IMG/VR virus record: IMGVR_UViG_3300025435_001056
Coordinates: 1 to 64,000 of that record
Direction: 5' to 3' (one strand)
Length of the DNA: 64,000 nt
Origin: a virus
Part shown: positions 1 through 64,000 of the stretch, one piece after another
Layout of the letters: every line of letters begins with the position of its first letter
Position numbering within the stretch: position 1 is the stretch's first letter
Notes under the pieces: model-generated
What the model saw: only the letters and a program-made list of their open reading frames with translations
The model's database searches: none
Told to the model about the DNA's origin: nothing
Program-made: the position numbers and the translations under genes

Positions 1-2
1 CT

Positions 3-239
3 GTAGCTGGCCCAGGAAGTACTGGACAAGCCCTGTTGGCTGGATTGGCTCCAGCCCTGGCAGGCGGAACTATTGATCAGGCACGACAAATAGCCAACAA
101 TCTGGGTGGATTTTTATTTCCAACACCCGACGGCACAAGTAATCCTCCAGATCCGGTTGGCCCGCCGGTAGCACTGGCTGATCCAAGCACATCCGCATGG
201 CAAGCGGCTTATGACCGCGGCGATATTCCTCAAGATTAA
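3..239 (+). CDS. C-terminal part of a virion structural protein (5' partial)
   Basis: The reading frame is open from the left edge and ends at 239, so only the last 78 residues are visible. The piece has an Ala/Gly-rich helix and then a Pro-rich tail (NPPDPVGPP). The large baseplate-like protein at 47694 ends in a similar Pro-rich way, but similarity cannot be shown from such low-complexity sequence. Two bases separate it from the next gene, and it precedes gp4 and terminase, so a baseplate or neck role is plausible. Function is not determined. Confidence 0.6.
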   Translation, partial: VAGPGSTGQALLAGLAPALAGGTIDQARQIANNLGGFLFPTPDGTSNPPDPVGPPVALADPSTSAWQAAYDRGDIPQD

Positions 240-241
240 TC

Positions 242-601
242 ATGGGATCAGTCAACGCAATCAACACCAACACAGATCAAACGGTACAGATATTTGATCA
301 ATTTTACAATTTTCAACAAAGTGTTGCAGTGGACGAATACGATGCTGTGCGCAGTTATTTCCTTTCGGTGTTTGGCACAGCCGAGGCTGCTGGAAATTTT
401 ACCGTAGCGTTATTCAGGGTGGCACAACAATCAAATACATCAGTTATGAGCTTACTACAACAGATGAGAGGGCAATCAGGCCCACAAATTACAGCTACTT
501 TGGCCTATTATCTAAACGGAATTCGTAGTGCTACAACTTTATTGGGCATAAATGTGCCAACACAACCCAATTTTTATGTAGCACACAACATCAGGATTTG
601 A
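242..601 (+). CDS. Conserved T4-like virion structural protein
   Basis: This 119-residue protein has no motif I can tie to a catalytic function. It is mostly helical in appearance (FDQFYNFQQS, YDAVRSYFLSVFG) and contains ATLAYYLNGIRSATTLLG. I associate this pattern with small structural proteins upstream of gp4 in marine T4-like phages. It starts two bases after the preceding stop and ends three bases before gp4, so all three are probably co-translated. A role in baseplate or neck assembly is inferred from position only. Confidence 0.6.
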   Translation: MGSVNAINTNTDQTVQIFDQFYNFQQSVAVDEYDAVRSYFLSVFGTAEAAGNFTVALFRVAQQSNTSVMSLLQQMRGQSGPQITATLAYYLNGIRSATTLLGINVPTQPNFYVAHNIRI

Positions 602-604
602 CGC

Positions 605-1045
605 ATGGCCAAGTTTGCATCCGGTGCTTATGTGGTCAAAAACTCACAAAAATATGTAGGACGCGGTATTCCTAGATATCGCAGTAGTTGGGAATGGGCT
701 TTTATGAATTTCTGTGATACCAATGACAACATAATCCAATGGGCAAGTGAGCCGGTGCGTATTCCGTATCGGCACCCGCTTACTGGTAAAAACACCACCT
801 ATGTACCAGACTTTATTGTGACTTATCGTGGCCCCAACAACACTACCCGAGCTGAACTGATTGAAATTAAACCCAAAAGTCAAAGTCTTATTGAAGAAAA
901 ACAAAGCCAACGAGATCGTGCTCAGGTAGCAATCAACTACGCCAAATGGGACATGGCACAAAAGTGGGCCAAGGCCAACGGACTGACTTTTAGAATTATA
1001 ACAGAAGATCAGATATTCCATCAAGGCCGCGGTAAAAAGCGGTAA
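605..1045 (+). CDS. 4: gp4-like head completion protein (TnsA-type nuclease fold)
   Basis: The 146-residue length and sequence match T4 gp4 (gp50/gp4), which completes packaged heads before tail joining. The core looks like a restriction-endonuclease-type fold: SSWEWAFMNFCD, VPDFIVTY (the PD) and LIEIKPKSQ (the E-x-K), as in the TnsA N-terminal family. Whether it cuts DNA in the phage is unknown. It follows a virion gene and precedes the small terminase, a usual setting. Start is ATG with no strong Shine-Dalgarno (SD) site, so translational coupling to the gene ending at 601 is likely. Confidence 0.85.
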   Translation: MAKFASGAYVVKNSQKYVGRGIPRYRSSWEWAFMNFCDTNDNIIQWASEPVRIPYRHPLTGKNTTYVPDFIVTYRGPNNTTRAELIEIKPKSQSLIEEKQSQRDRAQVAINYAKWDMAQKWAKANGLTFRIITEDQIFHQGRGKKR

Positions 1046-1053
1046 ATAGCTGT

Positions 1054-1182
1054 ATGACAATTCAGTTGTATGTAAAGGCCCATCAAGTTACGGGATTAAA
1101 ATATCTTGGCAAAACTTGGAAACTAATTAATGGTAAAAGAGTTTGGATAGAAAAAGGAGACTCAAAATTACTAAGAAATTAG
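1054..1182 (+). pseudogene. Remnant of a GIY-YIG homing endonuclease (42 codons)
   Basis: An ATG-initiated 42-codon frame encodes an N-terminus (LYVKAHQVTGLKYLGKT) that closely matches the first 20 residues of the intact GIY-YIG endonuclease at 11021 (LYVKTHRVTGLKYLGQT). It then jumps directly to a C-terminus-like tail (WKLINGKRVWIEK). The whole catalytic middle is missing, so this looks like an internal deletion of a free-standing homing gene. Its 3' end overlaps the beginning of the small terminase gene and contains that gene's SD site. Confidence 0.75.
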
Positions 1183-1643
1183 AAGAACTTTTTGAGTTTA
1201 ATAAACTTGAAGAATCTACAGAAACCGACAGACCCCAAACAGTAGAGGAAACTCGCATTGCTATTGCTGCAATTGACACAACCATTGACAAAATTGACTC
1301 AGCCCTGCCGGCTGTGCGCGGTTTAGATGCAAGTGATCAAGAAATGGACGATCTAGCAGCCAAAGCTACTGAAACTTTTGACGATCTCATGACCCTGGGT
1401 ATGAATGTGGACAGCCGATATGCTTCTGAAATATTTGCTGTGGCTGGGGCTATGCTAGGACATGCACTGACTGCTAAAACAGCTAAAATGAACAAAAAAT
1501 TAAAGATGATTGATCTGCAGATGAAAAAACTCAAACTGGATCAAGATCGTGGTCAAGATCCTGAAGTACAAACAGCACACGGACAGGTCTTGAACCGTAA
1601 CGACCTACTGGAACGCTTGATCAGCAGCCGACCAAAAGATTAA
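1167..1643 (+). CDS. 16: Terminase small subunit gp16-like
   Basis: The protein resembles T4-type gp16, which forms a ring that recognises DNA and stimulates the gp17 packaging motor. Diagnostic features are the helix-rich middle (YASEIFAVAGAMLGHAL followed by KMNKKLKMIDLQMKKLKLD, a coiled-coil-like region) and the tail NRNDLLERLI. The frame can open at TTG 1143, but the expected N-terminus TKKLEELFE begins at an ATT codon (1167). An AGGAG sits seven bases upstream of it, at 1155-1159. I therefore prefer an ATT start, about 158 residues. The gene overlaps a degenerate homing endonuclease. The large terminase lies about 5.5 kb downstream rather than adjacent. Confidence 0.75.
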   Translation: MTKKLEELFEFNKLEESTETDRPQTVEETRIAIAAIDTTIDKIDSALPAVRGLDASDQEMDDLAAKATETFDDLMTLGMNVDSRYASEIFAVAGAMLGHALTAKTAKMNKKLKMIDLQMKKLKLDQDRGQDPEVQTAHGQVLNRNDLLERLISSRPKD

Positions 1644-1648
1644 TACAG

Positions 1649-1656
1649 CATAAATA
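1649..1656 (+). promoter_or_regulatory. Late promoter-like box CATAAATA
   Basis: The octamer differs from the T4 late consensus TATAAATA at the first base only. By T4 geometry (+1 is six bases after the box) it would give a 14-base leader with a GGGA purine run before the ATG at 1676. Confidence 0.5.
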
Positions 1657-1675
1657 TCATATAGGGAAAAGACCG

Positions 1676-2287
1676 ATGAAAAAATTTCAACAATACCTGG
1701 CAGAATCAGAAAGAACCTACAATTACCGTATAAAATTTGTGGGTGATTTAGAATCCGGCTTTTTAAAAGCCTTGGAAGACAAACTCAAGCAGTTTGACAT
1801 TGTCAAAATTTCTGGTGCCAAAACTACACCAGTACAATTAAAACCAGCAGACTTTCCTGCTCACGAAAATGATCGGGTGACACATGTGGATGTAGAATTC
1901 CGCTACCCAGCCATTGAGCCGCAGATTCAACAGCTGGTACAATTGTTGGGCATGAATCCTAACCGTGTACGTATGTTGACCACACCTTACGAAGACGATA
2001 TGGCCGATGAAAAGGCTAAAATTGCGGATCAAAATACAGATCTTTTGACCGACACTGACTACCCAGCCGACAATGCAGAACAAAAGGCCCTAAAGAAAGA
2101 TTACTCAGCTCCGTATGACAAACATGCGGTATTAAAAAACACTTATCGCAGTGACTTTACTGTGGCTGGTGGCAAGACACCGCCTGCACAAACCACAAAT
2201 GACTTGCCGATGGGCAACACAAGCCCTATGACCAAGATGCATCGTAAACCCAAGCCACCTACTGGCGCACACCCAAGGAACATATAA
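1676..2287 (+). CDS. Putative internal head protein with capsid-targeting-like N-terminus
   Basis: This 203-residue protein begins MKKFQQYLAE, which resembles the T4 capsid-targeting peptide (MKTYQEFIAE) found on internal head proteins. The L-A-E would fit the L/I-x-E cleavage rule of the gp21 head protease. The N-terminal half looks like a compact alpha/beta domain (residues 15-100). The remainder is polar and probably disordered (KKDYSAPYDKHAVL, KPKPPTGAHP). Its stop overlaps the start of the next gene at 2287. Similar proteins occur in marine T4-like phages; the head location is inferred from the N-terminus. Confidence 0.6.
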   Translation: MKKFQQYLAESERTYNYRIKFVGDLESGFLKALEDKLKQFDIVKISGAKTTPVQLKPADFPAHENDRVTHVDVEFRYPAIEPQIQQLVQLLGMNPNRVRMLTTPYEDDMADEKAKIADQNTDLLTDTDYPADNAEQKALKKDYSAPYDKHAVLKNTYRSDFTVAGGKTPPAQTTNDLPMGNTSPMTKMHRKPKPPTGAHPRNI

Positions 2288-4182
2288 TGACATTTTTTTA
2301 CGACTTAAACAAACGCCTAGCCGATTTGTCTGCCAAACAAGATCGGCGTCTTGACGAAAGCCGTGCCGCTGTCGACGAAAGCGCCTTCTCCAAGTTGGCC
2401 AAAGAGATTGGCAAGAACCCCAAGATTAAAAATCCTGCGGCAGTTGCTGCCACCATTGGTCGTGAAAAGTATGGTCAAAAGGCCATGACAAAGAAAGCCA
2501 TGGCTGGTAAGAAGGCCAAGCATCATAATGAAATGGACGAAGACTTTAGTCCTATTAATGAAAAGTTTGCTGAGCCTGCCAAGATCAATCCGGCTAAGAA
2601 AGGCATGTTTGCTGGCAAGAACAAGGCCGAATTACAAAAACAATATAACCATTTGAAAGCAAGTGGTCCACATCACAAAGGTAGCCCCGAGTATACCAAG
2701 ATGAAAGAGCTGGCATTTGCCATTCGTGCTAAGTCAGGTTGGGGCAAAATGGACGAAGCTGACATGGATGAAGGCAATGATTTTACAGGCGAACGAGTAA
2801 AAGCAATCAAGGCCGGTAAAGATCATTTCACAGTGGGAGGCAAGACTTACAAAATTACTGGCGACACATCAGATGAAAAAATGATGGAAAAGAAAGAACC
2901 CAAGAGCAAAGGCACTGCCTTTGATCCTGAAACAGCCAAGAGCATGTTTGCCAACAAGGACGAACACCCACGCCACGATGTCAAAGACACTGGCTACAGC
3001 AAGCGTTATACTCGCAAACACGAGGATGACATGGAGAAGGATGACGAAGTCAAAAGCGACGAGCCAAAGAAAAAAGGTCGTCCAAAAAGTACTAAACCAA
3101 AAGATGACGAGCCCGTCACCAAGGGCAGTTACAAATACAAGATGGTCAACGGCAAGCGAGTGCTGAAGGATAAGGTCAAAGAAGATGGTATCCCTGTTGC
3201 TGATCGCGGCGAGTATGACAATGAAGGTAGTGAAGTCAAAGGCGACATGCACACAGTTATTCGTCATGCTACCAAACTTGAAAAACACCTGCGTGACAGC
3301 GAAAACTTGCCAACCTGGGTAATTGAAAAGATTGGCCAGATTAAGGGTATGATGGCTAGTGTCAGCGACTATATTTTGTCACAGCATGAGCGTGGTGTTG
3401 AACAGGCCACCGGTGAAGAAGGCATTCGCATTGCTGAAAAAATTACCAAGGACACACCAACAGGTGATGTAATCCATGATTTTGTACACAGCAAGAATCC
3501 CAAGTTTGCTGGCAAGAGCAAAAAAGAACGTATTAATCAAGCCTTGGGTGCTAGCTATGCTATGAAAAAGGATAAGATGGAAGAAGACGGCAAGCCAGAT
3601 TTCTTGGATCTAGACAAGGATGGCAACAAAACTGAGCCAATGAAACAGGCCGTTAAACAAGCCAAATCTAATAAAGAAAAAAAGGTTGAAGAAACAACTA
3701 CTAGTGGTAGCGTAGCCACAGCAACCCCCAGTGGCAAGTCCAGTAAAGGCGGCATGTCTTTCGGCAAAGGTGTTTATGAAAGTATTGATCAACAAGTTGA
3801 ACAAATGATAACTGAAAGTATCAGTGTTCAAGAAAATGTTGAAGAGTGTGGCATGGAAGGTGGCCAACCAAGCATCACTGTCCAGGCTGACGGTGAAGAA
3901 GCTGCCAAACTCATGATGTTGTTAAAATTGGCTGGCCTAGATGTACCTCAGGCCGAATTAGACGAAAACGAAATGGATTGGCCAACAGATCAACAAACTC
4001 TGTCCACCGAACCAAACCTGCGTACATACTCAGGCGGCTTAAATGGACCCAAGTCAACAGGTCAAAGTACCACAGTTGGCGGCGGCATCCCTAATTATCA
4101 AACACGCCGGCAGGTTAGCATGGAAGAGTCAGTCAAACTTGAGCGCAACCTGTTCAAGACTTGGCAAGACTATAAAGGTTAA
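2287..4182 (+). CDS. Large Lys/Glu/Asp-rich putative virion protein with EF-hand-like motif
   Basis: The 631-residue protein is unusually charged and low in hydrophobic residues, suggesting a largely disordered or scaffold-like protein. Recognisable blocks are AATIGREKYGQKAMTKKAMAG (residues about 55-75), a calcium-loop-like DFLDLDKDGNKTE near residue 440, and a C-terminal segment with EAAKLMMLLKLAGLD followed by a conserved tail (LRTYSGGLNGPK). These blocks recur in T4-like phages of marine samples, where they have no assigned role. Position among head genes suggests a packaged or core protein. No enzyme motif is visible. Confidence 0.6.
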   Translation: MTFFYDLNKRLADLSAKQDRRLDESRAAVDESAFSKLAKEIGKNPKIKNPAAVAATIGREKYGQKAMTKKAMAGKKAKHHNEMDEDFSPINEKFAEPAKINPAKKGMFAGKNKAELQKQYNHLKASGPHHKGSPEYTKMKELAFAIRAKSGWGKMDEADMDEGNDFTGERVKAIKAGKDHFTVGGKTYKITGDTSDEKMMEKKEPKSKGTAFDPETAKSMFANKDEHPRHDVKDTGYSKRYTRKHEDDMEKDDEVKSDEPKKKGRPKSTKPKDDEPVTKGSYKYKMVNGKRVLKDKVKEDGIPVADRGEYDNEGSEVKGDMHTVIRHATKLEKHLRDSENLPTWVIEKIGQIKGMMASVSDYILSQHERGVEQATGEEGIRIAEKITKDTPTGDVIHDFVHSKNPKFAGKSKKERINQALGASYAMKKDKMEEDGKPDFLDLDKDGNKTEPMKQAVKQAKSNKEKKVEETTTSGSVATATPSGKSSKGGMSFGKGVYESIDQQVEQMITESISVQENVEECGMEGGQPSITVQADGEEAAKLMMLLKLAGLDVPQAELDENEMDWPTDQQTLSTEPNLRTYSGGLNGPKSTGQSTTVGGGIPNYQTRRQVSMEESVKLERNLFKTWQDYKG

Positions 4183-4188
4183 AATAAA

Positions 4189-4482
4189 ATGAGCGTACAA
4201 GTTATCAATGCTGCAGGCAATGTTTTGTGGACCACAGACAAAGCTGAAATTGACTCCAACAGTGCCGATGTTACCTATCAGGTGTTTGCTACAGCACTAG
4301 GCACAGCAACCGCTGTGGGTAATCTGTATGCTAACGCAGTAGCAGTTCCTAACGGCACAGTGCGTGACATTTATGTTGGTGCTGGCAATTATCTAATCAT
4401 GACTGGTACTACATTTACAGCTAGAGCCTTAGGCACGCAAAGTTCAGCACAGCACAGCGTATTCAACAAGTCTGGTGTCTAA
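4189..4482 (+). CDS. Small structural protein, beta-rich
   Basis: This 97-residue protein is rich in Ala, Thr, Val and Asn, with alternating hydrophobic residues typical of beta-sandwich decoration or fibre-associated proteins (YQVFATALGTATAVGNLYAN). It has no signal peptide, cysteine or catalytic motif. Composition resembles the protein at 34122 but without clear alignment. It lies six bases after the preceding gene and three bases before the next. The function is not known; a capsid decoration role is possible. Confidence 0.5.
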   Translation: MSVQVINAAGNVLWTTDKAEIDSNSADVTYQVFATALGTATAVGNLYANAVAVPNGTVRDIYVGAGNYLIMTGTTFTARALGTQSSAQHSVFNKSGV

Positions 4483-4484
4483 TT

Positions 4485-4859
4485 ATGCGGGCTCGAGAGT
4501 TCGTCACTGAAGATGCACACTCAAAGTTTCATGATGATCAGTTAGGTCCAATGACTGGCATGAAACGGTACGATGGATTAGATAATTCAAATCCTTACAA
4601 CATGTGGCGTTTTATTGTAGCAGCAGCTGGCCAGCCAAAGAAAGATGAAATAGACCCAACCGCACCATTGAGCAAAGGCGGCCCAATTGGACAAAAATTG
4701 TCTACACTAGCCTATAGTAAAGCTGATGCTGAAATCTTGGATGCTACGGCACGAGCCATGGGCGAAACAGGTACAACAATCAGCAGTCAAGATTCAACCG
4801 AACCTACTACAACAAACAAAACCAGCCCAGTTAAAGGATTTGCAGGGTATCCAAGATGA
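4485..4859 (+). CDS. MRAREF-family small protein, copy 1
   Basis: This 124-residue protein starts MRAREFVTE and is paralogous to its immediate neighbour. Matching blocks are NPYNMWRFIVAAAG against DPYLQYRFGVAIAG, ATARAMGETG against DALRAMGLPG, and the C-terminal GFAGYPR against RFVGYPK. The N-terminus may be a cleavable capsid-targeting peptide (V-T-E against L/I-x-E). The stop overlaps the start of copy 2 by four bases (ATGA), implying coupled translation at similar dose. Role unknown; an internal head protein is my inference. Confidence 0.6.
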   Translation: MRAREFVTEDAHSKFHDDQLGPMTGMKRYDGLDNSNPYNMWRFIVAAAGQPKKDEIDPTAPLSKGGPIGQKLSTLAYSKADAEILDATARAMGETGTTISSQDSTEPTTTNKTSPVKGFAGYPR

Positions 4860-5254
4860 GAGCCCGTGAATTTATTACAGAGGTAGCCATGGGTCGCACC
4901 GGCAGTCTTCAGCGAGACATTGCCTTGGCCTTGCCTGGTGCGTGGAAAATACCAGCACTTAAAAATCAAGATCCATACTTACAATATAGATTTGGTGTAG
5001 CTATAGCCGGAGCCAAAGGTGCCAAGCAACGTGTCCAGGACGGCGTTCCTCCTTTTGAACCAGATACGGTTTTTGGTGAAAATGAATTTGTAGTCAGCTA
5101 TGATCCTCACACAGGCGAATACATTCAAGATGCCCTACGGGCCATGGGTCTTCCTGGCGGTGATGCTATACAAGTGGCCACTATGGCCAGCAAAGAAATG
5201 CCCGATGTAGTTACCACCAGTCCAATCTGTAGATTTGTGGGCTACCCTAAATAA
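4856..5254 (+). CDS. MRAREF-family small protein, copy 2
   Basis: This 132-residue paralogue of the preceding gene starts MRAREFITE. I-T-E fits the T4 gp21 protease rule, so the first nine residues could be removed in the prohead. It is more hydrophobic in its middle (RFGVAIAGAKGAKQ) and shares the terminal G-Y-P-basic motif with copy 1. The two genes are a tandem duplication with strong divergence, since only short blocks align. Function unknown. Confidence 0.6.
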   Translation: MRAREFITEVAMGRTGSLQRDIALALPGAWKIPALKNQDPYLQYRFGVAIAGAKGAKQRVQDGVPPFEPDTVFGENEFVVSYDPHTGEYIQDALRAMGLPGGDAIQVATMASKEMPDVVTTSPICRFVGYPK

Positions 5255-5256
5255 TC

Positions 5257-5264
5257 AATAAATA
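5257..5264 (+). promoter_or_regulatory. Late promoter-like box AATAAATA
   Basis: One mismatch to TATAAATA, located just after the second MRAREF gene. The predicted transcript would start about 22 bases before the secreted nuclease gene and include its SD (AAGGA). Confidence 0.45.
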
Positions 5265-5291
5265 GTAGCACATTTCAAACAAGGAAATAAA

Positions 5292-6008
5292 ATGAAAAAA
5301 CTTTTAATCTTAGCATTGGTAGCATTGGCACCCGTTTTGGCCCAAGCACAGATCAACAAACAATGTCCACAGTTTACTGTCAACGGCACACCACAGTATG
5401 CGGCCCAACCCGGCGATCAAGAAATTTGCCACATGAATTATGCTGTGATACATCGTTGTAGTGTCAAAGCTCCGGTAGCAGTATTTGAGCATTTGACAGT
5501 AGCCGCAATGACAGGCCCAGCCAAGCGAAAAGACAACTTCCACCCAGATTCTGCGGTTACACCTAACTGTAGTGCTAGCCTAGCCGACTATGCTGTGGTT
5601 GGTAAAACACACGATCGTGGACACATGGCTCCAGCTGGAAACAACACACAAAACGATGCTATCATGACAGAAAGTTTCAACTTGAGTAACATGGTTCCAC
5701 AAGTGGCCAACAACAACCGTGGTATCTGGAAGCAGTTAGAAACATTTGAACGTCAATGGGCCATGGCTCCAGGCACAGATTTCTATATCATCTCTGGTGG
5801 TATTTTTGATCAAGGACATCCTGTAATTGGCAACGGTTTAGGAATTCCAACACGCTTATACAAGATCATCATTGAAAAGAACAGCAAGAAGGTTCAAGCA
5901 TACTTAATGCCTAACGCAGCATTGCCAGTCCAAGACTTACCCAAGTATCAAGTGCCAATGGCGGCCATTGAGCAGGCCACAGGAATGCGATTTAACTTAG
6001 GCCAGTAA
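5292..6008 (+). CDS. Secreted DNA/RNA non-specific endonuclease (NUC1/EndoG family)
   Basis: The 238-residue protein opens with a clear signal peptide (MKKLLILALVALAPVLAQA, cleavage about residue 19). The His-Me finger motif DRGHMAP is at 108-114, with His111 as the predicted general base. The metal-ligand asparagine lies in the downstream segment (FNLSNMVPQ, with NNNRGIW following). The family cuts single- and double-stranded DNA and RNA. Export to the periplasm means it would not attack phage DNA in the cytoplasm. It may degrade periplasmic or released nucleic acid, or DNA entering during superinfection (inference). It has its own late-type promoter and SD AAGGA. Confidence 0.88.
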   Translation: MKKLLILALVALAPVLAQAQINKQCPQFTVNGTPQYAAQPGDQEICHMNYAVIHRCSVKAPVAVFEHLTVAAMTGPAKRKDNFHPDSAVTPNCSASLADYAVVGKTHDRGHMAPAGNNTQNDAIMTESFNLSNMVPQVANNNRGIWKQLETFERQWAMAPGTDFYIISGGIFDQGHPVIGNGLGIPTRLYKIIIEKNSKKVQAYLMPNAALPVQDLPKYQVPMAAIEQATGMRFNLGQ

Positions 6009-6030
6009 TCAGAACGCTCACAATTACTGT

Positions 6031-7164
6031 ATGAAAAATTTCTATTGTGCAGCTCCCTGGCGAGGTCTGCACATTAATCCCCAGGGCGATGTTAAGACCT
6101 GTTGTGCTGGTAATGACAGCATGCTGGGAAATTTAAAAAATCAATCAATATTAGAAATACTCAATGGGCCAGCATTGGGCGAAATACAAGCAAGTATAAA
6201 ACAAGGCATCGCTCACAAATACTGTAATAATTGTGTCAATGCCGAGCTGTTTGGACTCAGCGAACGCAATTGGCACAATGATGTTAATTTAGATTTTGAT
6301 CCAGCTACCGCAAAAATAAACGAACACAGACCTTCTATAGTTGATGTTAGATGGAATACAACCTGTAATTTAAGTTGTAATTATTGTGACGAAGTGGCTA
6401 GTTCCAAGTGGGCTGATATTTTAAAATTTCCTATAGCATCCAACACAAGAAAATATTATGCAGAGGTATGCGACTATCTGGATGAACACAAGGAACACAT
6501 ACGCGAAGTTTCATTAGTTGGCGGTGAACCATTACTCTTGCCAGAAAACGAGCGATTGCTTGAAGTTATTCCAAAAAATTGTCCAATATCGTTGATAACT
6601 AATTTGAGCATCGATCTTGAAAATAATAAAATTTTTAAAAAATTGCTAACAAAAAATCTAGTAATGTGGAAAGTAAGTTTTGAAAATTTAGGTCCGCACT
6701 TTGAATATGTTAGGTATGGTGCCAATTGGAATACACTAGAAAAAAATTTGCAATTGTTGCGTACACTACGCAACATAGGACATGAAGAATCAGTTCATAG
6801 TGTTTATAGTTTGTATAATGCTACACGATTGATAGAATTTGTAGAGTGGATTAAAAATTTAGGATTGAAGATAAACTGGCAAGGATTGTATCGACCTGAT
6901 TATCTAAATCCTTTATTTCATAATGAGCCAATTCGTCAAATAGCAATGGATCAATTGGATCAAGTGCTTGCTAGAACGGATTTGACAACGGTTGAAAGAA
7001 CATTCTTAACACAAACTAGAAAAAATTACAATGTTCCGCAAGAAAAAAATTTAACTGACAAATTTTTAGAATATACTAGCAAACTTGAAACAGATTATCA
7101 TCCTGGTCTATTAGGTCACTTTGCTAAACTTTGGCCTGAAATTTATAATAACATACAGTTTTAA
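6031..7164 (+). CDS. Radical SAM protein with N-terminal SPASM/twitch-like cysteines
   Basis: The 377-residue protein carries the radical SAM CxxxCxxC signature (CNLSCNYC, Cys112/116/119) and a GGEPL SAM-binding segment at 164-168. An unusual N-terminal accessory region has Cys6, Cys24-25 and CNNC at 65-68, resembling a SPASM/twitch auxiliary cluster site placed in front of the barrel. Such enzymes often modify peptides or sugars; the substrate here is unknown. The gene is distinctly more A+T-rich than the gp17 gene after it, suggesting separate acquisition. It lies between the secreted nuclease and the large terminase. No SD is obvious. Confidence 0.82.
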   Translation: MKNFYCAAPWRGLHINPQGDVKTCCAGNDSMLGNLKNQSILEILNGPALGEIQASIKQGIAHKYCNNCVNAELFGLSERNWHNDVNLDFDPATAKINEHRPSIVDVRWNTTCNLSCNYCDEVASSKWADILKFPIASNTRKYYAEVCDYLDEHKEHIREVSLVGGEPLLLPENERLLEVIPKNCPISLITNLSIDLENNKIFKKLLTKNLVMWKVSFENLGPHFEYVRYGANWNTLEKNLQLLRTLRNIGHEESVHSVYSLYNATRLIEFVEWIKNLGLKINWQGLYRPDYLNPLFHNEPIRQIAMDQLDQVLARTDLTTVERTFLTQTRKNYNVPQEKNLTDKFLEYTSKLETDYHPGLLGHFAKLWPEIYNNIQF

Positions 7165-7187
7165 TTTAGATCAGTAACCAAAACTGC

Positions 7188-7195
7188 CATAAATT
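7188..7195 (+). promoter_or_regulatory. Weak late promoter-like box CATAAATT
   Basis: Two mismatches to TATAAATA. The T4-type +1, six bases downstream, would coincide exactly with the A of the gp17 ATG at 7201, and no SD precedes that ATG. Listed because the spacing matches several stronger cases in this window. Confidence 0.3.
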
Positions 7196-7200
7196 AAAGT

Positions 7201-8766
7201 ATGGCAAAAACCGAAGATACCTTAGTAAAGGCTCCGTATAGAACGACACCTTTCACTGATTATCAATTAGAAGAATTTGTAAAGTGCGCAGACCCTGATC
7301 ATGGGCCTGAGTACTTTATGAGCAATTATTTTTACATACAACATCCGGTTAAGGGCAAGATGTTGTATTATCCTTACGATTATCAAAAACGTTTAATCAG
7401 TACCTATCATAATTACAGATTCAGCATCAGTATGATGCCGCGACAAACCGGTAAATCAACTTCGGCTGCCGGTTATTTGTTATGGGTAGCCATGTTTGTT
7501 CCTGACTCGACTATCTTAATATCTGCACATAAACATGCTGGTGCACAAGAAATTATGCAACGGGTACGCTATGCCTACGAGCTGTGTCCTAACTATATCC
7601 GTGCCGGCGTAACTAATTACAATCGAGGCAGTATTGATTTTGAAAACGGTAGTCGTATTGTATCGGCTACCACTACAGAAAATACCGGTCGTGGTATGAG
7701 TATATCCTTGCTGTACGCTGACGAGTTTGCATTTGTACGACCTGGAATAGCTAAAGAATTTTGGACCTCCATCAGCCCTACACTGGCCACTGGTGGTAAG
7801 GCAATTATTACCTCAACTCCAAACTCAGATGAAGATCAATTTGCCTTGTTGTGGAAAGGTGCTAACAAATTAGAAGATCCCTACGGAAATCCAACCGCAG
7901 TAGGTATCAATGGATTTAGGCCGTTCCGCAGCTATTGGAACGAACATCCTGATCGAGATGAAGCCTGGGCCGCAGAACAACAGGCACAACTTGGCGAAGA
8001 TCGTTTCCGGCGAGAAATGGGATGCGAATTCATTATTAACGATGAGACCTTGATTGCTCCAACCAAGCTGATTGATTTACAAGGACATGAACCCCTGTAT
8101 CGAACCGGTCAGGTACGCTGGTATCAAAAACCTCGTGCTGACAGGACCTATGTGGTATCCTTAGACCCTAGTCTCGGTACCGGTGGCGATCCAGCAGCTA
8201 TACAAGTATTTGAGGCCAACACCACAGAACAAGTGGCCGAATGGCGCCACAATCGCACACCAATACCAGAGCAGATCCGCATCATGGCCGGTATTGTAAA
8301 ACACATCAATGAAACGGTGCAGAGTCCTGAAAACATTTATTACAGTGTAGAAAACAATACCATAGGTGAAGCGGCTCTTATCAGTATTGCCGAATTTGGC
8401 GAGGAAAACATACCAGGTTATTTCCTTAGTGAACCTGCCAACGGCAACGGCCGTAGATATCGCAAAGGATTCAACACCACAAACAAGCACAAATTGTTGT
8501 CTTGCAACAAGATGAAATCTTTAATTGAATCGGGCAAAATGAAAATACGTAGTACAGCCCTGGTTTCGGAGCTAAAAACCTTTGTAGCCCACGGGGTTAG
8601 TTATGCGGCCAAACCTGGGGAAACTGATGATTTAGTCATGGCCGCACTGCTAAACATACGCATGCTACAACTGCTACAAACCTACAATAACGAAATTGAT
8701 AACCAACTACGCGATCACGGTGACGCTATAATTGAACCTATGCCGTTCATATCAGTGATACGATAA
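7201..8766 (+). CDS. 17: Terminase large subunit gp17 (packaging ATPase-nuclease)
   Basis: The 521-residue protein has the complete T4 gp17 layout. The N-terminal ATPase has Walker A RQTGKST (81-87), Walker B SLLYADEFAF (169-178) and the coupling motif ITSTPNS. The C-terminal RNase H-like nuclease has SLDPSLGTGGD (about 320-330, first catalytic Asp322), an acidic residue in YSVENN and the late DD of ETDDLVMA. It powers DNA translocation into proheads and makes the headful cut. The small subunit is about 5.5 kb upstream. The start is ATG 7201 with no SD. Confidence 0.97.
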   Translation: MAKTEDTLVKAPYRTTPFTDYQLEEFVKCADPDHGPEYFMSNYFYIQHPVKGKMLYYPYDYQKRLISTYHNYRFSISMMPRQTGKSTSAAGYLLWVAMFVPDSTILISAHKHAGAQEIMQRVRYAYELCPNYIRAGVTNYNRGSIDFENGSRIVSATTTENTGRGMSISLLYADEFAFVRPGIAKEFWTSISPTLATGGKAIITSTPNSDEDQFALLWKGANKLEDPYGNPTAVGINGFRPFRSYWNEHPDRDEAWAAEQQAQLGEDRFRREMGCEFIINDETLIAPTKLIDLQGHEPLYRTGQVRWYQKPRADRTYVVSLDPSLGTGGDPAAIQVFEANTTEQVAEWRHNRTPIPEQIRIMAGIVKHINETVQSPENIYYSVENNTIGEAALISIAEFGEENIPGYFLSEPANGNGRRYRKGFNTTNKHKLLSCNKMKSLIESGKMKIRSTALVSELKTFVAHGVSYAAKPGETDDLVMAALLNIRMLQLLQTYNNEIDNQLRDHGDAIIEPMPFISVIR

Positions 8767-8769
8767 ATA
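8762..8769 (+). promoter_or_regulatory. Late promoter-like box GATAAATA
   Basis: One mismatch to TATAAATA, overlapping the gp17 stop codon. The predicted +1 is the A of the ATG at 8775, giving a leaderless transcript. Confidence 0.5.
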
Positions 8770-8774
8770 ACAAT

Positions 8775-10898
8775 ATGGCTAAACACACACCCGCACGGCA
8801 ACTTTTTGACCTCTTGGTCAGCAGAGATTTTGACCCTGAAATACTGGATTCCGCTGGAAAACCAGCACCAGATCCAGCCAAAGCTGAACTGTTCAATTTT
8901 GACTTTCGTGCAGAATCTGGCAAAGACTACGGTACTGTGGTCATCTTGTTGGGTGACGAAAATAATCTCGAAGTATATTTTGGTGATAATGTGGGTCGTA
9001 CCATGGAAGGTACAGATAAAAATGATTGGTTTGCTTTTTTAGAACAACTCAAACATTTTGCCGTCAAAAACTTTATGAACTTTAACCCCAAGAATATCAA
9101 TCGCTTACGCTACAGTATGCAAACACAGGCTGCAGTCAAAGAAGGCCTGTTTGAATCATGGTCTGGTACCAGGACTGTCAGCTGGAACGGTCGACAGACC
9201 GAAGCTCGTCTCATGATCCGTCATAAAAAAACCTTGGGTGAAACGGATGCTCGTTATCGCTATATTGAAAGTTTATTTGTAGAAACGGCCGACGGCGAAC
9301 GCTACAAGTTGCCATTTACCAAGTTGTCAGGTGGCCGTGCCATGGTTGAACATGTGCGCCAGGGCGGCAAGCCCTACGACATGCGTGGACAACATATTGT
9401 GAGCATGGTAGAAGAAATCAATGTATTAAGTCGTTTTCGTCGAGCCAACCAAGGTCGTCTCCTGGAAGGCGATACAGCTGCTTTGGTCGAACAGGCCAAT
9501 CAATACTACAAAACCCTACAACGCAACATAAAAAGTTTAAGCAACAAGACCGGTTACAAAACCTATTTTGAAACTTGGAATCCAGCTGACATTACCGACG
9601 AAGAAGTGGTAGTGGAAGGCCTAAAACATCTGTTTGTGACACAGAGCATAGACGATAGAATTGAGTCAGCACTACCCTTACTGGCTCGCATACAACAACA
9701 AGGAACAGCCATGAAAGAAGCCAACATATTTGAAGCCTGGGCAGAACGCCTGACAGAAGGAACATGGCAGTTGCCAGACACTCCTGAAAAACAAACACAA
9801 CTGATTGCACTTATGCAGAAAGATCTGCCTGTGGGTGCCGACGCTACCAATGCCACTGAACAGTTGTATGATCTCCTGGGTGATGATCATTTATTTGATC
9901 AGTTAGAAGCTCTTGCCGATCGCGATGCCAATGCAGATGCACGCCAAATAGTCTATGACCGCATGAGTGAATTGAGTGATCATCCTGAAGTGCGCAAGGT
10001 CATTGATCAACTTCAAGTGGATGATCAGTACGAAATGAATCCGCCAGAAAGTGCTCCAGCTGACCTAGGATCAGATGAAATGGACGATGCCGAGCATGTG
10101 CCATCCGCACCAGGCAAGATCAACAAGTTGGCCGAAAGTCGCATGATCGACGAAGACAAAGAAACACTTGATCATATTTTGGATCGCTTCAAATACGAAG
10201 TTCGTCATTTTGAACAGGGTGGAGATTTAGATGAGCACCTGTATGATGCCCTGTTTGACTACTATTGTGATACCGGTGACATGCCGTATGGTGTGGCCAA
10301 GGCTCGCTCAGGTGATCCACATGAATGGGTAGCACAGAATTTGGAAAGTCACCTGCGTGGCGGTGGCATTGTCGGTGGTGAACCAGACGAGGACTATGCT
10401 GTTGAGCGTGAAGGGGTTGAAGAAGAATACAAAGATCCTGTGACCCAAACTGAAGATCCCCGTGATACTGTAGAACCAGAGTATCCAGAATATGCAGATC
10501 CTCTAGTAGACATTCTTAAAACAGCCGGAGTACCTGCTGGAGATCATCCTGCACCCGACTATAACCATGCTGAAATAAGCGAAGCCATCGCCCATATTGG
10601 CGATACTGTCGAATGCCCAGGCGGTGTAACAGGCAAGATTATATCCGATTTAGGCAACAAATGGTTAGTAAAAGATCTGCATGCCGAAACTGAAGATGAC
10701 GAGTTAGAATTTAACAAGGCAGATTGCTCAGTATCTAACATGTCTGAAGCCATTCCAGTGAGTTTAGAAGCTGAAGAAACGGACGAAAGCTCACCGTTAA
10801 AAGGTCAGTATGGACATTCGGGCAAGATGAAACCAGTTGCCAAAGACACCAGCTTCTTGGATCGTCTTAAAGAACTTTCCGGAATGATTCGTAACTAA
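8775..10898 (+). CDS. Large putative virion protein conserved in marine T4-like phages
   Basis: The 707-residue protein has a compact N-terminal region (residues 1-230, with DNVGRTMEG and FLEQLKHFAVKNF), a helical middle, and a long acidic C-terminal half. The C-terminal half contains a small KOW-like beta segment around residues 610-650 (GDTVECPGGVTGKII). No catalytic motif is seen. The acidic stretches (DLGSDEMDDAEHVPS) suggest a flexible or packaged virion protein. It sits immediately behind gp17, with a late box giving a predicted leaderless start. Function is unassigned; membership in a conserved phage family is from recall of similar sequences. Confidence 0.6.
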   Translation: MAKHTPARQLFDLLVSRDFDPEILDSAGKPAPDPAKAELFNFDFRAESGKDYGTVVILLGDENNLEVYFGDNVGRTMEGTDKNDWFAFLEQLKHFAVKNFMNFNPKNINRLRYSMQTQAAVKEGLFESWSGTRTVSWNGRQTEARLMIRHKKTLGETDARYRYIESLFVETADGERYKLPFTKLSGGRAMVEHVRQGGKPYDMRGQHIVSMVEEINVLSRFRRANQGRLLEGDTAALVEQANQYYKTLQRNIKSLSNKTGYKTYFETWNPADITDEEVVVEGLKHLFVTQSIDDRIESALPLLARIQQQGTAMKEANIFEAWAERLTEGTWQLPDTPEKQTQLIALMQKDLPVGADATNATEQLYDLLGDDHLFDQLEALADRDANADARQIVYDRMSELSDHPEVRKVIDQLQVDDQYEMNPPESAPADLGSDEMDDAEHVPSAPGKINKLAESRMIDEDKETLDHILDRFKYEVRHFEQGGDLDEHLYDALFDYYCDTGDMPYGVAKARSGDPHEWVAQNLESHLRGGGIVGGEPDEDYAVEREGVEEEYKDPVTQTEDPRDTVEPEYPEYADPLVDILKTAGVPAGDHPAPDYNHAEISEAIAHIGDTVECPGGVTGKIISDLGNKWLVKDLHAETEDDELEFNKADCSVSNMSEAIPVSLEAEETDESSPLKGQYGHSGKMKPVAKDTSFLDRLKELSGMIRN

Positions 10899-10921
10899 AA
10901 TTATATTCTGAACAACCGCGA

Positions 10922-10929
10922 GATAAATA
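10922..10929 (+). promoter_or_regulatory. Late promoter-like box GATAAATA
   Basis: One mismatch to TATAAATA in the gap before the GIY-YIG gene. The transcript would include the hairpin at 10946 and the 11-bp repeats after it. Confidence 0.45.
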
Positions 10930-10945
10930 GTACTTGTAATAAATT

Positions 10946-10973
10946 GTAGAGTATGTAATAATGCATACTCTAC
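10946..10973 (+). promoter_or_regulatory. Perfect 10-bp stem-loop upstream of homing endonuclease
   Basis: GTAGAGTATG pairs perfectly with CATACTCTAC around an eight-base loop (TAATAATG). No T-run follows, so it is unlikely to be a terminator. Hairpins in front of phage homing endonuclease genes often delay or limit translation; that role here is inferred. Confidence 0.6.
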
Positions 10974-11002
10974 ACAGGCAACCGGCAGTAAACAGGCAAC
11001 CG
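10974..11002 (+). repeat. Direct repeat of ACAGGCAACCG (two copies, 18-bp period)
   Basis: Copies lie at 10974-10984 and 10992-11002. The core AGGCAAC occurs twice more, at 11734 and 11782, in the gp32 leader on the other side of the homing gene. Confidence 0.7.
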
Positions 11003-11020
11003 AGATAGGCATTATAATAA

Positions 11021-11716
11021 ATGACAACATACTCATTATATGTAAAAACACATCGAGTCACCGGCTTAAAATATTTAGGCCAGACTTCCAAAAGCGATCC
11101 TCACAAATACACAGGTTCTGGAAAATATTGGCTACGCCATATTAAACAGCACGGAAAAAATTGGGATACTAAAATCCTATTCAAATCGCAAAACAAAAAA
11201 GATATTAACAATTTAGGTGCCTACTATAGCAACCTCTGGAATGTTGTAGAAAGCAGTGAGTGGGCAAATTTAAAACCAGAAACTGGAGATGGAGCCGCAT
11301 CAGGAATATATAATCCTATGAAGAATCCAGAGGTATTGTCAAAACAACAAGCAATAATTCAAGATCCAGCAATTAAAGAAAAGCATCGTGCGGCAACAAT
11401 CAAAGCAATGAATACCCCTGAGGTAAAAGAAAAATTAAAAGCAGTTAGAAATACACCAGAATACAAACAATATTTAAAAACAACATTACACAAGCCAGAG
11501 CTAATAAAAAATCGCTTTGGCAAAAAGAATCCTAATTTTGACTCTACTGTTTATTATTTTGAACATGTTAACGGAATTACATTTACAGGAACAAGATTCG
11601 AGTTTAACAACACCTATCAACTGACAAGCGGTAGCGTGTCGAGATTGTTAAATGGAGAATATAAAACTACACAAGGATGGAAATTAGCCAATTTAGTAGT
11701 AAACACGGACAGATGA
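11021..11716 (+). CDS. Free-standing GIY-YIG homing endonuclease
   Basis: The N-terminus has the GIY-YIG fold signature in divergent form (LYVKTHRVTGLKYLGQT, then YTGSGKYWLRHIKQHG). The middle is Lys-rich with NUMOD3-like segments (MKNPEVLSKQQ, MNTPEVKEKL). The C-terminus resembles a DNA-binding NUMOD helix-turn-helix (LTSGSVSRLLNG, GWKL). Such enzymes cut unoccupied alleles and spread by gene conversion. It sits directly upstream of gp32 and has an internally deleted relative at 1054. Composition is A+T-rich relative to the flanks. It is preceded by a hairpin that may restrain its translation. Confidence 0.88.
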   Translation: MTTYSLYVKTHRVTGLKYLGQTSKSDPHKYTGSGKYWLRHIKQHGKNWDTKILFKSQNKKDINNLGAYYSNLWNVVESSEWANLKPETGDGAASGIYNPMKNPEVLSKQQAIIQDPAIKEKHRAATIKAMNTPEVKEKLKAVRNTPEYKQYLKTTLHKPELIKNRFGKKNPNFDSTVYYFEHVNGITFTGTRFEFNNTYQLTSGSVSRLLNGEYKTTQGWKLANLVVNTDR

Positions 11717-11719
11717 GTG

Positions 11720-11725
11720 TATAAT
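11720..11725 (+). promoter_or_regulatory. Possible sigma70 -10 box (TATAAT) for gp32
   Basis: TATAAT lies 69 bases before the gp32 start. The matching -35 position (11697-11702, TAGTAA) is poor, so this is a candidate only. It could equally be read by a phage-modified polymerase. Confidence 0.35.
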
Positions 11726-11740
11726 CAGCTGTAAGGCAAC

Positions 11741-11759
11741 ATTTAAGACAATCTTAAAT
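11741..11759 (+). promoter_or_regulatory. Inverted repeat in the gp32 leader
   Basis: ATTTAAGA pairs with TCTTAAAT over a three-base spacer. It is bracketed by two copies of AAGGCAACAT (11733-11742 and 11781-11790), the second forming the gp32 SD region. T4 gp32 represses its own translation by binding a structured leader, and this element is a candidate for the same kind of control (inference). Confidence 0.5.
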
Positions 11760-11793
11760 CACATATTAAATCAACTTAGAAAGGCAACATAAT

Positions 11794-12792
11794 ATGGCAT
11801 CGTTACAAGAAATTAGAGCAAGACTCGCTGCCAGCGAGAATAAACAAGGTGGTCAATCAACCGGAGGAGATAATTCCATTTATCCTCATTGGAATATGGC
11901 CGAGGGAGACAGCGCAACACTACGCTTTCTACCAGATGGTAATACAAAGAATACTTTCTTTTGGCAAGAACGCAGCATGATAAGACTTCCTTTCAATGGA
12001 ATTAAGGGTGAAATGGAATCCAAACAAGTTATGGTCCAGATCCCATGTATGGAGATGTATGGTGAGACCTGTCCGGTGCTGACAGAAGTTCGTACCTGGT
12101 TCAAAGACAAGAGTCTTGAAGAAATGGGTCGCAAGTATTGGAAAAAACGTTCATACATTTTCCAAGGCTTTGTACGTGAGAATCCTCTTGCTGACGACAA
12201 GGCTCCGGCCAATCCAATCCGTCGTTTCATCATTGGGCCTCAGATCTTTACCACCATCAAAGGTGCCCTAATGGATCCAGAGTTGGAAGAATTGCCAACT
12301 GATTACCTGCGTGGCCTAGACTTCCGTATCAGCAAAGGAAGCAAAGGCGGATTTGCTGACTACAACGGCTCCAAATGGGCTCGTAAAGAAACAGCACTTA
12401 CTGAAGCTGAACAAGCGGCCATTGAGCAGTATGGCCTGTTTGACTTGAGCACATTCATGCCCAAGAAGCCAGGAGATGTTGAACTCAAGGTCATCAAAGA
12501 AATGTTTGAAGCGTCAGTTGATGGTCAGAGCTACGATACTGAGCGTTGGGGTGCTTACTTCCGTCCAGCCGGAGTCAATGCTCCTGCCGGGGCCGCAACA
12601 ACAGCCGCTCCAGCTACTTCAGTCGACGCCGATGAAGATACTCCGGCACCAGTGTCCAAAGCGGCTCCTTCTGTGACCAGTGATTTTGACGACGAAGAAC
12701 CAGCACCAGTGGCAGTTTCTATTGAAGCCAAACCTTCTACACAAAAAGCAGAAGATATATTGGCAATGATTCGCGCACGACAGAAACAATAG
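11794..12792 (+). CDS. 32: Single-stranded DNA-binding protein gp32
   Basis: The 332-residue protein aligns with T4 gp32. It has the short basic N-terminal cooperativity arm (LQEIRARLAASENKQ) and an OB-fold core (HWNMAEGDSATLRFLPDG to about residue 230) with the zinc-site region reduced to two visible cysteines (CMEMYGETC). A flexible linker and an acidic C-terminal tail (VDADEDTPAPVS, DFDDEEPAPVA) recruit partner proteins in T4. It coats replication and recombination intermediates and works with UvsX, UvsY and gp41. SD is AAAGG at 11780, in an A/T-rich leader with a hairpin. Confidence 0.95.
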   Translation: MASLQEIRARLAASENKQGGQSTGGDNSIYPHWNMAEGDSATLRFLPDGNTKNTFFWQERSMIRLPFNGIKGEMESKQVMVQIPCMEMYGETCPVLTEVRTWFKDKSLEEMGRKYWKKRSYIFQGFVRENPLADDKAPANPIRRFIIGPQIFTTIKGALMDPELEELPTDYLRGLDFRISKGSKGGFADYNGSKWARKETALTEAEQAAIEQYGLFDLSTFMPKKPGDVELKVIKEMFEASVDGQSYDTERWGAYFRPAGVNAPAGAATTAAPATSVDADEDTPAPVSKAAPSVTSDFDDEEPAPVAVSIEAKPSTQKAEDILAMIRARQKQ

Positions 12793-12803
12793 CATTTAAA
12801 TTA

Positions 12804-12828
12804 GGACAGGGCCTGACAGGCCCTGTCC
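12804..12828 (+). terminator. GC-rich hairpin after gp32 (no T-run)
   Basis: GGACAGGGCC pairs perfectly with GGCCCTGTCC over TGACA. Because no T-tract follows, it is better viewed as an mRNA 3' protector or weak attenuator than a standard terminator. It marks the boundary between gp32 and the AT-rich insert. Confidence 0.6.
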
Positions 12829-12833
12829 AATAG

Positions 12834-13679
12834 ATGATGGATACACCTAAATTTATAATTACACGCTTTGCTCATGGAACAGCAGGCAAATTTCTAAGCA
12901 CGGTTTTACAGACTAGCAATCTGATTGATCACTGGTCACCGACTGTTCAGAAAGAAAAAGAGTCTGGAAATTTTTTAGATGAGGTAACTTTACAGTATGT
13001 TCGAAGAAGTTTCCCCGTCGACCATACTCTCCATTTACAAAATGAGCCTATGGTGCCCTATTGCACAGATTTATACAGCACTGGGTATACTCGTGGCCAG
13101 GAAACCACACTAGAGCAATATTTAAATTATGCTCAAAAGATAAAAGACATTAGATTAGATGCCTGTATGGAAAAAAATCTACTTGCTAATCTTATTTTTC
13201 ATAAATTAGAAATCCCTATTTTTTGTCAAGGAGCACCGGTAGTTACAGTACTAGTTAACACTAGTGAAGAAAAAAATTGGTTGCACCGTACACTATGGTC
13301 AAAACACTTTGCAGAAATCGACAATAGAATACACCACCTTCCAAGCGACCCAAATTATTGCAGTTTTGTAAGTCTACCAACTGTGTTAAAATTTCATAAT
13401 GACTATCATTATGATATCAACGAAAAAGATAGACTATTTAACAAATACATATTAGAACATTCTGGAGAGCGCTGGTACACTAATCCTAACAATGTTACCA
13501 AATTTGACAATTTAAATAATTTAAACAATAAATTTATCAATTTAAAAGATTTTTTTGAGTTAGACACATTTATTAACACAATGTCAAGTTTATTCAATTA
13601 TTTTAATCTTGGTACATTAAACAAATCTTTGGTGTCTAACATGTATAATATTTGGTGGGGCCGACAACTTAAATTATGA
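12834..13679 (+). CDS. Unknown protein with P-loop-like N-terminus (paralogue of 14628 gene)
   Basis: The 281-residue protein starts with a beta-strand and glycine loop, FIITRFAHGTAGKFLS, similar to VIICFPPYAGGKFISN in the gene two places downstream. This suggests a sulfotransferase- or kinase-like nucleotide-binding fold. The C-termini also match weakly (WWGRQLKL against FWKRYIDL). The second ATG at 12837 is an equally possible start. The gene is very A+T-rich with many Asn and Lys codons, unlike gp32 and uvsX on either side, so recent transfer is likely. Substrate unknown. Confidence 0.6.
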   Translation: MMDTPKFIITRFAHGTAGKFLSTVLQTSNLIDHWSPTVQKEKESGNFLDEVTLQYVRRSFPVDHTLHLQNEPMVPYCTDLYSTGYTRGQETTLEQYLNYAQKIKDIRLDACMEKNLLANLIFHKLEIPIFCQGAPVVTVLVNTSEEKNWLHRTLWSKHFAEIDNRIHHLPSDPNYCSFVSLPTVLKFHNDYHYDINEKDRLFNKYILEHSGERWYTNPNNVTKFDNLNNLNNKFINLKDFFELDTFINTMSSLFNYFNLGTLNKSLVSNMYNIWWGRQLKL

Positions 13680-14635
13680 AACACATAGATTATCCATATA
13701 CACAATTTGACAATTTAGTACAAATGCCAACGACCTTTACACTATGCGATCATATCAAAGGGTTTAATTTGTCTAAAACAAATGATTTTTTTAAAAATCT
13801 AAACAATTATGGTAAATTAAAAAATATAAAATATGATATCATTTATCATAACGTTTTAGAAAACGATATTAAATCATCGTATCCACACTTGAATATTAAA
13901 TTTTCATCTGAATTACAAAATAAATTAAATTTAAATAAGTTTTTATCGTACAATATACATCCAACAATCAATTATAAAAATTTCATATGCAGTTTTAATG
14001 GATCCGATCATGTAAGTAGAAAATTGCTAGTGTCAATTTTACAAAAATTTGGATATTTCAATCCTGCATATTGTAGTAAGAATTTTTCATATTCTACAAA
14101 TGTGCTAAATGGACATGTATACGATTACGTACAAGACAACGATAATTTTTATTGTAAATTCTTCATTTCAGATGACAGCGAAGATTTTTTTCAATCTGTA
14201 TATACTTTTGATTATACACGATTCCAACACGATAAAAATATTTACAATTTAGAAACTCGTCTCACTGAGAGTTTTTTGCATGTGGTAAGCGAAACCATGG
14301 CTACAAGTTATGTTCCTTTTGTTACAGAAAAATTTTTATATAGTATTGTGACCCGAGGATTATTTCTTGCTTATGCACAACCAGGTTGGCACGCCCATGT
14401 AGAAAAATACTATGGGTTTAAACGCTATACTAAATTATTTGATTATAGATTTGATAGTATCGAAAATCCGGTTGAACGTGTAGTTGAACTCATGTGCATG
14501 ATTTCAAAATTCAGTCGGTTAACTACAGTAGAATGGTATGACTTATATCTAATAGAACAAGATACCATTGAATATAATTATGATCATTATTTTAGTGGTA
14601 GTTATCTAAAATATTTAAAAAAATATAGTGATTAA
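13676..14635 (+). CDS. Putative glycosyltransferase-like protein
   Basis: The 319-residue protein has a C-terminal block, VVSETMATSYVPFVTEKFLYSI followed by an AYAQPGWHAHVEKYYGF segment. This resembles the nucleotide-sugar-binding part of GT10/fucosyltransferase-like proteins (VSE...ITEK...P...G). The N-terminal half is poorly conserved and extremely Asn/Lys-rich. ATGA overlap with the gene before and eight-base overlap with the gene after show that the three form one transcription unit. It might modify surface sugars or DNA-linked sugars. Assignment rests on one motif block. Confidence 0.5.
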   Translation: MKHIDYPYTQFDNLVQMPTTFTLCDHIKGFNLSKTNDFFKNLNNYGKLKNIKYDIIYHNVLENDIKSSYPHLNIKFSSELQNKLNLNKFLSYNIHPTINYKNFICSFNGSDHVSRKLLVSILQKFGYFNPAYCSKNFSYSTNVLNGHVYDYVQDNDNFYCKFFISDDSEDFFQSVYTFDYTRFQHDKNIYNLETRLTESFLHVVSETMATSYVPFVTEKFLYSIVTRGLFLAYAQPGWHAHVEKYYGFKRYTKLFDYRFDSIENPVERVVELMCMISKFSRLTTVEWYDLYLIEQDTIEYNYDHYFSGSYLKYLKKYSD

Positions 14636-15446
14636 TTTCAATAGTTATAGCCCTGTAATAATTTGTTTTCCTCCGTATGCTGGCGGAAAGTTTATTAGCA
14701 ATTGTTTGTCATTAAGCCAATATGCAGTTCCACAAGATGCTGTTATAGCAAAAAAACTTTTAGAAAATCCCACTGACTATCAATATAGATTAGATTTGGT
14801 ACTAAAAACATTACCCCCTTCTCAATCTGCTATGAAACAGTGGGTTAAAAAATATGAACTTGGAGATCTGCAACTTTATGGAAATGCTGTAGAGCAGTGG
14901 CGAATTGGTATTGCAACAACAGATAATATGCATGCGGTTGTTGAGACTCTTTCTTTTGGCAATCTACGATATTTTATTTGTTGCCACGCGGGTGCTTTAG
15001 GAGTAGAAAAACTTTTAAAGGTATGGCCCAACGCACAAATTTTGATGTTGATAAACTATGCTAAATTTAGTAATATTTCTTGCCAACTAAAATCCTCCAA
15101 TTTCAAAAATTCAGTTGAGTATTCAGGTAACTACTGCAAAGAAAAATATGACCAACTAGCTGGGCCAGATTGGCCATCATGGAAAGAATTTGAAAAAACA
15201 GGATTTAATACAAAATATTTAATCAATTATCCAGAATATATCATAAATGAAATTGGATCATTTTATCCCTGGCATACCATAGAGAAAAAAACAATATTGT
15301 TGGACATTGACAATAATATTTTTGATCAAGATCGCTTCCTTTGCGCAATTTCAAACTTGTATCAAGAATTAGGATTTGACGATTTTAATTCAGAGCTTGT
15401 TGAAAAATTTTGGAAAAGATATATAGACTTACACCAAATTTTGTAG
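14628..15446 (+). CDS. Unknown protein with P-loop-like AGGKF motif (paralogue of 12834 gene)
   Basis: The 272-residue protein begins at GTG 14628 within the end of the previous gene. Near its N-terminus, IICFPPYAGGKFISNCLSLS looks like a nucleotide- or PAPS-binding loop after a first beta-strand. The related first gene of the cassette shares this arrangement. Base composition is strongly A+T-rich. The protein ends just before the uvsX leader. The trio interrupts the gp32-uvsX interval and is likely an accessory insert; the function is not established. Confidence 0.55.
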   Translation: MINFNSYSPVIICFPPYAGGKFISNCLSLSQYAVPQDAVIAKKLLENPTDYQYRLDLVLKTLPPSQSAMKQWVKKYELGDLQLYGNAVEQWRIGIATTDNMHAVVETLSFGNLRYFICCHAGALGVEKLLKVWPNAQILMLINYAKFSNISCQLKSSNFKNSVEYSGNYCKEKYDQLAGPDWPSWKEFEKTGFNTKYLINYPEYIINEIGSFYPWHTIEKKTILLDIDNNIFDQDRFLCAISNLYQELGFDDFNSELVEKFWKRYIDLHQIL

Positions 15447-15479
15447 TATAGTAATTAAACTTAAAGAAAGAAGGTAATT

Positions 15480-16535
15480 ATGGCAAAACCATTTGACGTA
15501 TCAAAATTCCGCAAGGACATCACCAAGAGCATCGACGGTCTTAGTATTGGATTTAACGATCCAACAGACTGGATCAGCACAGGCAACTTTGCGTTAAATT
15601 ATTTGATCAGCGGTGACTTTAACAAAGGTATTCCACTGGGCAAGGTAACAGTATTTGCTGGTGAGTCGGGTGCAGGTAAAAGTTATTTCTGCTCGGGCAA
15701 CATTATTAAAAACGCACAAGAGCAGGGTATTTTTGTTATATTGATTGATAGTGAAAACGCACTAGATGAAGATTGGCTTAAAGCATTAGGTGTTGACACT
15801 AGCGATAGTAAATTGCTTAAATTGTCAATGGCCATGATTGATGACGTTGCCAAAACAATCTCAACATTTATGAGCGACTACAAGGCACTACCGGACGGTG
15901 AAAGACCAAAAGTATTGTTTGTAATCGACAGTTTAGGTATGTTGCTGACACCCACAGACGTTAATCAATTTGATGCAGGAGAAATGAAAGGTGATTTGGG
16001 TCGTAAGCCTAAAGCACTTACAGCATTGGTTCGTAACTGTGTAAACATGTTTGGTAGTTATAATGTAGGCCTGGTGTGTACTAACCACACCTATGCTAGT
16101 CAAGACATGTTTGACCCAGATGATAAAATCTCGGGCGGCCAAGGCTTTATCTATGCTAGTAGTATTGTGGTTGCTATGAAGAAAATGAAACTCAAAGAAG
16201 ACGAGGATGGCAACAAGATTACCGATGTTATGGGCATCCGTGCTGGTTGTAAAGTAATGAAAACTCGGTACGCTAAACCGTTTGAAGGTGTACAGGTTAA
16301 GATTCCCTATGAAACAGGTATGAATCCGTACTCGGGCATGGTGGACATGGCTGAAAAACGTGGCCTACTCAAGAAAGAGGGCAATAGTTTGGTATTTGTT
16401 ACCAGCGATGGAGAAGTAATTAAACAGTTCCGTAAAAAATGGGAAGCTAATGAAGCTGGTTGTTTAGACAAACTTATGGCCGACTTTAATAATCAAAAAA
16501 CAATAAGTACTGAAGAAACAGCAACGGAGGAATAA
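15480..16535 (+). CDS. uvsX: UvsX recombinase (RecA family)
   Basis: The 351-residue RecA-like recombinase has Walker A GESGAGKS (61-68), Walker B LFVIDSLGML, the L2-type segment GGQGFIYASS and the conserved TRYAKPFEGVQVKIPY. It forms filaments on gp32-coated ssDNA, catalyses strand exchange, and drives recombination-dependent replication and repair. It is followed within a few bases by an acidic small protein and UvsY. Its SD (GAAGG) lies eight bases before the ATG. A weak -10 (TATAGT) is present at about 15449. Confidence 0.97.
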   Translation: MAKPFDVSKFRKDITKSIDGLSIGFNDPTDWISTGNFALNYLISGDFNKGIPLGKVTVFAGESGAGKSYFCSGNIIKNAQEQGIFVILIDSENALDEDWLKALGVDTSDSKLLKLSMAMIDDVAKTISTFMSDYKALPDGERPKVLFVIDSLGMLLTPTDVNQFDAGEMKGDLGRKPKALTALVRNCVNMFGSYNVGLVCTNHTYASQDMFDPDDKISGGQGFIYASSIVVAMKKMKLKEDEDGNKITDVMGIRAGCKVMKTRYAKPFEGVQVKIPYETGMNPYSGMVDMAEKRGLLKKEGNSLVFVTSDGEVIKQFRKKWEANEAGCLDKLMADFNNQKTISTEETATEE

Positions 16536-16536
16536 T

Positions 16537-16788
16537 ATGTCAGTAGAACTAGCGAGTGAAATTTGGAGCGAGCTCAAGCGTTATGTAAACACGGTTGACC
16601 GTGATGAAGCCGCAGAAACATTAGTATCAGTCTTGATCGACAATGATTTGGCCGCCGACGAAATACGCAATGCATTCAAAGGTGATTCAGATGTAAAACG
16701 AGCCTTGACCAGTTATTTGCGCGATCACGAAGATGTCGAAGATGACGAGGATGTCGAAGATGAGGATGAAGATGACGAGGATTACTGA
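16537..16788 (+). CDS. Small acidic protein between UvsX and UvsY
   Basis: This 83-residue protein has a helical N-terminal half (ASEIWSELKRYVNTVDRDEA) and a C-terminal tail almost entirely of Asp, Glu and Val (from residue 66). The tail resembles DNA-mimic or gp32-tail-like acidic ends. A strong SD (GGAGG) sits six bases upstream. Start and stop nearly abut UvsX and overlap UvsY, so it is part of the recombination operon. A role as a recombination accessory protein is inferred from position. Confidence 0.65.
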   Translation: MSVELASEIWSELKRYVNTVDRDEAAETLVSVLIDNDLAADEIRNAFKGDSDVKRALTSYLRDHEDVEDDEDVEDEDEDDEDY

Positions 16789-17240
16789 TGTGGTATAGCC
16801 GGGTAGTTGCTGATCTAGCCAACATTCCAGACTTTATTGATCACTATAATCATGAACTAGATTTAGCCAAGCAGGACTGTCGTGTGGGTGGCTTGATTGA
16901 AAAGAATATTACGGCCTTGCCTGGCATTACTGAACACAGATTCAATCAGTTACAAGAGATTGAAGCGGTGCTTAATTATCTTAATATTCAACTTAGAAAA
17001 ATTCGTCGAAAACATTTTCAAAAGTATTTAGAAGGATATGCTCGTGCGCTAACCAGTAGAGATGCAGAAAAGTATGTGGATGGCGAAGACGAAGTAATTG
17101 AGTTTGAAACCTTGATTAACGAAGTGGCTCTGTTGCGTAATCGTTTCTTAGGTATCCTCAAAGGTATGGAAAGTAAAAACTTCATGTTGGGACATGTTGT
17201 TAGACTCAGAGCTGCTGGCATGGAAGACATACAGGTATGA
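16788..17240 (+). CDS. uvsY: UvsY-like recombination mediator
   Basis: The 150-residue protein is helical. Its C-terminal segment (MESKNFMLGHVVRLRAAGMED) resembles the T4 UvsY C-terminus (KSRGFAIKHIQDMRAF), and the central SRDAEKYVDGEDEVIEFETL fits the family. UvsY loads UvsX onto gp32-covered ssDNA. Its position two genes after uvsX supports the call. The ATG overlaps the previous stop (TGATG), and its own 3' end overlaps the methyltransferase by four bases. Confidence 0.78.
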   Translation: MWYSRVVADLANIPDFIDHYNHELDLAKQDCRVGGLIEKNITALPGITEHRFNQLQEIEAVLNYLNIQLRKIRRKHFQKYLEGYARALTSRDAEKYVDGEDEVIEFETLINEVALLRNRFLGILKGMESKNFMLGHVVRLRAAGMEDIQV

Positions 17241-17995
17241 CATTTGGTAACAGCGAGCTGTCGCATCAACACAGTTTAGAAACTCTTAATGCATTACAAG
17301 AGTACGATGAGTTTATGGAAAGTATTGGAACTCTAGTGGACATTGGGTGCGGCAGTGGTCTGGATACTAAATGGTGGGCCACCCGTATGACTAGAGAAGA
17401 TAATCCGCGCCCGCTCAACATCCAATGTACTGGTGTTGATTTGATCGAGCAACCCTTTGCTCCCAGACAATACACAAATGTAGCTTACCAATGTGGTAAT
17501 TTTGAAACAGAAATAGCGACCCCACCGGGTCGACTGTTTGATGTGATATGGTGCCATGATGCATTTCAATATGCAATCGACCCCATTGGGACCTTGAGTC
17601 GCTGGCGCAATATTGCCAGCGACGGTGCCATGTTGGTGCTGATAATTCCCGAAACTCAATGGATACATCGCAAAAAGTTGATGTTTACCCAACCCAACGG
17701 ATGTTTTTATCACTATAGCATAGTTAACCTCATACACATGTTAGCCATAACTGGCTGGGACTGTCGTGCTGGATTTTTCAAAAAAAACCCAACTGATAAC
17801 TGGATTCATGCAATAGTGTACAAATCCGATCATAAACCCATGGATCCTAGAACCACCACCTGGTATCAATTAAGTGAAATGGGGTTACTGCCCGAATCTG
17901 CCGATGCCAGCATACAGGCCCATGGGGAATTACAGCAACAGGAGCTGATTTTGCCGTGGCTTGATAAAAGCCTGTGTTGGTTAGGAAATTATTAA
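17237..17995 (+). CDS. Class I SAM-dependent methyltransferase
   Basis: The 252-residue protein has motif I VDIGCGSGLDTKWWA (about residues 34-48), an acidic post-I residue in CTGVDLIEQP and a motif IV-like FDVIWCHDAFQY. This is the methyltransferase type 11/12 pattern. The C-terminal third is an extra domain that may choose the substrate. Such genes are frequent next to uvsY in aquatic T4-like phages; whether the target is a small molecule, a sugar or a protein is unknown. Start overlaps the uvsY stop (ATGA). Confidence 0.82.
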   Translation: MTFGNSELSHQHSLETLNALQEYDEFMESIGTLVDIGCGSGLDTKWWATRMTREDNPRPLNIQCTGVDLIEQPFAPRQYTNVAYQCGNFETEIATPPGRLFDVIWCHDAFQYAIDPIGTLSRWRNIASDGAMLVLIIPETQWIHRKKLMFTQPNGCFYHYSIVNLIHMLAITGWDCRAGFFKKNPTDNWIHAIVYKSDHKPMDPRTTTWYQLSEMGLLPESADASIQAHGELQQQELILPWLDKSLCWLGNY

Positions 17996-17999
17996 AATT

Positions 18000-18007
18000 G
18001 ATAAATA
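18000..18007 (+). promoter_or_regulatory. Late promoter-like box GATAAATA
   Basis: One mismatch to TATAAATA. Predicted +1 leaves a 16-base leader with SD AGGAG for the structural gene at 18029. Confidence 0.5.
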
Positions 18008-18028
18008 AAATTATAGGAGATTCAACTT

Positions 18029-18760
18029 ATGGCTCAAAATCGCACACTACAATTCTTGGGATTAGCATACGGTAATGCACCGGTAATATTAAATGCTCAT
18101 ATCAATGGCACTTTAGTATATTCAGGAAGCGTTCCTACAATAGATGCTCCTGTAAATCAAACACCAGGAACAGTACTGACTCAACCCTTGTTTGTTACAG
18201 ATCCTGCACTATTTTCAATCCCAACAGATTTTGCTGGCGCATACCCAGTAACTATATCAGTGGCCAACGGAAATGGTATATTAATCGGCGATGTATATTC
18301 TAATTATATGCCAACCTACACTCTAAATACCCCTGCAATACTGGATAACTCCACAATTAGTGATACTACATTAACTGTGGGTACATTAACGTCTGGCACA
18401 ATATCCATTGGATCACTATTAAGTGGTGCTGCCATTATGGCTAATACCTATATTATTAGCGGCAGTGGATCAACTTGGACCGTAAATAACAGTCAAACAG
18501 TAGCGGCAACAACAATTACTAGTCAATCATTAACAATAAACCCAGGAAGCTCTACAGTATTCGGCCCTTGTTATGTTAACCAAACCCCAAATAATGGTAC
18601 TAATCCCCCCGACCCGCGTGCTAATGTAACTCTTGATGGTATTCCACAAACTCGTCCAACACCGACTCCAGAAACAATGGGTCCAGTTGACTGGACAGTA
18701 AACGCCGGTAGCACCCTGGCATTTGATTTAACTATTAGCCTAGGTAATGTAGCCGTCTAA
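18029..18760 (+). CDS. Structural protein with inserted beta-repeat module
   Basis: This 243-residue protein looks wholly beta-stranded. Residues about 105-170 (TTLTVGTLTSGTISIGSLL, then YIISGSGSTWTVNNSQTVA) match a module common in phage tail and fibre proteins, and they split an otherwise continuous N- and C-terminal domain. The flanking parts resemble a small virion protein of marine phages. Own late box, strong SD and a following terminator indicate an abundant late product. Exact location in the virion is unknown. Confidence 0.6.
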   Translation: MAQNRTLQFLGLAYGNAPVILNAHINGTLVYSGSVPTIDAPVNQTPGTVLTQPLFVTDPALFSIPTDFAGAYPVTISVANGNGILIGDVYSNYMPTYTLNTPAILDNSTISDTTLTVGTLTSGTISIGSLLSGAAIMANTYIISGSGSTWTVNNSQTVAATTITSQSLTINPGSSTVFGPCYVNQTPNNGTNPPDPRANVTLDGIPQTRPTPTPETMGPVDWTVNAGSTLAFDLTISLGNVAV

Positions 18761-18781
18761 ATCAGCATGTACTAACCAACT

Positions 18782-18809
18782 AAAAGCCCTACTTAGCTAG
18801 GGCTTTTTT
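18782..18809 (+). terminator. Rho-independent terminator
   Basis: AGCCCTA pairs with TAGGGCT around CTTAGC, followed by a six-T run. It closes the transcription unit ending with the structural gene. Confidence 0.88.
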
Positions 18810-18813
18810 ACGG

Positions 18814-18842
18814 TTGACTATTAATGTCCAATTCGCTATAAT
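18814..18842 (+). promoter_or_regulatory. Sigma70-type promoter (TTGACT-N17-TATAAT)
   Basis: Near-consensus -35 (18814-18819) and perfect -10 (18837-18842) with a 17-base spacer, immediately after a terminator. It drives the frameshifted small gene at 18860. Confidence 0.85.
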
Positions 18843-18859
18843 ATTATATACTAACAAAA

Positions 18860-18989
18860 ATGACTAAGAAACATTTTATAGCAATGTCCCAAGAAATTAA
18901 CCAAATACCAAATACCTGATATGTCAATTGCATTCTGTCGGGCAGTACAGACTACTAATCCTAGTTTTGACCGGGCTAAATTTAAGCAG
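18860..18989 (+). pseudogene. Small early gene broken by a 7-bp tandem duplication
   Basis: The first frame encodes MTKKHFIAMSQEINQIPNT and stops at 18919. Right before the stop, CCAAATA is repeated in tandem (18901-18907, 18908-18914). Removing one copy restores a single frame that continues into SIAFCRAVQTTNPSFDRAKF. That gives the pattern MTKKHF...NPxFDRxxF of a small phage protein family I recognise but cannot name functionally. The usual short C-terminus after FDRAKF is also lost, because the next promoter starts there. Confidence 0.6.
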
Positions 18990-18990
18990 G

Positions 18991-19019
18991 TTGACCTAAA
19001 ATACCAAATACGCTATAAT
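18991..19019 (+). promoter_or_regulatory. Sigma70-type promoter (TTGACC-N17-TATAAT)
   Basis: -35 at 18991, 17-base spacer, perfect -10 at 19014. The spacer contains AAATACCAAAT, nearly matching the spacer of the promoter at 50340. It drives the AAA+ ATPase gene. Confidence 0.88.
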
Positions 19020-19053
19020 AGTATTATTAACAATATAGTTAAGGAGCTAAAAA

Positions 19054-20103
19054 ATGTCAACAATCTTAATCAAATGCGGCACTTATCGTAATCAACCTGT
19101 AAACGGAATGATTTTTGAATTGGTCAAAGGATTCCAAACTGGAGCCAAAGGAGGCTATGTGACTGTAAAATCTGCGGGCTATTTTGGTCCAGACCTACCA
19201 GAAGTAGTTCGGATCAATGTCAACGGCATAGAAGATGTAGAATTTACAGCCGAGTCGGTGCCAGCAGGCGAGTTTGTTGCACCCGCCGCTCATGCAAAGG
19301 TACATGTTCATGCTCAGACTCCAGTGGAAACTGACGAACAAGTCATGGCTCGTATTGGCGAACGCTTTGACATTTTAGATCAAATGACCAAGGCCACCAT
19401 TGCCGGTGATGTTAGAGCAATGATTGTGGTTGGCCCTCCTGGTGTAGGCAAATCGTTTGGGGTTGAAAAACAGTTAGAGCATTCGGGACTGTTTGACAAG
19501 CTGAGTGGTCGCCGTGTCAAGTATGAAGTGATCAAAGGTGCCATGACTCCAATTGGTCTCTACTGCACTTTGTATAAGCACAGTGACAAGAATAACGTGA
19601 TTGTGTTTGACGACTGTGACTCGGTGTTCCAGGATGACTTGAGCTTGAACATTCTCAAGGCCGCACTGGATTCTGGCAAAAAACGTCGTATCTACTGGAA
19701 CAGTGACTCGGCCATGTTGCGTCGTGAAGGTGTTCCTGACATGTTTGATTTCAAAGGTTCCTGTATCTTTATCACCAACTTGCAGTTCCAGAATCTCAAG
19801 AGCAAGAAGTTGCAAGACCACTTGGAAGCCCTACAAAGTCGTTGTCACTTTATTGACTTGACGCTTAACACCCTACGTGATCGTTTTTTGCGTATCAAGC
19901 AGATTTACCTCAAAGGTGAACTGTTTGCAGACTACGACTTTAGTCAAGAGCAAGGTGATGAGGTTATTGCATTCATGGAAACCAACCAAAATCGCCTGCG
20001 TGAGATCAGCCTGCGTATGGCGCTCAAGATCGCAGACTTGACCAAAGTATCAGCTGAAAACTGGAAGGCCCTGGCTGCTACGACCTGTATGAAAAATACT
20101 TAA
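19054..20103 (+). CDS. AAA+ ATPase, early gene of unknown role
   Basis: The 349-residue protein has an N-terminal beta domain (1-85). An AAA+ core follows, with Walker A GPPGVGKS (127-134), Walker B NVIVFDDCDSVF and a sensor-1-like CIFITNLQF. The tail is helical. It does not have the typical N-terminus of clamp-loader gp44, so I would not call it that. Similar single AAA+ proteins are found in many environmental phages and some proteobacterial phages. A strong early promoter, SD AAGGAG and a triple terminator frame it as its own transcription unit, suggesting early, high expression. Confidence 0.78.
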   Translation: MSTILIKCGTYRNQPVNGMIFELVKGFQTGAKGGYVTVKSAGYFGPDLPEVVRINVNGIEDVEFTAESVPAGEFVAPAAHAKVHVHAQTPVETDEQVMARIGERFDILDQMTKATIAGDVRAMIVVGPPGVGKSFGVEKQLEHSGLFDKLSGRRVKYEVIKGAMTPIGLYCTLYKHSDKNNVIVFDDCDSVFQDDLSLNILKAALDSGKKRRIYWNSDSAMLRREGVPDMFDFKGSCIFITNLQFQNLKSKKLQDHLEALQSRCHFIDLTLNTLRDRFLRIKQIYLKGELFADYDFSQEQGDEVIAFMETNQNRLREISLRMALKIADLTKVSAENWKALAATTCMKNT

Positions 20104-20121
20104 TCGGGTGCCACCCGATTA
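20101..20121 (+). terminator. Hairpin 1 of a triple terminator region
   Basis: TAATCGGG pairs with CCCGATTA around TGCCA. No T-run follows directly. It overlaps the stop codon of the ATPase gene and may protect the mRNA 3' end. Confidence 0.6.
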
Positions 20122-20136
20122 AGTAATGGTAGCTCC

Positions 20137-20160
20137 TGGGTAGTGCAAACTACCCATTTT
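20137..20160 (+). terminator. Hairpin 2 with GCAA loop and T-run
   Basis: TGGGTAGT pairs with ACTACCCA around a GNRA-type GCAA tetraloop, followed by TTTT. Confidence 0.75.
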
Positions 20161-20162
20161 CA

Positions 20163-20188
20163 ACAGGCCTTTAGGGGCCTGTTTTTTT
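20163..20188 (+). terminator. Hairpin 3, Rho-independent terminator
   Basis: ACAGGCC pairs with GGCCTGT and runs into seven T's. The last T's overlap the -35 of the following promoter. Confidence 0.88.
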
Positions 20189-20216
20189 GACTTTGCTAGA
20201 CTAAGTATGTTACACT
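20187..20216 (+). promoter_or_regulatory. Sigma70-type promoter of uvsW (TTGACT-N18-TACACT)
   Basis: -35 at 20187, -10 at 20211. With the last base of the -10 at -7, +1 is the A of the uvsW ATG (20223), so the message is predicted leaderless. No SD exists. Confidence 0.7.
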
Positions 20217-20222
20217 AACCAT

Positions 20223-21686
20223 ATGCGAACAGCCAGAATCGTAGTACGTGACGAAGTAAACATCAAGATTGAAGGACTTGAACTTGATGCTCGTAGAGCT
20301 TTGGTCGCAGCATTCAAATACGATGTTCCTGGTGCCCGCTACTTGCCGGCGGTGCGTCTTGGACGTTGGGATGGCAAGGTCAGTTACTTTCAACTGGGCG
20401 GTAGCACCTATGTGAATCTCCTGCCAGAGATCATTTCCATATTAGAAAAATTCAACTACGATATCGAACTGGATGATCAAAGAGATTACTCAACTACATT
20501 TGAGTTCGAACAGGTCAGTGAAGACAGTTTCAGCCACATAGCTTGGCCTGCTGGACATCCTATGGCGGGCCAGCCCATGCAGTTACGTGACTATCAGGTC
20601 GAAATCATCAACAACTTCCTGGCCAATCCACAATGCATACAAGAGATTGCCACCGGCGCAGGTAAAACTGTGATCACAGCGGCACTTTCAAATGCAGTAG
20701 CGCCACATGGTCGTACCATCGTGATTGTGCCCAACAAGAGTTTAGTGACGCAGACTGAAAAAGACTATGTGAACATGGAGCAGGATGTGGGCGTTTACTT
20801 TGGCGACCGTAAAGAGTGGGGACGTCAGCACACCATCTGCACTTGGCAGAGTCTCAATGTGCTACTAAAGAACACCAAGTCGGGGGTGGGTGATTGCACC
20901 ATACAGGAGTTCTTAGAGGATGTAGTATGTGTTATTGTAGACGAAGTTCATATGGCCAAGGCCGATGCGTTAAAAACTTTGTTGACCGGAGTAATGAGCC
21001 GTATACCTCTACGTTGGGGACTTACAGGAACCATACCCAAAGAACCATTTGAGTTTCAGGCCTTGCGGTGCAGTCTAGGTCCAGTAATCAATCAACTCAG
21101 TGCTAGCGAACTACAGGATCGCGGCGTGTTGGCACAGTGCCATGTGAACATTGTGCAGTTGGTAGATCATGCAGAATTTGCTAGCTATCAAAGCGAGCTA
21201 AAATTCTTGTTAGAAGAGTCGGGCAGGTTAGATACCATGGCCGAACTGATCAATCGAGTAAACGAAACTGGCAATACTCTGGTCCTAGTGGATCGTATTG
21301 CCGCAGGTCAAGGTTTGATAGAACGCCTAGGCGACAATGCAGTCATGGTATCGGGCGTAACCAAAGCAAAGGCAAGACAGGATGAATATGATGAAGTGGC
21401 CGACGCTACTGGAAAAATTATTGTGGCCACCTATGGTGTTGCTGCTGTTGGTATTAATATACCCCGTATCTTTAATCTTGTTCTTGTGGAACCTGGCAAA
21501 AGTTTTGTCCGGGTCATCCAAAGCATTGGAAGAGGAATACGCAAAGCAGAAGACAAAGACCATGTGCAGATCTGGGACGTGACTTCGACCTGCAAGTTTG
21601 CCAAACGACATCTAACCAAACGCAAACAGTTCTACAAAGAAGCTAAATACAACTTCACACAGGAGAAGTTGGAATGGAAAAAGTAG
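20223..21686 (+). CDS. uvsW: UvsW-like DNA helicase
   Basis: The 487-residue SF2 helicase has a UvsW-type N-terminal domain (GARYLPAVRLGRWDGKV) and motif I ATGAGKT (about 143-149). Further motifs are DEVH motif II (VIVDEVHMAK), motif III-like LTGTIP, and motif VI QSIGRGIRK. UvsW unwinds R-loops and branched recombination intermediates, and shifts T4 replication from origin to recombination initiation. The 3' end overlaps an HNH endonuclease gene by 13 bases, so that element replaced or abuts the last codons without breaking the frame. Confidence 0.95.
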   Translation: MRTARIVVRDEVNIKIEGLELDARRALVAAFKYDVPGARYLPAVRLGRWDGKVSYFQLGGSTYVNLLPEIISILEKFNYDIELDDQRDYSTTFEFEQVSEDSFSHIAWPAGHPMAGQPMQLRDYQVEIINNFLANPQCIQEIATGAGKTVITAALSNAVAPHGRTIVIVPNKSLVTQTEKDYVNMEQDVGVYFGDRKEWGRQHTICTWQSLNVLLKNTKSGVGDCTIQEFLEDVVCVIVDEVHMAKADALKTLLTGVMSRIPLRWGLTGTIPKEPFEFQALRCSLGPVINQLSASELQDRGVLAQCHVNIVQLVDHAEFASYQSELKFLLEESGRLDTMAELINRVNETGNTLVLVDRIAAGQGLIERLGDNAVMVSGVTKAKARQDEYDEVADATGKIIVATYGVAAVGINIPRIFNLVLVEPGKSFVRVIQSIGRGIRKAEDKDHVQIWDVTSTCKFAKRHLTKRKQFYKEAKYNFTQEKLEWKK

Positions 21687-22279
21687 TCTTTTTAGAAAAC
21701 AAATACACCAAGTGGTATTTTAATATTATTCGCAACGCAAATCCTACAACTAGCTATGTGGAGAAACATCATATTATTCCAAGATGTATTGGCGGCTCTG
21801 ATCATAGAGAAAACATAGTATCTCTTACAGCACGAGAACATTTTGTTTGCCATTTATTGTTGACTAAAATGACAACCGGCAAAGTCAAACAAGCTATGTG
21901 TTGGGCCGTCGGTAAGTTTGCACAAGTGAATAAAAATCAGCAACGAAATTTCACGTCTTGGGAATATCAAAAAATAAGAGAAAATATTTCGTTTGCCAGA
22001 ACAGGCAAAAAACACAGTGACGAGTCTCGCAAAAAAATGTCCGAAAAAGCAAAAGGCCGAACTCCGTGGAATAAAGGTAAGACGGGCGTTCAAAAACATT
22101 CAGCAGAATCAAATAAAAAACGTTCTGAAACATTAACGGGCAGAATACGAACCGAAGAATTTCGTCAAAAAGTTAGTAACGGTAAAAAAGGACACAAAGC
22201 TGGTATGACCGGAAAAAAACACAGTGAAGAAACTCTACAAAAAATGCGTGATAGTGCATTAAAGCGATACGGCAAATAA
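21674..22279 (+). CDS. HNH homing endonuclease with NUMOD3 repeats
   Basis: The 201-residue protein has an HNH core, VEKHHIIPRCIGGSDHRENIVSLTAREHFVCH, with the His-His and downstream Asn-His expected for the family. The C-terminal half consists of NUMOD3-type DNA-binding repeats (GKKHSDESRKKMSEKAKG, GKKHSEETLQKM). It starts inside the uvsW coding region, a usual position for free-standing phage homing genes. It is clearly related to the HNH gene at 44745, which shares YVEKHHI-PRC-GG-D--ENIVSL. Confidence 0.9.
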   Translation: MEKVVFLENKYTKWYFNIIRNANPTTSYVEKHHIIPRCIGGSDHRENIVSLTAREHFVCHLLLTKMTTGKVKQAMCWAVGKFAQVNKNQQRNFTSWEYQKIRENISFARTGKKHSDESRKKMSEKAKGRTPWNKGKTGVQKHSAESNKKRSETLTGRIRTEEFRQKVSNGKKGHKAGMTGKKHSEETLQKMRDSALKRYGK

Positions 22280-22282
22280 CGG

Positions 22283-22310
22283 TTGCAACATATAAAAAAT
22301 GTGTTATAAT
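22283..22310 (+). promoter_or_regulatory. Sigma70-type promoter (TTGCAA-N16-TATAAT)
   Basis: Perfect -10 at 22305. The predicted +1 is the A of the ATG at 22317, which lacks an SD. The ATG at 22299 lies inside the promoter and cannot be the start of a transcript made here. Confidence 0.7.
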
Positions 22311-22316
22311 AAACTT

Positions 22317-22817
22317 ATGCGAATATTAACACTTGATAACACTCCATTTGATTTGGATCATCTTCCAGAAGAAGTAGATGACATGCGCTTTGCCATATTT
22401 GACAACAGCGATCCTAAAGATCCTGATTATCATTATATTCCGTTAATTTTTTTAGAAAGTTTTACTAGTCCTGCTTTGGTATTACGTATTGGTTTTAATA
22501 TTATACGTATGCCAGTTGATTGGCAAATCTTAATTGGCGAACCTGATCTTGGCGACCTAGAAGTTTTGCCACTCACTGCCATAAACGATCGCGGATTTAA
22601 AGCATTCCAATTCAATCCACTCAGCAGTTTCCGCCCCAGTTTTAATGATATTGAAATTGTAGATGTTTATCAAGAAATAACCTGGTATGCTCCCAAATTG
22701 AAAAATGGTCAAATGCTATGCGTGCCACTAAGCAACCAACCAAAATCAGAGTGTGCATACTTTGTCAAAGATATCAGTCGTAATTGTGAAGTGGTAGATT
22801 ACAACAAGGCCTGGTAG
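22317..22817 (+). CDS. Conserved protein of unknown function
   Basis: This 166-residue protein starts MRILTLDNTPFDLD. It has conserved-looking aromatic blocks (VDVYQEITWYAPKLKNG, MLCVPL). It resembles a family of T4-like aquatic phages near replication genes, without known function. The start is chosen because the upstream in-frame ATG lies within the promoter. The stop overlaps the GTG start of the next gene, placing it in the replication cluster. Confidence 0.55.
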   Translation: MRILTLDNTPFDLDHLPEEVDDMRFAIFDNSDPKDPDYHYIPLIFLESFTSPALVLRIGFNIIRMPVDWQILIGEPDLGDLEVLPLTAINDRGFKAFQFNPLSSFRPSFNDIEIVDVYQEITWYAPKLKNGQMLCVPLSNQPKSECAYFVKDISRNCEVVDYNKAW

Positions 22818-23263
22818 TGGATAAACTGCATATTTCAAATGAGATGGCACAGTTGGATCGTAAGAATCGAGCATTTTATGACGAGCTCACTCCCGAAGAA
22901 CGTAAAAAGTTTTCAAACTTTCTCATGATACGTTGGGGCAGTAGTGTACAAGGCAGTGCCGATCTGCAACAGTTCTATTTGATCAGTTGCAATGAACGAC
23001 TCAACAAACACTTTTTCAACATCAATCGCCATCCCAAACTGCAATGGTTATGTGCTACCACAGTGAGTCCCGGACTAGGATCTCACAAACATCATTGGAT
23101 CGCTCCCAAGAAAAAAGAACCAGGTGCAAGTGGTATTCGTAAACAGTTGGCTGAAATATATCCTCATCTTAAAAACGATGAATTAGAATTAATGGCCGAA
23201 ATCAATACTAAAAAAGATATAGACGCTTACCTAAAACAATCGGGTCAAGAAGTTAAGAAATGA
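22817..23263 (+). CDS. Possible clamp-loader small subunit (gp62-like)
   Basis: The 148-residue protein starts at GTG, overlapping the preceding stop by one base. Its blocks ALYxxLT-like YDELTPEERKKFSNFLMIRW, SCNERLNKHFF and HPKLQWLCATTVSPGLG recall a short family in T4-like phages that I associate with the gp62 clamp-loader subunit. Similarity to T4 gp62 itself is low, so the call is tentative. Location between uvsW and primase supports a replication role. No gp44 partner lies in the window. Confidence 0.4.
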   Translation: MDKLHISNEMAQLDRKNRAFYDELTPEERKKFSNFLMIRWGSSVQGSADLQQFYLISCNERLNKHFFNINRHPKLQWLCATTVSPGLGSHKHHWIAPKKKEPGASGIRKQLAEIYPHLKNDELELMAEINTKKDIDAYLKQSGQEVKK

Positions 23264-23934
23264 AATACACCTGCCAGTATTGTCGGAAGGACTTTATCAA
23301 AGAGTCCAGTCTTGCGGTGCATTCGTGCGAACCGCGGCGTCGGCGCCAGGAACAAAATGAACCGGGTGTACGCTTGGGGTTTCATGCCTACATCAAGTTC
23401 TACGAACTCACCCAGGGCAGTGCAAAATTAAAGACCTTTGACGACTTTGCTGACAGCCCTTACTACAAGGCCTTTGTTAAGTTTGGTCGATATTGTGTAG
23501 ATATTCGTGCAATCAATCCAGCACGCTTTGTTGAGTGGGTTTTAAAACAAAACAAAAAAATTGATCACTGGGCTAAAGATTCAGTCTACACCGAATATTT
23601 GACCGACTACTTGCGTGTGGAGAATGTAAATGACGCCTTGGCTCGTGCCATTGAGTTTGGTATTGACTGGGCCGAACGGTCAGGACATCCAGCAGAAGAT
23701 TGCCTACGTTATGGCAACACCAATGCTATGGTGTATGCTGTGACCACAGGTCGTATTAGCCCGTGGATCATTTACAACAGTGAGTCGGGACAGAAGTTTT
23801 TGTCGGAACTGGATGCCACACAGATCGCCATGGTCTGGAGTTACATTGATTCGGACTTTTGGATGCGGAAGTTCAAGGATTACCCTGCAGATCAGGAGTA
23901 TGTCAAAGATATTTTGCAGAAAGCAGGTTGGTAA
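23260..23934 (+). CDS. Zinc-finger protein conserved in T4-like aquatic phages
   Basis: The 224-residue protein has an N-terminal C2H2-type finger (CQYCRKDFIKESSLAVHSC; Cys5, Cys8, His21, then Cys23). A larger helical domain follows, with strongly conserved-looking blocks (LTQGSAKLKTFDDFADS, SPYYKAFVKFGRYC, CLRYGN). It overlaps neighbours by four bases and one base, so it belongs to the replication operon. Nucleic-acid binding is likely from the finger; the specific role is unknown. Confidence 0.6.
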   Translation: MKYTCQYCRKDFIKESSLAVHSCEPRRRRQEQNEPGVRLGFHAYIKFYELTQGSAKLKTFDDFADSPYYKAFVKFGRYCVDIRAINPARFVEWVLKQNKKIDHWAKDSVYTEYLTDYLRVENVNDALARAIEFGIDWAERSGHPAEDCLRYGNTNAMVYAVTTGRISPWIIYNSESGQKFLSELDATQIAMVWSYIDSDFWMRKFKDYPADQEYVKDILQKAGW

Positions 23935-24512
23935 TGAGCGCAGATATTGATATTGACTTGGCTGATAGAGATCAATTGCTCAAATTGATTCAAGCTACAC
24001 CCGCTAGACAACTGCATCAAGGACAAGTTCGTCGGCACAATAGTGGTGTGTATGTTACAGATATTCCCTGGGATCCTGTCAATGCCTGTTCTGCTATAGA
24101 TTACGAACAGGCAGAGCAACTAGGATATTTTAAAATTGATTTACTGAATATGTCAGTTTATCAGTTAATCAGAGATCCTGAACACTATGAACAAATGCTT
24201 GCCCAGGAACCCAACTGGCCTCGTTTGTGGACCGATACTGACTGGGCACAACAGTTGGTTCACATAGGAAACTATACCGAGCTGTTACAATCAATGAGGC
24301 CCGACTCAATACCAAGAATGGCTGCTTTTATTTCCATCATACGACCCGGCAAGGCACATTTACAAAACAGACCGTGGTCAGAAATATTTGAGTCGGTATG
24401 GGACGGAGATACAAGTCGAGGATTTATATTTAAAAAATCACATGCTATAAGCTACGCTGCATTGGTAGCCTTACATATGAACCTGCTTAGTCCATCCGCC
24501 TTACAAGAGTAA
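23934..24512 (+). CDS. DnaE-like (DNA polymerase III alpha) derived protein, no catalytic core
   Basis: The 192-residue protein contains three blocks in the order found in bacterial DnaE: EQAEQLGYFKIDLLNMSVYQLI (DnaE: ...LGL-K-DFLGL-TL), FISIIRPGKAHL (DnaE: IALIRPGP) and FKKSHAISYAALVA (DnaE: FNKSHAVAYA). The PHP domain and the palm catalytic aspartates are absent, so it cannot polymerise DNA. Similar shortened proteins occur in T4-like aquatic phages. It may retain a DNA- or clamp-binding role (inference). ATG overlaps the previous TAA. Confidence 0.65.
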   Translation: MSADIDIDLADRDQLLKLIQATPARQLHQGQVRRHNSGVYVTDIPWDPVNACSAIDYEQAEQLGYFKIDLLNMSVYQLIRDPEHYEQMLAQEPNWPRLWTDTDWAQQLVHIGNYTELLQSMRPDSIPRMAAFISIIRPGKAHLQNRPWSEIFESVWDGDTSRGFIFKKSHAISYAALVALHMNLLSPSALQE

Positions 24513-24864
24513 TACTACGGCGTTTTGACTTTTTGCGACTCATTTCAGTTAGACTACACACAGGCCCGTGTAAGATTTCTAAATCTTTGTTGACAAAGGT
24601 TTTCAGATACGCTTTAAATGGATCCCATTCTGTTTTAAGGAATATGTTGATGGGTATACTGCGATTGCTTTCCCACCACCAGACATTGGCCAATTCCAAG
24701 AATCTGCGTTTGACTTCTAGGTCTTGAATACTACCAAAATCGTACATAGTGGTTATGGTTTCGTCCTGATTTTGTATAATGCCCAAATATTCCGTAGTAG
24801 CATATACACACAAGGTGATAAACGGGTATTTTTCAGCTAGTTGTTCAAAAACATTTTTATCCAT
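24487..24864 (-). CDS. Conserved minus-strand protein of unknown function
   Basis: This 125-residue protein has a characteristic core, WWWESNRSIPINIFLK, and a C-terminus with ILHGP and Lys/Arg-rich KSKRRSITLVRR. I recall highly similar proteins in T4-like cyanophages with no assigned role. It converges on the DnaE-like gene, overlapping its 3' end by 26 bases. Upstream on the minus strand is the box CATAAATA, nine bases before the ATG, so it is probably late-expressed with a four-base leader. Confidence 0.7.
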   Translation of the reverse strand: MDKNVFEQLAEKYPFITLCVYATTEYLGIIQNQDETITTMYDFGSIQDLEVKRRFLELANVWWWESNRSIPINIFLKTEWDPFKAYLKTFVNKDLEILHGPVCSLTEMSRKKSKRRSITLVRRMD

Positions 24865-24876
24865 ATCTTAAGATAT
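24863..24876. repeat. Perfect 14-bp palindrome between divergent genes
   Basis: ATATCTTAAGATAT is fully self-complementary. It overlaps the start codon of the minus gene and the edge of its late box. Confidence 0.7.
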
Positions 24877-24881
24877 TTATG
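24874..24881 (-). promoter_or_regulatory. Minus-strand late promoter-like box CATAAATA
   Basis: One mismatch to TATAAATA. The predicted +1 at 24868 leaves four bases before the ATG of the minus-strand gene. Confidence 0.55.
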
Positions 24882-24903
24882 GTTTGGATTGGTTTGGTCT
24901 AAC

Positions 24904-24911
24904 TATAAATA
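24904..24911 (+). promoter_or_regulatory. Perfect late promoter box TATAAATA
   Basis: Exact T4 late consensus. Its predicted +1 (24917) is the A of the ATG of the fibre-like gene, so the message would be leaderless. Confidence 0.75.
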
Positions 24912-24916
24912 CACAC

Positions 24917-26071
24917 ATGTATTCTACCCAAGCCTATATATATCAACAAATTACGCAAGTATTGACCATAGACACCGGCGACGGAGAATCTTTCACTTAT
25001 AGGTATAATCCTGTGTACGCTAAAAAACTAACCATAAACAAAGGAATTGACAATGTCTTGTTGTTTCAATTCGTAAACCAAGAAGAAAAACCTGTGGATA
25101 TCACAGGAAGTACTTTTATGTTCCGCGTGATCAACACTGAAGGAACCGAGATCCTGATCGAAGCACCCTTAGTAACCTTAAATGCACCCTTGGGCCGGGC
25201 CAAAGTAACTTTACCCGGATCTGACCTGTTAGAAGTCCTGGCCCAACCGGCCAACTACAGCATCACCCGTGCTAGTGGAAATCTCAACGAAGCGGTATTT
25301 GTCAATGCACAGTCGGGAGCCCGTGCGCCCTTGGATATTGTGGACAGCGCACTACCACGTTATGTTCCGAGTGCTCCACTTACTATTCCTACTGTAAAGA
25401 TGTCAGCACAAGGTAGCTACAATGGTGCAAGTTTTGCCAACTATCCATCTTATTCTGATTACTACTGGAACGGCAATCCCAACGGCGGTAATTACTGGAA
25501 CAGTTTTCTTAACACAGAATATTATAGCAGTTTTGTTGTACCACAAAATCCAATCACCACAGTGCAGATGAACTTGTTACAGTATACCGGAACCATCAAA
25601 GCTCAGGCTGCAGAAAACTACGAATCGGTACCAATTAATGTGACCGAGTCCACCACCTATCTCAATCATACCGGCACCATCTACCTGAACATTGTTGGAT
25701 GGCACCCCTTGGTTAGACTGTGTTTTAACAACAGTATCTTTGCTGTACCAAATGGACAAGGCATACCGGCTACGGCCTATGCTCGATGCACCAACGGAGT
25801 AGTTACGTCAATTACAGTACAAAATGCTGGACGTGGATATTTGGCGCCACCACAAATTTCAATTATAGGTGACGGATCAGGAGCTACAGCGGAAGCCACC
25901 ATTGATGATAATGGATCAATTACCGGCATCACTGTCACTAATGGAGGTTCTGGCTATTGGTTGGTACCCAACGCTGGAGTAAACACACCTTACTACACCG
26001 TACCACCAAATGAACAAGGTGCCTTGGTTTTGATTGGTACCGGTTTTGTTACAGACCTTTACTACAGATAA
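24917..26071 (+). CDS. Virion protein with fibre-type glycine/beta repeats
   Basis: The 384-residue protein starts MYSTQAYIYQQ. The frame extends further upstream, but the region in front holds the late promoter. The N-terminal part (30-130) resembles a small beta-barrel tail adaptor. The C-terminal part has two GSGY/GRGY repeats (NAGRGYLAPPQISIIGDGSG, TNGGSGYW) typical of phage tail fibre beta-prisms. A Tyr/Asn-rich linker (SYSDYYWNGNPNGGNYW) separates them. Likely a fibre or baseplate-attached structural protein. Confidence 0.7.
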   Translation: MYSTQAYIYQQITQVLTIDTGDGESFTYRYNPVYAKKLTINKGIDNVLLFQFVNQEEKPVDITGSTFMFRVINTEGTEILIEAPLVTLNAPLGRAKVTLPGSDLLEVLAQPANYSITRASGNLNEAVFVNAQSGARAPLDIVDSALPRYVPSAPLTIPTVKMSAQGSYNGASFANYPSYSDYYWNGNPNGGNYWNSFLNTEYYSSFVVPQNPITTVQMNLLQYTGTIKAQAAENYESVPINVTESTTYLNHTGTIYLNIVGWHPLVRLCFNNSIFAVPNGQGIPATAYARCTNGVVTSITVQNAGRGYLAPPQISIIGDGSGATAEATIDDNGSITGITVTNGGSGYWLVPNAGVNTPYYTVPPNEQGALVLIGTGFVTDLYYR

Positions 26072-26081
26072 TCTAAACCTG

Positions 26082-26110
26082 TTGTAATTTTCCAAACAAT
26101 CTGCTATACT
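26082..26110 (+). promoter_or_regulatory. Sigma70-type promoter (TTGTAA-N17-TATACT)
   Basis: -10 at 26105. Predicted +1 is exactly the A of the ATG at 26117. No SD is present. Confidence 0.7.
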
Positions 26111-26116
26111 TGTATC

Positions 26117-26815
26117 ATGATTAAATCTATTGTTGGTTTTGGCGACAGTTGGATGTATGGCAACGAAATTGGTTCCAATGCACCGGGGGATCCAAATCGG
26201 CTGGCCAACTGTATTTTAGGACAGCTTGGCAAAAAATTAAATTTACCTACAGAAAACTTTGGAAGACCCGGGTCGTCTCTGACCAGCATGTTGTGGGAAT
26301 TTGCCAGATGGGCACAAACTGTCGAAGATTCTGCAAAGCACTTGGTTATTGTAATGTTGACTTATGATGTACGTGAAAGCTGGTGGCCAACCGACCAATC
26401 TCGTAAATTGCCAACAATACCGGGACCATATTATGTCGAGCTCAATGACTACGTAGTTAGTAATACAATTTTGGATTCTATTTGGTCCGAGCTTGTTAAA
26501 TTATATGTGTTAGATAGTAATCATGCTGAGTTGTCGGCCATGCGATATTGGCAGGCTGTAAATTTTCTTGACAGTTATTGTGCCCAACATCAAATACCGC
26601 TATTACAAATAAATGTTGCCAGTCCAACTCGACCAATTAGTGTAACTAGTCTATGCAATTACAAAACAGGAATGGTAGAATTACTGCAACAAGAAGCAGA
26701 TTTCACCAAAAAAATATTACATGCTCCCGGCAAACATCCTAACAGCGCAGGTGCCGAATATTTGGCCAATCTGCTAGTAGAACAAATATACAAACGTAAA
26801 CTTTTAAATGATTGA
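26117..26815 (+). CDS. SGNH/GDSL-like hydrolase
   Basis: The 232-residue protein has block I GFGDSWMYG (nucleophile Ser about residue 11), a block II-like glycine in NFGRPGSS, and block V HPNSAGAEYLA with the catalytic His. The residue usually Asp three positions before that His is Gly (APGKHP), so the triad may be a Ser-His dyad or use another acid. The family removes acyl groups from sugars or lipids. It precedes primase with an eight-base overlap and has its own leaderless promoter, so early expression is expected. Confidence 0.72.
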   Translation: MIKSIVGFGDSWMYGNEIGSNAPGDPNRLANCILGQLGKKLNLPTENFGRPGSSLTSMLWEFARWAQTVEDSAKHLVIVMLTYDVRESWWPTDQSRKLPTIPGPYYVELNDYVVSNTILDSIWSELVKLYVLDSNHAELSAMRYWQAVNFLDSYCAQHQIPLLQINVASPTRPISVTSLCNYKTGMVELLQQEADFTKKILHAPGKHPNSAGAEYLANLLVEQIYKRKLLND

Positions 26816-27767
26816 CATAGTTTCTTTTCTTCCTGTTAAACGTAAACAAACTACCAGTGGTTGGATAAGTTTCAACGCACCTTGTTGTATACATCGTGGT
26901 GACACACAGGATCGAAGACAACGTGGCGGTATCAAACCCGGCAATGACGGGTCTTGGTCATTTCATTGTTTCAACTGTGGCTATACTGCTAGTTTTGTTT
27001 TAGGTCGTACTTTAACATTTAAAGCTCGTCGACTGTTAGAGTGGATGAATATTCCTAAAGAAGAAATTGAGAGAATTAATCTTGAAAGTTTAAAACAACG
27101 ATCTATTGCAGGACTGCTCACAGAACGTCAGGCAGTGGCCAATCAGATACAGGGCATTGATTTTGAAGATCGAGATTTACCAGCAGATACACAGACATTA
27201 AATGAACAGGCCAAACAGTATCTTCGTGATAGATGCATAGCCTTGGACTATCCATTTTTGTACAAGACCATGCCACGTCCTGGCATTGTGATTCCGTTTA
27301 CCTATGACAATCAAGTGGTAGGACATACTACTCGTTTTTTAGATGATCGTATACCACGATATATTCAAGACATACAGTCGGGATATGTGTTTGGAACAGA
27401 CCTACAAAAACCAACATGGCAGTCGGTCCTGGTCATGGAAGGTGTATTGGATGCACTCAGTGTCAATGGGCTAGCAGTGCTACACGCAGAAATTAACGAT
27501 GCACAAGTGCGACTAATTCGTAGTCTGGGTCGAGAAGTGATTGTGGTCCCAGATCAAGATGAAGCCGGTATGCGCTTGGTGGATCGTGCAGTGGAATTAG
27601 GATGGAGTGTAAGCATGCCCGAGTGGCCGGTGGGTGTCAAGGATGTAAATGATGCAGTAATTCGTTGGGGACGATTGGCCACATTGCTAAGTATTGTGCA
27701 AGCCCAAGAAACTAGTAAGATTAAAATAGAACTAAGGAAAAAACAACTTGTTAAAAGATTACGGTAA
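26808..27767 (+). CDS. 61: DNA primase gp61-like
   Basis: The 319-residue protein has an N-terminal zinc-binding site (CCIHRGDTQDRRQRGG ... FHCFNCGYTASF). A TOPRIM domain follows, with VLVMEGVLDALS (the conserved Glu) and VVPDQDEAGM (the D-x-D). It makes RNA primers for lagging strands with gp41. Its C-terminus, KQLVKRLR, is encoded by bases that are duplicated at the helicase start. The ancestral form probably ended one codon later and overlapped gp41 directly (see the 27748 insertion). Confidence 0.93.
   Translation: MIDIVSFLPVKRKQTTSGWISFNAPCCIHRGDTQDRRQRGGIKPGNDGSWSFHCFNCGYTASFVLGRTLTFKARRLLEWMNIPKEEIERINLESLKQRSIAGLLTERQAVANQIQGIDFEDRDLPADTQTLNEQAKQYLRDRCIALDYPFLYKTMPRPGIVIPFTYDNQVVGHTTRFLDDRIPRYIQDIQSGYVFGTDLQKPTWQSVLVMEGVLDALSVNGLAVLHAEINDAQVRLIRSLGREVIVVPDQDEAGMRLVDRAVELGWSVSMPEWPVGVKDVNDAVIRWGRLATLLSIVQAQETSKIKIELRKKQLVKRLR
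27748..27764 (+). repeat. 17-bp direct repeat, left copy
   Basis: TTGTTAAAAGATTACGG is identical to 28870-28886, and the match ends abruptly at both edges. The two copies bracket the radical SAM gene. Confidence 0.92.
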
Positions 27768-28857
27768 TTGGTGCCCCGACATTTATCACAATTTATTTGT
27801 TGACCGTCATAATAGCGATTCGATACGAATTGCGCCGTGCTGTGCTTCACAGGCCGCTATTGAACAAATTAATACCTTTAGCTTTGAAAACAATTTGCAT
27901 CTGACTAAATTAAGAAATCAATTTAGAAATAATGAACGCCCGTCAGAATGCCAGGCCTGTTGGGACGCCGAGGATGCTGGTCACCGAAGTCGTCGTCAAC
28001 TTCAAATTGAAGAAAATCCAGCAATTGATAAAATTGATTATGATATAGTACTTACAGGATTAGATCATTCAGCAACCTGGGCGTGTAATCTTGCTTGTAT
28101 CATGTGTGGGCCAATTAATAGTAGTACATGGGGTGCTGAGTTAAAATTAAACAAGGAAGAATTAATAAAATTAGGTAGATATTTGCAAAAAACAAATAAT
28201 TTTGTTGAGGTTCTTGATTTATCAAAGATTACCAAGGTTTATTTCAATGGTGGTGAACCATTATTAAATAATGAACACTTGACTTTAATAGAAATATTAG
28301 ATAAAAAAAATCTTTTAAAAAACGTTTGTCTAAGTTATACTTCCAATGGAACTATTAGTCCTTCACAAAAAGTTAAGGATCTATGGAATAAAGCGCAATC
28401 AGTACAAATATATTTCAGCATTGATGCTACCGAACGGGCATTTAATTATATAAGATGGCCCGCTAACTGGAATATGGTTAATAACAATATAGTAGAATTG
28501 ATAAATTTTTCTAACAACTTAACTGTTGGAATCAATGCAACCGTGGGTAATTATAATGTGTTAGAAGTTATTGATGTGTATAATTGGTTTAATAAAATTT
28601 TACCTGATAGCACTAGGTTGTTTAATTGGCAATTTGCCAATCAACCAAATTACAAACTAGAACATTTGCCAATGGTAGTTAAACATAAAGTGATCAAAGA
28701 ATTAAAAGGCATTGAAAAATTAAACGGAATTGTTAATTATATCAACTCTACCATGGACACCCCGTCAACGAAATTGTGGACACACAATTTTGATCAGATC
28801 GACAATCGCCGAGGAACGAATTGGCGGGAATCTTTAAAAATTGGAAAATATTATTAA
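27748..28857 (+). CDS. Radical SAM protein inserted between primase and helicase
   Basis: The 369-residue protein has CNLACIMC (Cys113/117/120) and FNGGEPLLNN as the SAM site. N-terminal paired cysteines (CC at 31-32, CQAC at 68-71) are arranged like those of the gene at 6031, so both belong to one subfamily. The first 17 coding bases (TTG start) duplicate the gp41 start exactly, so its first six residues MLKDYG come from the helicase. Strong A+T bias and this duplication indicate a fairly recent insertion. SD AAGGA is ten bases upstream. Substrate unknown. Confidence 0.82.
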   Translation: MLKDYGNWCPDIYHNLFVDRHNSDSIRIAPCCASQAAIEQINTFSFENNLHLTKLRNQFRNNERPSECQACWDAEDAGHRSRRQLQIEENPAIDKIDYDIVLTGLDHSATWACNLACIMCGPINSSTWGAELKLNKEELIKLGRYLQKTNNFVEVLDLSKITKVYFNGGEPLLNNEHLTLIEILDKKNLLKNVCLSYTSNGTISPSQKVKDLWNKAQSVQIYFSIDATERAFNYIRWPANWNMVNNNIVELINFSNNLTVGINATVGNYNVLEVIDVYNWFNKILPDSTRLFNWQFANQPNYKLEHLPMVVKHKVIKELKGIEKLNGIVNYINSTMDTPSTKLWTHNFDQIDNRRGTNWRESLKIGKYY

Positions 28858-28869
28858 AAAGGATTTATT

Positions 28870-28886
28870 TTGTTAAAAGATTACGG
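28870..28886 (+). repeat. 17-bp direct repeat, right copy (helicase start)
   Basis: This copy is the natural beginning of the gp41 gene. The left copy lies 1122 bases upstream. Confidence 0.92.
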
Positions 28887-30273
28887 ACTTGAGGTCCAAC
28901 GCCTATTCTTAGAAATGATGTTGCAGGACGCCGAAAGTTATGTGCGTGTACAGAACATCTATAATCCTGAAAACTTTGATAGAAGTTTGCGACCAGCAGC
29001 CGAGTTTATTGCTGAACACAGCAATCAACACAAGACACTACCCACGGTAGAACAGATCAGTGCCAGCACAGGCGTCAAGCTACAGCAGGTTCCAGATCTC
29101 AATGAAGGACACTTTGAATGGTTCATGGCAGAATTTGAACAGTTCACTCGTCGTCAGGAATTAGAACGAGCAATTTTAAAATCAGCAGATCTGTTGGAAA
29201 AAGGCGAGTATGATCCTGTAGAAAAATTAATTAAAGATGCAGTTCAAATCAGTTTAACCAAAGACATGGGTACAGACTACTGGGCGGATCCCAGACAACG
29301 CATCGACAAGTATTTTAATTCAGGTGGGCAGGTATCAACAGGGTGGCCACAGATGGACAAGATTTTATATGGCGGATTTAGTCGTGGTGAATTGAATATT
29401 TTTGCCGGCGGTTCAGGTTCTGGTAAATCCTTGGTCATGATGAACATAGCCCTAAGTTGGTTGCAAGCTGGACTTTCGGGCGTGTATATCAGTTTAGAAC
29501 TTAGCGAAGAACTGTGTGCCTTGAGAACTGATGCCATGTTGGCTGGTATGAGCACAAAGGATATCCGCAAGGATATTGATCAGACTGAACTCAAGGTCAA
29601 GCTGGTTAGCAAGAAAGCTGGACAGTATAGAATCAAAGCCCTACCTGCGCAGAGCAACATCAACGACATTCGTAGTTATATCAAAGAAGTGCAAGTGCAG
29701 ACCGGAATCAAGGTAGACTTTATTATGTGTGACTACCTGGACTTGTTGATGCCTGTCAGTGCCAAAGTCAGTCCCAATGACCTGTTTGTCAAAGACAAGT
29801 ATGTTTCAGAAGAACTGCGCAACCTAGCCAAAGAACTTAATGTGCTGTTTGTCACAGCTAGTCAGTTGAATCGAAGTGCTGTGGAAGAAATTGAGTTTGA
29901 CCATAGTCATATTAGTGGCGGTATCAGTAAGATCAATACTGCCGACAATGTGTTTGGTATCTTCACCAGTAGAGCCATGCGTGAACGCGGCAAGTATCAA
30001 ATACAGTGTATGAAGTCGCGTAGCTCCACAGGTGTAGGCATGAAGATTGACTTAGACTATAACATTGAAACTATGCGTATTACAGATCCCGGAGAAGAAG
30101 AACAAGCCGGAGGATTTAAACGTCCGGGTGGCAACTTGCTGGACAGTATCAAGGCCAAGAGTACCATGCTGTCTTCAGAGCCGCAGGCTAAATGTGAAGA
30201 AGTGGGTAAAATCACAGCCGACGTGCAAAGTGCAAAACTAAAACAGTTATTAGGTCAAATTAAAACAACGTGA
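28870..30273 (+). CDS. 41: Replicative DNA helicase gp41 (DnaB family)
   Basis: The 467-residue RecA-fold hexameric helicase has an N-terminal helical domain (1-130), Walker A GGSGSGKS (180-187) and Walker B FIMCDYLDLL. It also has the DnaB-type TASQLNRS and a C-terminal arginine-finger region (CMKSRSSTGVG). It unwinds the fork and works with primase gp61. TTG start, SD AAGGA at 28859-28863. Its 3' end overlaps the next radical SAM gene (GTGA), linking them in one operon. Confidence 0.95.
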   Translation: MLKDYGLEVQRLFLEMMLQDAESYVRVQNIYNPENFDRSLRPAAEFIAEHSNQHKTLPTVEQISASTGVKLQQVPDLNEGHFEWFMAEFEQFTRRQELERAILKSADLLEKGEYDPVEKLIKDAVQISLTKDMGTDYWADPRQRIDKYFNSGGQVSTGWPQMDKILYGGFSRGELNIFAGGSGSGKSLVMMNIALSWLQAGLSGVYISLELSEELCALRTDAMLAGMSTKDIRKDIDQTELKVKLVSKKAGQYRIKALPAQSNINDIRSYIKEVQVQTGIKVDFIMCDYLDLLMPVSAKVSPNDLFVKDKYVSEELRNLAKELNVLFVTASQLNRSAVEEIEFDHSHISGGISKINTADNVFGIFTSRAMRERGKYQIQCMKSRSSTGVGMKIDLDYNIETMRITDPGEEEQAGGFKRPGGNLLDSIKAKSTMLSSEPQAKCEEVGKITADVQSAKLKQLLGQIKTT

Positions 30274-31280
30274 TACAGTACGAAAACATAAGAAATGTTC
30301 ATTTTGAAATTTCTAGTTTGTGTAATGCAAGTTGTCCATGGTGTCCCAGGACATTTTGGGGGTATCCTCACAACGGTGGATATCCTGAAGTAAATTTTAC
30401 ACTGGATCAGGCAAAAAAAGTTTTCACTACAGATTTTTTGACACAATTGACCAGTATCTATATCAATGGTAATTTTGGCGACATAGTAATGAATCCCGAA
30501 GGTCCGGCCATTGTAGATTATTTTGTGAGGACAAATCCCGATCTGATAATCACAGTCAGTACCAATGGTTCGGCTAGAGATAAAATATTTTGGACAGATC
30601 TGGCCAGCACCGGAGCCACTGTGCAGTTTTGTATAGATGGGCTTGAAGATACACACCACCTGTACAGGCAAAATACTGTTTGGTCTACGGTAATTCGCAA
30701 CGCTCAAACATTTATCAAAGCAGGTGGACAAGCTGTTTGGAAAATGATTCAATTTGATTACAATCAGCATCAAATTGAATCATGTCGGCAGATGAGTAAA
30801 CAGTTGGGATTTATAGATTTTTGTCTGGTAGACGATGGAAGAAATACTGCACCGGTATTTAATCACGCAGGACAACTTACTCATGTGCTAGGAAACTATG
30901 TTGGCGAAAAAAACTTCACAGTTTTATTTCATAAAAAAACAACAGATCAAATACTATTGGAAGATATAATTCAAGATCGAACGCCAGCAAAGTCAATCAG
31001 TTGCCAGGCAAAAAATAATAACTCCATTTATATTTCATCCACTGGCGATGTTAGTCCCTGTTGTTGGACTGGATTTTATCCCAAAACTTACGGTGCCGGT
31101 CAATATCATCAAGCGGCTAACGCTCAGTTGGTTCCATTGATTGTTAAAAATAATGCGCTAGAATATCCATTAAAAGACTGCATTGATTGGTTTAAATCTG
31201 TAGAAGACACCTGGAAAATTGATCGTTACGAGCAGGGAAGATTGGTTATTTGCGACGACGTATGTGGAGAAAAGCAATAA
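30270..31280 (+). CDS. Radical SAM/SPASM protein lacking the GGE motif
   Basis: The 336-residue protein has CNASCPWC (Cys18/22/25) close to the N-terminus and a C-terminal SPASM-like cysteine set (SCQAKNNNSIYISSTGDVSPCCW, then later Cys pairs). Auxiliary Fe-S clusters are therefore probable. The usual GGEP segment is replaced by INGNFGD, a variant that still offers a glycine-rich SAM loop. It starts at GTG overlapping the gp41 stop and is less A+T-rich than the 27748 gene. Peptide or cofactor modification is possible; the target is unknown. Confidence 0.8.
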   Translation: MIQYENIRNVHFEISSLCNASCPWCPRTFWGYPHNGGYPEVNFTLDQAKKVFTTDFLTQLTSIYINGNFGDIVMNPEGPAIVDYFVRTNPDLIITVSTNGSARDKIFWTDLASTGATVQFCIDGLEDTHHLYRQNTVWSTVIRNAQTFIKAGGQAVWKMIQFDYNQHQIESCRQMSKQLGFIDFCLVDDGRNTAPVFNHAGQLTHVLGNYVGEKNFTVLFHKKTTDQILLEDIIQDRTPAKSISCQAKNNNSIYISSTGDVSPCCWTGFYPKTYGAGQYHQAANAQLVPLIVKNNALEYPLKDCIDWFKSVEDTWKIDRYEQGRLVICDDVCGEKQ

Positions 31281-31283
31281 ATA
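31276..31283 (+). promoter_or_regulatory. Late promoter-like box AATAAATA
   Basis: One mismatch to TATAAATA, at the stop codon of the radical SAM gene. It gives a 16-base leader for the late gene at 31305. Confidence 0.45.
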
Positions 31284-31304
31284 ATAAAAAGGTCCTGGAC
31301 TAAA

Positions 31305-31553
31305 ATGCAGAAAAAAACTCGTAGTCTCTTAGAAGAATTGGATTCAATGTACATTGAGCGCGATCAGCGTCATGTTATTGAAAACCGTGCTGCCAATGTT
31401 ATTGCCAGTGCCATACGTTTGCTCGAGCAAATTGAGGAAACATATACTCCAGATCAAGCCCAAAATCTACAGCGCAAGCTGATTAATGCTATCAATCAGC
31501 GCGATCCTGCTAAATTTACCCGTACAGTGAGACGAACCGATGCAAATTCATGA
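31305..31553 (+). CDS. Small helical protein, late
   Basis: This 82-residue protein is predicted almost wholly helical (RSLLEELDSMYIERDQRHVIENRAAN split into amphipathic turns). It is basic at the C-terminus (FTRTVRRTD). It resembles a small conserved protein found before structural genes in marine T4-like phages. It overlaps the next gene by 14 bases. Function unknown. Confidence 0.6.
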   Translation: MQKKTRSLLEELDSMYIERDQRHVIENRAANVIASAIRLLEQIEETYTPDQAQNLQRKLINAINQRDPAKFTRTVRRTDANS

Positions 31554-32124
31554 AATAACCGAGGCAGTCAGGCCGCCTGTTAAAACAGGCCTAGCACAAC
31601 AATCGCAACAAAGAAATACACCTGTAGTACCGGCACAAGCACAGTCTAATCCAACAAAGACAACACCAGGTGCTGGAGCATTTGGACAAATGGCCAACAC
31701 CTTAAGGACTTATGCGCCACCTGAAACTACCAGTACTGGTGGAACATTAACACAAACAACAAACGGACAGGTACATAAGGCCAATCCAAATAATCCAAAT
31801 ATAGGACCGGTAATTGCTACCACTCCGGCAGGCCAATCACCCGCACAACAGGTTGTCGCAAAAAAATCAAATATTTGGTCCAGGGTAAACAATGCAGCAC
31901 ACGGAGTCGCTGATTATTTCTTGCATAAAAATCCTGCATTGTATTCAGTTCCTTATCGTAATGGTTTACAAAACCAGCTACAATCAACAAGAGAACATCC
32001 AGCAATTACTGTGGGTAGTGGACCTACTGCGCAAGTATATGTCCACAACGGACGCAATTATGTAGATCAATCAACTGGCAACCTTATGCCACCTACTGTG
32101 GCCAAGTCTATGGGCTTAAAATGA
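31540..32124 (+). CDS. Gln/Thr/Pro-rich protein with ITE N-terminus
   Basis: The 194-residue protein begins MQIHEITEAVR; I-T-E after residue 5 fits the head-protease rule seen in other proteins here. Residues 15-110 are low complexity (Gln, Pro, Thr), and 110-194 form a more ordered region with YVHNGRNYVDQSTG. It may be a packaged head protein. Overlaps with both neighbours indicate a tight late operon leading into the large protein at 32121. Confidence 0.5.
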   Translation: MQIHEITEAVRPPVKTGLAQQSQQRNTPVVPAQAQSNPTKTTPGAGAFGQMANTLRTYAPPETTSTGGTLTQTTNGQVHKANPNNPNIGPVIATTPAGQSPAQQVVAKKSNIWSRVNNAAHGVADYFLHKNPALYSVPYRNGLQNQLQSTREHPAITVGSGPTAQVYVHNGRNYVDQSTGNLMPPTVAKSMGLK

Positions 32125-34052
32125 AACTCCTAGAAGGTGGTAATGTATTCAAGAACGGCGACGGCCAATCCTTAACACAACGTATCAATCAGACTGATGT
32201 TAAATCGACACTTGCTTGGCTTGAAGAAATGTTGCCAGATCTTGATTTACAAAATAATACTCTTGGTAGTACTGGTATTAAAGACACCAGTGGAGACTTG
32301 GATATCGCCGTAGATGCCAATCGAGTTAGCAAAGAACAACTGGTAGCACAATTGTCACAGTGGGCCGTGAGTCAGGGATTTAAGCCTGAAGACTATGTTC
32401 GTAAATCTGGCACCGCTGTACATTTTAAAACTCCAATTGATGGCCGCCCGGATCGCGGTTATGTGCAAACGGACTTTATGTTTATGAAAGATGTTCCGTG
32501 GTCAAAGTTTGTGCTAGGGGCGATGCCGGCAGATTCAAAGCACAAAGGCCGCGAGCGTAATGTGCTTATAAACAGTATAGCTAAGAGTATGGGTTACAAG
32601 TTAAATCAGAATTCTGGAATACAACGCAGAGACGATCCTAGTAATACATTAATTACAAATAATCCCGACGAAGTTGCTAAGTTACTGTTAAACAAGACAT
32701 CTACACGACAAGACTTAGCAAGCGTAGAATCTATATTACAAGCACTAAGCACCGATCCTAAACGCGAAAAAAAATTAGCAGATTTTAAACAACATATGGA
32801 AAGAGAAGGATTGCCGTTTCTGGAAACTACAAATGAAAATACAGACTTGTACCAAGATTACAATGAAGTAAATTTTTTGGCTCGTTTACGAGACCGTATT
32901 GTTAATCAAGGCATGCAGGTTATTATTGAAGCAGAAGTTCAAGGCGGCCGTGCCAAAGGTATTGAACACTTGGAAGATCTAGTGTTTCGTTTAGGCAGTG
33001 TTGGCATCAAACAAGCCATGAACATTGTGAAACACACCACACAAGACACACCAGGAACTACCACGGTCAAGTGGGACGGCAAACCTGCCCTAGTATTTGG
33101 ACGCGATACCGACGGTACATTTATCTTGACCGATGTGTCAGGATTCACCGCCCGCGGTTACAACGGCTTGTTTACCAGTCCTAGACAGGTGCGTCAACAT
33201 TTGGCCGCTAGAGATCGCGAAGCCGAAGCACAGGGCCGTCCGGCTACTCGTGTGCAGGATCTTGCTCCTATCTATGACAAGTTATGGGGCATGTTAGACG
33301 CCGCGGTACCTAAGAACTATCAAGGCTTCTTTCAAGGCGATCTGTTGTACACTGATACTCCGCCTGTAGAAGCTGGGAACTATGTATTTCGACCCAACGA
33401 AATAGAATACAAGATACCAGCCGCCAGTGATATTGGTCAGCGTATTGGTGCCAGTGAAGTTGGCATAGCCATGCACACTCGCTATGCTGAACCCGGGGCT
33501 GTCAAAGAACCCATTGGCACGTTCGAATTTAATTTGGTACCAGGATTGTTACTGTTGGAACCCGTGACGGCCAAGCAAAATATCAAGCCAGAAGCACAGG
33601 CCGTCAAGCAACTGCGTACCATCTACAACACCCAAGGTGCCGCTATAGATCAACTGTTCAATCCGGCCGATCTTCGGGCTCAGCAAATTACCGACCTGCC
33701 CAAGCTGTGTGTGGATTACATCAACAGTTGTGTAGGTGCAAATTTTGATAACCTCTTGTCGGATTTTGGTCCATGGCTGTTGCAACATGCTGGCCCACGC
33801 AAGTTTGGCAACATAGTAGAATATCTGAAAAGTCCACAGAGCAATCTTGGTGCCATGGCGGCCGCATTTGATACTTGGGAACTACTACACGCTATCAAAA
33901 TGGACTTATTAGGACAACTTGATCTACAGCACCCGGGGCAGGAAGGTTGGGTCATGGCTACACCTGCTGGTATGGCCAAGGCGGTAAATCGTCTAGCCGG
34001 TGGATTTACTGCGGCAAATCGGGCTCTAAATAATCCTAAACAACAGGCCTAA
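32121..34052 (+). CDS. Nucleotidyltransferase / ligase-like fusion protein
   Basis: The 643-residue protein joins two nucleic-acid enzyme signatures. Residues 49-65 carry a pol-beta-type nucleotidyltransferase motif (GSTGIKDTSGDLDIAVD). Around 317-320 is KWDG, matching motif I (KxDG) of the ATP-dependent ligase/capping superfamily, followed by QGDLLY (406) and IEYKIP (428). At 608-611 is EGWV, matching motif IV (EGxV), with a Lys shortly after as motif V. Similar large proteins occur in aquatic T4-like phages without assigned function. DNA/RNA end-repair is my inference. It begins in the stop of the preceding gene. Confidence 0.6.
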   Translation: MKLLEGGNVFKNGDGQSLTQRINQTDVKSTLAWLEEMLPDLDLQNNTLGSTGIKDTSGDLDIAVDANRVSKEQLVAQLSQWAVSQGFKPEDYVRKSGTAVHFKTPIDGRPDRGYVQTDFMFMKDVPWSKFVLGAMPADSKHKGRERNVLINSIAKSMGYKLNQNSGIQRRDDPSNTLITNNPDEVAKLLLNKTSTRQDLASVESILQALSTDPKREKKLADFKQHMEREGLPFLETTNENTDLYQDYNEVNFLARLRDRIVNQGMQVIIEAEVQGGRAKGIEHLEDLVFRLGSVGIKQAMNIVKHTTQDTPGTTTVKWDGKPALVFGRDTDGTFILTDVSGFTARGYNGLFTSPRQVRQHLAARDREAEAQGRPATRVQDLAPIYDKLWGMLDAAVPKNYQGFFQGDLLYTDTPPVEAGNYVFRPNEIEYKIPAASDIGQRIGASEVGIAMHTRYAEPGAVKEPIGTFEFNLVPGLLLLEPVTAKQNIKPEAQAVKQLRTIYNTQGAAIDQLFNPADLRAQQITDLPKLCVDYINSCVGANFDNLLSDFGPWLLQHAGPRKFGNIVEYLKSPQSNLGAMAAAFDTWELLHAIKMDLLGQLDLQHPGQEGWVMATPAGMAKAVNRLAGGFTAANRALNNPKQQA

Positions 34053-34073
34053 TCTTCCTTTTTTACCCAAAAT

Positions 34074-34081
34074 GGTAAATA
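34074..34081 (+). promoter_or_regulatory. Late promoter-like box GGTAAATA
   Basis: TAAATA core with a 35-base leader and strong SD (AAGGAG) before the abundant-looking gene at 34122. A weak GGTC/GACC hairpin (34088-34101) sits near the predicted 5' end. Confidence 0.45.
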
Positions 34082-34121
34082 CTTGCAGGTCCTCCGTGAC
34101 CATATATTAAGGAGATTTAAA

Positions 34122-34532
34122 ATGGCTTATATTACCGTAGTTTCTGGTGGCGCACAACCAGTATTTGCAACCGACGTATTAAACGGTTCCGTTGCACAAG
34201 GCGCAAACTTAGCAAACGCTTCAGTAACCAACTTCCAAGGTCCTAAATTAGACTTTTTCTCAATTGTAGCTAACAGCTCATTGGGTGTAACTGGTGCTGG
34301 TAACGCAGCTGGTTTTGTGTCCAACACATTACAAGCATTACAGCAAACAACAACAGTTGCTATGTACCAAGTAAACCCAACTTCACCAACAATTTTAAAC
34401 GTTGCTGTTTACCCAACTGCTGCTGCTAACAGCGCAACAATTCTTTCTTCTGCTCAAGGTGCCAATGCAACTGGCGGTTTGAACATTGGTTGGACTAGTG
34501 CTGCTGCCAATGCAGTATTTGTAACACAATAA
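34122..34532 (+). CDS. Probable abundant small virion protein
   Basis: The 136-residue protein begins MAYITVVSGGAQPVFATD. It is Ala/Asn/Thr-rich, beta-like and has no charged clusters. The start follows SD AAGGAG at good spacing; the frame extends upstream to a TTG that is not credible. Codons look biased to a small T-ending and A-ending set, unlike neighbours. Own late box, strong SD and perfect terminator suggest very high late expression, as for a capsid decoration protein. Identity not proven. Confidence 0.65.
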   Translation: MAYITVVSGGAQPVFATDVLNGSVAQGANLANASVTNFQGPKLDFFSIVANSSLGVTGAGNAAGFVSNTLQALQQTTTVAMYQVNPTSPTILNVAVYPTAAANSATILSSAQGANATGGLNIGWTSAAANAVFVTQ

Positions 34533-34552
34533 TAGTTAGATCTATTAGCGAC

Positions 34553-34581
34553 AAACCCTGGAATAAAACCCAGGGTTTTTT
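34553..34581 (+). terminator. Rho-independent terminator
   Basis: AAACCCTGG pairs with CCAGGGTTT around eight bases, ending in six T's, right after the small virion gene. Confidence 0.9.
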
Positions 34582-34601
34582 GTTGACTAAGTATTTGTAT
34601 C

Positions 34602-34850
34602 ATGCAAGCCAGCAAAATCACCGAAGTGACCATATATGAAAGTCCTGACGGGGGGCATACAGTGTACGCCCGCCGTCCCGGAAGTACACACAGAGAATTA
34701 TATAGTCGCAGTGAGGAAAAGCAGTTGGAACTGGCCGAACTAGAACAGCAAAAACGTTGGGTTGATATTTTTCAACAGAGAAAAAATAATGCTGAACTAG
34801 ATCGCCTGTGTGAGCAGGTGGAAATCATGTATGAATTGAGTCGACCATGA
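34602..34850 (+). CDS. Small protein with ITE N-terminus
   Basis: The 82-residue protein begins MQASKITEVTIYESPDGG. It has a short beta domain (YESPDGGHTVYARRPGST) and a helical C-terminus (EEKQLELAELEQQKRW). K-I-T-E could be a head-targeting cut site. It shares a four-base overlap with the next gene. No SD is visible. Function unknown, but the pattern is recurrent in marine T4-like phages. Confidence 0.55.
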   Translation: MQASKITEVTIYESPDGGHTVYARRPGSTHRELYSRSEEKQLELAELEQQKRWVDIFQQRKNNAELDRLCEQVEIMYELSRP

Positions 34851-35269
34851 GATATGCCTGTCAGACCTATTTTGACATCACTGCCACCGGTGTAACTGGA
34901 CATTTTAAACCGGCCGCAGTGCCATTCCAAGATCGTGCTGGCCAAAACATAACCAATTTGGAATCGTGGAATCGAGCCAGAAATCAACAACGCAATTGGG
35001 AAACCTTAACACAACTGATATCCATGCGGGCCCAGATATTTGAACTGCTGGAACCTTTGGATTATCTAGATACTTGGACCTTTGAATTTGAAGTAGAAAC
35101 TGCCGATGCTTTTGGACCTGCAGACAATCCAGTATCTGTCCTGTTGGCCGACGCCGAAGGAGTGCCTATGATCAATAATCTCAACAATACTCGAGAATTG
35201 TCCCCGGTTCTGCGTACTCGAATGCCCAATCAAAACATTTGGTTTATACCAATATCCATAAATACTTGA
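34847..35269 (+). CDS. Conserved late protein of unknown function
   Basis: The 140-residue protein starts MRYACQTYFDITATGVTG. It contains the well-preserved NRARNQQRNWETLTQLISMR, then WTFEFEVETADAFG and a C-terminal NIWFIPI. I recall close relatives in cyanophage-type myoviruses, always unannotated. Being in the late block between putative head proteins suggests a structural or assembly role. Confidence 0.6.
   Translation: MRYACQTYFDITATGVTGHFKPAAVPFQDRAGQNITNLESWNRARNQQRNWETLTQLISMRAQIFELLEPLDYLDTWTFEFEVETADAFGPADNPVSVLLADAEGVPMINNLNNTRELSPVLRTRMPNQNIWFIPISINT
35257..35264 (+). promoter_or_regulatory. Late promoter-like box CATAAATA
   Basis: One mismatch to TATAAATA. Predicted +1 at 35270, five bases before the hairpin at 35275. 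Confidence 0.5.
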
Positions 35270-35274
35270 AGAGT

Positions 35275-35292
35275 TTTTGTCCTGAGACAAAA
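35275..35292 (+). promoter_or_regulatory. 5'-leader hairpin
   Basis: TTTTGTC pairs with GACAAAA around CTGA. It sits at the predicted 5' end of the late mRNA for the membrane protein at 35313, and no T-run follows it. Confidence 0.6.
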
Positions 35293-35312
35293 CAAAAATA
35301 AAGAAAACAATT

Positions 35313-35576
35313 ATGGTTGAAGCCACTGACATTGAAAAGAAAAGTTTAGAAGCACATGTGGAACTATGTGCCGAACGCTACAATGCACTTGAAGACAAAA
35401 TGAGTGTTATGAGTGAAAACATTTCGCATCTATGCGAAATGGTCAAGGAAGTCAAGGACAATATCAGCAAATTGAGTGAAAAAAATACCGATAGACTCAT
35501 TAACTGGGGTATTGGAATTATTGGATTTTTGTCAGCATCGACAATTTATCTAATATCGCACTATGTAATTAAATGA
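35313..35576 (+). CDS. Small coiled-coil protein with C-terminal membrane helix
   Basis: The 87-residue protein has an amphipathic coiled-coil segment (residues 5-60, LCEMVKEVKDNISKLSEKN). One C-terminal transmembrane helix (INWGIGIIGFLSASTIYLIS) precedes a short positive tail. This topology matches XhlA/holin-accessory-like proteins and several phage membrane proteins. A lysis or virion-membrane role is possible but unproven. It overlaps the following gene by four bases. Confidence 0.6.
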   Translation: MVEATDIEKKSLEAHVELCAERYNALEDKMSVMSENISHLCEMVKEVKDNISKLSEKNTDRLINWGIGIIGFLSASTIYLISHYVIK

Positions 35577-36070
35577 ATCCAGATCAAGAGTTTGAACGCC
35601 TGTTTAGGCAAGAATTTCGTGATATTGCACCCAACACAATTTGGCGCAACAATCTAGGTGAATACGAAGCATTTGAAAAATACAAAATTGTGCCACATCG
35701 ACCCGGGTATCGGGTATTTTGCAGCGCCACAGAAGTGGGTGTATTTGGTACCACTCGATCAGCATTAAGTTGGTGTATAGCCGACAAATTTAAGGCTTAT
35801 AACACTGCACGAGATATATTGGTGTTGGATCAGCACCTAACTGCATTAACTCGAGATATTGCTACTAGAACTGCTATTGGCGAGCGTAGTAAAAACTGGG
35901 AATTTAGGGACGGCATCGGAACCAAATTAGAAACCAAGATCATACGTAAAAAACAGGTAGAAAACGATTTGGCCAAATGTGTAAACTGGGCTAAATATAT
36001 TCAACAACAAGGATTTGAAAATGAAACTGCAAGAACTGGCCGCAATCAGCCCAACAAAGCAAGCCGCTAA
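35573..36070 (+). CDS. Conserved late protein of unknown function
   Basis: The 165-residue protein has a compact N-terminal region (FRQEFRDIAPNTIWRNNLGEY split by turns, then YRVFCSATEVGVFGTTRSAL) and a basic helical C-terminus. No catalytic motif is recognised. Its last 50 bases overlap the start of the next gene, whose ATG and SD lie within it. Similar proteins are found in late clusters of aquatic T4-like phages. Confidence 0.55.
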   Translation: MNPDQEFERLFRQEFRDIAPNTIWRNNLGEYEAFEKYKIVPHRPGYRVFCSATEVGVFGTTRSALSWCIADKFKAYNTARDILVLDQHLTALTRDIATRTAIGERSKNWEFRDGIGTKLETKIIRKKQVENDLAKCVNWAKYIQQQGFENETARTGRNQPNKASR

Positions 36071-36932
36071 GGTATTTGAAAGTTATTTTGGCGGTCGTGT
36101 CGACATCAACGCAATTAGCCGCACACAGGCTCGTCGATTATTAAACCGTGTTCGTAACCTAGTTAACGAGCATCGCCGCACACCTAAATTCCATTGCAGT
36201 GAACAGAATCCCAGTTATCTTAAACTGGTCATGATGGAGCAGTTTTTATCTGCTCGTGTTAAAGAAGATGCCATGGGCGGAGCAACTGTTGGAATGGCAC
36301 AGCCATCAGGTGGCACAGCGGCCAATACAACCAATACACCCACTCAAGGTACTCAAGCCATGCAGGCTGTAACCATACAGCAGGCTAAAAAAGCAAAACA
36401 AGATGAACTCCAGGCACTAAAGCAACAACAAGCCGATCTTCAAAAGAAGATGAGCCAGGTTCAACAAGAAATAAACAATCCTACCATGGCCGAAAGCCGC
36501 CGCCATCGCCGTTTGCGTGAAGCATCGGAGATCCAACAGGCCCAGGTGGTGCTGGCCAGCCAAGACATGGTAGACCAAGTACAAAAAATGAGCGAACAGA
36601 TCAGTTCCATGCAGTTCAAAGATTTACCGGCTCTGGTGGATCAAATCAAAAATGAAGTTGGAGTTGACCAAGCTGGTCAGTTCAATGGTGATGCCAGTGC
36701 TGCACTCAGTGGATTATTACAAAATCTTCAAGGTGCCAAACAACAGTTAGAGGCCGCACTTGGTGTGGTTACAGGGCAGGCTCCACAAATTCCTGGTCAA
36801 GACATGGGTGCCGAAATGCCATCAGTTGAAGAACCACCTGCTGAACTACCAGCACCAGAGGGCGATGTGGATGCCGAATTGGATGCCAATTTAGAAACTC
36901 CTAAAACCGCACTAGGTCGCGGCCGCAGATAA
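36021..36932 (+). CDS. Coiled-coil prohead core-like protein
   Basis: The 303-residue protein starts MKLQELAAISPTKQAAKVFE at an ATG with SD AAGGA; an upstream TTG is less likely. It has a folded N-terminus (1-75), a long Gln/Lys coiled coil (KQDELQALKQQQADLQKK), a block VLASQDMVDQVQKMSEQISSM with FKDLPALVDQIKNE, and an acidic Pro-rich C-terminus. Such composition is typical of head core or scaffold proteins. I recall this family in marine T4-like phages. A gp22-like core role is tentative. Confidence 0.55.
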   Translation: MKLQELAAISPTKQAAKVFESYFGGRVDINAISRTQARRLLNRVRNLVNEHRRTPKFHCSEQNPSYLKLVMMEQFLSARVKEDAMGGATVGMAQPSGGTAANTTNTPTQGTQAMQAVTIQQAKKAKQDELQALKQQQADLQKKMSQVQQEINNPTMAESRRHRRLREASEIQQAQVVLASQDMVDQVQKMSEQISSMQFKDLPALVDQIKNEVGVDQAGQFNGDASAALSGLLQNLQGAKQQLEAALGVVTGQAPQIPGQDMGAEMPSVEEPPAELPAPEGDVDAELDANLETPKTALGRGRR

Positions 36933-37267
36933 TGCGCATCGGTGAAGTAGCAGATTTAGGTTCACAGAAATTGATGGCACTTGCCCAGTTCCTGAGTGGC
37001 CGGAGTGATGATGAATCTGCACAAAAACAAATCAGTCAACAGGCCTTTGTTGATTTGGCTAAAAGTTTAGGCGTCAATGTTACCATTGAAAACCTAGGCG
37101 ATTTAATTAGCCAACCACCACTTAGCAATTTATTAGAACCTCTTGATCCTAATTCGGGTGTGGTACGATTCAAAGGCAATACCGAAGCTGAAACTGGAAT
37201 GAGCGTAGACCAAGCACAAGCAGTTGTTAACTCCAATGCCAAAGCGGCCTTAAAACGTCGTAGTTAA
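36932..37267 (+). CDS. Small conserved late protein
   Basis: The 111-residue protein starts MRIGEVADLGSQKLMALAQFL directly in the previous stop (TAATG). Conserved-looking blocks are FVDLAKSLGVNVTIENLGDL and a C-terminal VDQAQAVVNSNAKAAL. It is probably a partner of the preceding core-like protein, since the pair occurs together in relatives as I recall. No enzyme motif. Confidence 0.6.
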   Translation: MRIGEVADLGSQKLMALAQFLSGRSDDESAQKQISQQAFVDLAKSLGVNVTIENLGDLISQPPLSNLLEPLDPNSGVVRFKGNTEAETGMSVDQAQAVVNSNAKAALKRRS

Positions 37268-37288
37268 AAATCCTCATAATATTTTAGT

Positions 37289-37296
37289 AGTAAATA
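37289..37296 (+). promoter_or_regulatory. Late promoter-like box AGTAAATA
   Basis: TAAATA core. The predicted +1 lies one base before the ATG at 37303. Confidence 0.45.
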
Positions 37297-37302
37297 CAAG
37301 TC

Positions 37303-38181
37303 ATGGACAATCGCATTACGATCGACAAGCTCGAATTCTACATCACCAATGTGTGCAATCTAACCTGCACCGGTTGCAATAGATACAACAACTACAAATT
37401 TGCCGGTTGGCAAGACTACAACGATTATCACGATATCATACAAGAATGGACTAAAAAGATTCGTGTGACCAAAGCCATAATTCTGGGTGGAGAACCCTTG
37501 CTGAACCCCACAATCAATCAGTGGATCGATGGCATCAAAGCCGCTTGGCCTGATGCCTATTCGCCTGAGATTATCAGCAACGGTACTCGACTTGATTTGG
37601 TGGATGGTCTGTACGAAACTTGCCATCGCAACGGTTCCTGGATAGCTGTCAGCGTACACAGAGATTCTGACATTGAGCTGTTGTCTGTGCGTGTGAGGAA
37701 TTTTTTAACTCACCCAATCCGAGAAGGAGTTGCACTCCGTGCCGACATGAACAGCGATTATCAATTTATTGATGCCAATGGCGTACAGGTTCATGTGTGG
37801 AAAAATTATAATTTTTTGCAAAACAACATAATTGAACGCAGTGACGGTTCACGCACTTTATGGCAAAGTGATCCAATAGCAGCTCATGCGATTTGTCCTC
37901 AGGTTCTGCATAAAAATTATCATTTTCTTAATGGAAAGATTTACAAATGTGGTATGGCACCCTTGATGGCCGAGTTTGATCGCCAATATCCGTTTGATAT
38001 ATCCAAAGAGGATCGTGCCATAATACACACAGATTCTGGACTTGGCATTGATGAATTTGACCTGCGTGGAGAGGAATTTTTTCGTAATATAGACAATCCA
38101 ATTGCACACTGTAAATTTTGTCCAGACACATTTGAGTGGCACCAAATTGAATTTACCAATCTCAAGCCCAACAAGATTTGA
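37303..38181 (+). CDS. Radical SAM protein
   Basis: The 292-residue protein has CNLTCTGC (Cys18/22/25), ILGGEPLLNP as the SAM-binding GGEP region and a C-terminal cysteine cluster (KCGMAPL, HCKFCPD). The last is a likely auxiliary cluster site. It is shorter than the other three radical SAM proteins here and closer in base composition to phage genes. It follows two late virion genes and has a predicted nearly leaderless late promoter. The substrate is unknown; a modified virion or head peptide is one possibility. Confidence 0.82.
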   Translation: MDNRITIDKLEFYITNVCNLTCTGCNRYNNYKFAGWQDYNDYHDIIQEWTKKIRVTKAIILGGEPLLNPTINQWIDGIKAAWPDAYSPEIISNGTRLDLVDGLYETCHRNGSWIAVSVHRDSDIELLSVRVRNFLTHPIREGVALRADMNSDYQFIDANGVQVHVWKNYNFLQNNIIERSDGSRTLWQSDPIAAHAICPQVLHKNYHFLNGKIYKCGMAPLMAEFDRQYPFDISKEDRAIIHTDSGLGIDEFDLRGEEFFRNIDNPIAHCKFCPDTFEWHQIEFTNLKPNKI

Positions 38182-38206
38182 CTTTTGGAGTTAAATACAG
38201 TACAAT
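38178..38206 (+). promoter_or_regulatory. Sigma70-type promoter (TTGACT-N17-TACAAT)
   Basis: -35 at 38178 and -10 at 38201, with a 15-base leader containing SD GGAGG before the secreted protein at 38228. Its spacer also contains a TAAATA late-type core. Confidence 0.7.
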
Positions 38207-38227
38207 GAAGTCGTGGAGGTCTTAACT

Positions 38228-38533
38228 ATGAAAAAAATTCTATTTGTGGCATTGCTGACTGTTGTTAGCATGGCTCATGCTGATCGTTGGCACTACGGCG
38301 GCGGTCGTTATTACTATCATCCAGGATATGGGTGGGCAGTACCGGCAGTGGTTGGTGGAGTCATTGTGTATGAAGCTACTCGGCCTCCTGTAGTCATTCA
38401 ACAAAGTCCGGTTTATATACAACAGACTTATCCTCCGGCTCAGCCGGTCTATCCTGCTCCGGCCGGTTATCATTGGGAAGCCTTGGTAGATGCCAGTTGT
38501 AATTGCTACAGAACAGTATTGGTGCCAAATTAA
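38228..38533 (+). CDS. Secreted Tyr/Gly/Pro-rich protein
   Basis: The 101-residue protein has a signal peptide (MKKILFVALLTVVSMAHA) and then a Tyr/Gly/His-rich region (HYGGGRYYYHPGYGW). A hydrophobic helix (VPAVVGGVIVYEA) and a Pro/Gln-rich segment ending with a Cys pair (CNCYRTV) follow. It resembles small periplasmic proteins of proteobacteria and may be of host origin. Early-type promoter and GGAGG SD. Function unknown; cell-envelope alteration during infection is possible. Confidence 0.65.
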   Translation: MKKILFVALLTVVSMAHADRWHYGGGRYYYHPGYGWAVPAVVGGVIVYEATRPPVVIQQSPVYIQQTYPPAQPVYPAPAGYHWEALVDASCNCYRTVLVPN

Positions 38534-38709
38534 TGAGACAAATCTGTTTCGTCCTTATGATGTCGATTGCCGGTATTGCCATGGCAGCCGGGCTAGGAAA
38601 CCTGTTCAACGAATTAAGTAAAAAGCCTGTAACAGTACCGCAGTCACCACCAAAGCTACCGGTAGCTCCACAGCCACCTAAATCACCAACACAAACAGTT
38701 AAGAAATAA
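38533..38709 (+). CDS. Small secreted Pro-rich protein
   Basis: A 58-residue protein with signal peptide (MRQICFVLMMSIAGIAMA) and a mature part of about 40 residues dominated by Pro, Lys and Val (KPVTVPQSPPKLPVAPQPP). Its ATG overlaps the stop of the other secreted protein (TAATG), so they are probably made together. No known family. Confidence 0.6.
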   Translation: MRQICFVLMMSIAGIAMAAGLGNLFNELSKKPVTVPQSPPKLPVAPQPPKSPTQTVKK

Positions 38710-38710
38710 T

Positions 38711-39091
38711 ATGGCATACAGCGATAAAGTAATTGATCATTATGAAAATCCACGCAATGTGGGTAGTTTTGCTAAAGACGAAGCAGGCATCGGTACTGGC
38801 ATGGTCGGCGCCCCGGCCTGCGGTGATGTCATGAAACTACAAATCAAAGTGGAAGATGGAATCATAACAGATGCAAAATTCAAAACGTATGGCTGTGGGT
38901 CGGCGATCGCTTCATCGTCACTTGTCACCGAATGGGTCAAAGGTAAAACTCTGGACCAGGCTGGCACAATTAAGAACTCTGCAATTGCAGAGGAACTTGC
39001 GCTCCCGCCGGTTAAGATACATTGTAGTATCCTTGCGGAAGACGCTATTAAGGCTGCAATAGATGATTACCGTAACAAGCACAGCAGTTAA
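38711..39091 (+). CDS. iscU: IscU Fe-S cluster scaffold
   Basis: The 126-residue protein is close to full-length bacterial IscU. The three cluster ligands are present (Cys37 in ACGD, Cys62 in YGCGS, Cys105 in KIHCS), with the conserved Asp39 and the HscA-binding LPPVK (98-102). It assembles [2Fe-2S] clusters for transfer. A phage copy could keep Fe-S supply running after host takeover, for example for its four radical SAM proteins. It overlaps IscA by 29 bases. No IscS or HscA is in the window. Confidence 0.95.
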   Translation: MAYSDKVIDHYENPRNVGSFAKDEAGIGTGMVGAPACGDVMKLQIKVEDGIITDAKFKTYGCGSAIASSSLVTEWVKGKTLDQAGTIKNSAIAEELALPPVKIHCSILAEDAIKAAIDDYRNKHSS

Positions 39092-39383
39092 AAAGATACA
39101 AAATAATTTAGCCCGTCGTAGCCAGGGCTTGGGCATTAGACTAGGTGTAAGAACCACAGGATGTTCGGGACTAGCCTACGTACTAGAATATGTGGACGAG
39201 AAATTGCCAGAAGATTCAGTTAGCGAGCAAGACGGATTTGTTATTGTGATGGATCCCAAGAGTCATGCATATCTTGATGGCTTAGAAATAGACTATGTAC
39301 GCCAAGGCCTTAACGAAGGTTTTGAATTCCGCAATCCCAATGAAAAAGACCGCTGTGGATGCGGAGAAAGTTTTCGTGTATAA
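39063..39383 (+). CDS. iscA: IscA/ErpA-type A-type carrier
   Basis: The 106-residue A-type Fe-S carrier has the three conserved cysteines (Cys34 in TTGCSG, Cys98 and Cys100 in CGCGESF). It would receive or deliver clusters from IscU to target apoproteins. The gene begins inside iscU and ends inside the start of the next nuclease gene, so the three are translated as one unit. Fusion of the pair into a mini-Isc module is a clear gain for the phage. Confidence 0.94.
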   Translation: MITVTSTAVKKIQNNLARRSQGLGIRLGVRTTGCSGLAYVLEYVDEKLPEDSVSEQDGFVIVMDPKSHAYLDGLEIDYVRQGLNEGFEFRNPNEKDRCGCGESFRV

Positions 39384-40089
39384 CCCAAAATTTGATTATC
39401 AACCCTTGAGTCGTGTTAGTATAGATGGCAAGCGTCTGTATGCTACCCCAGATGGTAAAAAGTTGCCCAGTGTCACAACTGTATTAGAAAAAACCAAGCC
39501 CGAAGAAAAGAAAGCGGCCTTACAGCAATGGAGAGATCGTGTGGGTCATGCGAAGGCACAGGCTATCACCACCGAAGCGGCCAATCGTGGTACCAGAATG
39601 CACACCCATCTTGAGCACTACGTCAAAACTGGCGAGCTCAAAGACCGCGGATCAAATCCGTTTGGTTGGGCCAGTCATGCCATGGCGCAAACTGTAATTG
39701 AAGATGGCTTACAAAATGTCTCAGAGTTCTGGGGTGTAGAAATTCCCCTGTATTTTCCCAGCCTGTATGCTGGCACCACTGACGGCTGTGGCATACACCT
39801 GGGCGATGAGTCAATCCTAGACTACAAACAAACCAACAAGCCCAAGAAGCAGGAGTGGATTGAAGATTACTACCTACAGCTGACAGCCTATGCTCTGGCT
39901 CACAACGAAGTTTATGGCACTAACATACGCAAGGGTGTGGTGTTAATGTGTGTTAAACCACCGGTAGATGACATGGGCAATCCACTTGCACGCCCGGTTT
40001 ACCAAGAATTCATTCTTAAATCTGAAGATTTCGACTACTGGTCAGATCAGTGGTGGCGTCGCTTAGAACTGTATTATTTGATGGCCTAA
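39340..40089 (+). CDS. PD-(D/E)XK exonuclease (RecB/Cas4-like)
   Basis: The 249-residue protein (start chosen at ATG 39340, encoding MKKTAVDAEK) contains the RecB-type nuclease motifs. These are GTTDGCGIH (motif I-like Asp), ILDYKQTNKPK (D-x-K) and YYLQLTAYALAH (the QxxxY motif). N-terminal LPSVTTVLEKTKP and RGTRMHTHLE are typical of phage exonucleases in this superfamily. It may process DNA ends in recombination or degrade host DNA. Overlaps iscA by 44 bases in another frame. Confidence 0.85.
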   Translation: MKKTAVDAEKVFVYNPKFDYQPLSRVSIDGKRLYATPDGKKLPSVTTVLEKTKPEEKKAALQQWRDRVGHAKAQAITTEAANRGTRMHTHLEHYVKTGELKDRGSNPFGWASHAMAQTVIEDGLQNVSEFWGVEIPLYFPSLYAGTTDGCGIHLGDESILDYKQTNKPKKQEWIEDYYLQLTAYALAHNEVYGTNIRKGVVLMCVKPPVDDMGNPLARPVYQEFILKSEDFDYWSDQWWRRLELYYLMA

Positions 40090-40286
40090 GAGTTGTTAGG
40101 CAACTGACCTAATACTTCGTTACCATCCGCGTCGATGTCACTAGAAATATCTACAGAATTACTACCGCGAGTGGCAATAATTCCAGCACCACACAACTGT
40201 TGCATTAAAAAATGTACTTTTTTTTCCAAATCACGCATAGCAGAATCTGGGTCAATACGATCGTCTCTAGCCCATAAATTTGACAT
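40086..40286 (-). CDS. Small minus-strand protein
   Basis: The 66-residue protein starts MSNLWARDDRIDPDSAMRDLEK. It is chosen over a longer frame because AGGAG sits six bases upstream of this ATG. It has a helical first half (EKKVHFLMQQLCG) and a short beta-like end with GNEVLGQL. A late box (ACTAAATA) lies 24 bases before the start. It converges with the exonuclease gene, overlapping it by four bases. Confidence 0.65.
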   Translation of the reverse strand: MSNLWARDDRIDPDSAMRDLEKKVHFLMQQLCGAGIIATRGSNSVDISSDIDADGNEVLGQLPNNS

Positions 40287-40309
40287 GTAAATCTCCTGGT
40301 TTGTAGCAA

Positions 40310-40317
40310 TATTTAGT
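40310..40317 (-). promoter_or_regulatory. Minus-strand late promoter-like box ACTAAATA
   Basis: TAAATA core giving an 18-base leader with SD AGGAG for the minus-strand gene. It is divergent from the box at 40340. Confidence 0.45.
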
Positions 40318-40339
40318 TGATACTGTGGCAAACAATCCA

Positions 40340-40347
40340 GCTAAATA
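40340..40347 (+). promoter_or_regulatory. Late promoter-like box GCTAAATA
   Basis: TAAATA core, 26 bases before the tail spike start. The leader contains SD AAGGA. Confidence 0.45.
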
Positions 40348-40373
40348 CTGAATAGAATTCAAGGAAAATTAAA

Positions 40374-41957
40374 TTGGCCATAGTACAGATATCGCAAATC
40401 ACCAACCGCAAAGGATTGGCAATAGATTTACCACAGTTGGCTGGTGCCGAGTTTGGCTGGTCAACAGACACTCGACAGTTGTGGATCGGTAACGGTACCA
40501 TAGCTGATGGTGCTCCGGTTATTGGTAATACTGAAATTTTAACAGAATTTAGTGACATTCTGGCCTTTACCAATACCTACACTTACCAAGGTCGAGCTGC
40601 CGGATACGCTGTACAAACTGGCGCTACCCCAGGAACACCGGTTACCTTAAGCCTGCAACAATGGATGGATCAATTTGCTAGTGTTCTGGATTTTGGAGCA
40701 GTAGGCGACGGAGTAACTGATGATACAGCCGCAATTAATCGGGCCTTATATCAATTATATTGTAGAGAAGTCAATCCGCAAGTGCGTCGTGGTTTATTTT
40801 TTCCAGCCGGCATTTATAAAGTTTCGGGCACCATTGATATTCCTCCGTATGCCATGATAATGGGCGAAGGTATTGACAGCTCAATAATTAGTTTAGTCAA
40901 TGAAAGTGGATCCGTGCCATATGTGGCACAGACTGCCGACAGTTTACAACAGACCGGAGTTAACATTGCAACCAATGGTGCTATACCCCCACAGTATATC
41001 AACATCAGCAATATAGGATTCCAGTCAGTTGATCCTGTTGCAAACGTATTTCTTGTGGGTCAAGCTACCAACTGTCGTTTCCAGAATGTAGGCTTTAATG
41101 GTCCTCTGACCACTGCTGATTTGTATGCACCTCACTTGACAGTTGCAGTGGATTTTTACAGTACCACCACCTTGACCTGCAATCAAATTGTGTTTGATGG
41201 ATGTGTTTTTGACGGCACAGGTTATGCGGTCAACACAACCCAGTCTCTACAAGGAATCACTTTTACCAATTCAAAATTTACAACCTTTTATCAAGGTATT
41301 GTGTTGGGCAACGGAACACCTATTGCACCGGCCACAACATTTGACATAACTGGAGTTAGAATCACCGGTAATTTATTTGACAGCATCTATAGAGAAGGTG
41401 TTGTGTTTGGACAAATCACCATGAATGCGACCGGCCACAACATGTTCTACGATGTAGGAAACCATTTTACTGGAGCCACCGGCACACCTGAAACGGCTAT
41501 TATTGATTTACAATACAACAACAATATCAGCATCAGTGACCTATTCCAGCGAGTCTTGGTGTATGCATCCACTTATCCTTGTGTACAACTAAACAACCTA
41601 CAAAACATTGCCACTACTAATGGTGGACAGTTGCAGTTGGGTACTCAGATTATGGAATCAGGCACAAAGGCAACTTTGATCAACAACAACACGGGTACTA
41701 TTTTTAGCATACAAATTGATCGTATATCAGCTCTGACTGTGAGCTATACCATAAGTCGCCTACCCACAGGTATCCGTACTGGTGCCATTTCGGTAGTGAC
41801 CAATCCCTTATTTTACAGTGACGACTACATTGACAACTCCGATACCGGAGTGACTTTGAGTTTTGTACAGGTTAGCGATTTGATTAGTTTAAATTATCTG
41901 ACCACCGACACTGGATTTGATGGAACCATCAGCTATTCCGTATCTTATCATTATTGA
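40374..41957 (+). CDS. Tail spike with pectate-lyase-type beta-helix
   Basis: The 527-residue protein starts at TTG with SD AAGGA. Residues 1-55 form a small N-terminal attachment domain (QISQITNRKGLAIDLPQL, LWIGNGTIADG). At 107-122 FGAVGDGVTDDTAAIN is the signature of the pectate lyase 3 superfamily. Beta-helix-like repeats follow (ISNIGFQSVD, VFDGCVFDGTG, FTNSKFTTFYQG). Such spikes bind and often cleave surface polysaccharides, so this is a likely host-range determinant. A beta-rich C-terminal domain would hold the trimer. Confidence 0.85.
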   Translation: MAIVQISQITNRKGLAIDLPQLAGAEFGWSTDTRQLWIGNGTIADGAPVIGNTEILTEFSDILAFTNTYTYQGRAAGYAVQTGATPGTPVTLSLQQWMDQFASVLDFGAVGDGVTDDTAAINRALYQLYCREVNPQVRRGLFFPAGIYKVSGTIDIPPYAMIMGEGIDSSIISLVNESGSVPYVAQTADSLQQTGVNIATNGAIPPQYINISNIGFQSVDPVANVFLVGQATNCRFQNVGFNGPLTTADLYAPHLTVAVDFYSTTTLTCNQIVFDGCVFDGTGYAVNTTQSLQGITFTNSKFTTFYQGIVLGNGTPIAPATTFDITGVRITGNLFDSIYREGVVFGQITMNATGHNMFYDVGNHFTGATGTPETAIIDLQYNNNISISDLFQRVLVYASTYPCVQLNNLQNIATTNGGQLQLGTQIMESGTKATLINNNTGTIFSIQIDRISALTVSYTISRLPTGIRTGAISVVTNPLFYSDDYIDNSDTGVTLSFVQVSDLISLNYLTTDTGFDGTISYSVSYHY

Positions 41958-42370
41958 TGTGGCCTTTAACTTTTAGTGCCCGACTGGAGAGTTGGAGTCT
42001 CCTGCGTGATCGTTGTCAAAATATTTCTTTAGAATCTGCACTTGACGCCATTAATGAGTGGTGGTTTTTGGCACCGTGGCGTCCTTACTATCTACATTGG
42101 GATGACCAGGCCACATGGCCTGACCCTTGGCAACTTTTGAGCGACGATGTCTACTGTGATCTTGCTCGTGGGCTGGGAATCCTGTATACTGTAATTTTGC
42201 TGGACCGTGCGGATATGGCGGATGCAGAACTGATTTTAACCGAAACAGGTGATAATTTAGTCCAAGTAGCAAAAGAAAAATATATACTTAATTGGAGCAG
42301 AGAATCAGTCGTAAATACCTTCCAAGAGATTAAAATCAAACGGCGGTACCAGCAACACCCTATAAAATAA
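41957..42370 (+). CDS. Trp-rich protein linked to tail spike
   Basis: This 137-residue protein starts in the tail spike stop (TGATG). It is unusually rich in Trp (NEWWFLAPW, YLHWDDQATWPDPW) and has CDLARGLGILYT. I recall similar unannotated proteins next to structural genes in aquatic T4-like phages. It may be a spike assembly factor, since it is coupled to spike translation, but no direct evidence exists. Confidence 0.6.
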   Translation: MWPLTFSARLESWSLLRDRCQNISLESALDAINEWWFLAPWRPYYLHWDDQATWPDPWQLLSDDVYCDLARGLGILYTVILLDRADMADAELILTETGDNLVQVAKEKYILNWSRESVVNTFQEIKIKRRYQQHPIK

Positions 42371-42398
42371 TAGTACATTAAAACAGAACGAGAGTTAG

Positions 42399-44723
42399 AT
42401 GACGCAGATTACAGTTGTAAAAAGAAGCGGCGCAAAAGAGCCACTACAGATTGATAAGTGGCAGGCACAAGTTGCTAAGGTATGTCAAGGAATTGCCGAT
42501 GTCAGTCAGTCCATGATAGAAATCAAAGCCCAGTTGCACTTCTATGATGGCATTACCACACAGGAGATCGACGGCATCACCCTGCGAGCCATTGTGGACT
42601 TGATTGATGTAGAATCAAATCCAGATGTAGGACATACCAACTATCAGTATGTGGCCGGCAAGCAACGTCTCAGCATGTTGCGCAAGGATGTTTACGGATC
42701 ATACGCTGTGCCGCATCTCTACAACATTGTGAAGAAGAATGTAGAAGTGGGTCTGTATACTCCAGAACTGTTGGATTGGTACACCAAGGATGATTGGAAT
42801 CGCATGAACGACATGCTGGACCATGACAAGGATGAACTATACTCATACGCGGCCATTGAACAGCTGATCGAAAAATATCTGGTGCGCAACAGAGCCACAA
42901 AGGAAATCTATGAAACCCCCCAAATTCGTTATATTATTGCGGCCGCTACTGTGTTCCATGCAGAAGAGCCCAATGCGACTAGAATGCGTTACATCAAAGA
43001 GTATTACAATGCTGCTAGTGATGGCCTGTTTACTCTTGCGACTCCTGTTCTGGCTGGACTGGGAACACCAACAAAACAATTTAGCTCTTGTGTGCTTATA
43101 CGTAGCGACGATGATCTGGATAGTATTTTTGCCTCAGGAGAAATGATGGCCAAGTATGCGGCCAAGCGAGCCGGCATCGGCTTGGAAGTTGGTCGTCTGC
43201 GTCCACTCGGTTCCGCCATTCGCGGTGGCGAAGTCATGCACACCGGTATGATTCCATTCCTTAAAAAATGGTTTGGCGATTTACGTAGTTGTAGTCAAGG
43301 AGGTATTAGAAATGCAAGTGCTACCGTATTTTATCCTATTTGGCATTATCAGTTCGATGATCTTATTGTGCTTAAGAATAATCAAGGAACAGAAGAAACA
43401 CGAGTAAGGTTCATGGACTATGGAGTTGTGCTTAATAGCTTTTTCTGGCGCAGATTCAAAAACAAAGAAATGATTACATTTTTTGATCCCAACGAAGTGC
43501 CGGACCTGTATGAAGCATTTTATCAAAACACTGAAAGATTTGAACAGCTCTATGTCAAGTACGAACGTCGTAAAGATTTAAGAACCAAGGTTATGGCCGC
43601 CGAAGATGTATTCAAAGGTGGCATACTTAAAGAACGCACAGATACCGGTCGTATCTATCTGGTGTTTATCGACAATGTTCAGAATCAAGGTCCGTTTGAT
43701 CCTGAATTCCATACCATTTACCAGAGTAACCTGTGCTGTGAAATCCTTTTACCTACTCGGCCATTCCGTCGTCTTGATGATGATGCTGGGCGTATTGCTC
43801 TTTGCACTCTTGGAAGTATTAACTGGGGTGCGTTCCGTAATCCTGAGGACATGCGCCGTGCTTGTCGTATCCTTCAGCGCAGCCTTTGCAATATTCTCGA
43901 TTATCAAGATTTTTTAAGTATTCAAAGCCAGCTGAGCAACGAAGAGATACAACCCTTGGGCATTGGTATCACCAACCTGGCCTACTGGCATGCCAAGCGC
44001 GGCCTTGAATATGGCGAAGCCGATGCCCTGCAAGAAGTCAAGACCTGGATGGAACATCAGGCCTACTACCTGACCGAAGCCACAGTGGAACTGGCTCGTG
44101 AGCGTGGCGCCTGCAAAGATTCAGCTCGCACACGCTATGGCCAAGGTGTATTTCCCTGGGAACTGCGTGCCAAGGCAGTCAACGAGTTGGTCAATTTTGA
44201 ACCCGAGTTAGACTGGGAAACCCTGCGCATGAACATGCAGGCCTATGGTGTTCGCAATGCCACCTTGATGGCAGTGGCCCCGGTTGAAAGCAGTTCGGTG
44301 GTAATCAATTCGACCAATGGTATTGAAATGCCCATGAGCCTGATCACAGTAAAAGAAAGCAAAGCCGGTAGTTTAATTCAGGTAGCACCTGAATACAACA
44401 AGCTCAAAAATAAATATCAACTCATGTGGGATCAGAAAGACTGCGAGGGTTATCTAAAAACGGCCGCTGTTATTGCGGCCTATGTTGACCAAAGCATAAG
44501 TACTAATACATTCTATTCGCCGAGACATTTTGCTGATCGTAAAGTACCATCAACACTTATTGCTAAGAATTTAATGTTAGCTCATATGTGGGGTCTTAAA
44601 ACGATGTATTACTCATTAATCGATAAACAAGGCAGTAAATCTGATAAATCAGATGATGCTGTAGCATTAGAAGTAATCGATTTTGACGAAGGCGAAGATG
44701 ATTGTTTGGCTTGTAAACTTTAA
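42399..44723 (+). CDS. nrdA: Ribonucleotide reductase large subunit (class Ia)
   Basis: The 774-residue protein has an N-terminal ATP-cone region (VVKRSGAKEPLQIDKWQ) and the FSSCVL cysteine. The active-site NLCCEI matches N-x-C-x-E, and the partner cysteine is in ALCTLGSINW. The C-terminal swivelling CLACKL accepts electrons from thioredoxin or glutaredoxin. It converts NDPs to dNDPs for phage DNA. The downstream order is HNH endonuclease, small gene, nrdB, glutaredoxin, so the operon is interrupted by a homing element. The last 250 bases are more A+T-rich than the rest. Confidence 0.96.
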   Translation: MTQITVVKRSGAKEPLQIDKWQAQVAKVCQGIADVSQSMIEIKAQLHFYDGITTQEIDGITLRAIVDLIDVESNPDVGHTNYQYVAGKQRLSMLRKDVYGSYAVPHLYNIVKKNVEVGLYTPELLDWYTKDDWNRMNDMLDHDKDELYSYAAIEQLIEKYLVRNRATKEIYETPQIRYIIAAATVFHAEEPNATRMRYIKEYYNAASDGLFTLATPVLAGLGTPTKQFSSCVLIRSDDDLDSIFASGEMMAKYAAKRAGIGLEVGRLRPLGSAIRGGEVMHTGMIPFLKKWFGDLRSCSQGGIRNASATVFYPIWHYQFDDLIVLKNNQGTEETRVRFMDYGVVLNSFFWRRFKNKEMITFFDPNEVPDLYEAFYQNTERFEQLYVKYERRKDLRTKVMAAEDVFKGGILKERTDTGRIYLVFIDNVQNQGPFDPEFHTIYQSNLCCEILLPTRPFRRLDDDAGRIALCTLGSINWGAFRNPEDMRRACRILQRSLCNILDYQDFLSIQSQLSNEEIQPLGIGITNLAYWHAKRGLEYGEADALQEVKTWMEHQAYYLTEATVELARERGACKDSARTRYGQGVFPWELRAKAVNELVNFEPELDWETLRMNMQAYGVRNATLMAVAPVESSSVVINSTNGIEMPMSLITVKESKAGSLIQVAPEYNKLKNKYQLMWDQKDCEGYLKTAAVIAAYVDQSISTNTFYSPRHFADRKVPSTLIAKNLMLAHMWGLKTMYYSLIDKQGSKSDKSDDAVALEVIDFDEGEDDCLACKL

Positions 44724-44739
44724 GAAAGTATGTTACAAT
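44711..44739 (+). promoter_or_regulatory. Sigma70-type promoter (TTGTAA-N17-TACAAT)
   Basis: It lies in the last codons of nrdA. The predicted +1 falls on the start codon of the HNH gene (44745), making that transcript leaderless. Confidence 0.55.
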
Positions 44740-44744
44740 AGAGT

Positions 44745-45461
44745 ATGGATTATCAAAAGATTTACAATAACTTGATAGATCGTGCTACACACAGGATCAG
44801 CGAAGGCTATGTTGAAAAACATCACATAGTCCCTCGATGTCTCGGCGGTGACGATAGTAAAGAAAATATTGTAAGTCTTTATCCTGAAGAACATTATCTT
44901 GCTCACTTGCTGTTATGTAAAATAAACGAAGGTAACCAAAAGTTATTGTATGCCGCAATGAATATGACTACTGGTTCTATGATTAATAACGGTAAGCGAA
45001 ATAATAAAGCATACGGATGGCTTCGCAGACAATACGCACAATCTATGTCAGGTGATAATAATCCTAATAGACGCAATCCCGAAATACAAAAGAAAGCGGC
45101 ATTAAAGAGAGTAGGACAAACACGCTCAGAAGAAACAAAAGCAAGAATGTCGGCGGCACAAAAAGGTAGAACATTTACAGAAGAAACAAAACAGAAAATG
45201 TCTATAGCCGCAAAAAATAAACCCCCAGTTAGTCTTGAAACTCGAGAAAAACTATCAGTAAAATCTAAAGGACGAGTCGGGCCGTGGGCAGGCAAAACTG
45301 TACCTCCAGAACTTGTAGCAAAAAGAGCCGAAGCAAGACGCGGTAAAACAGATACAGAAGAAGTTAAGCTAAAGAAATCTCTTGCCGCTAAAGCGAGAGA
45401 AGCAAAGAAAAGAGAATTAAGAAATATTTTAGGAACGGATGGGTTCCTACAGAAGATTTAG
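44745..45461 (+). CDS. HNH homing endonuclease between nrdA and nrdB
   Basis: The 238-residue protein has an HNH core (YVEKHHIVPRCLGGDDSKENIVSL split by turns, then EEHYLAHLLLC). NUMOD3-like repeats follow (RSEETKARMSAAQKG, FTEETKQKMSIAAKN, KTDTEEVKLKKS). It is a clear relative of the gene at 21674. Insertion between the two ribonucleotide reductase genes matches a common hotspot in T4-like phages. It retains intact HNH residues and is probably active. Confidence 0.92.
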   Translation: MDYQKIYNNLIDRATHRISEGYVEKHHIVPRCLGGDDSKENIVSLYPEEHYLAHLLLCKINEGNQKLLYAAMNMTTGSMINNGKRNNKAYGWLRRQYAQSMSGDNNPNRRNPEIQKKAALKRVGQTRSEETKARMSAAQKGRTFTEETKQKMSIAAKNKPPVSLETREKLSVKSKGRVGPWAGKTVPPELVAKRAEARRGKTDTEEVKLKKSLAAKAREAKKRELRNILGTDGFLQKI

Positions 45462-45486
45462 AATGGAAAAAATTGAAAGAAAAAGA

Positions 45487-45753
45487 ATGAACGATAAAAT
45501 TAAAGAACTGACTAAACAAGCCGGTATCACGGACAATAATTTAAGTGATGGCAATATGTCCTACAACGATTTAGAAAAATTTGTTGAACTGCTTGTTAAA
45601 GAATGTGTGGGATTTAAAGCGTTAGTGACAGAAGTTCCTACTGAAGAATATATCGATGGCGTTAAAACTAATCCAGATGTGGTTCGTGGCATGAATCTTG
45701 GCATATTACTAGCGTATCGCTACATTGAAGCGGTAACTGGAGTTAAATCATGA
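45487..45753 (+). CDS. Small protein between homing gene and nrdB
   Basis: An 88-residue protein, start chosen at MNDKIKELTKQAGI; upstream in-frame starts lie in the end of the homing gene. It is helical with LEKFVELLVKECVGF and a C-terminal GILLAYRYIEAVTGV. Similar short proteins accompany metabolic genes in many phages with no known function. It overlaps nrdB by four bases, so the product is made with the reductase. Confidence 0.6.
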   Translation: MNDKIKELTKQAGITDNNLSDGNMSYNDLEKFVELLVKECVGFKALVTEVPTEEYIDGVKTNPDVVRGMNLGILLAYRYIEAVTGVKS

Positions 45754-46850
45754 GTCAAGCACAATATAACTTATCAACAAAAACAGATTACTTACATCGT
45801 AAAATGTTCCTTGACCCTGCGGGTCCTGTAACCATACAGAGATTTGAAGAGGTAAAATATTCGAAGTTAACAAAGTTTGAACAGGAAGCTCGCGGCTTTT
45901 TCTGGGTGCCCGAAGAGATTAGCTTGACTAAAGATGCCAACGATTTCAAAGAAGCCACCGACACCGTGCGTCATATCTTTACTTCAAACCTGTTACGTCA
46001 GACTGCCTTGGATAGTTTGCAAGGTCGTGGGCCCACACAGGTGTTTACACCAGTGGTATCCATTCCCGAGTTAGAAGCACTCATGTACAACTGGGGCTTC
46101 TTTGAGACCAATATTCACAGTCGTAGCTACAGTCACATCATTCGCAACATCTACAATGTGCCCAAAGAAGAATTCAACAAGATTCACGACACTGCGGAAA
46201 TTGTTGAAATGGCTAGCACCATTGGGCTCTACTATGATCGCTTACACATGATCAACTGCCGTAAAGAACTACTAGAAAAGTTTGATGAGCAACATCACAT
46301 CAAGGCCATCTGGTTGGCACTCAACGCTTCATATGGTCTTGAAGCCTTCCGCTTCATGGTTAGTTTTGCTACAAGTCTTGCCATGGTTGAGAATCGCATC
46401 TTTATCGGCAACGGCAATATTATCAGCCTGATCCTACAAGATGAAATTCTACACCGGGACTGGACAGCTTGGATTATCAATCAGGTGGTCAAAGAAGATC
46501 CACGCTTTGCCCGTGCCAAGCGAGAATGTGAAGCCGAGGTGTATGCCATGTACCTGGATGTGATCCGTGAAGAAAAACAGTGGGCTGACTACCTGTTCCA
46601 AAAAGGACCGGTAATTGGATTGAATGCACAGATTCTGAAAGATTTTGTGGACTATACCGCAGTAGGCGCTCTCAAAGAGATCGGAGTCAAATATCAGGCT
46701 CCTGTGCCAAAAACTACACCTATTCCTTGGTTCAACAAACATACAAATCTGTCTAACAAACAGTCAGCACTACAGGAAACTGAAAGTACTAACTATGTAA
46801 TTGGTGTGATGAGCGATACACTTGATTACGACGCATTACCAACATTATAA
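45750..46850 (+). CDS. nrdB: Ribonucleotide reductase small subunit (class Ia)
   Basis: The 366-residue diiron protein shows SLQGRGPTQVF (first Asp region), ETNIHSRSYSHIIRN with the radical Tyr, and DEILHRDW with the last E-x-x-H pair. In the first ligand block the Glu and His are separated by three residues (E-T-N-I-H) rather than two as in E. coli NrdB. I believe this variant is shared by related phage enzymes. The C-terminal tail (DTLDYDALPTL) is suited to bind NrdA. It generates the tyrosyl radical used by NrdA. Confidence 0.95.
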   Translation: MSQAQYNLSTKTDYLHRKMFLDPAGPVTIQRFEEVKYSKLTKFEQEARGFFWVPEEISLTKDANDFKEATDTVRHIFTSNLLRQTALDSLQGRGPTQVFTPVVSIPELEALMYNWGFFETNIHSRSYSHIIRNIYNVPKEEFNKIHDTAEIVEMASTIGLYYDRLHMINCRKELLEKFDEQHHIKAIWLALNASYGLEAFRFMVSFATSLAMVENRIFIGNGNIISLILQDEILHRDWTAWIINQVVKEDPRFARAKRECEAEVYAMYLDVIREEKQWADYLFQKGPVIGLNAQILKDFVDYTAVGALKEIGVKYQAPVPKTTPIPWFNKHTNLSNKQSALQETESTNYVIGVMSDTLDYDALPTL

Positions 46851-46870
46851 TAACAACAAGGAGAATTACA

Positions 46871-47095
46871 ATGAAAGCAATAGTATGGAGCAAAAACGCC
46901 TGCCCATTTTGCGTACAAGCCAAAGCACTGTTAGAATCACAGGGCATTGATTACGAAGAACGCAATGTACAAACAGATTGGACACGAGAACAGTTATTAG
47001 AGGCAGTACCTACAGCAAGAACATTACCACAGATCTTCTTGGACGATAATTACATTGGCGGATTCACAGAACTGCGAAAACATTTACAAGGATAA
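46871..47095 (+). CDS. grx: Glutaredoxin
   Basis: The 74-residue thioredoxin-fold protein has the redox motif CPFC (residues 12-15), the cis-Pro segment RTLPQIF and the glutathione-binding GGFTEL. It reduces NrdA after each turnover. Right behind nrdB with SD AAGGAG, it completes a dNTP-synthesis unit. It could also take part in Fe-S handling with IscU/IscA, but a CPFC dithiol active site argues for a mainly reductant role. Confidence 0.95.
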   Translation: MKAIVWSKNACPFCVQAKALLESQGIDYEERNVQTDWTREQLLEAVPTARTLPQIFLDDNYIGGFTELRKHLQG

Positions 47096-47096
47096 C

Positions 47097-47399
47097 ATGA
47101 ACATAGAAAAAAACCAGGTTTACACATTTAAATTGACCAATGCTGACGAAATTGTTGGTAAAGTAGTAGATATTACCGATGCAACCTATATTGTTGCACA
47201 GCCACTTAGTGCTGTACCTACTGAAAAAGGTCTACAGTTAATCTATACTGTGTTTACTGGAGATCCCAATGAAAATGCCACTATAAATAAAACAGCAGTA
47301 GCAATGATTTGCCAGACTCGTGCGGAAGTCGGCGATCATTACCTAGAAGCAACCACTGGTTTAAAACCAGTACGCAAGACATCAATTATAATGGGATAA
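47097..47399 (+). CDS. Small beta-barrel (Sm-like) protein
   Basis: This 100-residue protein starts MNIEKNQVYTFKLTNADEI one base after the glutaredoxin stop. The pattern KLTNADEIVGKVVDITDATYIV resembles the Sm/LSm-like strand arrangement seen in a conserved small phage protein family. The C-terminus is less conserved. It precedes PAAR and a baseplate-like gene, so it may be virion associated. Role unknown. Confidence 0.55.
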   Translation: MNIEKNQVYTFKLTNADEIVGKVVDITDATYIVAQPLSAVPTEKGLQLIYTVFTGDPNENATINKTAVAMICQTRAEVGDHYLEATTGLKPVRKTSIIMG

Positions 47400-47400
47400 C

Positions 47401-47691
47401 ATGGGTCAAGCAGTACAACGAGTTGGAGATCAAAATACAGCCGGCGGCATAATACAGCAAGGTGATTCGTCGGTGTTGATCAACGGCCGTGCTGTGGCCG
47501 TCCGTGGATCGTCAGTAAGCCCGCATCCCTGTTGCGGTCATCGTGGATGCCCGCCTACACATTGTAATGCAAAAACTCAGACGGAAAATTCCACAATTTT
47601 GGTCAACGGTATACCTGTAATTGTAACCAACGACAAAGACACTTGCAGTCATCCTCGTGCCGGTGGTAGTCCTGATGTGATAATAGGCTAA
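47401..47691 (+). CDS. PAAR-domain spike tip protein (gp5.4-like)
   Basis: The 96-residue protein has repeated PAAR-type glycine/valine strands (QQGDSSVLINGRAVAVRG, STILVNGIPVIV). Zinc-type ligands are HPCCGHRGCPPTHC and CSHP. PAAR proteins form a sharp conical cap on the central tail spike, as gp5.4 does in T4, and pierce the outer membrane. It lies one base after the Sm-like gene and three before a large baseplate-like gene. Confidence 0.9.
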   Translation: MGQAVQRVGDQNTAGGIIQQGDSSVLINGRAVAVRGSSVSPHPCCGHRGCPPTHCNAKTQTENSTILVNGIPVIVTNDKDTCSHPRAGGSPDVIIG

Positions 47692-47693
47692 TC

Positions 47694-49709
47694 ATGGCCA
47701 CAACTATTAGTGTATTAACTCCTTTACAACTGGATGCTGCAGCCGGCCTGTTGCAAAATCAAGGTATTGGAATCAATGCCAATTTGACCGTAGCCGTTGC
47801 ATCATATGCCAATACTAGCCTAATCTCGCCGTTTTTAAACACAATCGCTGTAGGTAGTACAGGCAATATATTATCAGCCAACACTCTGGTCAGTCTTGAA
47901 ACCTTGGCTGCCAACGCCTGTCCGGCTCTAAGCGATAGTTTACCAACTGCCTATAGCAATCTTGGCACGCAAATGATTAAAGTGATCGATGCTCAGGCTG
48001 TTCGCGACATCTGCGGCAATAATACTAGCAAGTTGGCACAGGCTGTTAATCAAGCCGATGCCTATACTAGCCAGACCAGTATTTTTATTTCTAGCGCAGT
48101 AAACAGTCAGACCTATCTTGGTAATACATTTACCACTATGAACAACATGATCACTGGTGGCATCACTGAAATTAATTTGAATACTACAGCGTTTGGTTCT
48201 GATCTTGCTAATCTTGGTCGATTGATAAATTTAAACAATCTCAACAATCTTGGTAGCCCCTTGGCCCTAGTACGACAACTGTATTCGATCAGCAGTACCA
48301 TCCCGGTTGTATCATTTGCATTCATTGCAGGTGGAGTGCCGCAACAAGTGGTGTTAACTTTGACCAATCCAACAGCCACCGTAGCTGATTCAGCACAAGC
48401 CCTCATGTATCGTGCCATGACAAAAATTGTTGGCACTGATCTACAACAAATTCTGTCGGTGTTTGGAGTGACCACAACTGGAATTGCAAACATGGCTGAC
48501 CTGTTAAATCCGGTGCGCCTGTTTCCTAACAGTTTTCAAACCTTGACTGTGCCAGCAGCACAAAAAAAACAACCTGTGGCTATCTATATCAATAGTAGTG
48601 GATCAGTTAATACGGCCTTGACAACCTTGTTGCCGCCCTATGTCATGAGTTCTACAATATCCACAGTAAACAATCAAATTGCTTACGACCGACTCAGTCA
48701 GATTATACCAGCAGACCAGGCCCTAGCTAACAAGGCCTTAGCTACCAGTTTGCAACAGGTCACCAACATTACTAATATGTCTTTGCCAACTTTAGCTAAC
48801 ACAGTATCAAATTTGCAAACTACTAGCAATCTTGATCAAGTGACTGCATTAGCTCAGGCGGTGCCTTCTGCAATAGCCAATACTATTTCCAACATAGCTG
48901 GTACTAATGGCAACACAATTGCAGTTTGTGATGTATTGGGCATTGCCGCCGGATATCAAGTGACCGATTATTTTAACAACACCGTGTCAACTTTGGCCAA
49001 TATTAATGTAGCCTACTTAACCACTATATATCAGACTATGAATAGTGTAGTTGGCAATGTGTACGGAGATCCTATAATGGGACCGGTGACAATTCCCAAT
49101 GGAAAACCAGCCGCTGGCGTTTACTATGCCGATTTACAAACCAGCAATACAGGAAATACAGGAAATACATCAAATGTAACATTATTTACAGCTGCTGACA
49201 TAGCATTTAGCGGATATAACGATCCTGACAGTGAAAACCCACCACCCACAGGTCCTGGATTATTTCCGGTGGCCACTGCTGAAATTGGAAACATAATAGT
49301 GGCCAATGCTGATCAAGTAGCTAATCTTAATAGTTATTTTAATTCTATGGCCAATCAGGTAGCAACCGAACAATTTTTACAATCCAAAGCTCAGATTGAT
49401 TTTGCAAATCTCATTGCCAACAACAGTCCCACTGTTTACAGTTTGATTTATAGTTTACCTACATATGGTCAACAACAGGAACAAGGTGGTCAAGCTCAGT
49501 TTTGGCAAGGTGTGGCCAACTTGTCGACCTTTACCGGTCAGTCCGTTGTAGCTGCCATGCGAGAAGGTATTAATAAAACAGTTTTATCCAACGCTGGAAT
49601 ACAAACAAATTCTACCATACCGGCAAATCCAAACCCACCACCCCCGCAGGCCAACCTGATACCTGCTACCTATACCAATCAACAAGCGGCCAACGCTATC
49701 ATCACCTAA
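47694..49709 (+). CDS. Large baseplate-like structural protein
   Basis: This 671-residue protein is rich in Asn, Thr, Ala and Leu and has few charges. It is mainly helical with low-complexity parts (NLNNLNNLGSP, NTGNTGNTSNVT) and a Pro-rich C-terminus (ANPNPPPPQANLIPATY). It directly follows the PAAR cap. Similar proteins in aquatic T4-like phages are annotated as structural or baseplate hub components, which I adopt as a guess. No lysozyme domain is seen. Confidence 0.6.
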   Translation: MATTISVLTPLQLDAAAGLLQNQGIGINANLTVAVASYANTSLISPFLNTIAVGSTGNILSANTLVSLETLAANACPALSDSLPTAYSNLGTQMIKVIDAQAVRDICGNNTSKLAQAVNQADAYTSQTSIFISSAVNSQTYLGNTFTTMNNMITGGITEINLNTTAFGSDLANLGRLINLNNLNNLGSPLALVRQLYSISSTIPVVSFAFIAGGVPQQVVLTLTNPTATVADSAQALMYRAMTKIVGTDLQQILSVFGVTTTGIANMADLLNPVRLFPNSFQTLTVPAAQKKQPVAIYINSSGSVNTALTTLLPPYVMSSTISTVNNQIAYDRLSQIIPADQALANKALATSLQQVTNITNMSLPTLANTVSNLQTTSNLDQVTALAQAVPSAIANTISNIAGTNGNTIAVCDVLGIAAGYQVTDYFNNTVSTLANINVAYLTTIYQTMNSVVGNVYGDPIMGPVTIPNGKPAAGVYYADLQTSNTGNTGNTSNVTLFTAADIAFSGYNDPDSENPPPTGPGLFPVATAEIGNIIVANADQVANLNSYFNSMANQVATEQFLQSKAQIDFANLIANNSPTVYSLIYSLPTYGQQQEQGGQAQFWQGVANLSTFTGQSVVAAMREGINKTVLSNAGIQTNSTIPANPNPPPPQANLIPATYTNQQAANAIIT

Positions 49710-49735
49710 TCTGTTGTAAAAACACCACATCCAGT

Positions 49736-49764
49736 TTGACTCAAAAAGCCCGATAGCTTATACT
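49736..49764 (+). promoter_or_regulatory. Sigma70-type promoter (TTGACT-N17-TATACT)
   Basis: -35 at 49736, -10 at 49759, with about 24 bases of leader and SD AGGA before the endolysin-like gene. Confidence 0.75.
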
Positions 49765-49793
49765 AATAACTTAGTAAACTATCAGGAACTGCC

Positions 49794-50333
49794 GTGATTT
49801 CAACTCGCGTAACAAACATAATTGGGTTGATACTTCTGTTGCTCTTGTTGGTACGCCAGGAAGTACGCATGGATCAAATAGAACAAAAGTTAGATCAGAT
49901 AGATTCGGTGATACAAACCACCGAAAGACTTCGTTACACACGATCTGAGTTAGATTGCCTGACCCGCAACATCTACTATGAAGCCGGAGTCGAAGCGGAA
50001 AAAGGCAAATATGCTGTGGCCCAGGTCACAGTCAACCGACTCAAAACCGGCTATTGGGGTCGCACAATCTGTGACGTGGTCTATGCACCCAAACAGTTTT
50101 CATGGACCATGGCCAAGATCTTGACCAAACCCAACACAGAATTGTGGTCTCAGAGCGAACAGATAGCACGCCAGGTCCTGGAAGGGCACCGTATTCCACG
50201 TCTGGCTCGTAGCTTATATTACCATGCGACTTACATACCCAACCCGAAATGGGCAGATCCTGCCGCAGAAGCTGGGCAAATAGGAAATCATGTGTTTTAC
50301 GACCGTGCTAAAGGGTCAAATTTGGCAATTTAA
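49794..50333 (+). CDS. Membrane-anchored SleB-type cell wall hydrolase (endolysin candidate)
   Basis: The 179-residue protein starts at GTG with SD AGGA. Residues 9-21 form one Leu-rich membrane segment (IGLILLLLLLV) near the N-terminus, then a short coiled coil (MDQIEQKLDQIDSVI). Residues 50-179 are a SleB/Hydrolase_2 domain with the catalytic Glu in YYEAGVE and AVAQVTVNRL, QFSWT, and a YYHA segment. A signal-anchor endolysin would be exported by Sec and released to cut peptidoglycan. Early-type promoter is notable for a lysis gene. Confidence 0.85.
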   Translation: MISTRVTNIIGLILLLLLLVRQEVRMDQIEQKLDQIDSVIQTTERLRYTRSELDCLTRNIYYEAGVEAEKGKYAVAQVTVNRLKTGYWGRTICDVVYAPKQFSWTMAKILTKPNTELWSQSEQIARQVLEGHRIPRLARSLYYHATYIPNPKWADPAAEAGQIGNHVFYDRAKGSNLAI

Positions 50334-50339
50334 GTTTGG

Positions 50340-50368
50340 TTGACCAAAAATACCCAATTTGTTATAAT
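50340..50368 (+). promoter_or_regulatory. Sigma70-type promoter (TTGACC-N17-TATAAT)
   Basis: Perfect -10 at 50363, spacer AAAAATACCCAATTTGT, close to that at 18991. It drives the operon starting at 50399. Confidence 0.85.
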
Positions 50369-50398
50369 ATTATTATAGTAAATTAAAGGAGCAGGCAA

Positions 50399-50710
50399 AT
50401 GGCATACGAATACTTGGACAAATACAGCGTCGAAGAATTACAAGGTTATTTCTCAGATTTCCACAAGGACTTTTACGGTAGCCGTCCTCGTTGGGGAACT
50501 CCTGACGAGTGGCGCAATCGCGCTTGGTTGGTTGTCAACATCGATGCCATCCATACTGCCATGGATCGGATGAAAGAGACCTACTCGGGTCGCGAACAGC
50601 TTCGTATTCAAGGGTGGGTCGTCGACGAAGCCGAGTTCAACGACATCATTGACCCAGAAGAGTATGCCAACTGGTCTGCTGATCAAGATGCTGTCTACTA
50701 TGGAGCATGA
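50399..50710 (+). CDS. Small early protein of a known but uncharacterised family
   Basis: The 103-residue protein starts MAYEYLDKYSVEELQGYFSD with SD AAAGGAG. WRNRAWLVVNIDAIHTAMDRMK is the conserved block. Similar short proteins exist in many phages with unknown function. It is the first gene of an early operon of very short genes, several of them with overlapping stops and starts. Confidence 0.65.
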   Translation: MAYEYLDKYSVEELQGYFSDFHKDFYGSRPRWGTPDEWRNRAWLVVNIDAIHTAMDRMKETYSGREQLRIQGWVVDEAEFNDIIDPEEYANWSADQDAVYYGA

Positions 50711-50714
50711 TGTG

Positions 50715-50876
50715 ATGACTACAGATGCTCACAAGTGTACGGTATGTTCATGTGACTATACCGACGACGAAGGTGGCATACAAGGTTACTTTGGTATCCT
50801 GCCTGTAAGTTTTTGTCCAACCTGTTTCGGTTGCATGTGCGACATGGCCAGTCAGTTCATTACCGAGGAAGAATAA
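50715..50876 (+). CDS. Small zinc-ribbon-like protein
   Basis: The 53-residue protein starts MTTDAHKCTVCSCDYTDDEGG. It has two Cys pairs (CTVC and CPTC) that could bind zinc, around GGIQGYFGILPVSF. An upstream in-frame extension exists but overlaps the previous gene. I recall the pattern DDEGGI-G-FG--PV-FCP in small phage proteins; function unknown. Confidence 0.65.
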   Translation: MTTDAHKCTVCSCDYTDDEGGIQGYFGILPVSFCPTCFGCMCDMASQFITEEE

Positions 50877-51055
50877 TGGATTATAAAAAACTGTACAACA
50901 TCAAAATGACTATGAGTCCCAAAGACATTATGACTTTTGTATCAGGCTTACATGATGTACAGATGGACATGATCGAAACTGTGGTCATGCGCAAAGAGCG
51001 TGAAGGCTTTCCAGAAGCTTCGGCAGTGATTCAGCACATCATGGAGCTAAAATGA
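50876..51055 (+). CDS. Small helical protein
   Basis: A 59-residue protein, start ATG within the preceding stop (TAATG). Predicted helical (SPKDIMTFVSGLHDVQMDMIE split by a turn) with an amphipathic C-terminus. No known family, but the tight coupling to neighbours argues that it is a real gene. Confidence 0.55.
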   Translation: MDYKKLYNIKMTMSPKDIMTFVSGLHDVQMDMIETVVMRKEREGFPEASAVIQHIMELK

Positions 51056-51213
51056 TTAAAAAATCTTTCCGGCATTGGTGCCAAGAAAAATGGTTTGATC
51101 ACAAAGACGAGCTAGAGTCGTATCATCAACCATTGGACCACACTGCACAACAATATTTTGAACGATACAAATATTGGTTAAAACGCGAATATCGTCATCA
51201 ACAAAATGATTAA
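51052..51213 (+). CDS. Small basic/aromatic protein
   Basis: A 53-residue frame starting MIKKSFRHWCQEKWFDHKDE, overlapping the previous stop by four bases (ATGA) and the next start by eight. It is rich in Trp, Tyr, His and Lys (ERYKYWLKREYRHQQND). Length and translational coupling support it; function is unknown. Confidence 0.5.
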   Translation: MIKKSFRHWCQEKWFDHKDELESYHQPLDHTAQQYFERYKYWLKREYRHQQND

Positions 51214-51469
51214 ACAGTCGGTCTTGCTTGTTGTAATTTTATTAGTTGGCTGTGCAACTCACACAGCCTATCAACCTGTTGACATGACAACCTTTGTAGC
51301 AAGTTGTCCAGATGCTAAACGTCAAATTGATTTTTTAACTATAAAAATTGACGAGTATAATCAGTATCATCAAACTAATCCTCCTACATTGGAAGATCGT
51401 AGATACTACAGTAAGTTAAAAAATAACCTTTGGTCGCTTAGATCAACATGCTCCGCAAAATACCTTTAA
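51206..51469 (+). CDS. Small lipoprotein (possible outer spanin)
   Basis: The 87-residue protein has a lipoprotein signal sequence (MIKQSVLLVVILLVGC, with lipobox LVGC) and a mature part of about 72 residues with two Cys (SCPDAK, STCSAK). The location downstream of the SleB-type hydrolase makes an outer-spanin role conceivable. However, no inner-spanin partner with a coiled coil is obvious next to it. It overlaps neighbours at both ends. Confidence 0.6.
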   Translation: MIKQSVLLVVILLVGCATHTAYQPVDMTTFVASCPDAKRQIDFLTIKIDEYNQYHQTNPPTLEDRRYYSKLKNNLWSLRSTCSAKYL

Positions 51470-52011
51470 TACTTTTGTTTGCGTCAACCGCAACACATGG
51501 TGAATGTTATGTGCGGTCGGCTGTGACCAATCAAACAGCCATGTCCATAGAGGCCGTTGCTGATGTAGATCCATTTGTAATTCCTATCAGCCCAACGCAA
51601 AATAAGTGTATAGTAAACTTTAGAGCACAAGTTAATGGCAAATGGATCACAGCCGAAGGTGAGCGGATTGGTCCAAGAAGCATGCCCGAAAAAGAGCTGT
51701 GCGATGGTGCCATTGATAGTGGACGCATACAAATACTAAGCCGCGCCAATGGTGGGCGCATGACTGTAGAACAAAACATGGTCTGTAATGACCAACCCGA
51801 AATAAAGGTCCGGTCAGTAAGACGTGGTGAAATGGTTCGTGAAAGCGAAGTTCGTCCACATCCAAACTTTCCTCGACCTTTTACATATCGAACCAGCCAA
51901 TGTCGTTGGTTTATTGAGCCCGAAGTGCATCCTGGTCGTGATTTACTACAACGCCAGGGTATTATTTGTCAAGTAAATGGTAACGAATGGCAGGTAGTTG
52001 ACAAATGGTAA
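51448..52011 (+). CDS. Secreted protein of unknown function
   Basis: The 187-residue protein has a signal peptide (MLRKIPLILLFASTATHG) and a mature domain with paired cysteines (ECY, KCIVNF, ELCDGA, MVCNDQ, QCRWF, IICQV) suited for disulphides in the periplasm. Several beta-strands with Arg-Gly turns are visible (VRSVRRGEMVRESE). It may act in the envelope during infection. I cannot assign a family. Confidence 0.6.
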   Translation: MLRKIPLILLFASTATHGECYVRSAVTNQTAMSIEAVADVDPFVIPISPTQNKCIVNFRAQVNGKWITAEGERIGPRSMPEKELCDGAIDSGRIQILSRANGGRMTVEQNMVCNDQPEIKVRSVRRGEMVRESEVRPHPNFPRPFTYRTSQCRWFIEPEVHPGRDLLQRQGIICQVNGNEWQVVDKW

Positions 52012-52026
52012 GGATTGTAGTATAAT
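51998..52026 (+). promoter_or_regulatory. Perfect sigma70 consensus promoter (TTGACA-N17-TATAAT)
   Basis: Both hexamers match consensus and the spacer is 17 bases. It partly overlaps the end of the secreted-protein gene and drives the lipoprotein at 52061. Confidence 0.92.
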
Positions 52027-52060
52027 GTTATTATTGAAACTAAACCCTAAGGGGAACAAG

Positions 52061-52792
52061 ATGAAAAAAGTATTGATTGCAACAGTTGTAACTGGTATGT
52101 TGACCGCATGTGGCACCAGTGGGACCAATTATAGTGCTATGTATTCTGGACAAGATAGTTTGAAAACAGCACAAATGAACTCGGCTATCGAGCAGGCACC
52201 TGGCTGGATGAGCAAGTTGCCCAAGGCACCCGGGTACATCTTTGAAAACGGTACGGCCACTTCAAGCGATTTTGGATTTGCTGACATGAAAGCCAAGGCC
52301 ATGGCCTATGCCAAGATTTGTACAGCCGCAGGCGGCAAGATCCGTCAACAGACCAAGATTTTTAAATCTGATTCGGGTGATGTCAGTGTAGATCACAGCG
52401 AACTGGCAATCCGTAGCATGTGCGCCGATGTAGACATTACAGGTGTAGAAACTGTAGAAATGAAACATGTGAGTGAAGGCAATCGCATTCGTACCTATGT
52501 GCTGGTAACACTACCCCTTGGTGACAAAAATGTGTTAAAGGCCACCAAAGACGCACAGGCTCGTGCACCAGAAGCATTTAAAGAGCTAGACGAAGTTACC
52601 TCTGGTAAAAAGGCCACTGAAGTTACACCAGTGACTCCACAAAAAAGTGATACCGTCAGTGTAGCACAACCAGATGGCACTACCAGTACGCTCAACTTGA
52701 TGCCGGTGGAAAATGCTGAATACCGAGCTCGTCGTGAAGAAGCACTGAAAAAGCCCGGAGCCGTAATCGGACAAGTTTCAGTAGCTAACTGA
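52061..52792 (+). CDS. LPP20-like lipoprotein
   Basis: The 243-residue protein starts MKKVLIATVVTGMLTAC. The lipobox is LTAC with the lipidated Cys at 17, and SD AAGGGG is upstream. The mature part has PGWMSKLPKAPGYIFENGTA and an Ala-rich helix (MKAKAMAYAKICTAAGG) like the bacterial LPP20 lipoprotein family (PxW...P, G-A-A...A---A). It is expected in the outer membrane or periplasmic face. Likely host-derived and placed behind a perfect consensus promoter, so made at once after infection. A superinfection or envelope role is possible. Confidence 0.72.
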   Translation: MKKVLIATVVTGMLTACGTSGTNYSAMYSGQDSLKTAQMNSAIEQAPGWMSKLPKAPGYIFENGTATSSDFGFADMKAKAMAYAKICTAAGGKIRQQTKIFKSDSGDVSVDHSELAIRSMCADVDITGVETVEMKHVSEGNRIRTYVLVTLPLGDKNVLKATKDAQARAPEAFKELDEVTSGKKATEVTPVTPQKSDTVSVAQPDGTTSTLNLMPVENAEYRARREEALKKPGAVIGQVSVAN

Positions 52793-52804
52793 TCGAGTAA
52801 ATAA

Positions 52805-54181
52805 ATGAACACCATAGACTTCAACGGTGATCAATTTAATGAGATCAAAGTGGCCGCAGACTGGATACGTGACTTAGAGAGTAGCGACAGTCGGTTACAC
52901 AAAGAATCAGTGATTGAGAAGGCCCTGATGGCAAGTAAGTTAGGGTCAGCTAATGCTCAATGTTTCTTGTTTAACTGTTATCAAGCCTACAACCCCTATT
53001 ATGTGTTCGGTGTCAAGAAAGTGCCCGAGACCGCAGGCTTAGAAAATCGACCCAATCCTTGGCCCAAGTTCTGGGCCATGCTAGAAGGCTTACGTACTCG
53101 TAGCCTTACCGGACACAATGCCAAGACCGCCATTGAGTTTATGAGCGAACAGTTTGATAGCGTAGAGTGGAACGGTCTAGCTCGCAGAGTCATCATCAAA
53201 GACCTACGCTGTGGTATCAGTGAAAAAACACTCAACAAAGTTCTTGGTAATACCGAATGGAAGATTCCGGTATTTACTTGCCAGCTGGCACAGGATTCTG
53301 GAGACCATCCTAGCAAGATGAAGGGTACTAAACGTCTAGAAGGCAAGTTGGATGGTGTACGGGTCATTGCGGTGGTATCTAAAAATACGGTAAATTTATA
53401 CAGCCGTAACGGCAAGCCATTTGAAAACTTTCCACAGATCGAACAGGCCTTAGATAGCATCGGTCAAGATCTAAGACGGCAATTGAATGTCAAAGGTATC
53501 CTTGTGTTGGATGGCGAAGTAGTGGGCAAGAGCTTTCAAGACTTAATGAAACAAGCACAACGCAAGACGGATGTCAGCACTGATGAAATGGTGTATCATA
53601 TTTTTGATTGGATGCCATTTGAAAACTTTAGTGAAGGTTTTTGGAACGCCCAACAGCGTAAACGCACACAAGCGTTAGAGTCAGTTCGCGAAACCGTTGA
53701 ACAATACGATTGCTTGACAGTGACCTCTGGTATCCTGGTAGACTTAGACCTAGCCGAAGGCCAGGATCAGTTGCGACGCTATGCCGATGATGCTATAGCC
53801 CAGGGGTTAGAAGGCATAATGATCAAAGAATGGGAAGCACCATATGAATGTCGTCGTAGTGCATTCTGGATGAAGTGGAAACCCACCATTACTGTGGATC
53901 TCAATATTGTGGGTTTTGAAGAAGGCACTGGTCGCAATACGGGCCGCCTGGGTGCTATAATATGTGAAGGAGTTGACAATGAAAGAACTATTAGTGTCAA
54001 TGTTGGCAGTGGCCTTAGTGACAGCAATCGTGATAGTTATTGGCTTGCCCGCAATCAGCTGGTTGGTCAAGTGGTCGAAGTCGAAGCTGATGCGGTAACT
54101 CAAAACCAAGACGGTACTTACAGTTTACGTTTCCCCCGTTTTATTCGTTTTCGTGGATTTGAACCTGGAGAAAAATTATGA
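52805..54181 (+). CDS. 30: ATP-dependent DNA ligase gp30-like
   Basis: The 458-residue ligase has N-terminal DNA-binding-like helices (1-170). Motif I is EGKLDGVR with adenylated Lys181; motif III-like segments (MVYHIFDWMPF), motif IV GLEGIMIKEW and motif V FWMKWKP follow. An OB domain follows to the C-terminus (GFEEGTGRNTGRLGA). It seals nicks in replication and repair. An AGTAAATA box lies directly before its ATG but is too close to serve as its promoter. It ends overlapping a tiny membrane protein (ATGA). Confidence 0.95.
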   Translation: MNTIDFNGDQFNEIKVAADWIRDLESSDSRLHKESVIEKALMASKLGSANAQCFLFNCYQAYNPYYVFGVKKVPETAGLENRPNPWPKFWAMLEGLRTRSLTGHNAKTAIEFMSEQFDSVEWNGLARRVIIKDLRCGISEKTLNKVLGNTEWKIPVFTCQLAQDSGDHPSKMKGTKRLEGKLDGVRVIAVVSKNTVNLYSRNGKPFENFPQIEQALDSIGQDLRRQLNVKGILVLDGEVVGKSFQDLMKQAQRKTDVSTDEMVYHIFDWMPFENFSEGFWNAQQRKRTQALESVRETVEQYDCLTVTSGILVDLDLAEGQDQLRRYADDAIAQGLEGIMIKEWEAPYECRRSAFWMKWKPTITVDLNIVGFEEGTGRNTGRLGAIICEGVDNERTISVNVGSGLSDSNRDSYWLARNQLVGQVVEVEADAVTQNQDGTYSLRFPRFIRFRGFEPGEKL

Positions 54182-54294
54182 CAGCATGGATGATGGAACA
54201 CTGGTTTGTTGAAGCAGTATTGTGTATTGTAGCAGGATTTATCTTGGCTCGGATACTTTGCGTAGTGGCAGAACTCATGGATCGCAATGACTGA
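54178..54294 (+). CDS. Very small membrane protein
   Basis: A 38-residue frame, MTAWMMEHWFVEAVLCIVAG and onwards, with one transmembrane helix (VEAVLCIVAGFILARIL). The start overlaps the ligase stop (ATGA) and its end overlaps the next start by eight bases. Its size and hydrophobicity suggest a membrane modulator or holin-like peptide, but evidence is limited to coupling and composition. Confidence 0.5.
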   Translation: MTAWMMEHWFVEAVLCIVAGFILARILCVVAELMDRND

Positions 54295-54487
54295 TGTAAA
54301 GTTTAAAGTCGGCGGAGAGGAAACACCCAACACCACTACATTTTTTTGTGGCGGGGTCGAAATGTTGCGGTTTAGTGACAAGGGCTTCTGGGTCCGCGGA
54401 AAGAAGATCCGCCAGAGTGACAAAGAAGCACAAGTAGTGTATAATAGCTTCAAAGAGTGGTTAACTTGGCAACACATTAGCAGATAA
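54287..54487 (+). CDS. Small protein of unknown function
   Basis: A 66-residue frame, MTDVKFKVGGEETPNTTTFF, with an apparent small beta region (KFKVGGEET, VEMLRFSDKGFWVRGKKI) and a helical end (YNSFKEWLTWQ). Position and overlapping start argue for a real gene. The pattern V-GGEE--NTTTFFCGG resembles small phage proteins I have seen, with no function. Confidence 0.55.
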   Translation: MTDVKFKVGGEETPNTTTFFCGGVEMLRFSDKGFWVRGKKIRQSDKEAQVVYNSFKEWLTWQHISR

Positions 54488-54495
54488 AGGACGAC

Positions 54496-55689
54496 ATGGC
54501 AACACCAGAACAAAAACAACAGTTAATTGACACACTCAAGTTTACACCCAGAACCTATCGTATCTCCATGTGGGGCTACGGTGGTGAAAAGGTTATGGGT
54601 ACGGTGGATCCCAAGGTTTGGGACTACTGTATGGAACACCAGGTTGATCTTAGTGATCTGGCCTGGGACTCAGATGCCGCTGAGAACATAGGGCTTGATC
54701 CAGATCAGTTACCGTTCTACCCCGGCTCGTGGTACGAGTGCGACAGCATGGGACATGTTCACGGTGTAAATCGCGACGCTGGTACCTTACAGATTGAAGA
54801 TGAAAACGGTGAAACTGTTCTTGAGAAAGAACTGGGCGAATTTGATGGTTGCGACGATAGCGCACAGCTCAACACCGACGATGAAGTTTGGATTGGAAGT
54901 CGTAAAAAAGGTGAAGTTGTATTTGTTGGAAGTTCAAACGAAAAGGGAACTTTCTTTGAAGCTGACTTAGAACTGACAGCACCATTTGATATTGAAAAGT
55001 TAGAGCTACACATTTCGGACTTTGACGGTGAGGAAATTGTGCATGGCATCAGTTACGATGGTGAAGACATCGACAACTGGGGCGGTTCAACAGATGGTAA
55101 GAGTTCAGACTTTGTCATGGTGCGTATGATCGACGACGAAGGCAACTTTGAGCGATATGAACCCGGGGAGAAGGACTGGGGTCACCCCGAATACGGAACC
55201 AGCCCCGATAGTTGGGAAAAAACTGTGGAGTTTAAGTTTGCCAAACACAAACCGGTACACCCGGGCTATTACAATGCTGTCTACAGTAACTTTGGCACTA
55301 CCTATGGTAGCTTATATTGGGATGGCAAAAACTTTGGTGAGTGGGAGTTTGGCAAGTTCAAACCCATTGCTGGCGTAGATCGTTGGTCCGGTTATAACTG
55401 GGACACCAGCTCATGGTCTAATCGTCCGCCCGAGCCACCGAACCTTACATGTGATAACAAAGAGTGCAGTTGGGTAGGTATGAGTGAAGAACGCAATACT
55501 GACGACGATTACACGGATCATTGTCCTGAATGTGACGGTACTGAGTTTAGCTGGATTGATTATGATCCCAACACCAAAGAAGGCCGCGCCAACCGTAACA
55601 AATATTGCTATACCGGTGATGTAGCGGACTTGGAAAAGGCATTGAAAGAACTCAAAGCAGAATTTGAAGCACTGTGTGAAGAAGACTGA
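54496..55689 (+). CDS. Conserved protein with C-terminal zinc ribbon
   Basis: The 397-residue protein starts MATPEQKQQLIDTLKFTPRT. Its N-terminal half holds acidic beta-like repeats (ELHISDFDGEEIVHGISYDG split by turns) and CDSMGHVHGV. A zinc ribbon is at about 326-352 (CDNKECSW ... CPECDG). The C-terminus is helical and charged. I recall similar proteins in T4-like phages with unassigned roles. The acidic character is not that of a DNA-binding protein. Confidence 0.6.
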   Translation: MATPEQKQQLIDTLKFTPRTYRISMWGYGGEKVMGTVDPKVWDYCMEHQVDLSDLAWDSDAAENIGLDPDQLPFYPGSWYECDSMGHVHGVNRDAGTLQIEDENGETVLEKELGEFDGCDDSAQLNTDDEVWIGSRKKGEVVFVGSSNEKGTFFEADLELTAPFDIEKLELHISDFDGEEIVHGISYDGEDIDNWGGSTDGKSSDFVMVRMIDDEGNFERYEPGEKDWGHPEYGTSPDSWEKTVEFKFAKHKPVHPGYYNAVYSNFGTTYGSLYWDGKNFGEWEFGKFKPIAGVDRWSGYNWDTSSWSNRPPEPPNLTCDNKECSWVGMSEERNTDDDYTDHCPECDGTEFSWIDYDPNTKEGRANRNKYCYTGDVADLEKALKELKAEFEALCEED

Positions 55690-55849
55690 TTGGTATTTGG
55701 CCAGCATTAAACCTGTCCGGGTGGGTTGGTATGAAGTACGATTACGCACTTGGCCTTGGCCTGTTATGATCAAGTGGACTCGTCGGGGTTGGAAGCACAG
55801 TATCATACACGTCAAACAATGGCGAGGACTGAAAGAGAAAATTAAATGA
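55664..55849 (+). CDS. Small Trp-rich protein
   Basis: A 61-residue frame overlapping the end of the previous gene by 26 bases. WYLASIKPVRVGWYEVRL and TWPWPVMIKWTRRGWKHS are typical of a small conserved family I have seen in bacteria and phages. ATG 55664 or GTG 55676 could be the start. The family has no assigned function; the strong Trp/Arg/Lys content suggests nucleic acid or membrane contact. Confidence 0.55.
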   Translation: MKHCVKKTDWYLASIKPVRVGWYEVRLRTWPWPVMIKWTRRGWKHSIIHVKQWRGLKEKIK

Positions 55850-56049
55850 GCATTATATTATTCATGGCCGCAATGTTTTGCGGTTTTATAGCCGGTCGAG
55901 TCAGTGCAAAGAATGAGCCACTGCTGCCTACGGACAACGAATTACAACTCACAGAAAAACTTACTGTGGCTCAAAATTTAAACAACAGTCTTTTGGTAGA
56001 TTTACAAGAGGCAAAACAAACTATTTGGAAATTAAAAAATGCAAGTTAG
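55846..56049 (+). CDS. Small membrane-anchored coiled-coil protein
   Basis: A 67-residue protein with an N-terminal membrane helix (MSIILFMAAMFCGFIAG) and a coiled-coil segment (LQLTEKLTVAQNLNNSLLVD). This is the topology of an inner-membrane spanin-like protein, but short. It overlaps both neighbours, indicating translational coupling. Role unknown. Confidence 0.55.
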   Translation: MSIILFMAAMFCGFIAGRVSAKNEPLLPTDNELQLTEKLTVAQNLNNSLLVDLQEAKQTIWKLKNAS

Positions 56050-56245
56050 AAAAACAGCGGACGGCAAAGTGTTTGCCTTGTGTGGGTGTGGTCGTAGCCC
56101 GACAGGCGATTGTATTGGATGGCACTCGCTTACAGAAGAAGCTTATCAGGCCAAACGGGCCGAACATGAACTAAATGAATATCGAAAACAAGCCGAGAGT
56201 CTTTGGTTTGAAGGTGGCTCGTGTACCGGAGGTCGATCTGAATGA
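56039..56245 (+). CDS. Cys-rich small protein, CDGSH-like
   Basis: The 68-residue protein contains LCGCGRSPTGDCIGWHSLTEE. Its C-x-C-x7-C-x3-H pattern closely resembles the CDGSH [2Fe-2S] motif (C-x-C-x8-C-x3-H), one residue shorter. The helix after it (EEAYQAKRAEHELNEYRKQ) is charged. If it binds a cluster, it would fit a phage that carries IscU and IscA. Zinc binding is an alternative. It overlaps its neighbours by 11 and 4 bases. Confidence 0.55.
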   Translation: MQVRKTADGKVFALCGCGRSPTGDCIGWHSLTEEAYQAKRAEHELNEYRKQAESLWFEGGSCTGGRSE

Positions 56246-56466
56246 ATACTATTAAAATCCTAGCCGAAACCATTGATAACCTTTGGTTTTGGACTTATGG
56301 TATTGTAGCCGGTTGGGGTCTTACTGTTACTGTAGTCATTGTGGCCTTGGTAATCCTAACTGTTCGCACTATTAACTTACAGCGACGTATTGATGCGTTA
56401 GAATCAAGACTCATACACGCCGAACGTGATTACAACCTTACTGTTAACAACTGGAAACACCGATAA
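56242..56466 (+). CDS. Small single-pass membrane protein
   Basis: The 74-residue protein has an N-terminal short helix, one transmembrane segment (WGLTVTVVIVALVILTV) and a basic C-terminal helix (NLQRRIDALESRLIHAER). It is typical of phage membrane proteins of unknown role. It overlaps the previous gene by four bases and is followed directly by the late box of the next gene. Confidence 0.55.
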   Translation: MNTIKILAETIDNLWFWTYGIVAGWGLTVTVVIVALVILTVRTINLQRRIDALESRLIHAERDYNLTVNNWKHR

Positions 56467-56469
56467 ATA
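56462..56469 (+). promoter_or_regulatory. Late promoter-like box GATAAATA
   Basis: One mismatch to TATAAATA. Predicted +1 at 56475 leaves two bases before the ATG at 56477. Confidence 0.45.
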
Positions 56470-56476
56470 TTCTATT

Positions 56477-58399
56477 ATGCTATTTGCTTATTTTATCCTG
56501 GCTGTTGCGCTACTGATCGAAACAGTTGGTGCTTACTACAGTATCACTGGTCTGGCCGCAATTTTTTCGGGTGCGGTTATCCCAATCATGATCATGGGCG
56601 GTAGTTTAGAGTTAGGTAAGATTACCGCCGCAGTCTGGTTAAAGAACAACTGGAATCGTGCCGGTGCTACCTACAAGATGTATCTCCTGCCCGCAGTGGC
56701 CATGCTGATGTTGATCACCTCAATGGGTATTTTTGGCTACTTGAGCAAAGCTCACAATGATCAGAACTTAGTAAGTGGCGACATTCAATCAAAAATATTG
56801 ATTTATGATGAAAAAATTAAAACTTCTCGCGATAACATTGAAGCTGATCGTAAACAACTGCGCCAGATGGATGAAGCAGTAGACCAGATTATGTCACGCT
56901 CGACTACCGAAGGTGGCGCCGACAAGGCCAATGCTGTGCGCAAGAGCCAGTCAAAAGACCGTAGCGCACTGGCCCGAGACATTGAATACAACCAGAAACA
57001 GATTGCCACTCTTAACGATCAAGCCGCACCCATCCGTGCCGAGAATCGCAAGGTTGAAGCCGAAGTAGGTCCAATTAAATATATTGCCAAACTGATTTAC
57101 AGTGACAATCCTGATGCCAACATATTAGAAAAAGCAGTGACCTGGGTGATCATGATCATTGTGGCTGTATTTGATCCTTTGGCACTTGTCTTGATTTTAG
57201 CGGCACAGCAGAGCATACGTTGGGCACGAGGAAAAGATCAGGATAAACCAGAAGAGTCAGTAGAATCATGGTTCGAGCGTATTCAAAAACGTGCTCGTTT
57301 TTGGAATCAACAAAAAAAACTCGATACTAAAGAAGAGATAGATGAAACTCAATACTACATTGGCAATTTAGAGGATGCAGAACCAGTGGTAGATCAACTT
57401 GTCGACATATCCCCGGAAGATTATTATTGTGCCATGGGTCTGTTTGATCGACACTACTATCAAGATCCTGGAATTAATGATTCTCTTACTAAAAATGTTG
57501 CTGACCATGCGCCCGATGATGGTCTGCTAACCAAAGATCAAATTGCTCAAATTCGTAAAATATCCAATAATGATTTACCGACAGGTCAAATTATTGCCAA
57601 GGAATTGATATTTACAGACCTTAGAGAACAGAATTCAGAACTGCCTACTTTTACCACTATTTTGGATAACAATACGGTACAACTATCAAAGGAAGATCCA
57701 CGGACGCTTGCAGAGTCTACTCTGGAAGAAGACGAAGCCTTTGATGAATTGACTAAAAAACAAGAAATCAATACTCAGTCACAACCTTCTGGTTGGATGT
57801 TTACCGAAATGCCACATCCTACATCCATAGTTGAATCAACAACAGATCCCTTAGCACATATTGAAATACCTGAAATACATCCTGACGATCATCTACAGCG
57901 ATTGGCTAAAAATTTATTCATGTCGGGCAATGCCGATCAGGATGAACGAGTATTTCATGCACAACATCAAGCTGGTGAAATTGATCAACTGCCATGGCTC
58001 ACTGAAGAACATATCAACAACATGCCAATCAGTGATGGAGAGCGCAAGCATTTAACCGATAGATTTGTCAAAACTGCAATACCCGTACCTGAATTGGGTC
58101 TGGAACCTGACAACGTAATGGCTCGACTTGCTGGCGAAGTGCGTGGGTTTGGCATACAGTTTCCAACCAACGTCAAAAAGGGCGATATGTTTTTACGAGT
58201 GGATCGCTTACCCAGCATATTATACAAATACAACGGCGTCAACTGGATCGAAGTGGACAAATCTCTTACCGACAACCACGCCTACGACGAGGCCTATATT
58301 GACCATTTGATTGCCAAAATTGATTCAGGGGAGTATGATCCTGAGCTATTAAGCGACGCCGAGCGTGACAGCATTGAACGACGATTACAACAACTATGA
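56477..58399 (+). CDS. Large membrane protein with coiled coil
   Basis: The 640-residue protein starts MLFAYFILAVALLIETVGAY. The chosen ATG follows a late box; the frame could extend to a GTG at 56426. Three hydrophobic segments sit at the N-terminus (1-35, 65-90) and around 225-250 (VTWVIMIIVAVFDPLALVL), with a coiled coil between them. The long C-terminal tail ends with KKGDMFLRVDRLPSILYKYN. This architecture is common in aquatic T4-like phages, always unannotated. Its last bases overlap clpX. Confidence 0.65.
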   Translation: MLFAYFILAVALLIETVGAYYSITGLAAIFSGAVIPIMIMGGSLELGKITAAVWLKNNWNRAGATYKMYLLPAVAMLMLITSMGIFGYLSKAHNDQNLVSGDIQSKILIYDEKIKTSRDNIEADRKQLRQMDEAVDQIMSRSTTEGGADKANAVRKSQSKDRSALARDIEYNQKQIATLNDQAAPIRAENRKVEAEVGPIKYIAKLIYSDNPDANILEKAVTWVIMIIVAVFDPLALVLILAAQQSIRWARGKDQDKPEESVESWFERIQKRARFWNQQKKLDTKEEIDETQYYIGNLEDAEPVVDQLVDISPEDYYCAMGLFDRHYYQDPGINDSLTKNVADHAPDDGLLTKDQIAQIRKISNNDLPTGQIIAKELIFTDLREQNSELPTFTTILDNNTVQLSKEDPRTLAESTLEEDEAFDELTKKQEINTQSQPSGWMFTEMPHPTSIVESTTDPLAHIEIPEIHPDDHLQRLAKNLFMSGNADQDERVFHAQHQAGEIDQLPWLTEEHINNMPISDGERKHLTDRFVKTAIPVPELGLEPDNVMARLAGEVRGFGIQFPTNVKKGDMFLRVDRLPSILYKYNGVNWIEVDKSLTDNHAYDEAYIDHLIAKIDSGEYDPELLSDAERDSIERRLQQL

Positions 58400-59598
58400 C
58401 CAATACTTTAGTTCATTGTAGTTTTTGTGTCAAACACAAAGACCAGGTGGGTAAATTAATTGTAAGCCAGGACGTAGCTATCTGTAGCGAATGTGTCGAA
58501 CTTTGCAACAATCTACTCAAAGACAATCGCAAGCCCGTACTTAAATCTAGATCTGATCCATCTGTTCCGGATCCCTTGGCAATAAAACAATATCTTGATC
58601 AATATGTGGTAGGTCAAGATCAGGCCAAAATAGTGCTTAGTGTTGCAGTAACCAATCATTTTAAACGCATTATTCGTGGCGGCACTGACCTACAAAAAAG
58701 TAATGTACTCATGATTGGGCCAACTGGTACCGGAAAAACACTCATGGCTAGCACTGTGGCTCGTTACTTAGATGTGCCATTTGTGATCGCTGATGCTACC
58801 ACATTAACCGAAGCTGGCTATGTAGGCGATGACGTGGAAAGTTTAATTACTAGATTGTACACTGCTGCTGATAGTAACATTGAACGATGTCAACGCGGTA
58901 TTGTGTTTCTGGATGAAATTGACAAGATATCCAGAAAAAGCGAAAGTGCCACAGTAACCAAGGATGTATCGGGCGAAGGAGTACAACAGGCTCTGCTCAA
59001 ATTAGTAGAAGGTACACGATGCCGCATTTCAACACAGGGATCAAAAAAAACCAGCTCAGCTGACACTGTGGAAATTGACACTACCAATATCTTGTTTGTA
59101 GCCAGCGGCGCATTTGTAGGCTTGGACCAAATTGTACAAAAAAGAAAACAAGGTACATCTATTGGATTTAATTCTGGCATAGCCAATAACAAAAATGACA
59201 ATCTTACCGAAGTAGTACCGGATGACCTGGTCAGTTACGGTATGATTCCTGAATTTGTAGGACGCTTTGGCGGATATGTAAGCCTACATGGGCTGGACAA
59301 AATGCAACTGATTAGTATTTTGACTCAGGTTAAAAACAATTTTGTAGCCCAGTATCAATGGTTGTTTGATCAAGATGGTGTAAGTTTAGAATTTGATGCA
59401 GAAAGCTTGGATCTTATAGCCGAGCGTACACTTGAGACTCGTACTGGTGCACGAGGTTTGCACAGCGAATTAGAACGCATCCTGTTACCACACATGTTTG
59501 ATCTGCCACGATATAATCGGCAAAATATACTGAAAATTATAATCAACAAGACCCAGGTAAATACTCCTATGACACTACTATTACAGGAAAATTTGTGA
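58396..59598 (+). CDS. clpX: ClpX, ATP-dependent unfoldase
   Basis: The 400-residue protein is a complete ClpX. It has a zinc-binding domain (CSFC ... CSEC), Walker A GPTGTGKT, and Walker B IVFLDEID. Pore loop GYVG and sensor-like FVGRFGGY are present. An IGF tripeptide in [10 protein letters not shown] matches the ClpP-docking loop, so it can probably engage host ClpP. No clpP lies in the window. It could retarget host proteolysis. It is followed by S21 with a four-base overlap, and the GroES/GroEL/Hsp20/ClpS genes lie downstream. Confidence 0.96.
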
Positions 59599-59816
59599 AG
59601 CACTACGGCAAAAAGGTACTGGTCACTGACGGCAATGTAGAAAAAGCTCTGCGCAAATTCAAGAAAAAAGTCTTGGAATCTGGCCTGTTGGATGATCTCC
59701 GCGCCAGAGAAACCTACGAAAAACCCACCACCGAACGCAAACGCAAAAAAGGTGCTGCTCGTGCCCGTTGGCGCAAACAACTCCGTAGTCAACAGCTTCC
59801 AAAAAAACTTTACTAA
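59595..59816 (+). CDS. rpsU: Ribosomal protein bS21
   Basis: The 73-residue protein starts at GTG in the clpX stop. It has the S21 pattern: [39 protein letters not shown] and a Lys-rich end. In bacteria, S21 sits near the anti-SD region of 16S RNA and affects initiation. Phage-coded S21 may replace host S21 on ribosomes and favour phage mRNAs. Its presence next to several predicted leaderless phage mRNAs is suggestive but untested. Confidence 0.93.
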
Positions 59817-60040
59817 TGTATCTTGAGTTTCAACTGCCAACCGATGGCGGGTATGATGCCACTCTGGCAGCATATAAAATAGCCATATCTCGCTGGGCAA
59901 CAACACAAGGGATTAATTACGTAGATAAAAATATCAAATACAAGTATCGTATTACTTTTAATCAAGATCAACACTATACTATTTTTACTTTAACCTGGAA
60001 TGGTCAATTTGAATATAAAATAATTGACAACAAGTGGTAA
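59816..60040 (+). CDS. Small conserved phage protein
   Basis: The 74-residue protein starts in the previous stop (TAATG). FQLPTDGGYDATLAAYKIAI and KYKYRITFNQDQHYTIFTLTW split into two short beta-alpha segments. I recall the same type of protein near late genes of T4-like phages; function unknown. Confidence 0.6.
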   Translation: MYLEFQLPTDGGYDATLAAYKIAISRWATTQGINYVDKNIKYKYRITFNQDQHYTIFTLTWNGQFEYKIIDNKW

Positions 60041-60046
60041 AAGTGT

Positions 60047-60054
60047 TATAAATA
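60047..60054 (+). promoter_or_regulatory. Perfect late promoter box TATAAATA
   Basis: Exact consensus. Predicted +1 at 60060 is the first bases of the hairpin at 60059. Confidence 0.75.
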
Positions 60055-60058
60055 TACA

Positions 60059-60083
60059 AGTAGATGCCCAGGTGGGGTCTACT
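60059..60083 (+). ncRNA. 5'-terminal stem-loop element, copy A
   Basis: AGTAGA pairs with TCTACT, with an inner CCC/GGG stem, TG and G bulges and a short AGGT loop. It shares its plan and conserved core (GATGCC ... GGGTC) with copy B at 62224, while the outer stem differs by compensatory changes. Confidence 0.6.
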
Positions 60084-60115
60084 TTATTACTTGCTTATTT
60101 TTAAGGAGAAATTAC

Positions 60116-60142
60116 ATGTCAAAGCAAATCTATCTGACCTAG
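60116..60142 (+). CDS. Eight-codon micro-ORF behind late promoter
   Basis: ATG TCA AAG CAA ATC TAT CTG ACC TAG (MSKQIYLT) follows a strong SD (AAGGAG, seven bases before). The leader matches that of hsp20 (ACTTGCTTATTTTTAAGGAGAA against ACTTCGTTTATTTTAAAGGAG, in part). It is either a real leader peptide or the remains of a late gene lost when the groES promoter region arrived. Confidence 0.4.
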   Translation: MSKQIYLT

Positions 60143-60183
60143 CGTCACACTCCCAAAAATTTATTCAATTAACAACATAGTTG

Positions 60184-60212
60184 TTGACACATTCCTCTGT
60201 TTGTGTTATACT
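60184..60212 (+). promoter_or_regulatory. Sigma70-type promoter of groES-groEL (TTGACA-N17-TATACT)
   Basis: Perfect -35 at 60184 and -10 at 60207 with a 17-base spacer, leaving a 37-base leader with SD AAGGAG. Confidence 0.85.
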
Positions 60213-60255
60213 CTATTGTTGTAGCATTATCATTTTACATTTAAAAGGAGTTGTA

Positions 60256-62191
<1,936 letters not shown>

Positions 62192-62213
62192 TTGATAGAT
62201 TAAACAAATCTAT

Positions 62214-62221
62214 TATAAATA
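62214..62221 (+). promoter_or_regulatory. Perfect late promoter box TATAAATA
   Basis: Exact consensus, just after groEL. Predicted +1 at 62227 lies in the first bases of the hairpin. Confidence 0.75.
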
Positions 62222-62223
62222 AT

Positions 62224-62253
62224 AGTGTGGATGCCGATGGTCGGGTCCACACT
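62224..62253 (+). ncRNA. 5'-terminal stem-loop element, copy B (hsp20 leader)
   Basis: AGTGTGGA pairs with TCCACACT. The inner stem CCG/CGG is separated by a TG bulge and a G bulge around ATGGT. Core bases match copy A, and the outer stem has two paired changes relative to it. Confidence 0.6.
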
Positions 62254-62286
62254 ATGTCACTTCGTTTATTTTAAAGGAGAAAAACT

Positions 62287-62727
62287 ATGACAAGACTTAC
62301 AACTATGGATCTCAATCCATTCTATCGCAATTCTGTTGGCATAGATCGATTATTTGATCGTTTGATGCACCAAGTAGACACTGCCAGCTCAACTAACTAT
62401 CCGCCTTATAACATCTTAAAAACTGGAGACAACAGTTATAAGATTGAAATTGCTGTGGCTGGATTTACACAAGGTGAAGTTACCGTCAGTGTAAACGAAG
62501 GCAACTTAGTGGTCACTGGAGAAAAAGCCGACACTGCATTACCTCAAAGTGTTACCTACGAACATCAAGGTATTAGTGCCCGTCGTTTCCTGCGCTCATT
62601 TACCTTGGCCGACTATGTGGAAGTAACCGATGCTGTCAGCCGAGATGGTATTTTAACTATCACTCTTGAGCGCCAGCTTCCTGAAGCAATGAAGCCTAAA
62701 ACCATTGCGATCTCATATGAATCGTAA
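62287..62727 (+). CDS. hsp20: Hsp20/IbpA-type small heat shock protein
   Basis: The 146-residue protein has an N-terminal region with FYRNSVGIDRLFDRLM, an alpha-crystallin domain (YKIEIAVAGFTQGEVTVSV, NLVVTGEK, ISARRFLRSFTLADYVEV) and a C-terminal I-x-I-like KTIAISYES. It holds unfolded proteins for GroEL or DnaK. T4-like phages from cyanobacteria also carry Hsp20. Late promoter, leader RNA element and strong SD show late, high expression, unlike groES/groEL. Confidence 0.93.
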   Translation: MTRLTTMDLNPFYRNSVGIDRLFDRLMHQVDTASSTNYPPYNILKTGDNSYKIEIAVAGFTQGEVTVSVNEGNLVVTGEKADTALPQSVTYEHQGISARRFLRSFTLADYVEVTDAVSRDGILTITLERQLPEAMKPKTIAISYES

Positions 62728-62735
62728 TACAATAG

Positions 62736-62743
62736 TGTAAATA
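62736..62743 (+). promoter_or_regulatory. Late promoter-like box TGTAAATA
   Basis: One mismatch to TATAAATA, with predicted +1 at 62749, inside the hairpin at 62745. Confidence 0.5.
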
Positions 62744-62744
62744 C

Positions 62745-62769
62745 AGTGGAGGGCATACAGCTCTCCACT
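62745..62769 (+). promoter_or_regulatory. 5'-leader hairpin of clpS
   Basis: AGTGGAGGGC pairs with GCTCTCCACT (one G-U pair) around ATACA. It is placed like copies A and B but without their internal TG bulge and core. Confidence 0.6.
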
Positions 62770-62786
62770 ATAATAAAGGATAAATG

Positions 62787-63095
62787 ATGCCGAACGCCGG
62801 AACAGTTGCACAAGTAAAAATCAATCACGAGCTCAAAGAGCCTCCTATGTTCAAGATCATCTATTTAAATGACAACCAAACTACCATGGAATTTGTAATT
62901 GAAACCTTGTTGAGCTTTTTTGATTACACCGCAGACACCGCTTTAAAAATTACTCAAGACATACACGAAGCCGGTTCGGCTGTGGTAGCGGTACTACCTT
63001 ATGAAGTTGCTGAGCAAAAAGGTATCGAAGTTACAGTACATGCTAGATCAAATAATTATCCGTTACAGATCAAATTAGAACCTGAGACAGTCTAA
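62787..63095 (+). CDS. clpS: ClpS, N-degron adaptor
   Basis: The 102-residue protein (start at ATG 62787; 62784 also possible) aligns with ClpS. It has PPMFKIIYLNDNQTTMEFVIETLLSFF, DIHEAG and VAEQKGIEVTVHAR. Residues that form the degron pocket are kept (Asn, first Asp, Met, His), but the second Asp of the NDD motif is Asn. ClpS normally delivers N-end-rule substrates to ClpA, yet here the phage also carries ClpX. It could divert host proteolysis. Confidence 0.9.
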   Translation: MPNAGTVAQVKINHELKEPPMFKIIYLNDNQTTMEFVIETLLSFFDYTADTALKITQDIHEAGSAVVAVLPYEVAEQKGIEVTVHARSNNYPLQIKLEPETV

Positions 63096-63883
63096 AACTT
63101 AATCTCTATTCGTTTAGGGTAGTAGGCAGATTGACAATATTCGGTGTCGCCGCGACCACGACAGTTGTTAACATATCGAACGCCAGCGAAATTTCTGTCA
63201 ACTGATCGATGATAGTGTCCAAAACACCAGACTTTGATTTTACATTCGGTATCTTCTTTTAAAGCCTGTTCGAGGTGACGATTACCCATGCAGTTAAATC
63301 TCCAGGTTCCAATTAAATCTATGTCATGGTCAATGATCCATGGTGCTGGTACTGTGTGACTGATTACCACAATAGCTCGAACTTCGGCATGTGTCTGTAA
63401 TTGGTATACACTATTGATCATGTAAGCAGCATCATGGTAGGCCACACCGTTTATCCCCATAGCTTCATTATGTGTGATACCGTAACGATTTCGATACCAC
63501 TCGATTGATTGCTCCAGATCTAATGAGGAATCAAAATCATAGCACCACCAACCATTGGTGGCCAAAAAAGCCACGCCGTTTACAATAACTACATGGTCCT
63601 GCAGGTAAATCACATTAGGAATATTAGAAATTTCTTGAGTTAACTCTTGATAACTAGCACCTAGATCGGTAAGAAAACAACGGTGTTCGTCATTACCATC
63701 AATGTAAAATACGCCACCAGGATAGCACGTACCTAAATGTGTTAAGGTATCGATCAATTGAGACCGATCCTGAGCTATATCACCGGCTATCACACAATAT
63801 GGGCTGGTAGCCTGGTCGGTCCAGTCAAAGGTGTCCCAGGTATCGACGTGTAGATCGGAAATTAAATCAAAGGCAAAAGTCAT
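63092..63883 (-). CDS. Metallophosphoesterase
   Basis: The 263-residue calcineurin-like phosphoesterase has motifs ISDLHVD, AGDIAQD, GNDEH, ISHTVPAP and GHYHRS in order. It is a two-metal hydrolase; phage members cleave cyclic nucleotides, DNA/RNA ends, or protein phosphates, so the substrate here is unknown. It is encoded on the minus strand, convergent with clpS and overlapping its end by four bases. It has a late box giving a one-base leader. Confidence 0.9.
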   Translation of the reverse strand: MTFAFDLISDLHVDTWDTFDWTDQATSPYCVIAGDIAQDRSQLIDTLTHLGTCYPGGVFYIDGNDEHRCFLTDLGASYQELTQEISNIPNVIYLQDHVVIVNGVAFLATNGWWCYDFDSSLDLEQSIEWYRNRYGITHNEAMGINGVAYHDAAYMINSVYQLQTHAEVRAIVVISHTVPAPWIIDHDIDLIGTWRFNCMGNRHLEQALKEDTECKIKVWCFGHYHRSVDRNFAGVRYVNNCRGRGDTEYCQSAYYPKRIEIKF

Positions 63884-63889
63884 GATAAC

Positions 63890-63897
63890 TATTTACA
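63890..63897 (-). promoter_or_regulatory. Minus-strand late promoter-like box TGTAAATA
   Basis: One mismatch to TATAAATA. Predicted +1 at 63884, one base before the start codon of the phosphoesterase. Confidence 0.5.
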
Positions 63898-63909
63898 GGA
63901 GGCAACACA

Positions 63910-64000
63910 ATGCATATTATTTTTGGTAAACTACCCGAGCTGGAAGAAAAATATACTGTATTAGAATTAGATACTATTAGAATTGGACCAGAAGGGCCCA
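63910..64000 (+). CDS. Start of a conserved T4-like protein (3' partial)
   Basis: Thirty codons are visible, MHIIFGKLPELEEKYTVLEL and onwards, with SD AGGAGG seven bases upstream. The sequence K-IFGKLPE---KYTVLELDT is typical of a small conserved protein in T4-like aquatic phages; function unknown. It diverges from the phosphoesterase. Confidence 0.6.
   Translation, partial: MHIIFGKLPELEEKYTVLELDTIRIGPEGP

Follow-up and report, generated by a model that had tools for sequence, protein, structure and literature searches.

The primase-helicase junction of the window

The window, 64,000 nucleotides long, covers positions 1 to 64,000 of a virus record of 176,632 bp (G000). In it, a radical SAM gene lies between a T4-like primase gene and a T4-like helicase gene, and the sequence TTGTTAAAAGATTACGG is present exactly twice, at 27748 and 28870, each time at a gene start. 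This exact 17-bp repeat had been reported in the initial annotation and was confirmed at both coordinates. The features of the locus are the following.

26808..27767, plus strand: DNA primase (T4 gp61-like, Toprim), 319 aa; open reading frame matching Toprim_2 and the primase family phrog_47
27734..27738, plus strand: AAGGA, a Shine-Dalgarno-like motif within the primase C-terminus, identified by sequence and kept in nearly all empty sites
27748..27764, plus strand: repeat copy A, holding the primase C-terminal codons LVKRLR and the radical SAM start MLKDYG
27748..28857, plus strand: inserted radical SAM gene, 369 aa, N_Twi_rSAM, from its open reading frame and family profile
28859..28863, plus strand: new AAGGA motif for the helicase, carried in by the insert, identified by sequence
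28870..28886, plus strand: repeat copy B, the helicase start MLKDYG, identified by sequence
28870..30273, plus strand: replicative helicase (T4 gp41/DnaB-like), 467 aa, TTG start, matching DnaB_C and phrog_19

Within the 64-kb window, no third copy of TTGTTAAAAGATTACGG was found with up to three mismatches allowed, and dinucleotide shuffles gave 0.21 expected matches at that threshold. Outside low-complexity collagen-like repeats, TTGTTAAAAGATTACGG is the longest direct repeat with a spacing of 200-4000 bp in the whole record and, among the 45 longest such repeats, the only one with both copies at gene starts; the same direct-repeat search (200-4000 bp spacing) revealed no other site of this kind in the 176,632 bp. 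By a simple estimate from base composition, ~0.018 exact 17-mers would be expected to recur 200-4000 bp apart in 64 kb. A chance repeat was rejected.

The primase stop codon of the window, TAA at 27765-27767, comes from the insert and lies immediately 3' of copy A. When the block and one repeat copy are removed, the primase ends in ...KKQLVKRLRT-stop and overlaps the helicase TTG, as had been claimed. This native overlap spans 23 nt, from the helicase TTG to the primase TGA, and 17 nt of it are duplicated in the window. In agreement with the initial annotation, the frame at 27748-28857 begins on copy A, so that the radical SAM gene opens on the duplicated helicase start and uses the first residues of the helicase as a leader. 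On the left it overlaps the primase, and on the right a gap of 12 nt separates it from the helicase. The AAGGA motif at 27734..27738 would originally have been the helicase signal and would now be that of the radical SAM gene. The insert is A+T-rich, as noted earlier, with a GC content of 0.331, whereas the primase has 0.422, the helicase 0.435 and the whole genome 0.438.

The identity of the radical SAM gene was borne out by a match to NCBIfam N_Twi_rSAM (NF033640), the family of twitch-domain radical SAM proteins to which the window's cargo belongs, with 220.1 bits for a cut-off of 170. The core of the protein starts at NWCP (residue 7), and its cluster motif CNLACIMC occupies residues 113-120. 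The CxxxCxxC cysteines C113, C117 and C120 are invariant in nine relatives; five further N-terminal cysteines (C9, C31, C32, C68 and C71), candidates for the auxiliary (twitch) cluster, are also invariant and lie in a low-confidence part of the structure model. Comparison with the radical SAM gene of a related locus, L212, gave a dN/dS of ~0.17. The gene appears to be intact and under purifying selection, and its product is predicted to be an accessory enzyme. Run against solved structures, the radical SAM sequence profile returned nothing; in a fold search with the low-confidence model, the nearest structures were radical SAM peptide-modifying enzymes and BlsE, with a general likeness.

Other features of the record were observed alongside. 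An open reading frame at 26117-26815, which starts MIKSIVGFGDSWMYG and overlaps the primase start by 8 nt, is GDSL-like by motif and gave no family match; it is akin in kind to the junction cargo described below. Directly after the helicase, with a GTGA overlap, lies a second radical SAM-like gene (phrog_21308, 30270-31280). Relatives carry different genes after the helicase, so the junction 3' of the helicase may be variable too. Positions 86000-99600 of the record consist of long low-complexity repeats, collagen-like or tail-fibre-like.

Alleles with and without cargo at the junction

A junction DNA search of phage records returned distant helicases only, and a protein search with the radical SAM sequence returned only weak Vibrio phage matches; environmental contigs were therefore used. 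Junctions were collected from IMG/VR with a helicase scan (at least 80 loci) and with a DNA pattern for the primase end, which added more. Merged and made unique, they came to at least 111 primase-helicase junctions, and counts from them are counts in samples. Among the 111 unique junctions listed, 72 were empty and 39 occupied. In 69 of the 72 empty junctions among the matches listed, we observed the predicted single-copy overlap (...AAGGAARAAACAACTTGTTAAAAGANTACGGACTTGA...), in which primase ...LVKRLRT-stop runs over helicase MLKDYG for 23 nt with a TTG start. The exact TTGTTAAAAGANTACGG occurred in 64 of these 69 overlaps listed, with variation in those at most at position 12. An enlarged set of 226 junctions, enriched for cargo, gave the same picture: all 75 long-overlap empty junctions used TTG, and 74 of the 75 held exactly one copy. 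The empty-site comparison proposed in the initial annotation thus yielded common single-copy relatives with exactly the predicted sequence. Relatives do not all carry the gene with both repeats, and gene-less relatives do not keep two copies.

Close pairs of occupied and empty junctions (L166/L185, L122/L124 and L120/L003) agree into the 17-mer, diverge, and resume agreement at copy B, the breakpoints falling inside the 17-mer or at its edge. No population of near-identical phages differing by the cassette alone was found among the IMG/VR junctions listed, where the closest empty relative of the window has 84% helicase DNA identity. Three cargo-free junctions (L038, L052 and L057) have a short non-overlapping spacer and an ATG helicase start and are possibly scars of cargo loss. 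The duplicated length varies: L004, L074 and L168 also repeat the upstream AAGGA, and elsewhere copy A is partly replaced. A sister clade, with helicases ~67% identical, has the same slot and the same cargo; the overlap there is short and the start is ATG. The slot is therefore probably older than the long (17-nt) overlap, a relative dating taken from this clade comparison.

Cargo families, borrowed start and split overlap

The proteins of the occupied junctions (39 loci among the matches listed) fell into 11 sequence-similarity clusters. Radical SAM genes (12) and GDSL/SGNH-like genes (20) were counted among the matches listed, and the further cargo comprised a B12-radical SAM gene, a homing endonuclease gene (L047) and others, mostly without a family. 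The predicted fold of the GDSL-like protein matches TesA and GDSL lipases with a Foldseek probability near 1. The homing endonuclease, at L047:5301-6011 in the primase-helicase slot, is of the GIY-YIG/NUMOD3 type (phrog_314, E = 3e-17). Cargo GC was lower than that of the locus's own helicase in 44 of 46 and in 56 of 58 loci.

The first cargo gene starts on the old helicase TTG in 34 of the 38 loci with a called cargo gene among the matches listed, and this borrowed start was seen across several unrelated cargo families. The conserved core of each main family begins about seven codons in, at NWCP for the radical SAM proteins and at KLWVFGDS for the GDSL-like proteins; the residues ahead of it are the overlap read in that frame (MLKDYG, MSNDYG, MLKEYN and so on). 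At the other end, many cargo genes stop within the helicase start, with TGT TAA inside TTGTTAA. In L062, L067, L088 and L150, the cargo ends in ...AKRLRT or AKRIRT, which is copy B read in the old primase frame, and the GDSL-like protein has thereby gained the C-terminal tail of the primase. L067 and L148 are tandem, with a second cargo gene that starts on a third copy of the module.

The main families were tied to this position. Profile searches blind to location placed the radical SAM subfamily only at the primase-helicase junction (54 of 54 unique loci), and for the GDSL-like family the best 80 of 115 matches all lay at this junction as well. In six large virus records, the radical SAM subfamily occurred once in each of the four that hold it in the slot and was absent from the other two, the other radical SAM profile matches in these records reaching at most about 150 bits. 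The NWCP-core junction subfamily is present once per genome at the slot, beside up to ~14 more distant N_Twi_rSAM-type matches. Many radical SAM profile matches were seen in G000 and in the records of L035, L212, L274, L330 and L336, in up to 15 stretches per record; in G000, at least two further matches lie near 6157 and 118632. No member of the cargo family turned up when bacterial genomes were searched with a close pattern.

We then compared the two copies of the split overlap. In occupied loci, the divergence of copy A follows the primase frame and that of copy B the helicase frame. Primase-synonymous changes made up 135 of 309 in copy A versus 12 of 87 in copy B (p = 1.5e-7, ignoring shared ancestry), and helicase-synonymous changes 27 of 309 versus 35 of 87 (p = 6e-11, again ignoring shared ancestry). 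The helicase starts with ATG in none of 69 empty and 23 of 39 occupied junctions among the matches listed (Fisher p = 2e-13, ignoring shared ancestry). Shared ancestry inflates these substitution and start-codon counts. Phylogenetically independent pairs gave 10.7 for the shift to ATG and 1.4 against (median p = 0.012).

Copies A and B are identical in the window and also in L212. The radical SAM cassette of L212 is 73% identical to the window's, with a dS of ~1, and its copies A and B are identical to each other and differ from the window's at position 12 only. Identity in both loci could also reflect conversion of one copy by the other or a slow pace of change under constraint, and the perfect 17-bp match in the window does not by itself prove a recent insertion. 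Copies A and B agree for T or C at position 12 in 18 of 27 cases versus 8.5 when shuffled; this is weak evidence, because the loci are related and a change between T and C at this position is synonymous in both frames.

Probable exchange at the slot and alternative explanations

On a helicase tree of 105 rows, occupancy changed 32 times (at least 21 on supported branches), compared with 31.7 times with shuffled labels. The junction appears from these comparisons to be an ancient, very labile cargo slot rather than a one-off insertion site. Turnover of the cargo itself is rapid: between helicases 95-98% identical, the median cargo identity was 62% for radical SAM and 55% for GDSL-like proteins, and in L067 and L070 the helicase flanks are 99% identical in DNA while the cargo is 54% identical in protein. 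Cargo is uncoupled from its flanks, and it is from this uncoupling that we infer exchange. The initial annotation had read the locus as an insertion in which the new gene captured its start codon from the target. The capture of the helicase start stands; a single insertion by a duplicating process does not, as the slot is recurrent and holds many kinds of cargo. The duplication is best read as a gene overlap split in two, present as two copies because both neighbouring genes need its sequence, and not as a target-site duplication of the transposition type.

We consider it probable that these large tailed phages keep, between primase and helicase, a long-lived slot for exchangeable cargo, moved by homologous recombination. 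In the clade of the window, empty junctions consist of the 23-nt gene overlap, and occupied ones hold cargo between a left copy, with the primase tail and the start signal, and a right copy, with the start of the helicase. Cargo placed just past the overlap takes over the ribosome-binding site and TTG of the helicase and supplies a new helicase signal. Alleles would pass between co-infecting phages by the phages' own homologous recombination or break repair, of a T4-type, UvsX-dependent kind (the record encodes UvsX), with crossovers in the primase, in the helicase or in the overlap itself. In the window, such a transfer into an empty recipient, together with dual coding constraint, would account for the 17-bp identity. 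A stronger version seems rather doubtful to us, namely that the conserved overlap (AAGGA...CAACTTGTTAAAAGANTACGG) is a dedicated exchange site and plug-in start module, that single-gene cassettes without a recombinase of their own circulate on it among many phage species, and that the tandem arrays of L067 and L148 reflect reuse of the module.

Other explanations were weighed against these data. In an intronless or collaborative form of homing, a free-standing endonuclease at or near the junction would cut empty alleles, and repair would copy the occupied allele with its cargo. Homing is established in T4 relatives (PMC2993671), the L047 junction holds a homing endonuclease, and the record of the window encodes a GIY-YIG protein (75330-75566, minus strand); nevertheless L047 is the only one of the 39 occupied junctions listed with an endonuclease, its gene lacks the borrowed start, and the window's cassette encodes none, which makes homing unlikely. 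A history of loss only, in which ancestral cargo was repeatedly deleted by recombination between the 17-bp copies and the overlap restored, is improbable. Two repeats would permit clean deletion, the slot of the sister clade is also occupied, and the scarred ATG junctions (L038, L052 and L057) suggest that losses happen. However, a near-identical overlap with TTG would have to be rebuilt dozens of times from occupied loci that had moved to ATG in 23 of 39 cases among the matches listed and whose copy A had diverged at many positions, and the decoupling of cargo identity from flank identity would require exchange anyway.

It is highly improbable that transposition, or site-specific integration, left a target-site duplication of 17 bp here, even though the insert is flanked by exact direct repeats. 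The insert holds the radical SAM gene only, with no transposase or integrase, and its inverted repeats are internal rather than terminal; moreover, the duplicated length varies among loci, a single genomic position is used, the sister clade has the same cargo without such a repeat, and the main cargo families were found at no other site (for the GDSL-like family, in the best 80 of 115 matches). A transposable element with target-site duplication was accordingly rejected, with no transposase, no terminal inverted repeats and one site. Barely credible is a likeness of the copies due solely to separate coding constraint, on one copy as the end of the primase and on the other as the start of the helicase. 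The sequence is indeed required by both neighbours, and 64 of the 69 empty overlaps listed vary at most at position 12; yet in empty relatives one copy does both jobs, and in occupied loci each copy changes in the frame no longer needed.

The slot resembles known systems in part. In related T4-like phages, short shared sequences situated between core genes (PeSL) are thought to provide homology for the shuffling of accessory genes (PMC4503421). The breakpoints within the 17-mer in close pairs may reflect a similar use of homology. Unlike the PeSL described there, the shared sequence here is a coding overlap with a ribosome site and a start codon. The PeSL cassette is defined by an early promoter and a stem-loop terminator at the gene boundary, and our scans found no plus-strand terminator-like or promoter-like site at the junctions, the promoter scan covering the sigma-70-type consensus only. 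Like the free-standing homing endonuclease genes of T4-like phages, single genes are present or absent here at one core-gene junction, and recombinational copying is likely in both (PMC2993671); unlike those elements, the cargo consists mostly of enzymes without an endonuclease, a radical SAM enzyme in the window, with L047 as the exception. Junctions between core genes and imported DNA in T4-like phages typically bear no resemblance to known mobile-element signatures (PMC2993671). The cargo also differs from a moron, defined by its own promoter and terminator, as it overlaps the gene on its left, leaves 12 nt on its right and has no plus-strand terminator-like site. In T4 itself, the interval from gene 61 to gene 41 holds variable genes (61.1 to dmd). 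The primase-helicase interval tolerates accessory genes in both cases; the genes of T4 differ, and we know of no duplicated overlap in its gene 61-41 interval.

Modular gene exchange in phages is already known, and the slot is a new form of it; in the open-licence literature, we found no report of cargo inserted where two genes overlap. For the entry of accessory genes into the tightly packed replication region of T4-like phages, this junction offers a base-exact signature, with dozens of natural empty and occupied replicates and several independent cargo families at one place. It is also a natural experiment on overlapping genes, in which a dual-coded segment becomes two single-coded copies, each evolving under one frame, and in which the helicase start shifts from TTG to ATG after the overlap has been lost. 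Across a large family of aquatic phages, the overlap between primase and helicase, two essential replication genes, has repeatedly taken in unrelated guest genes.
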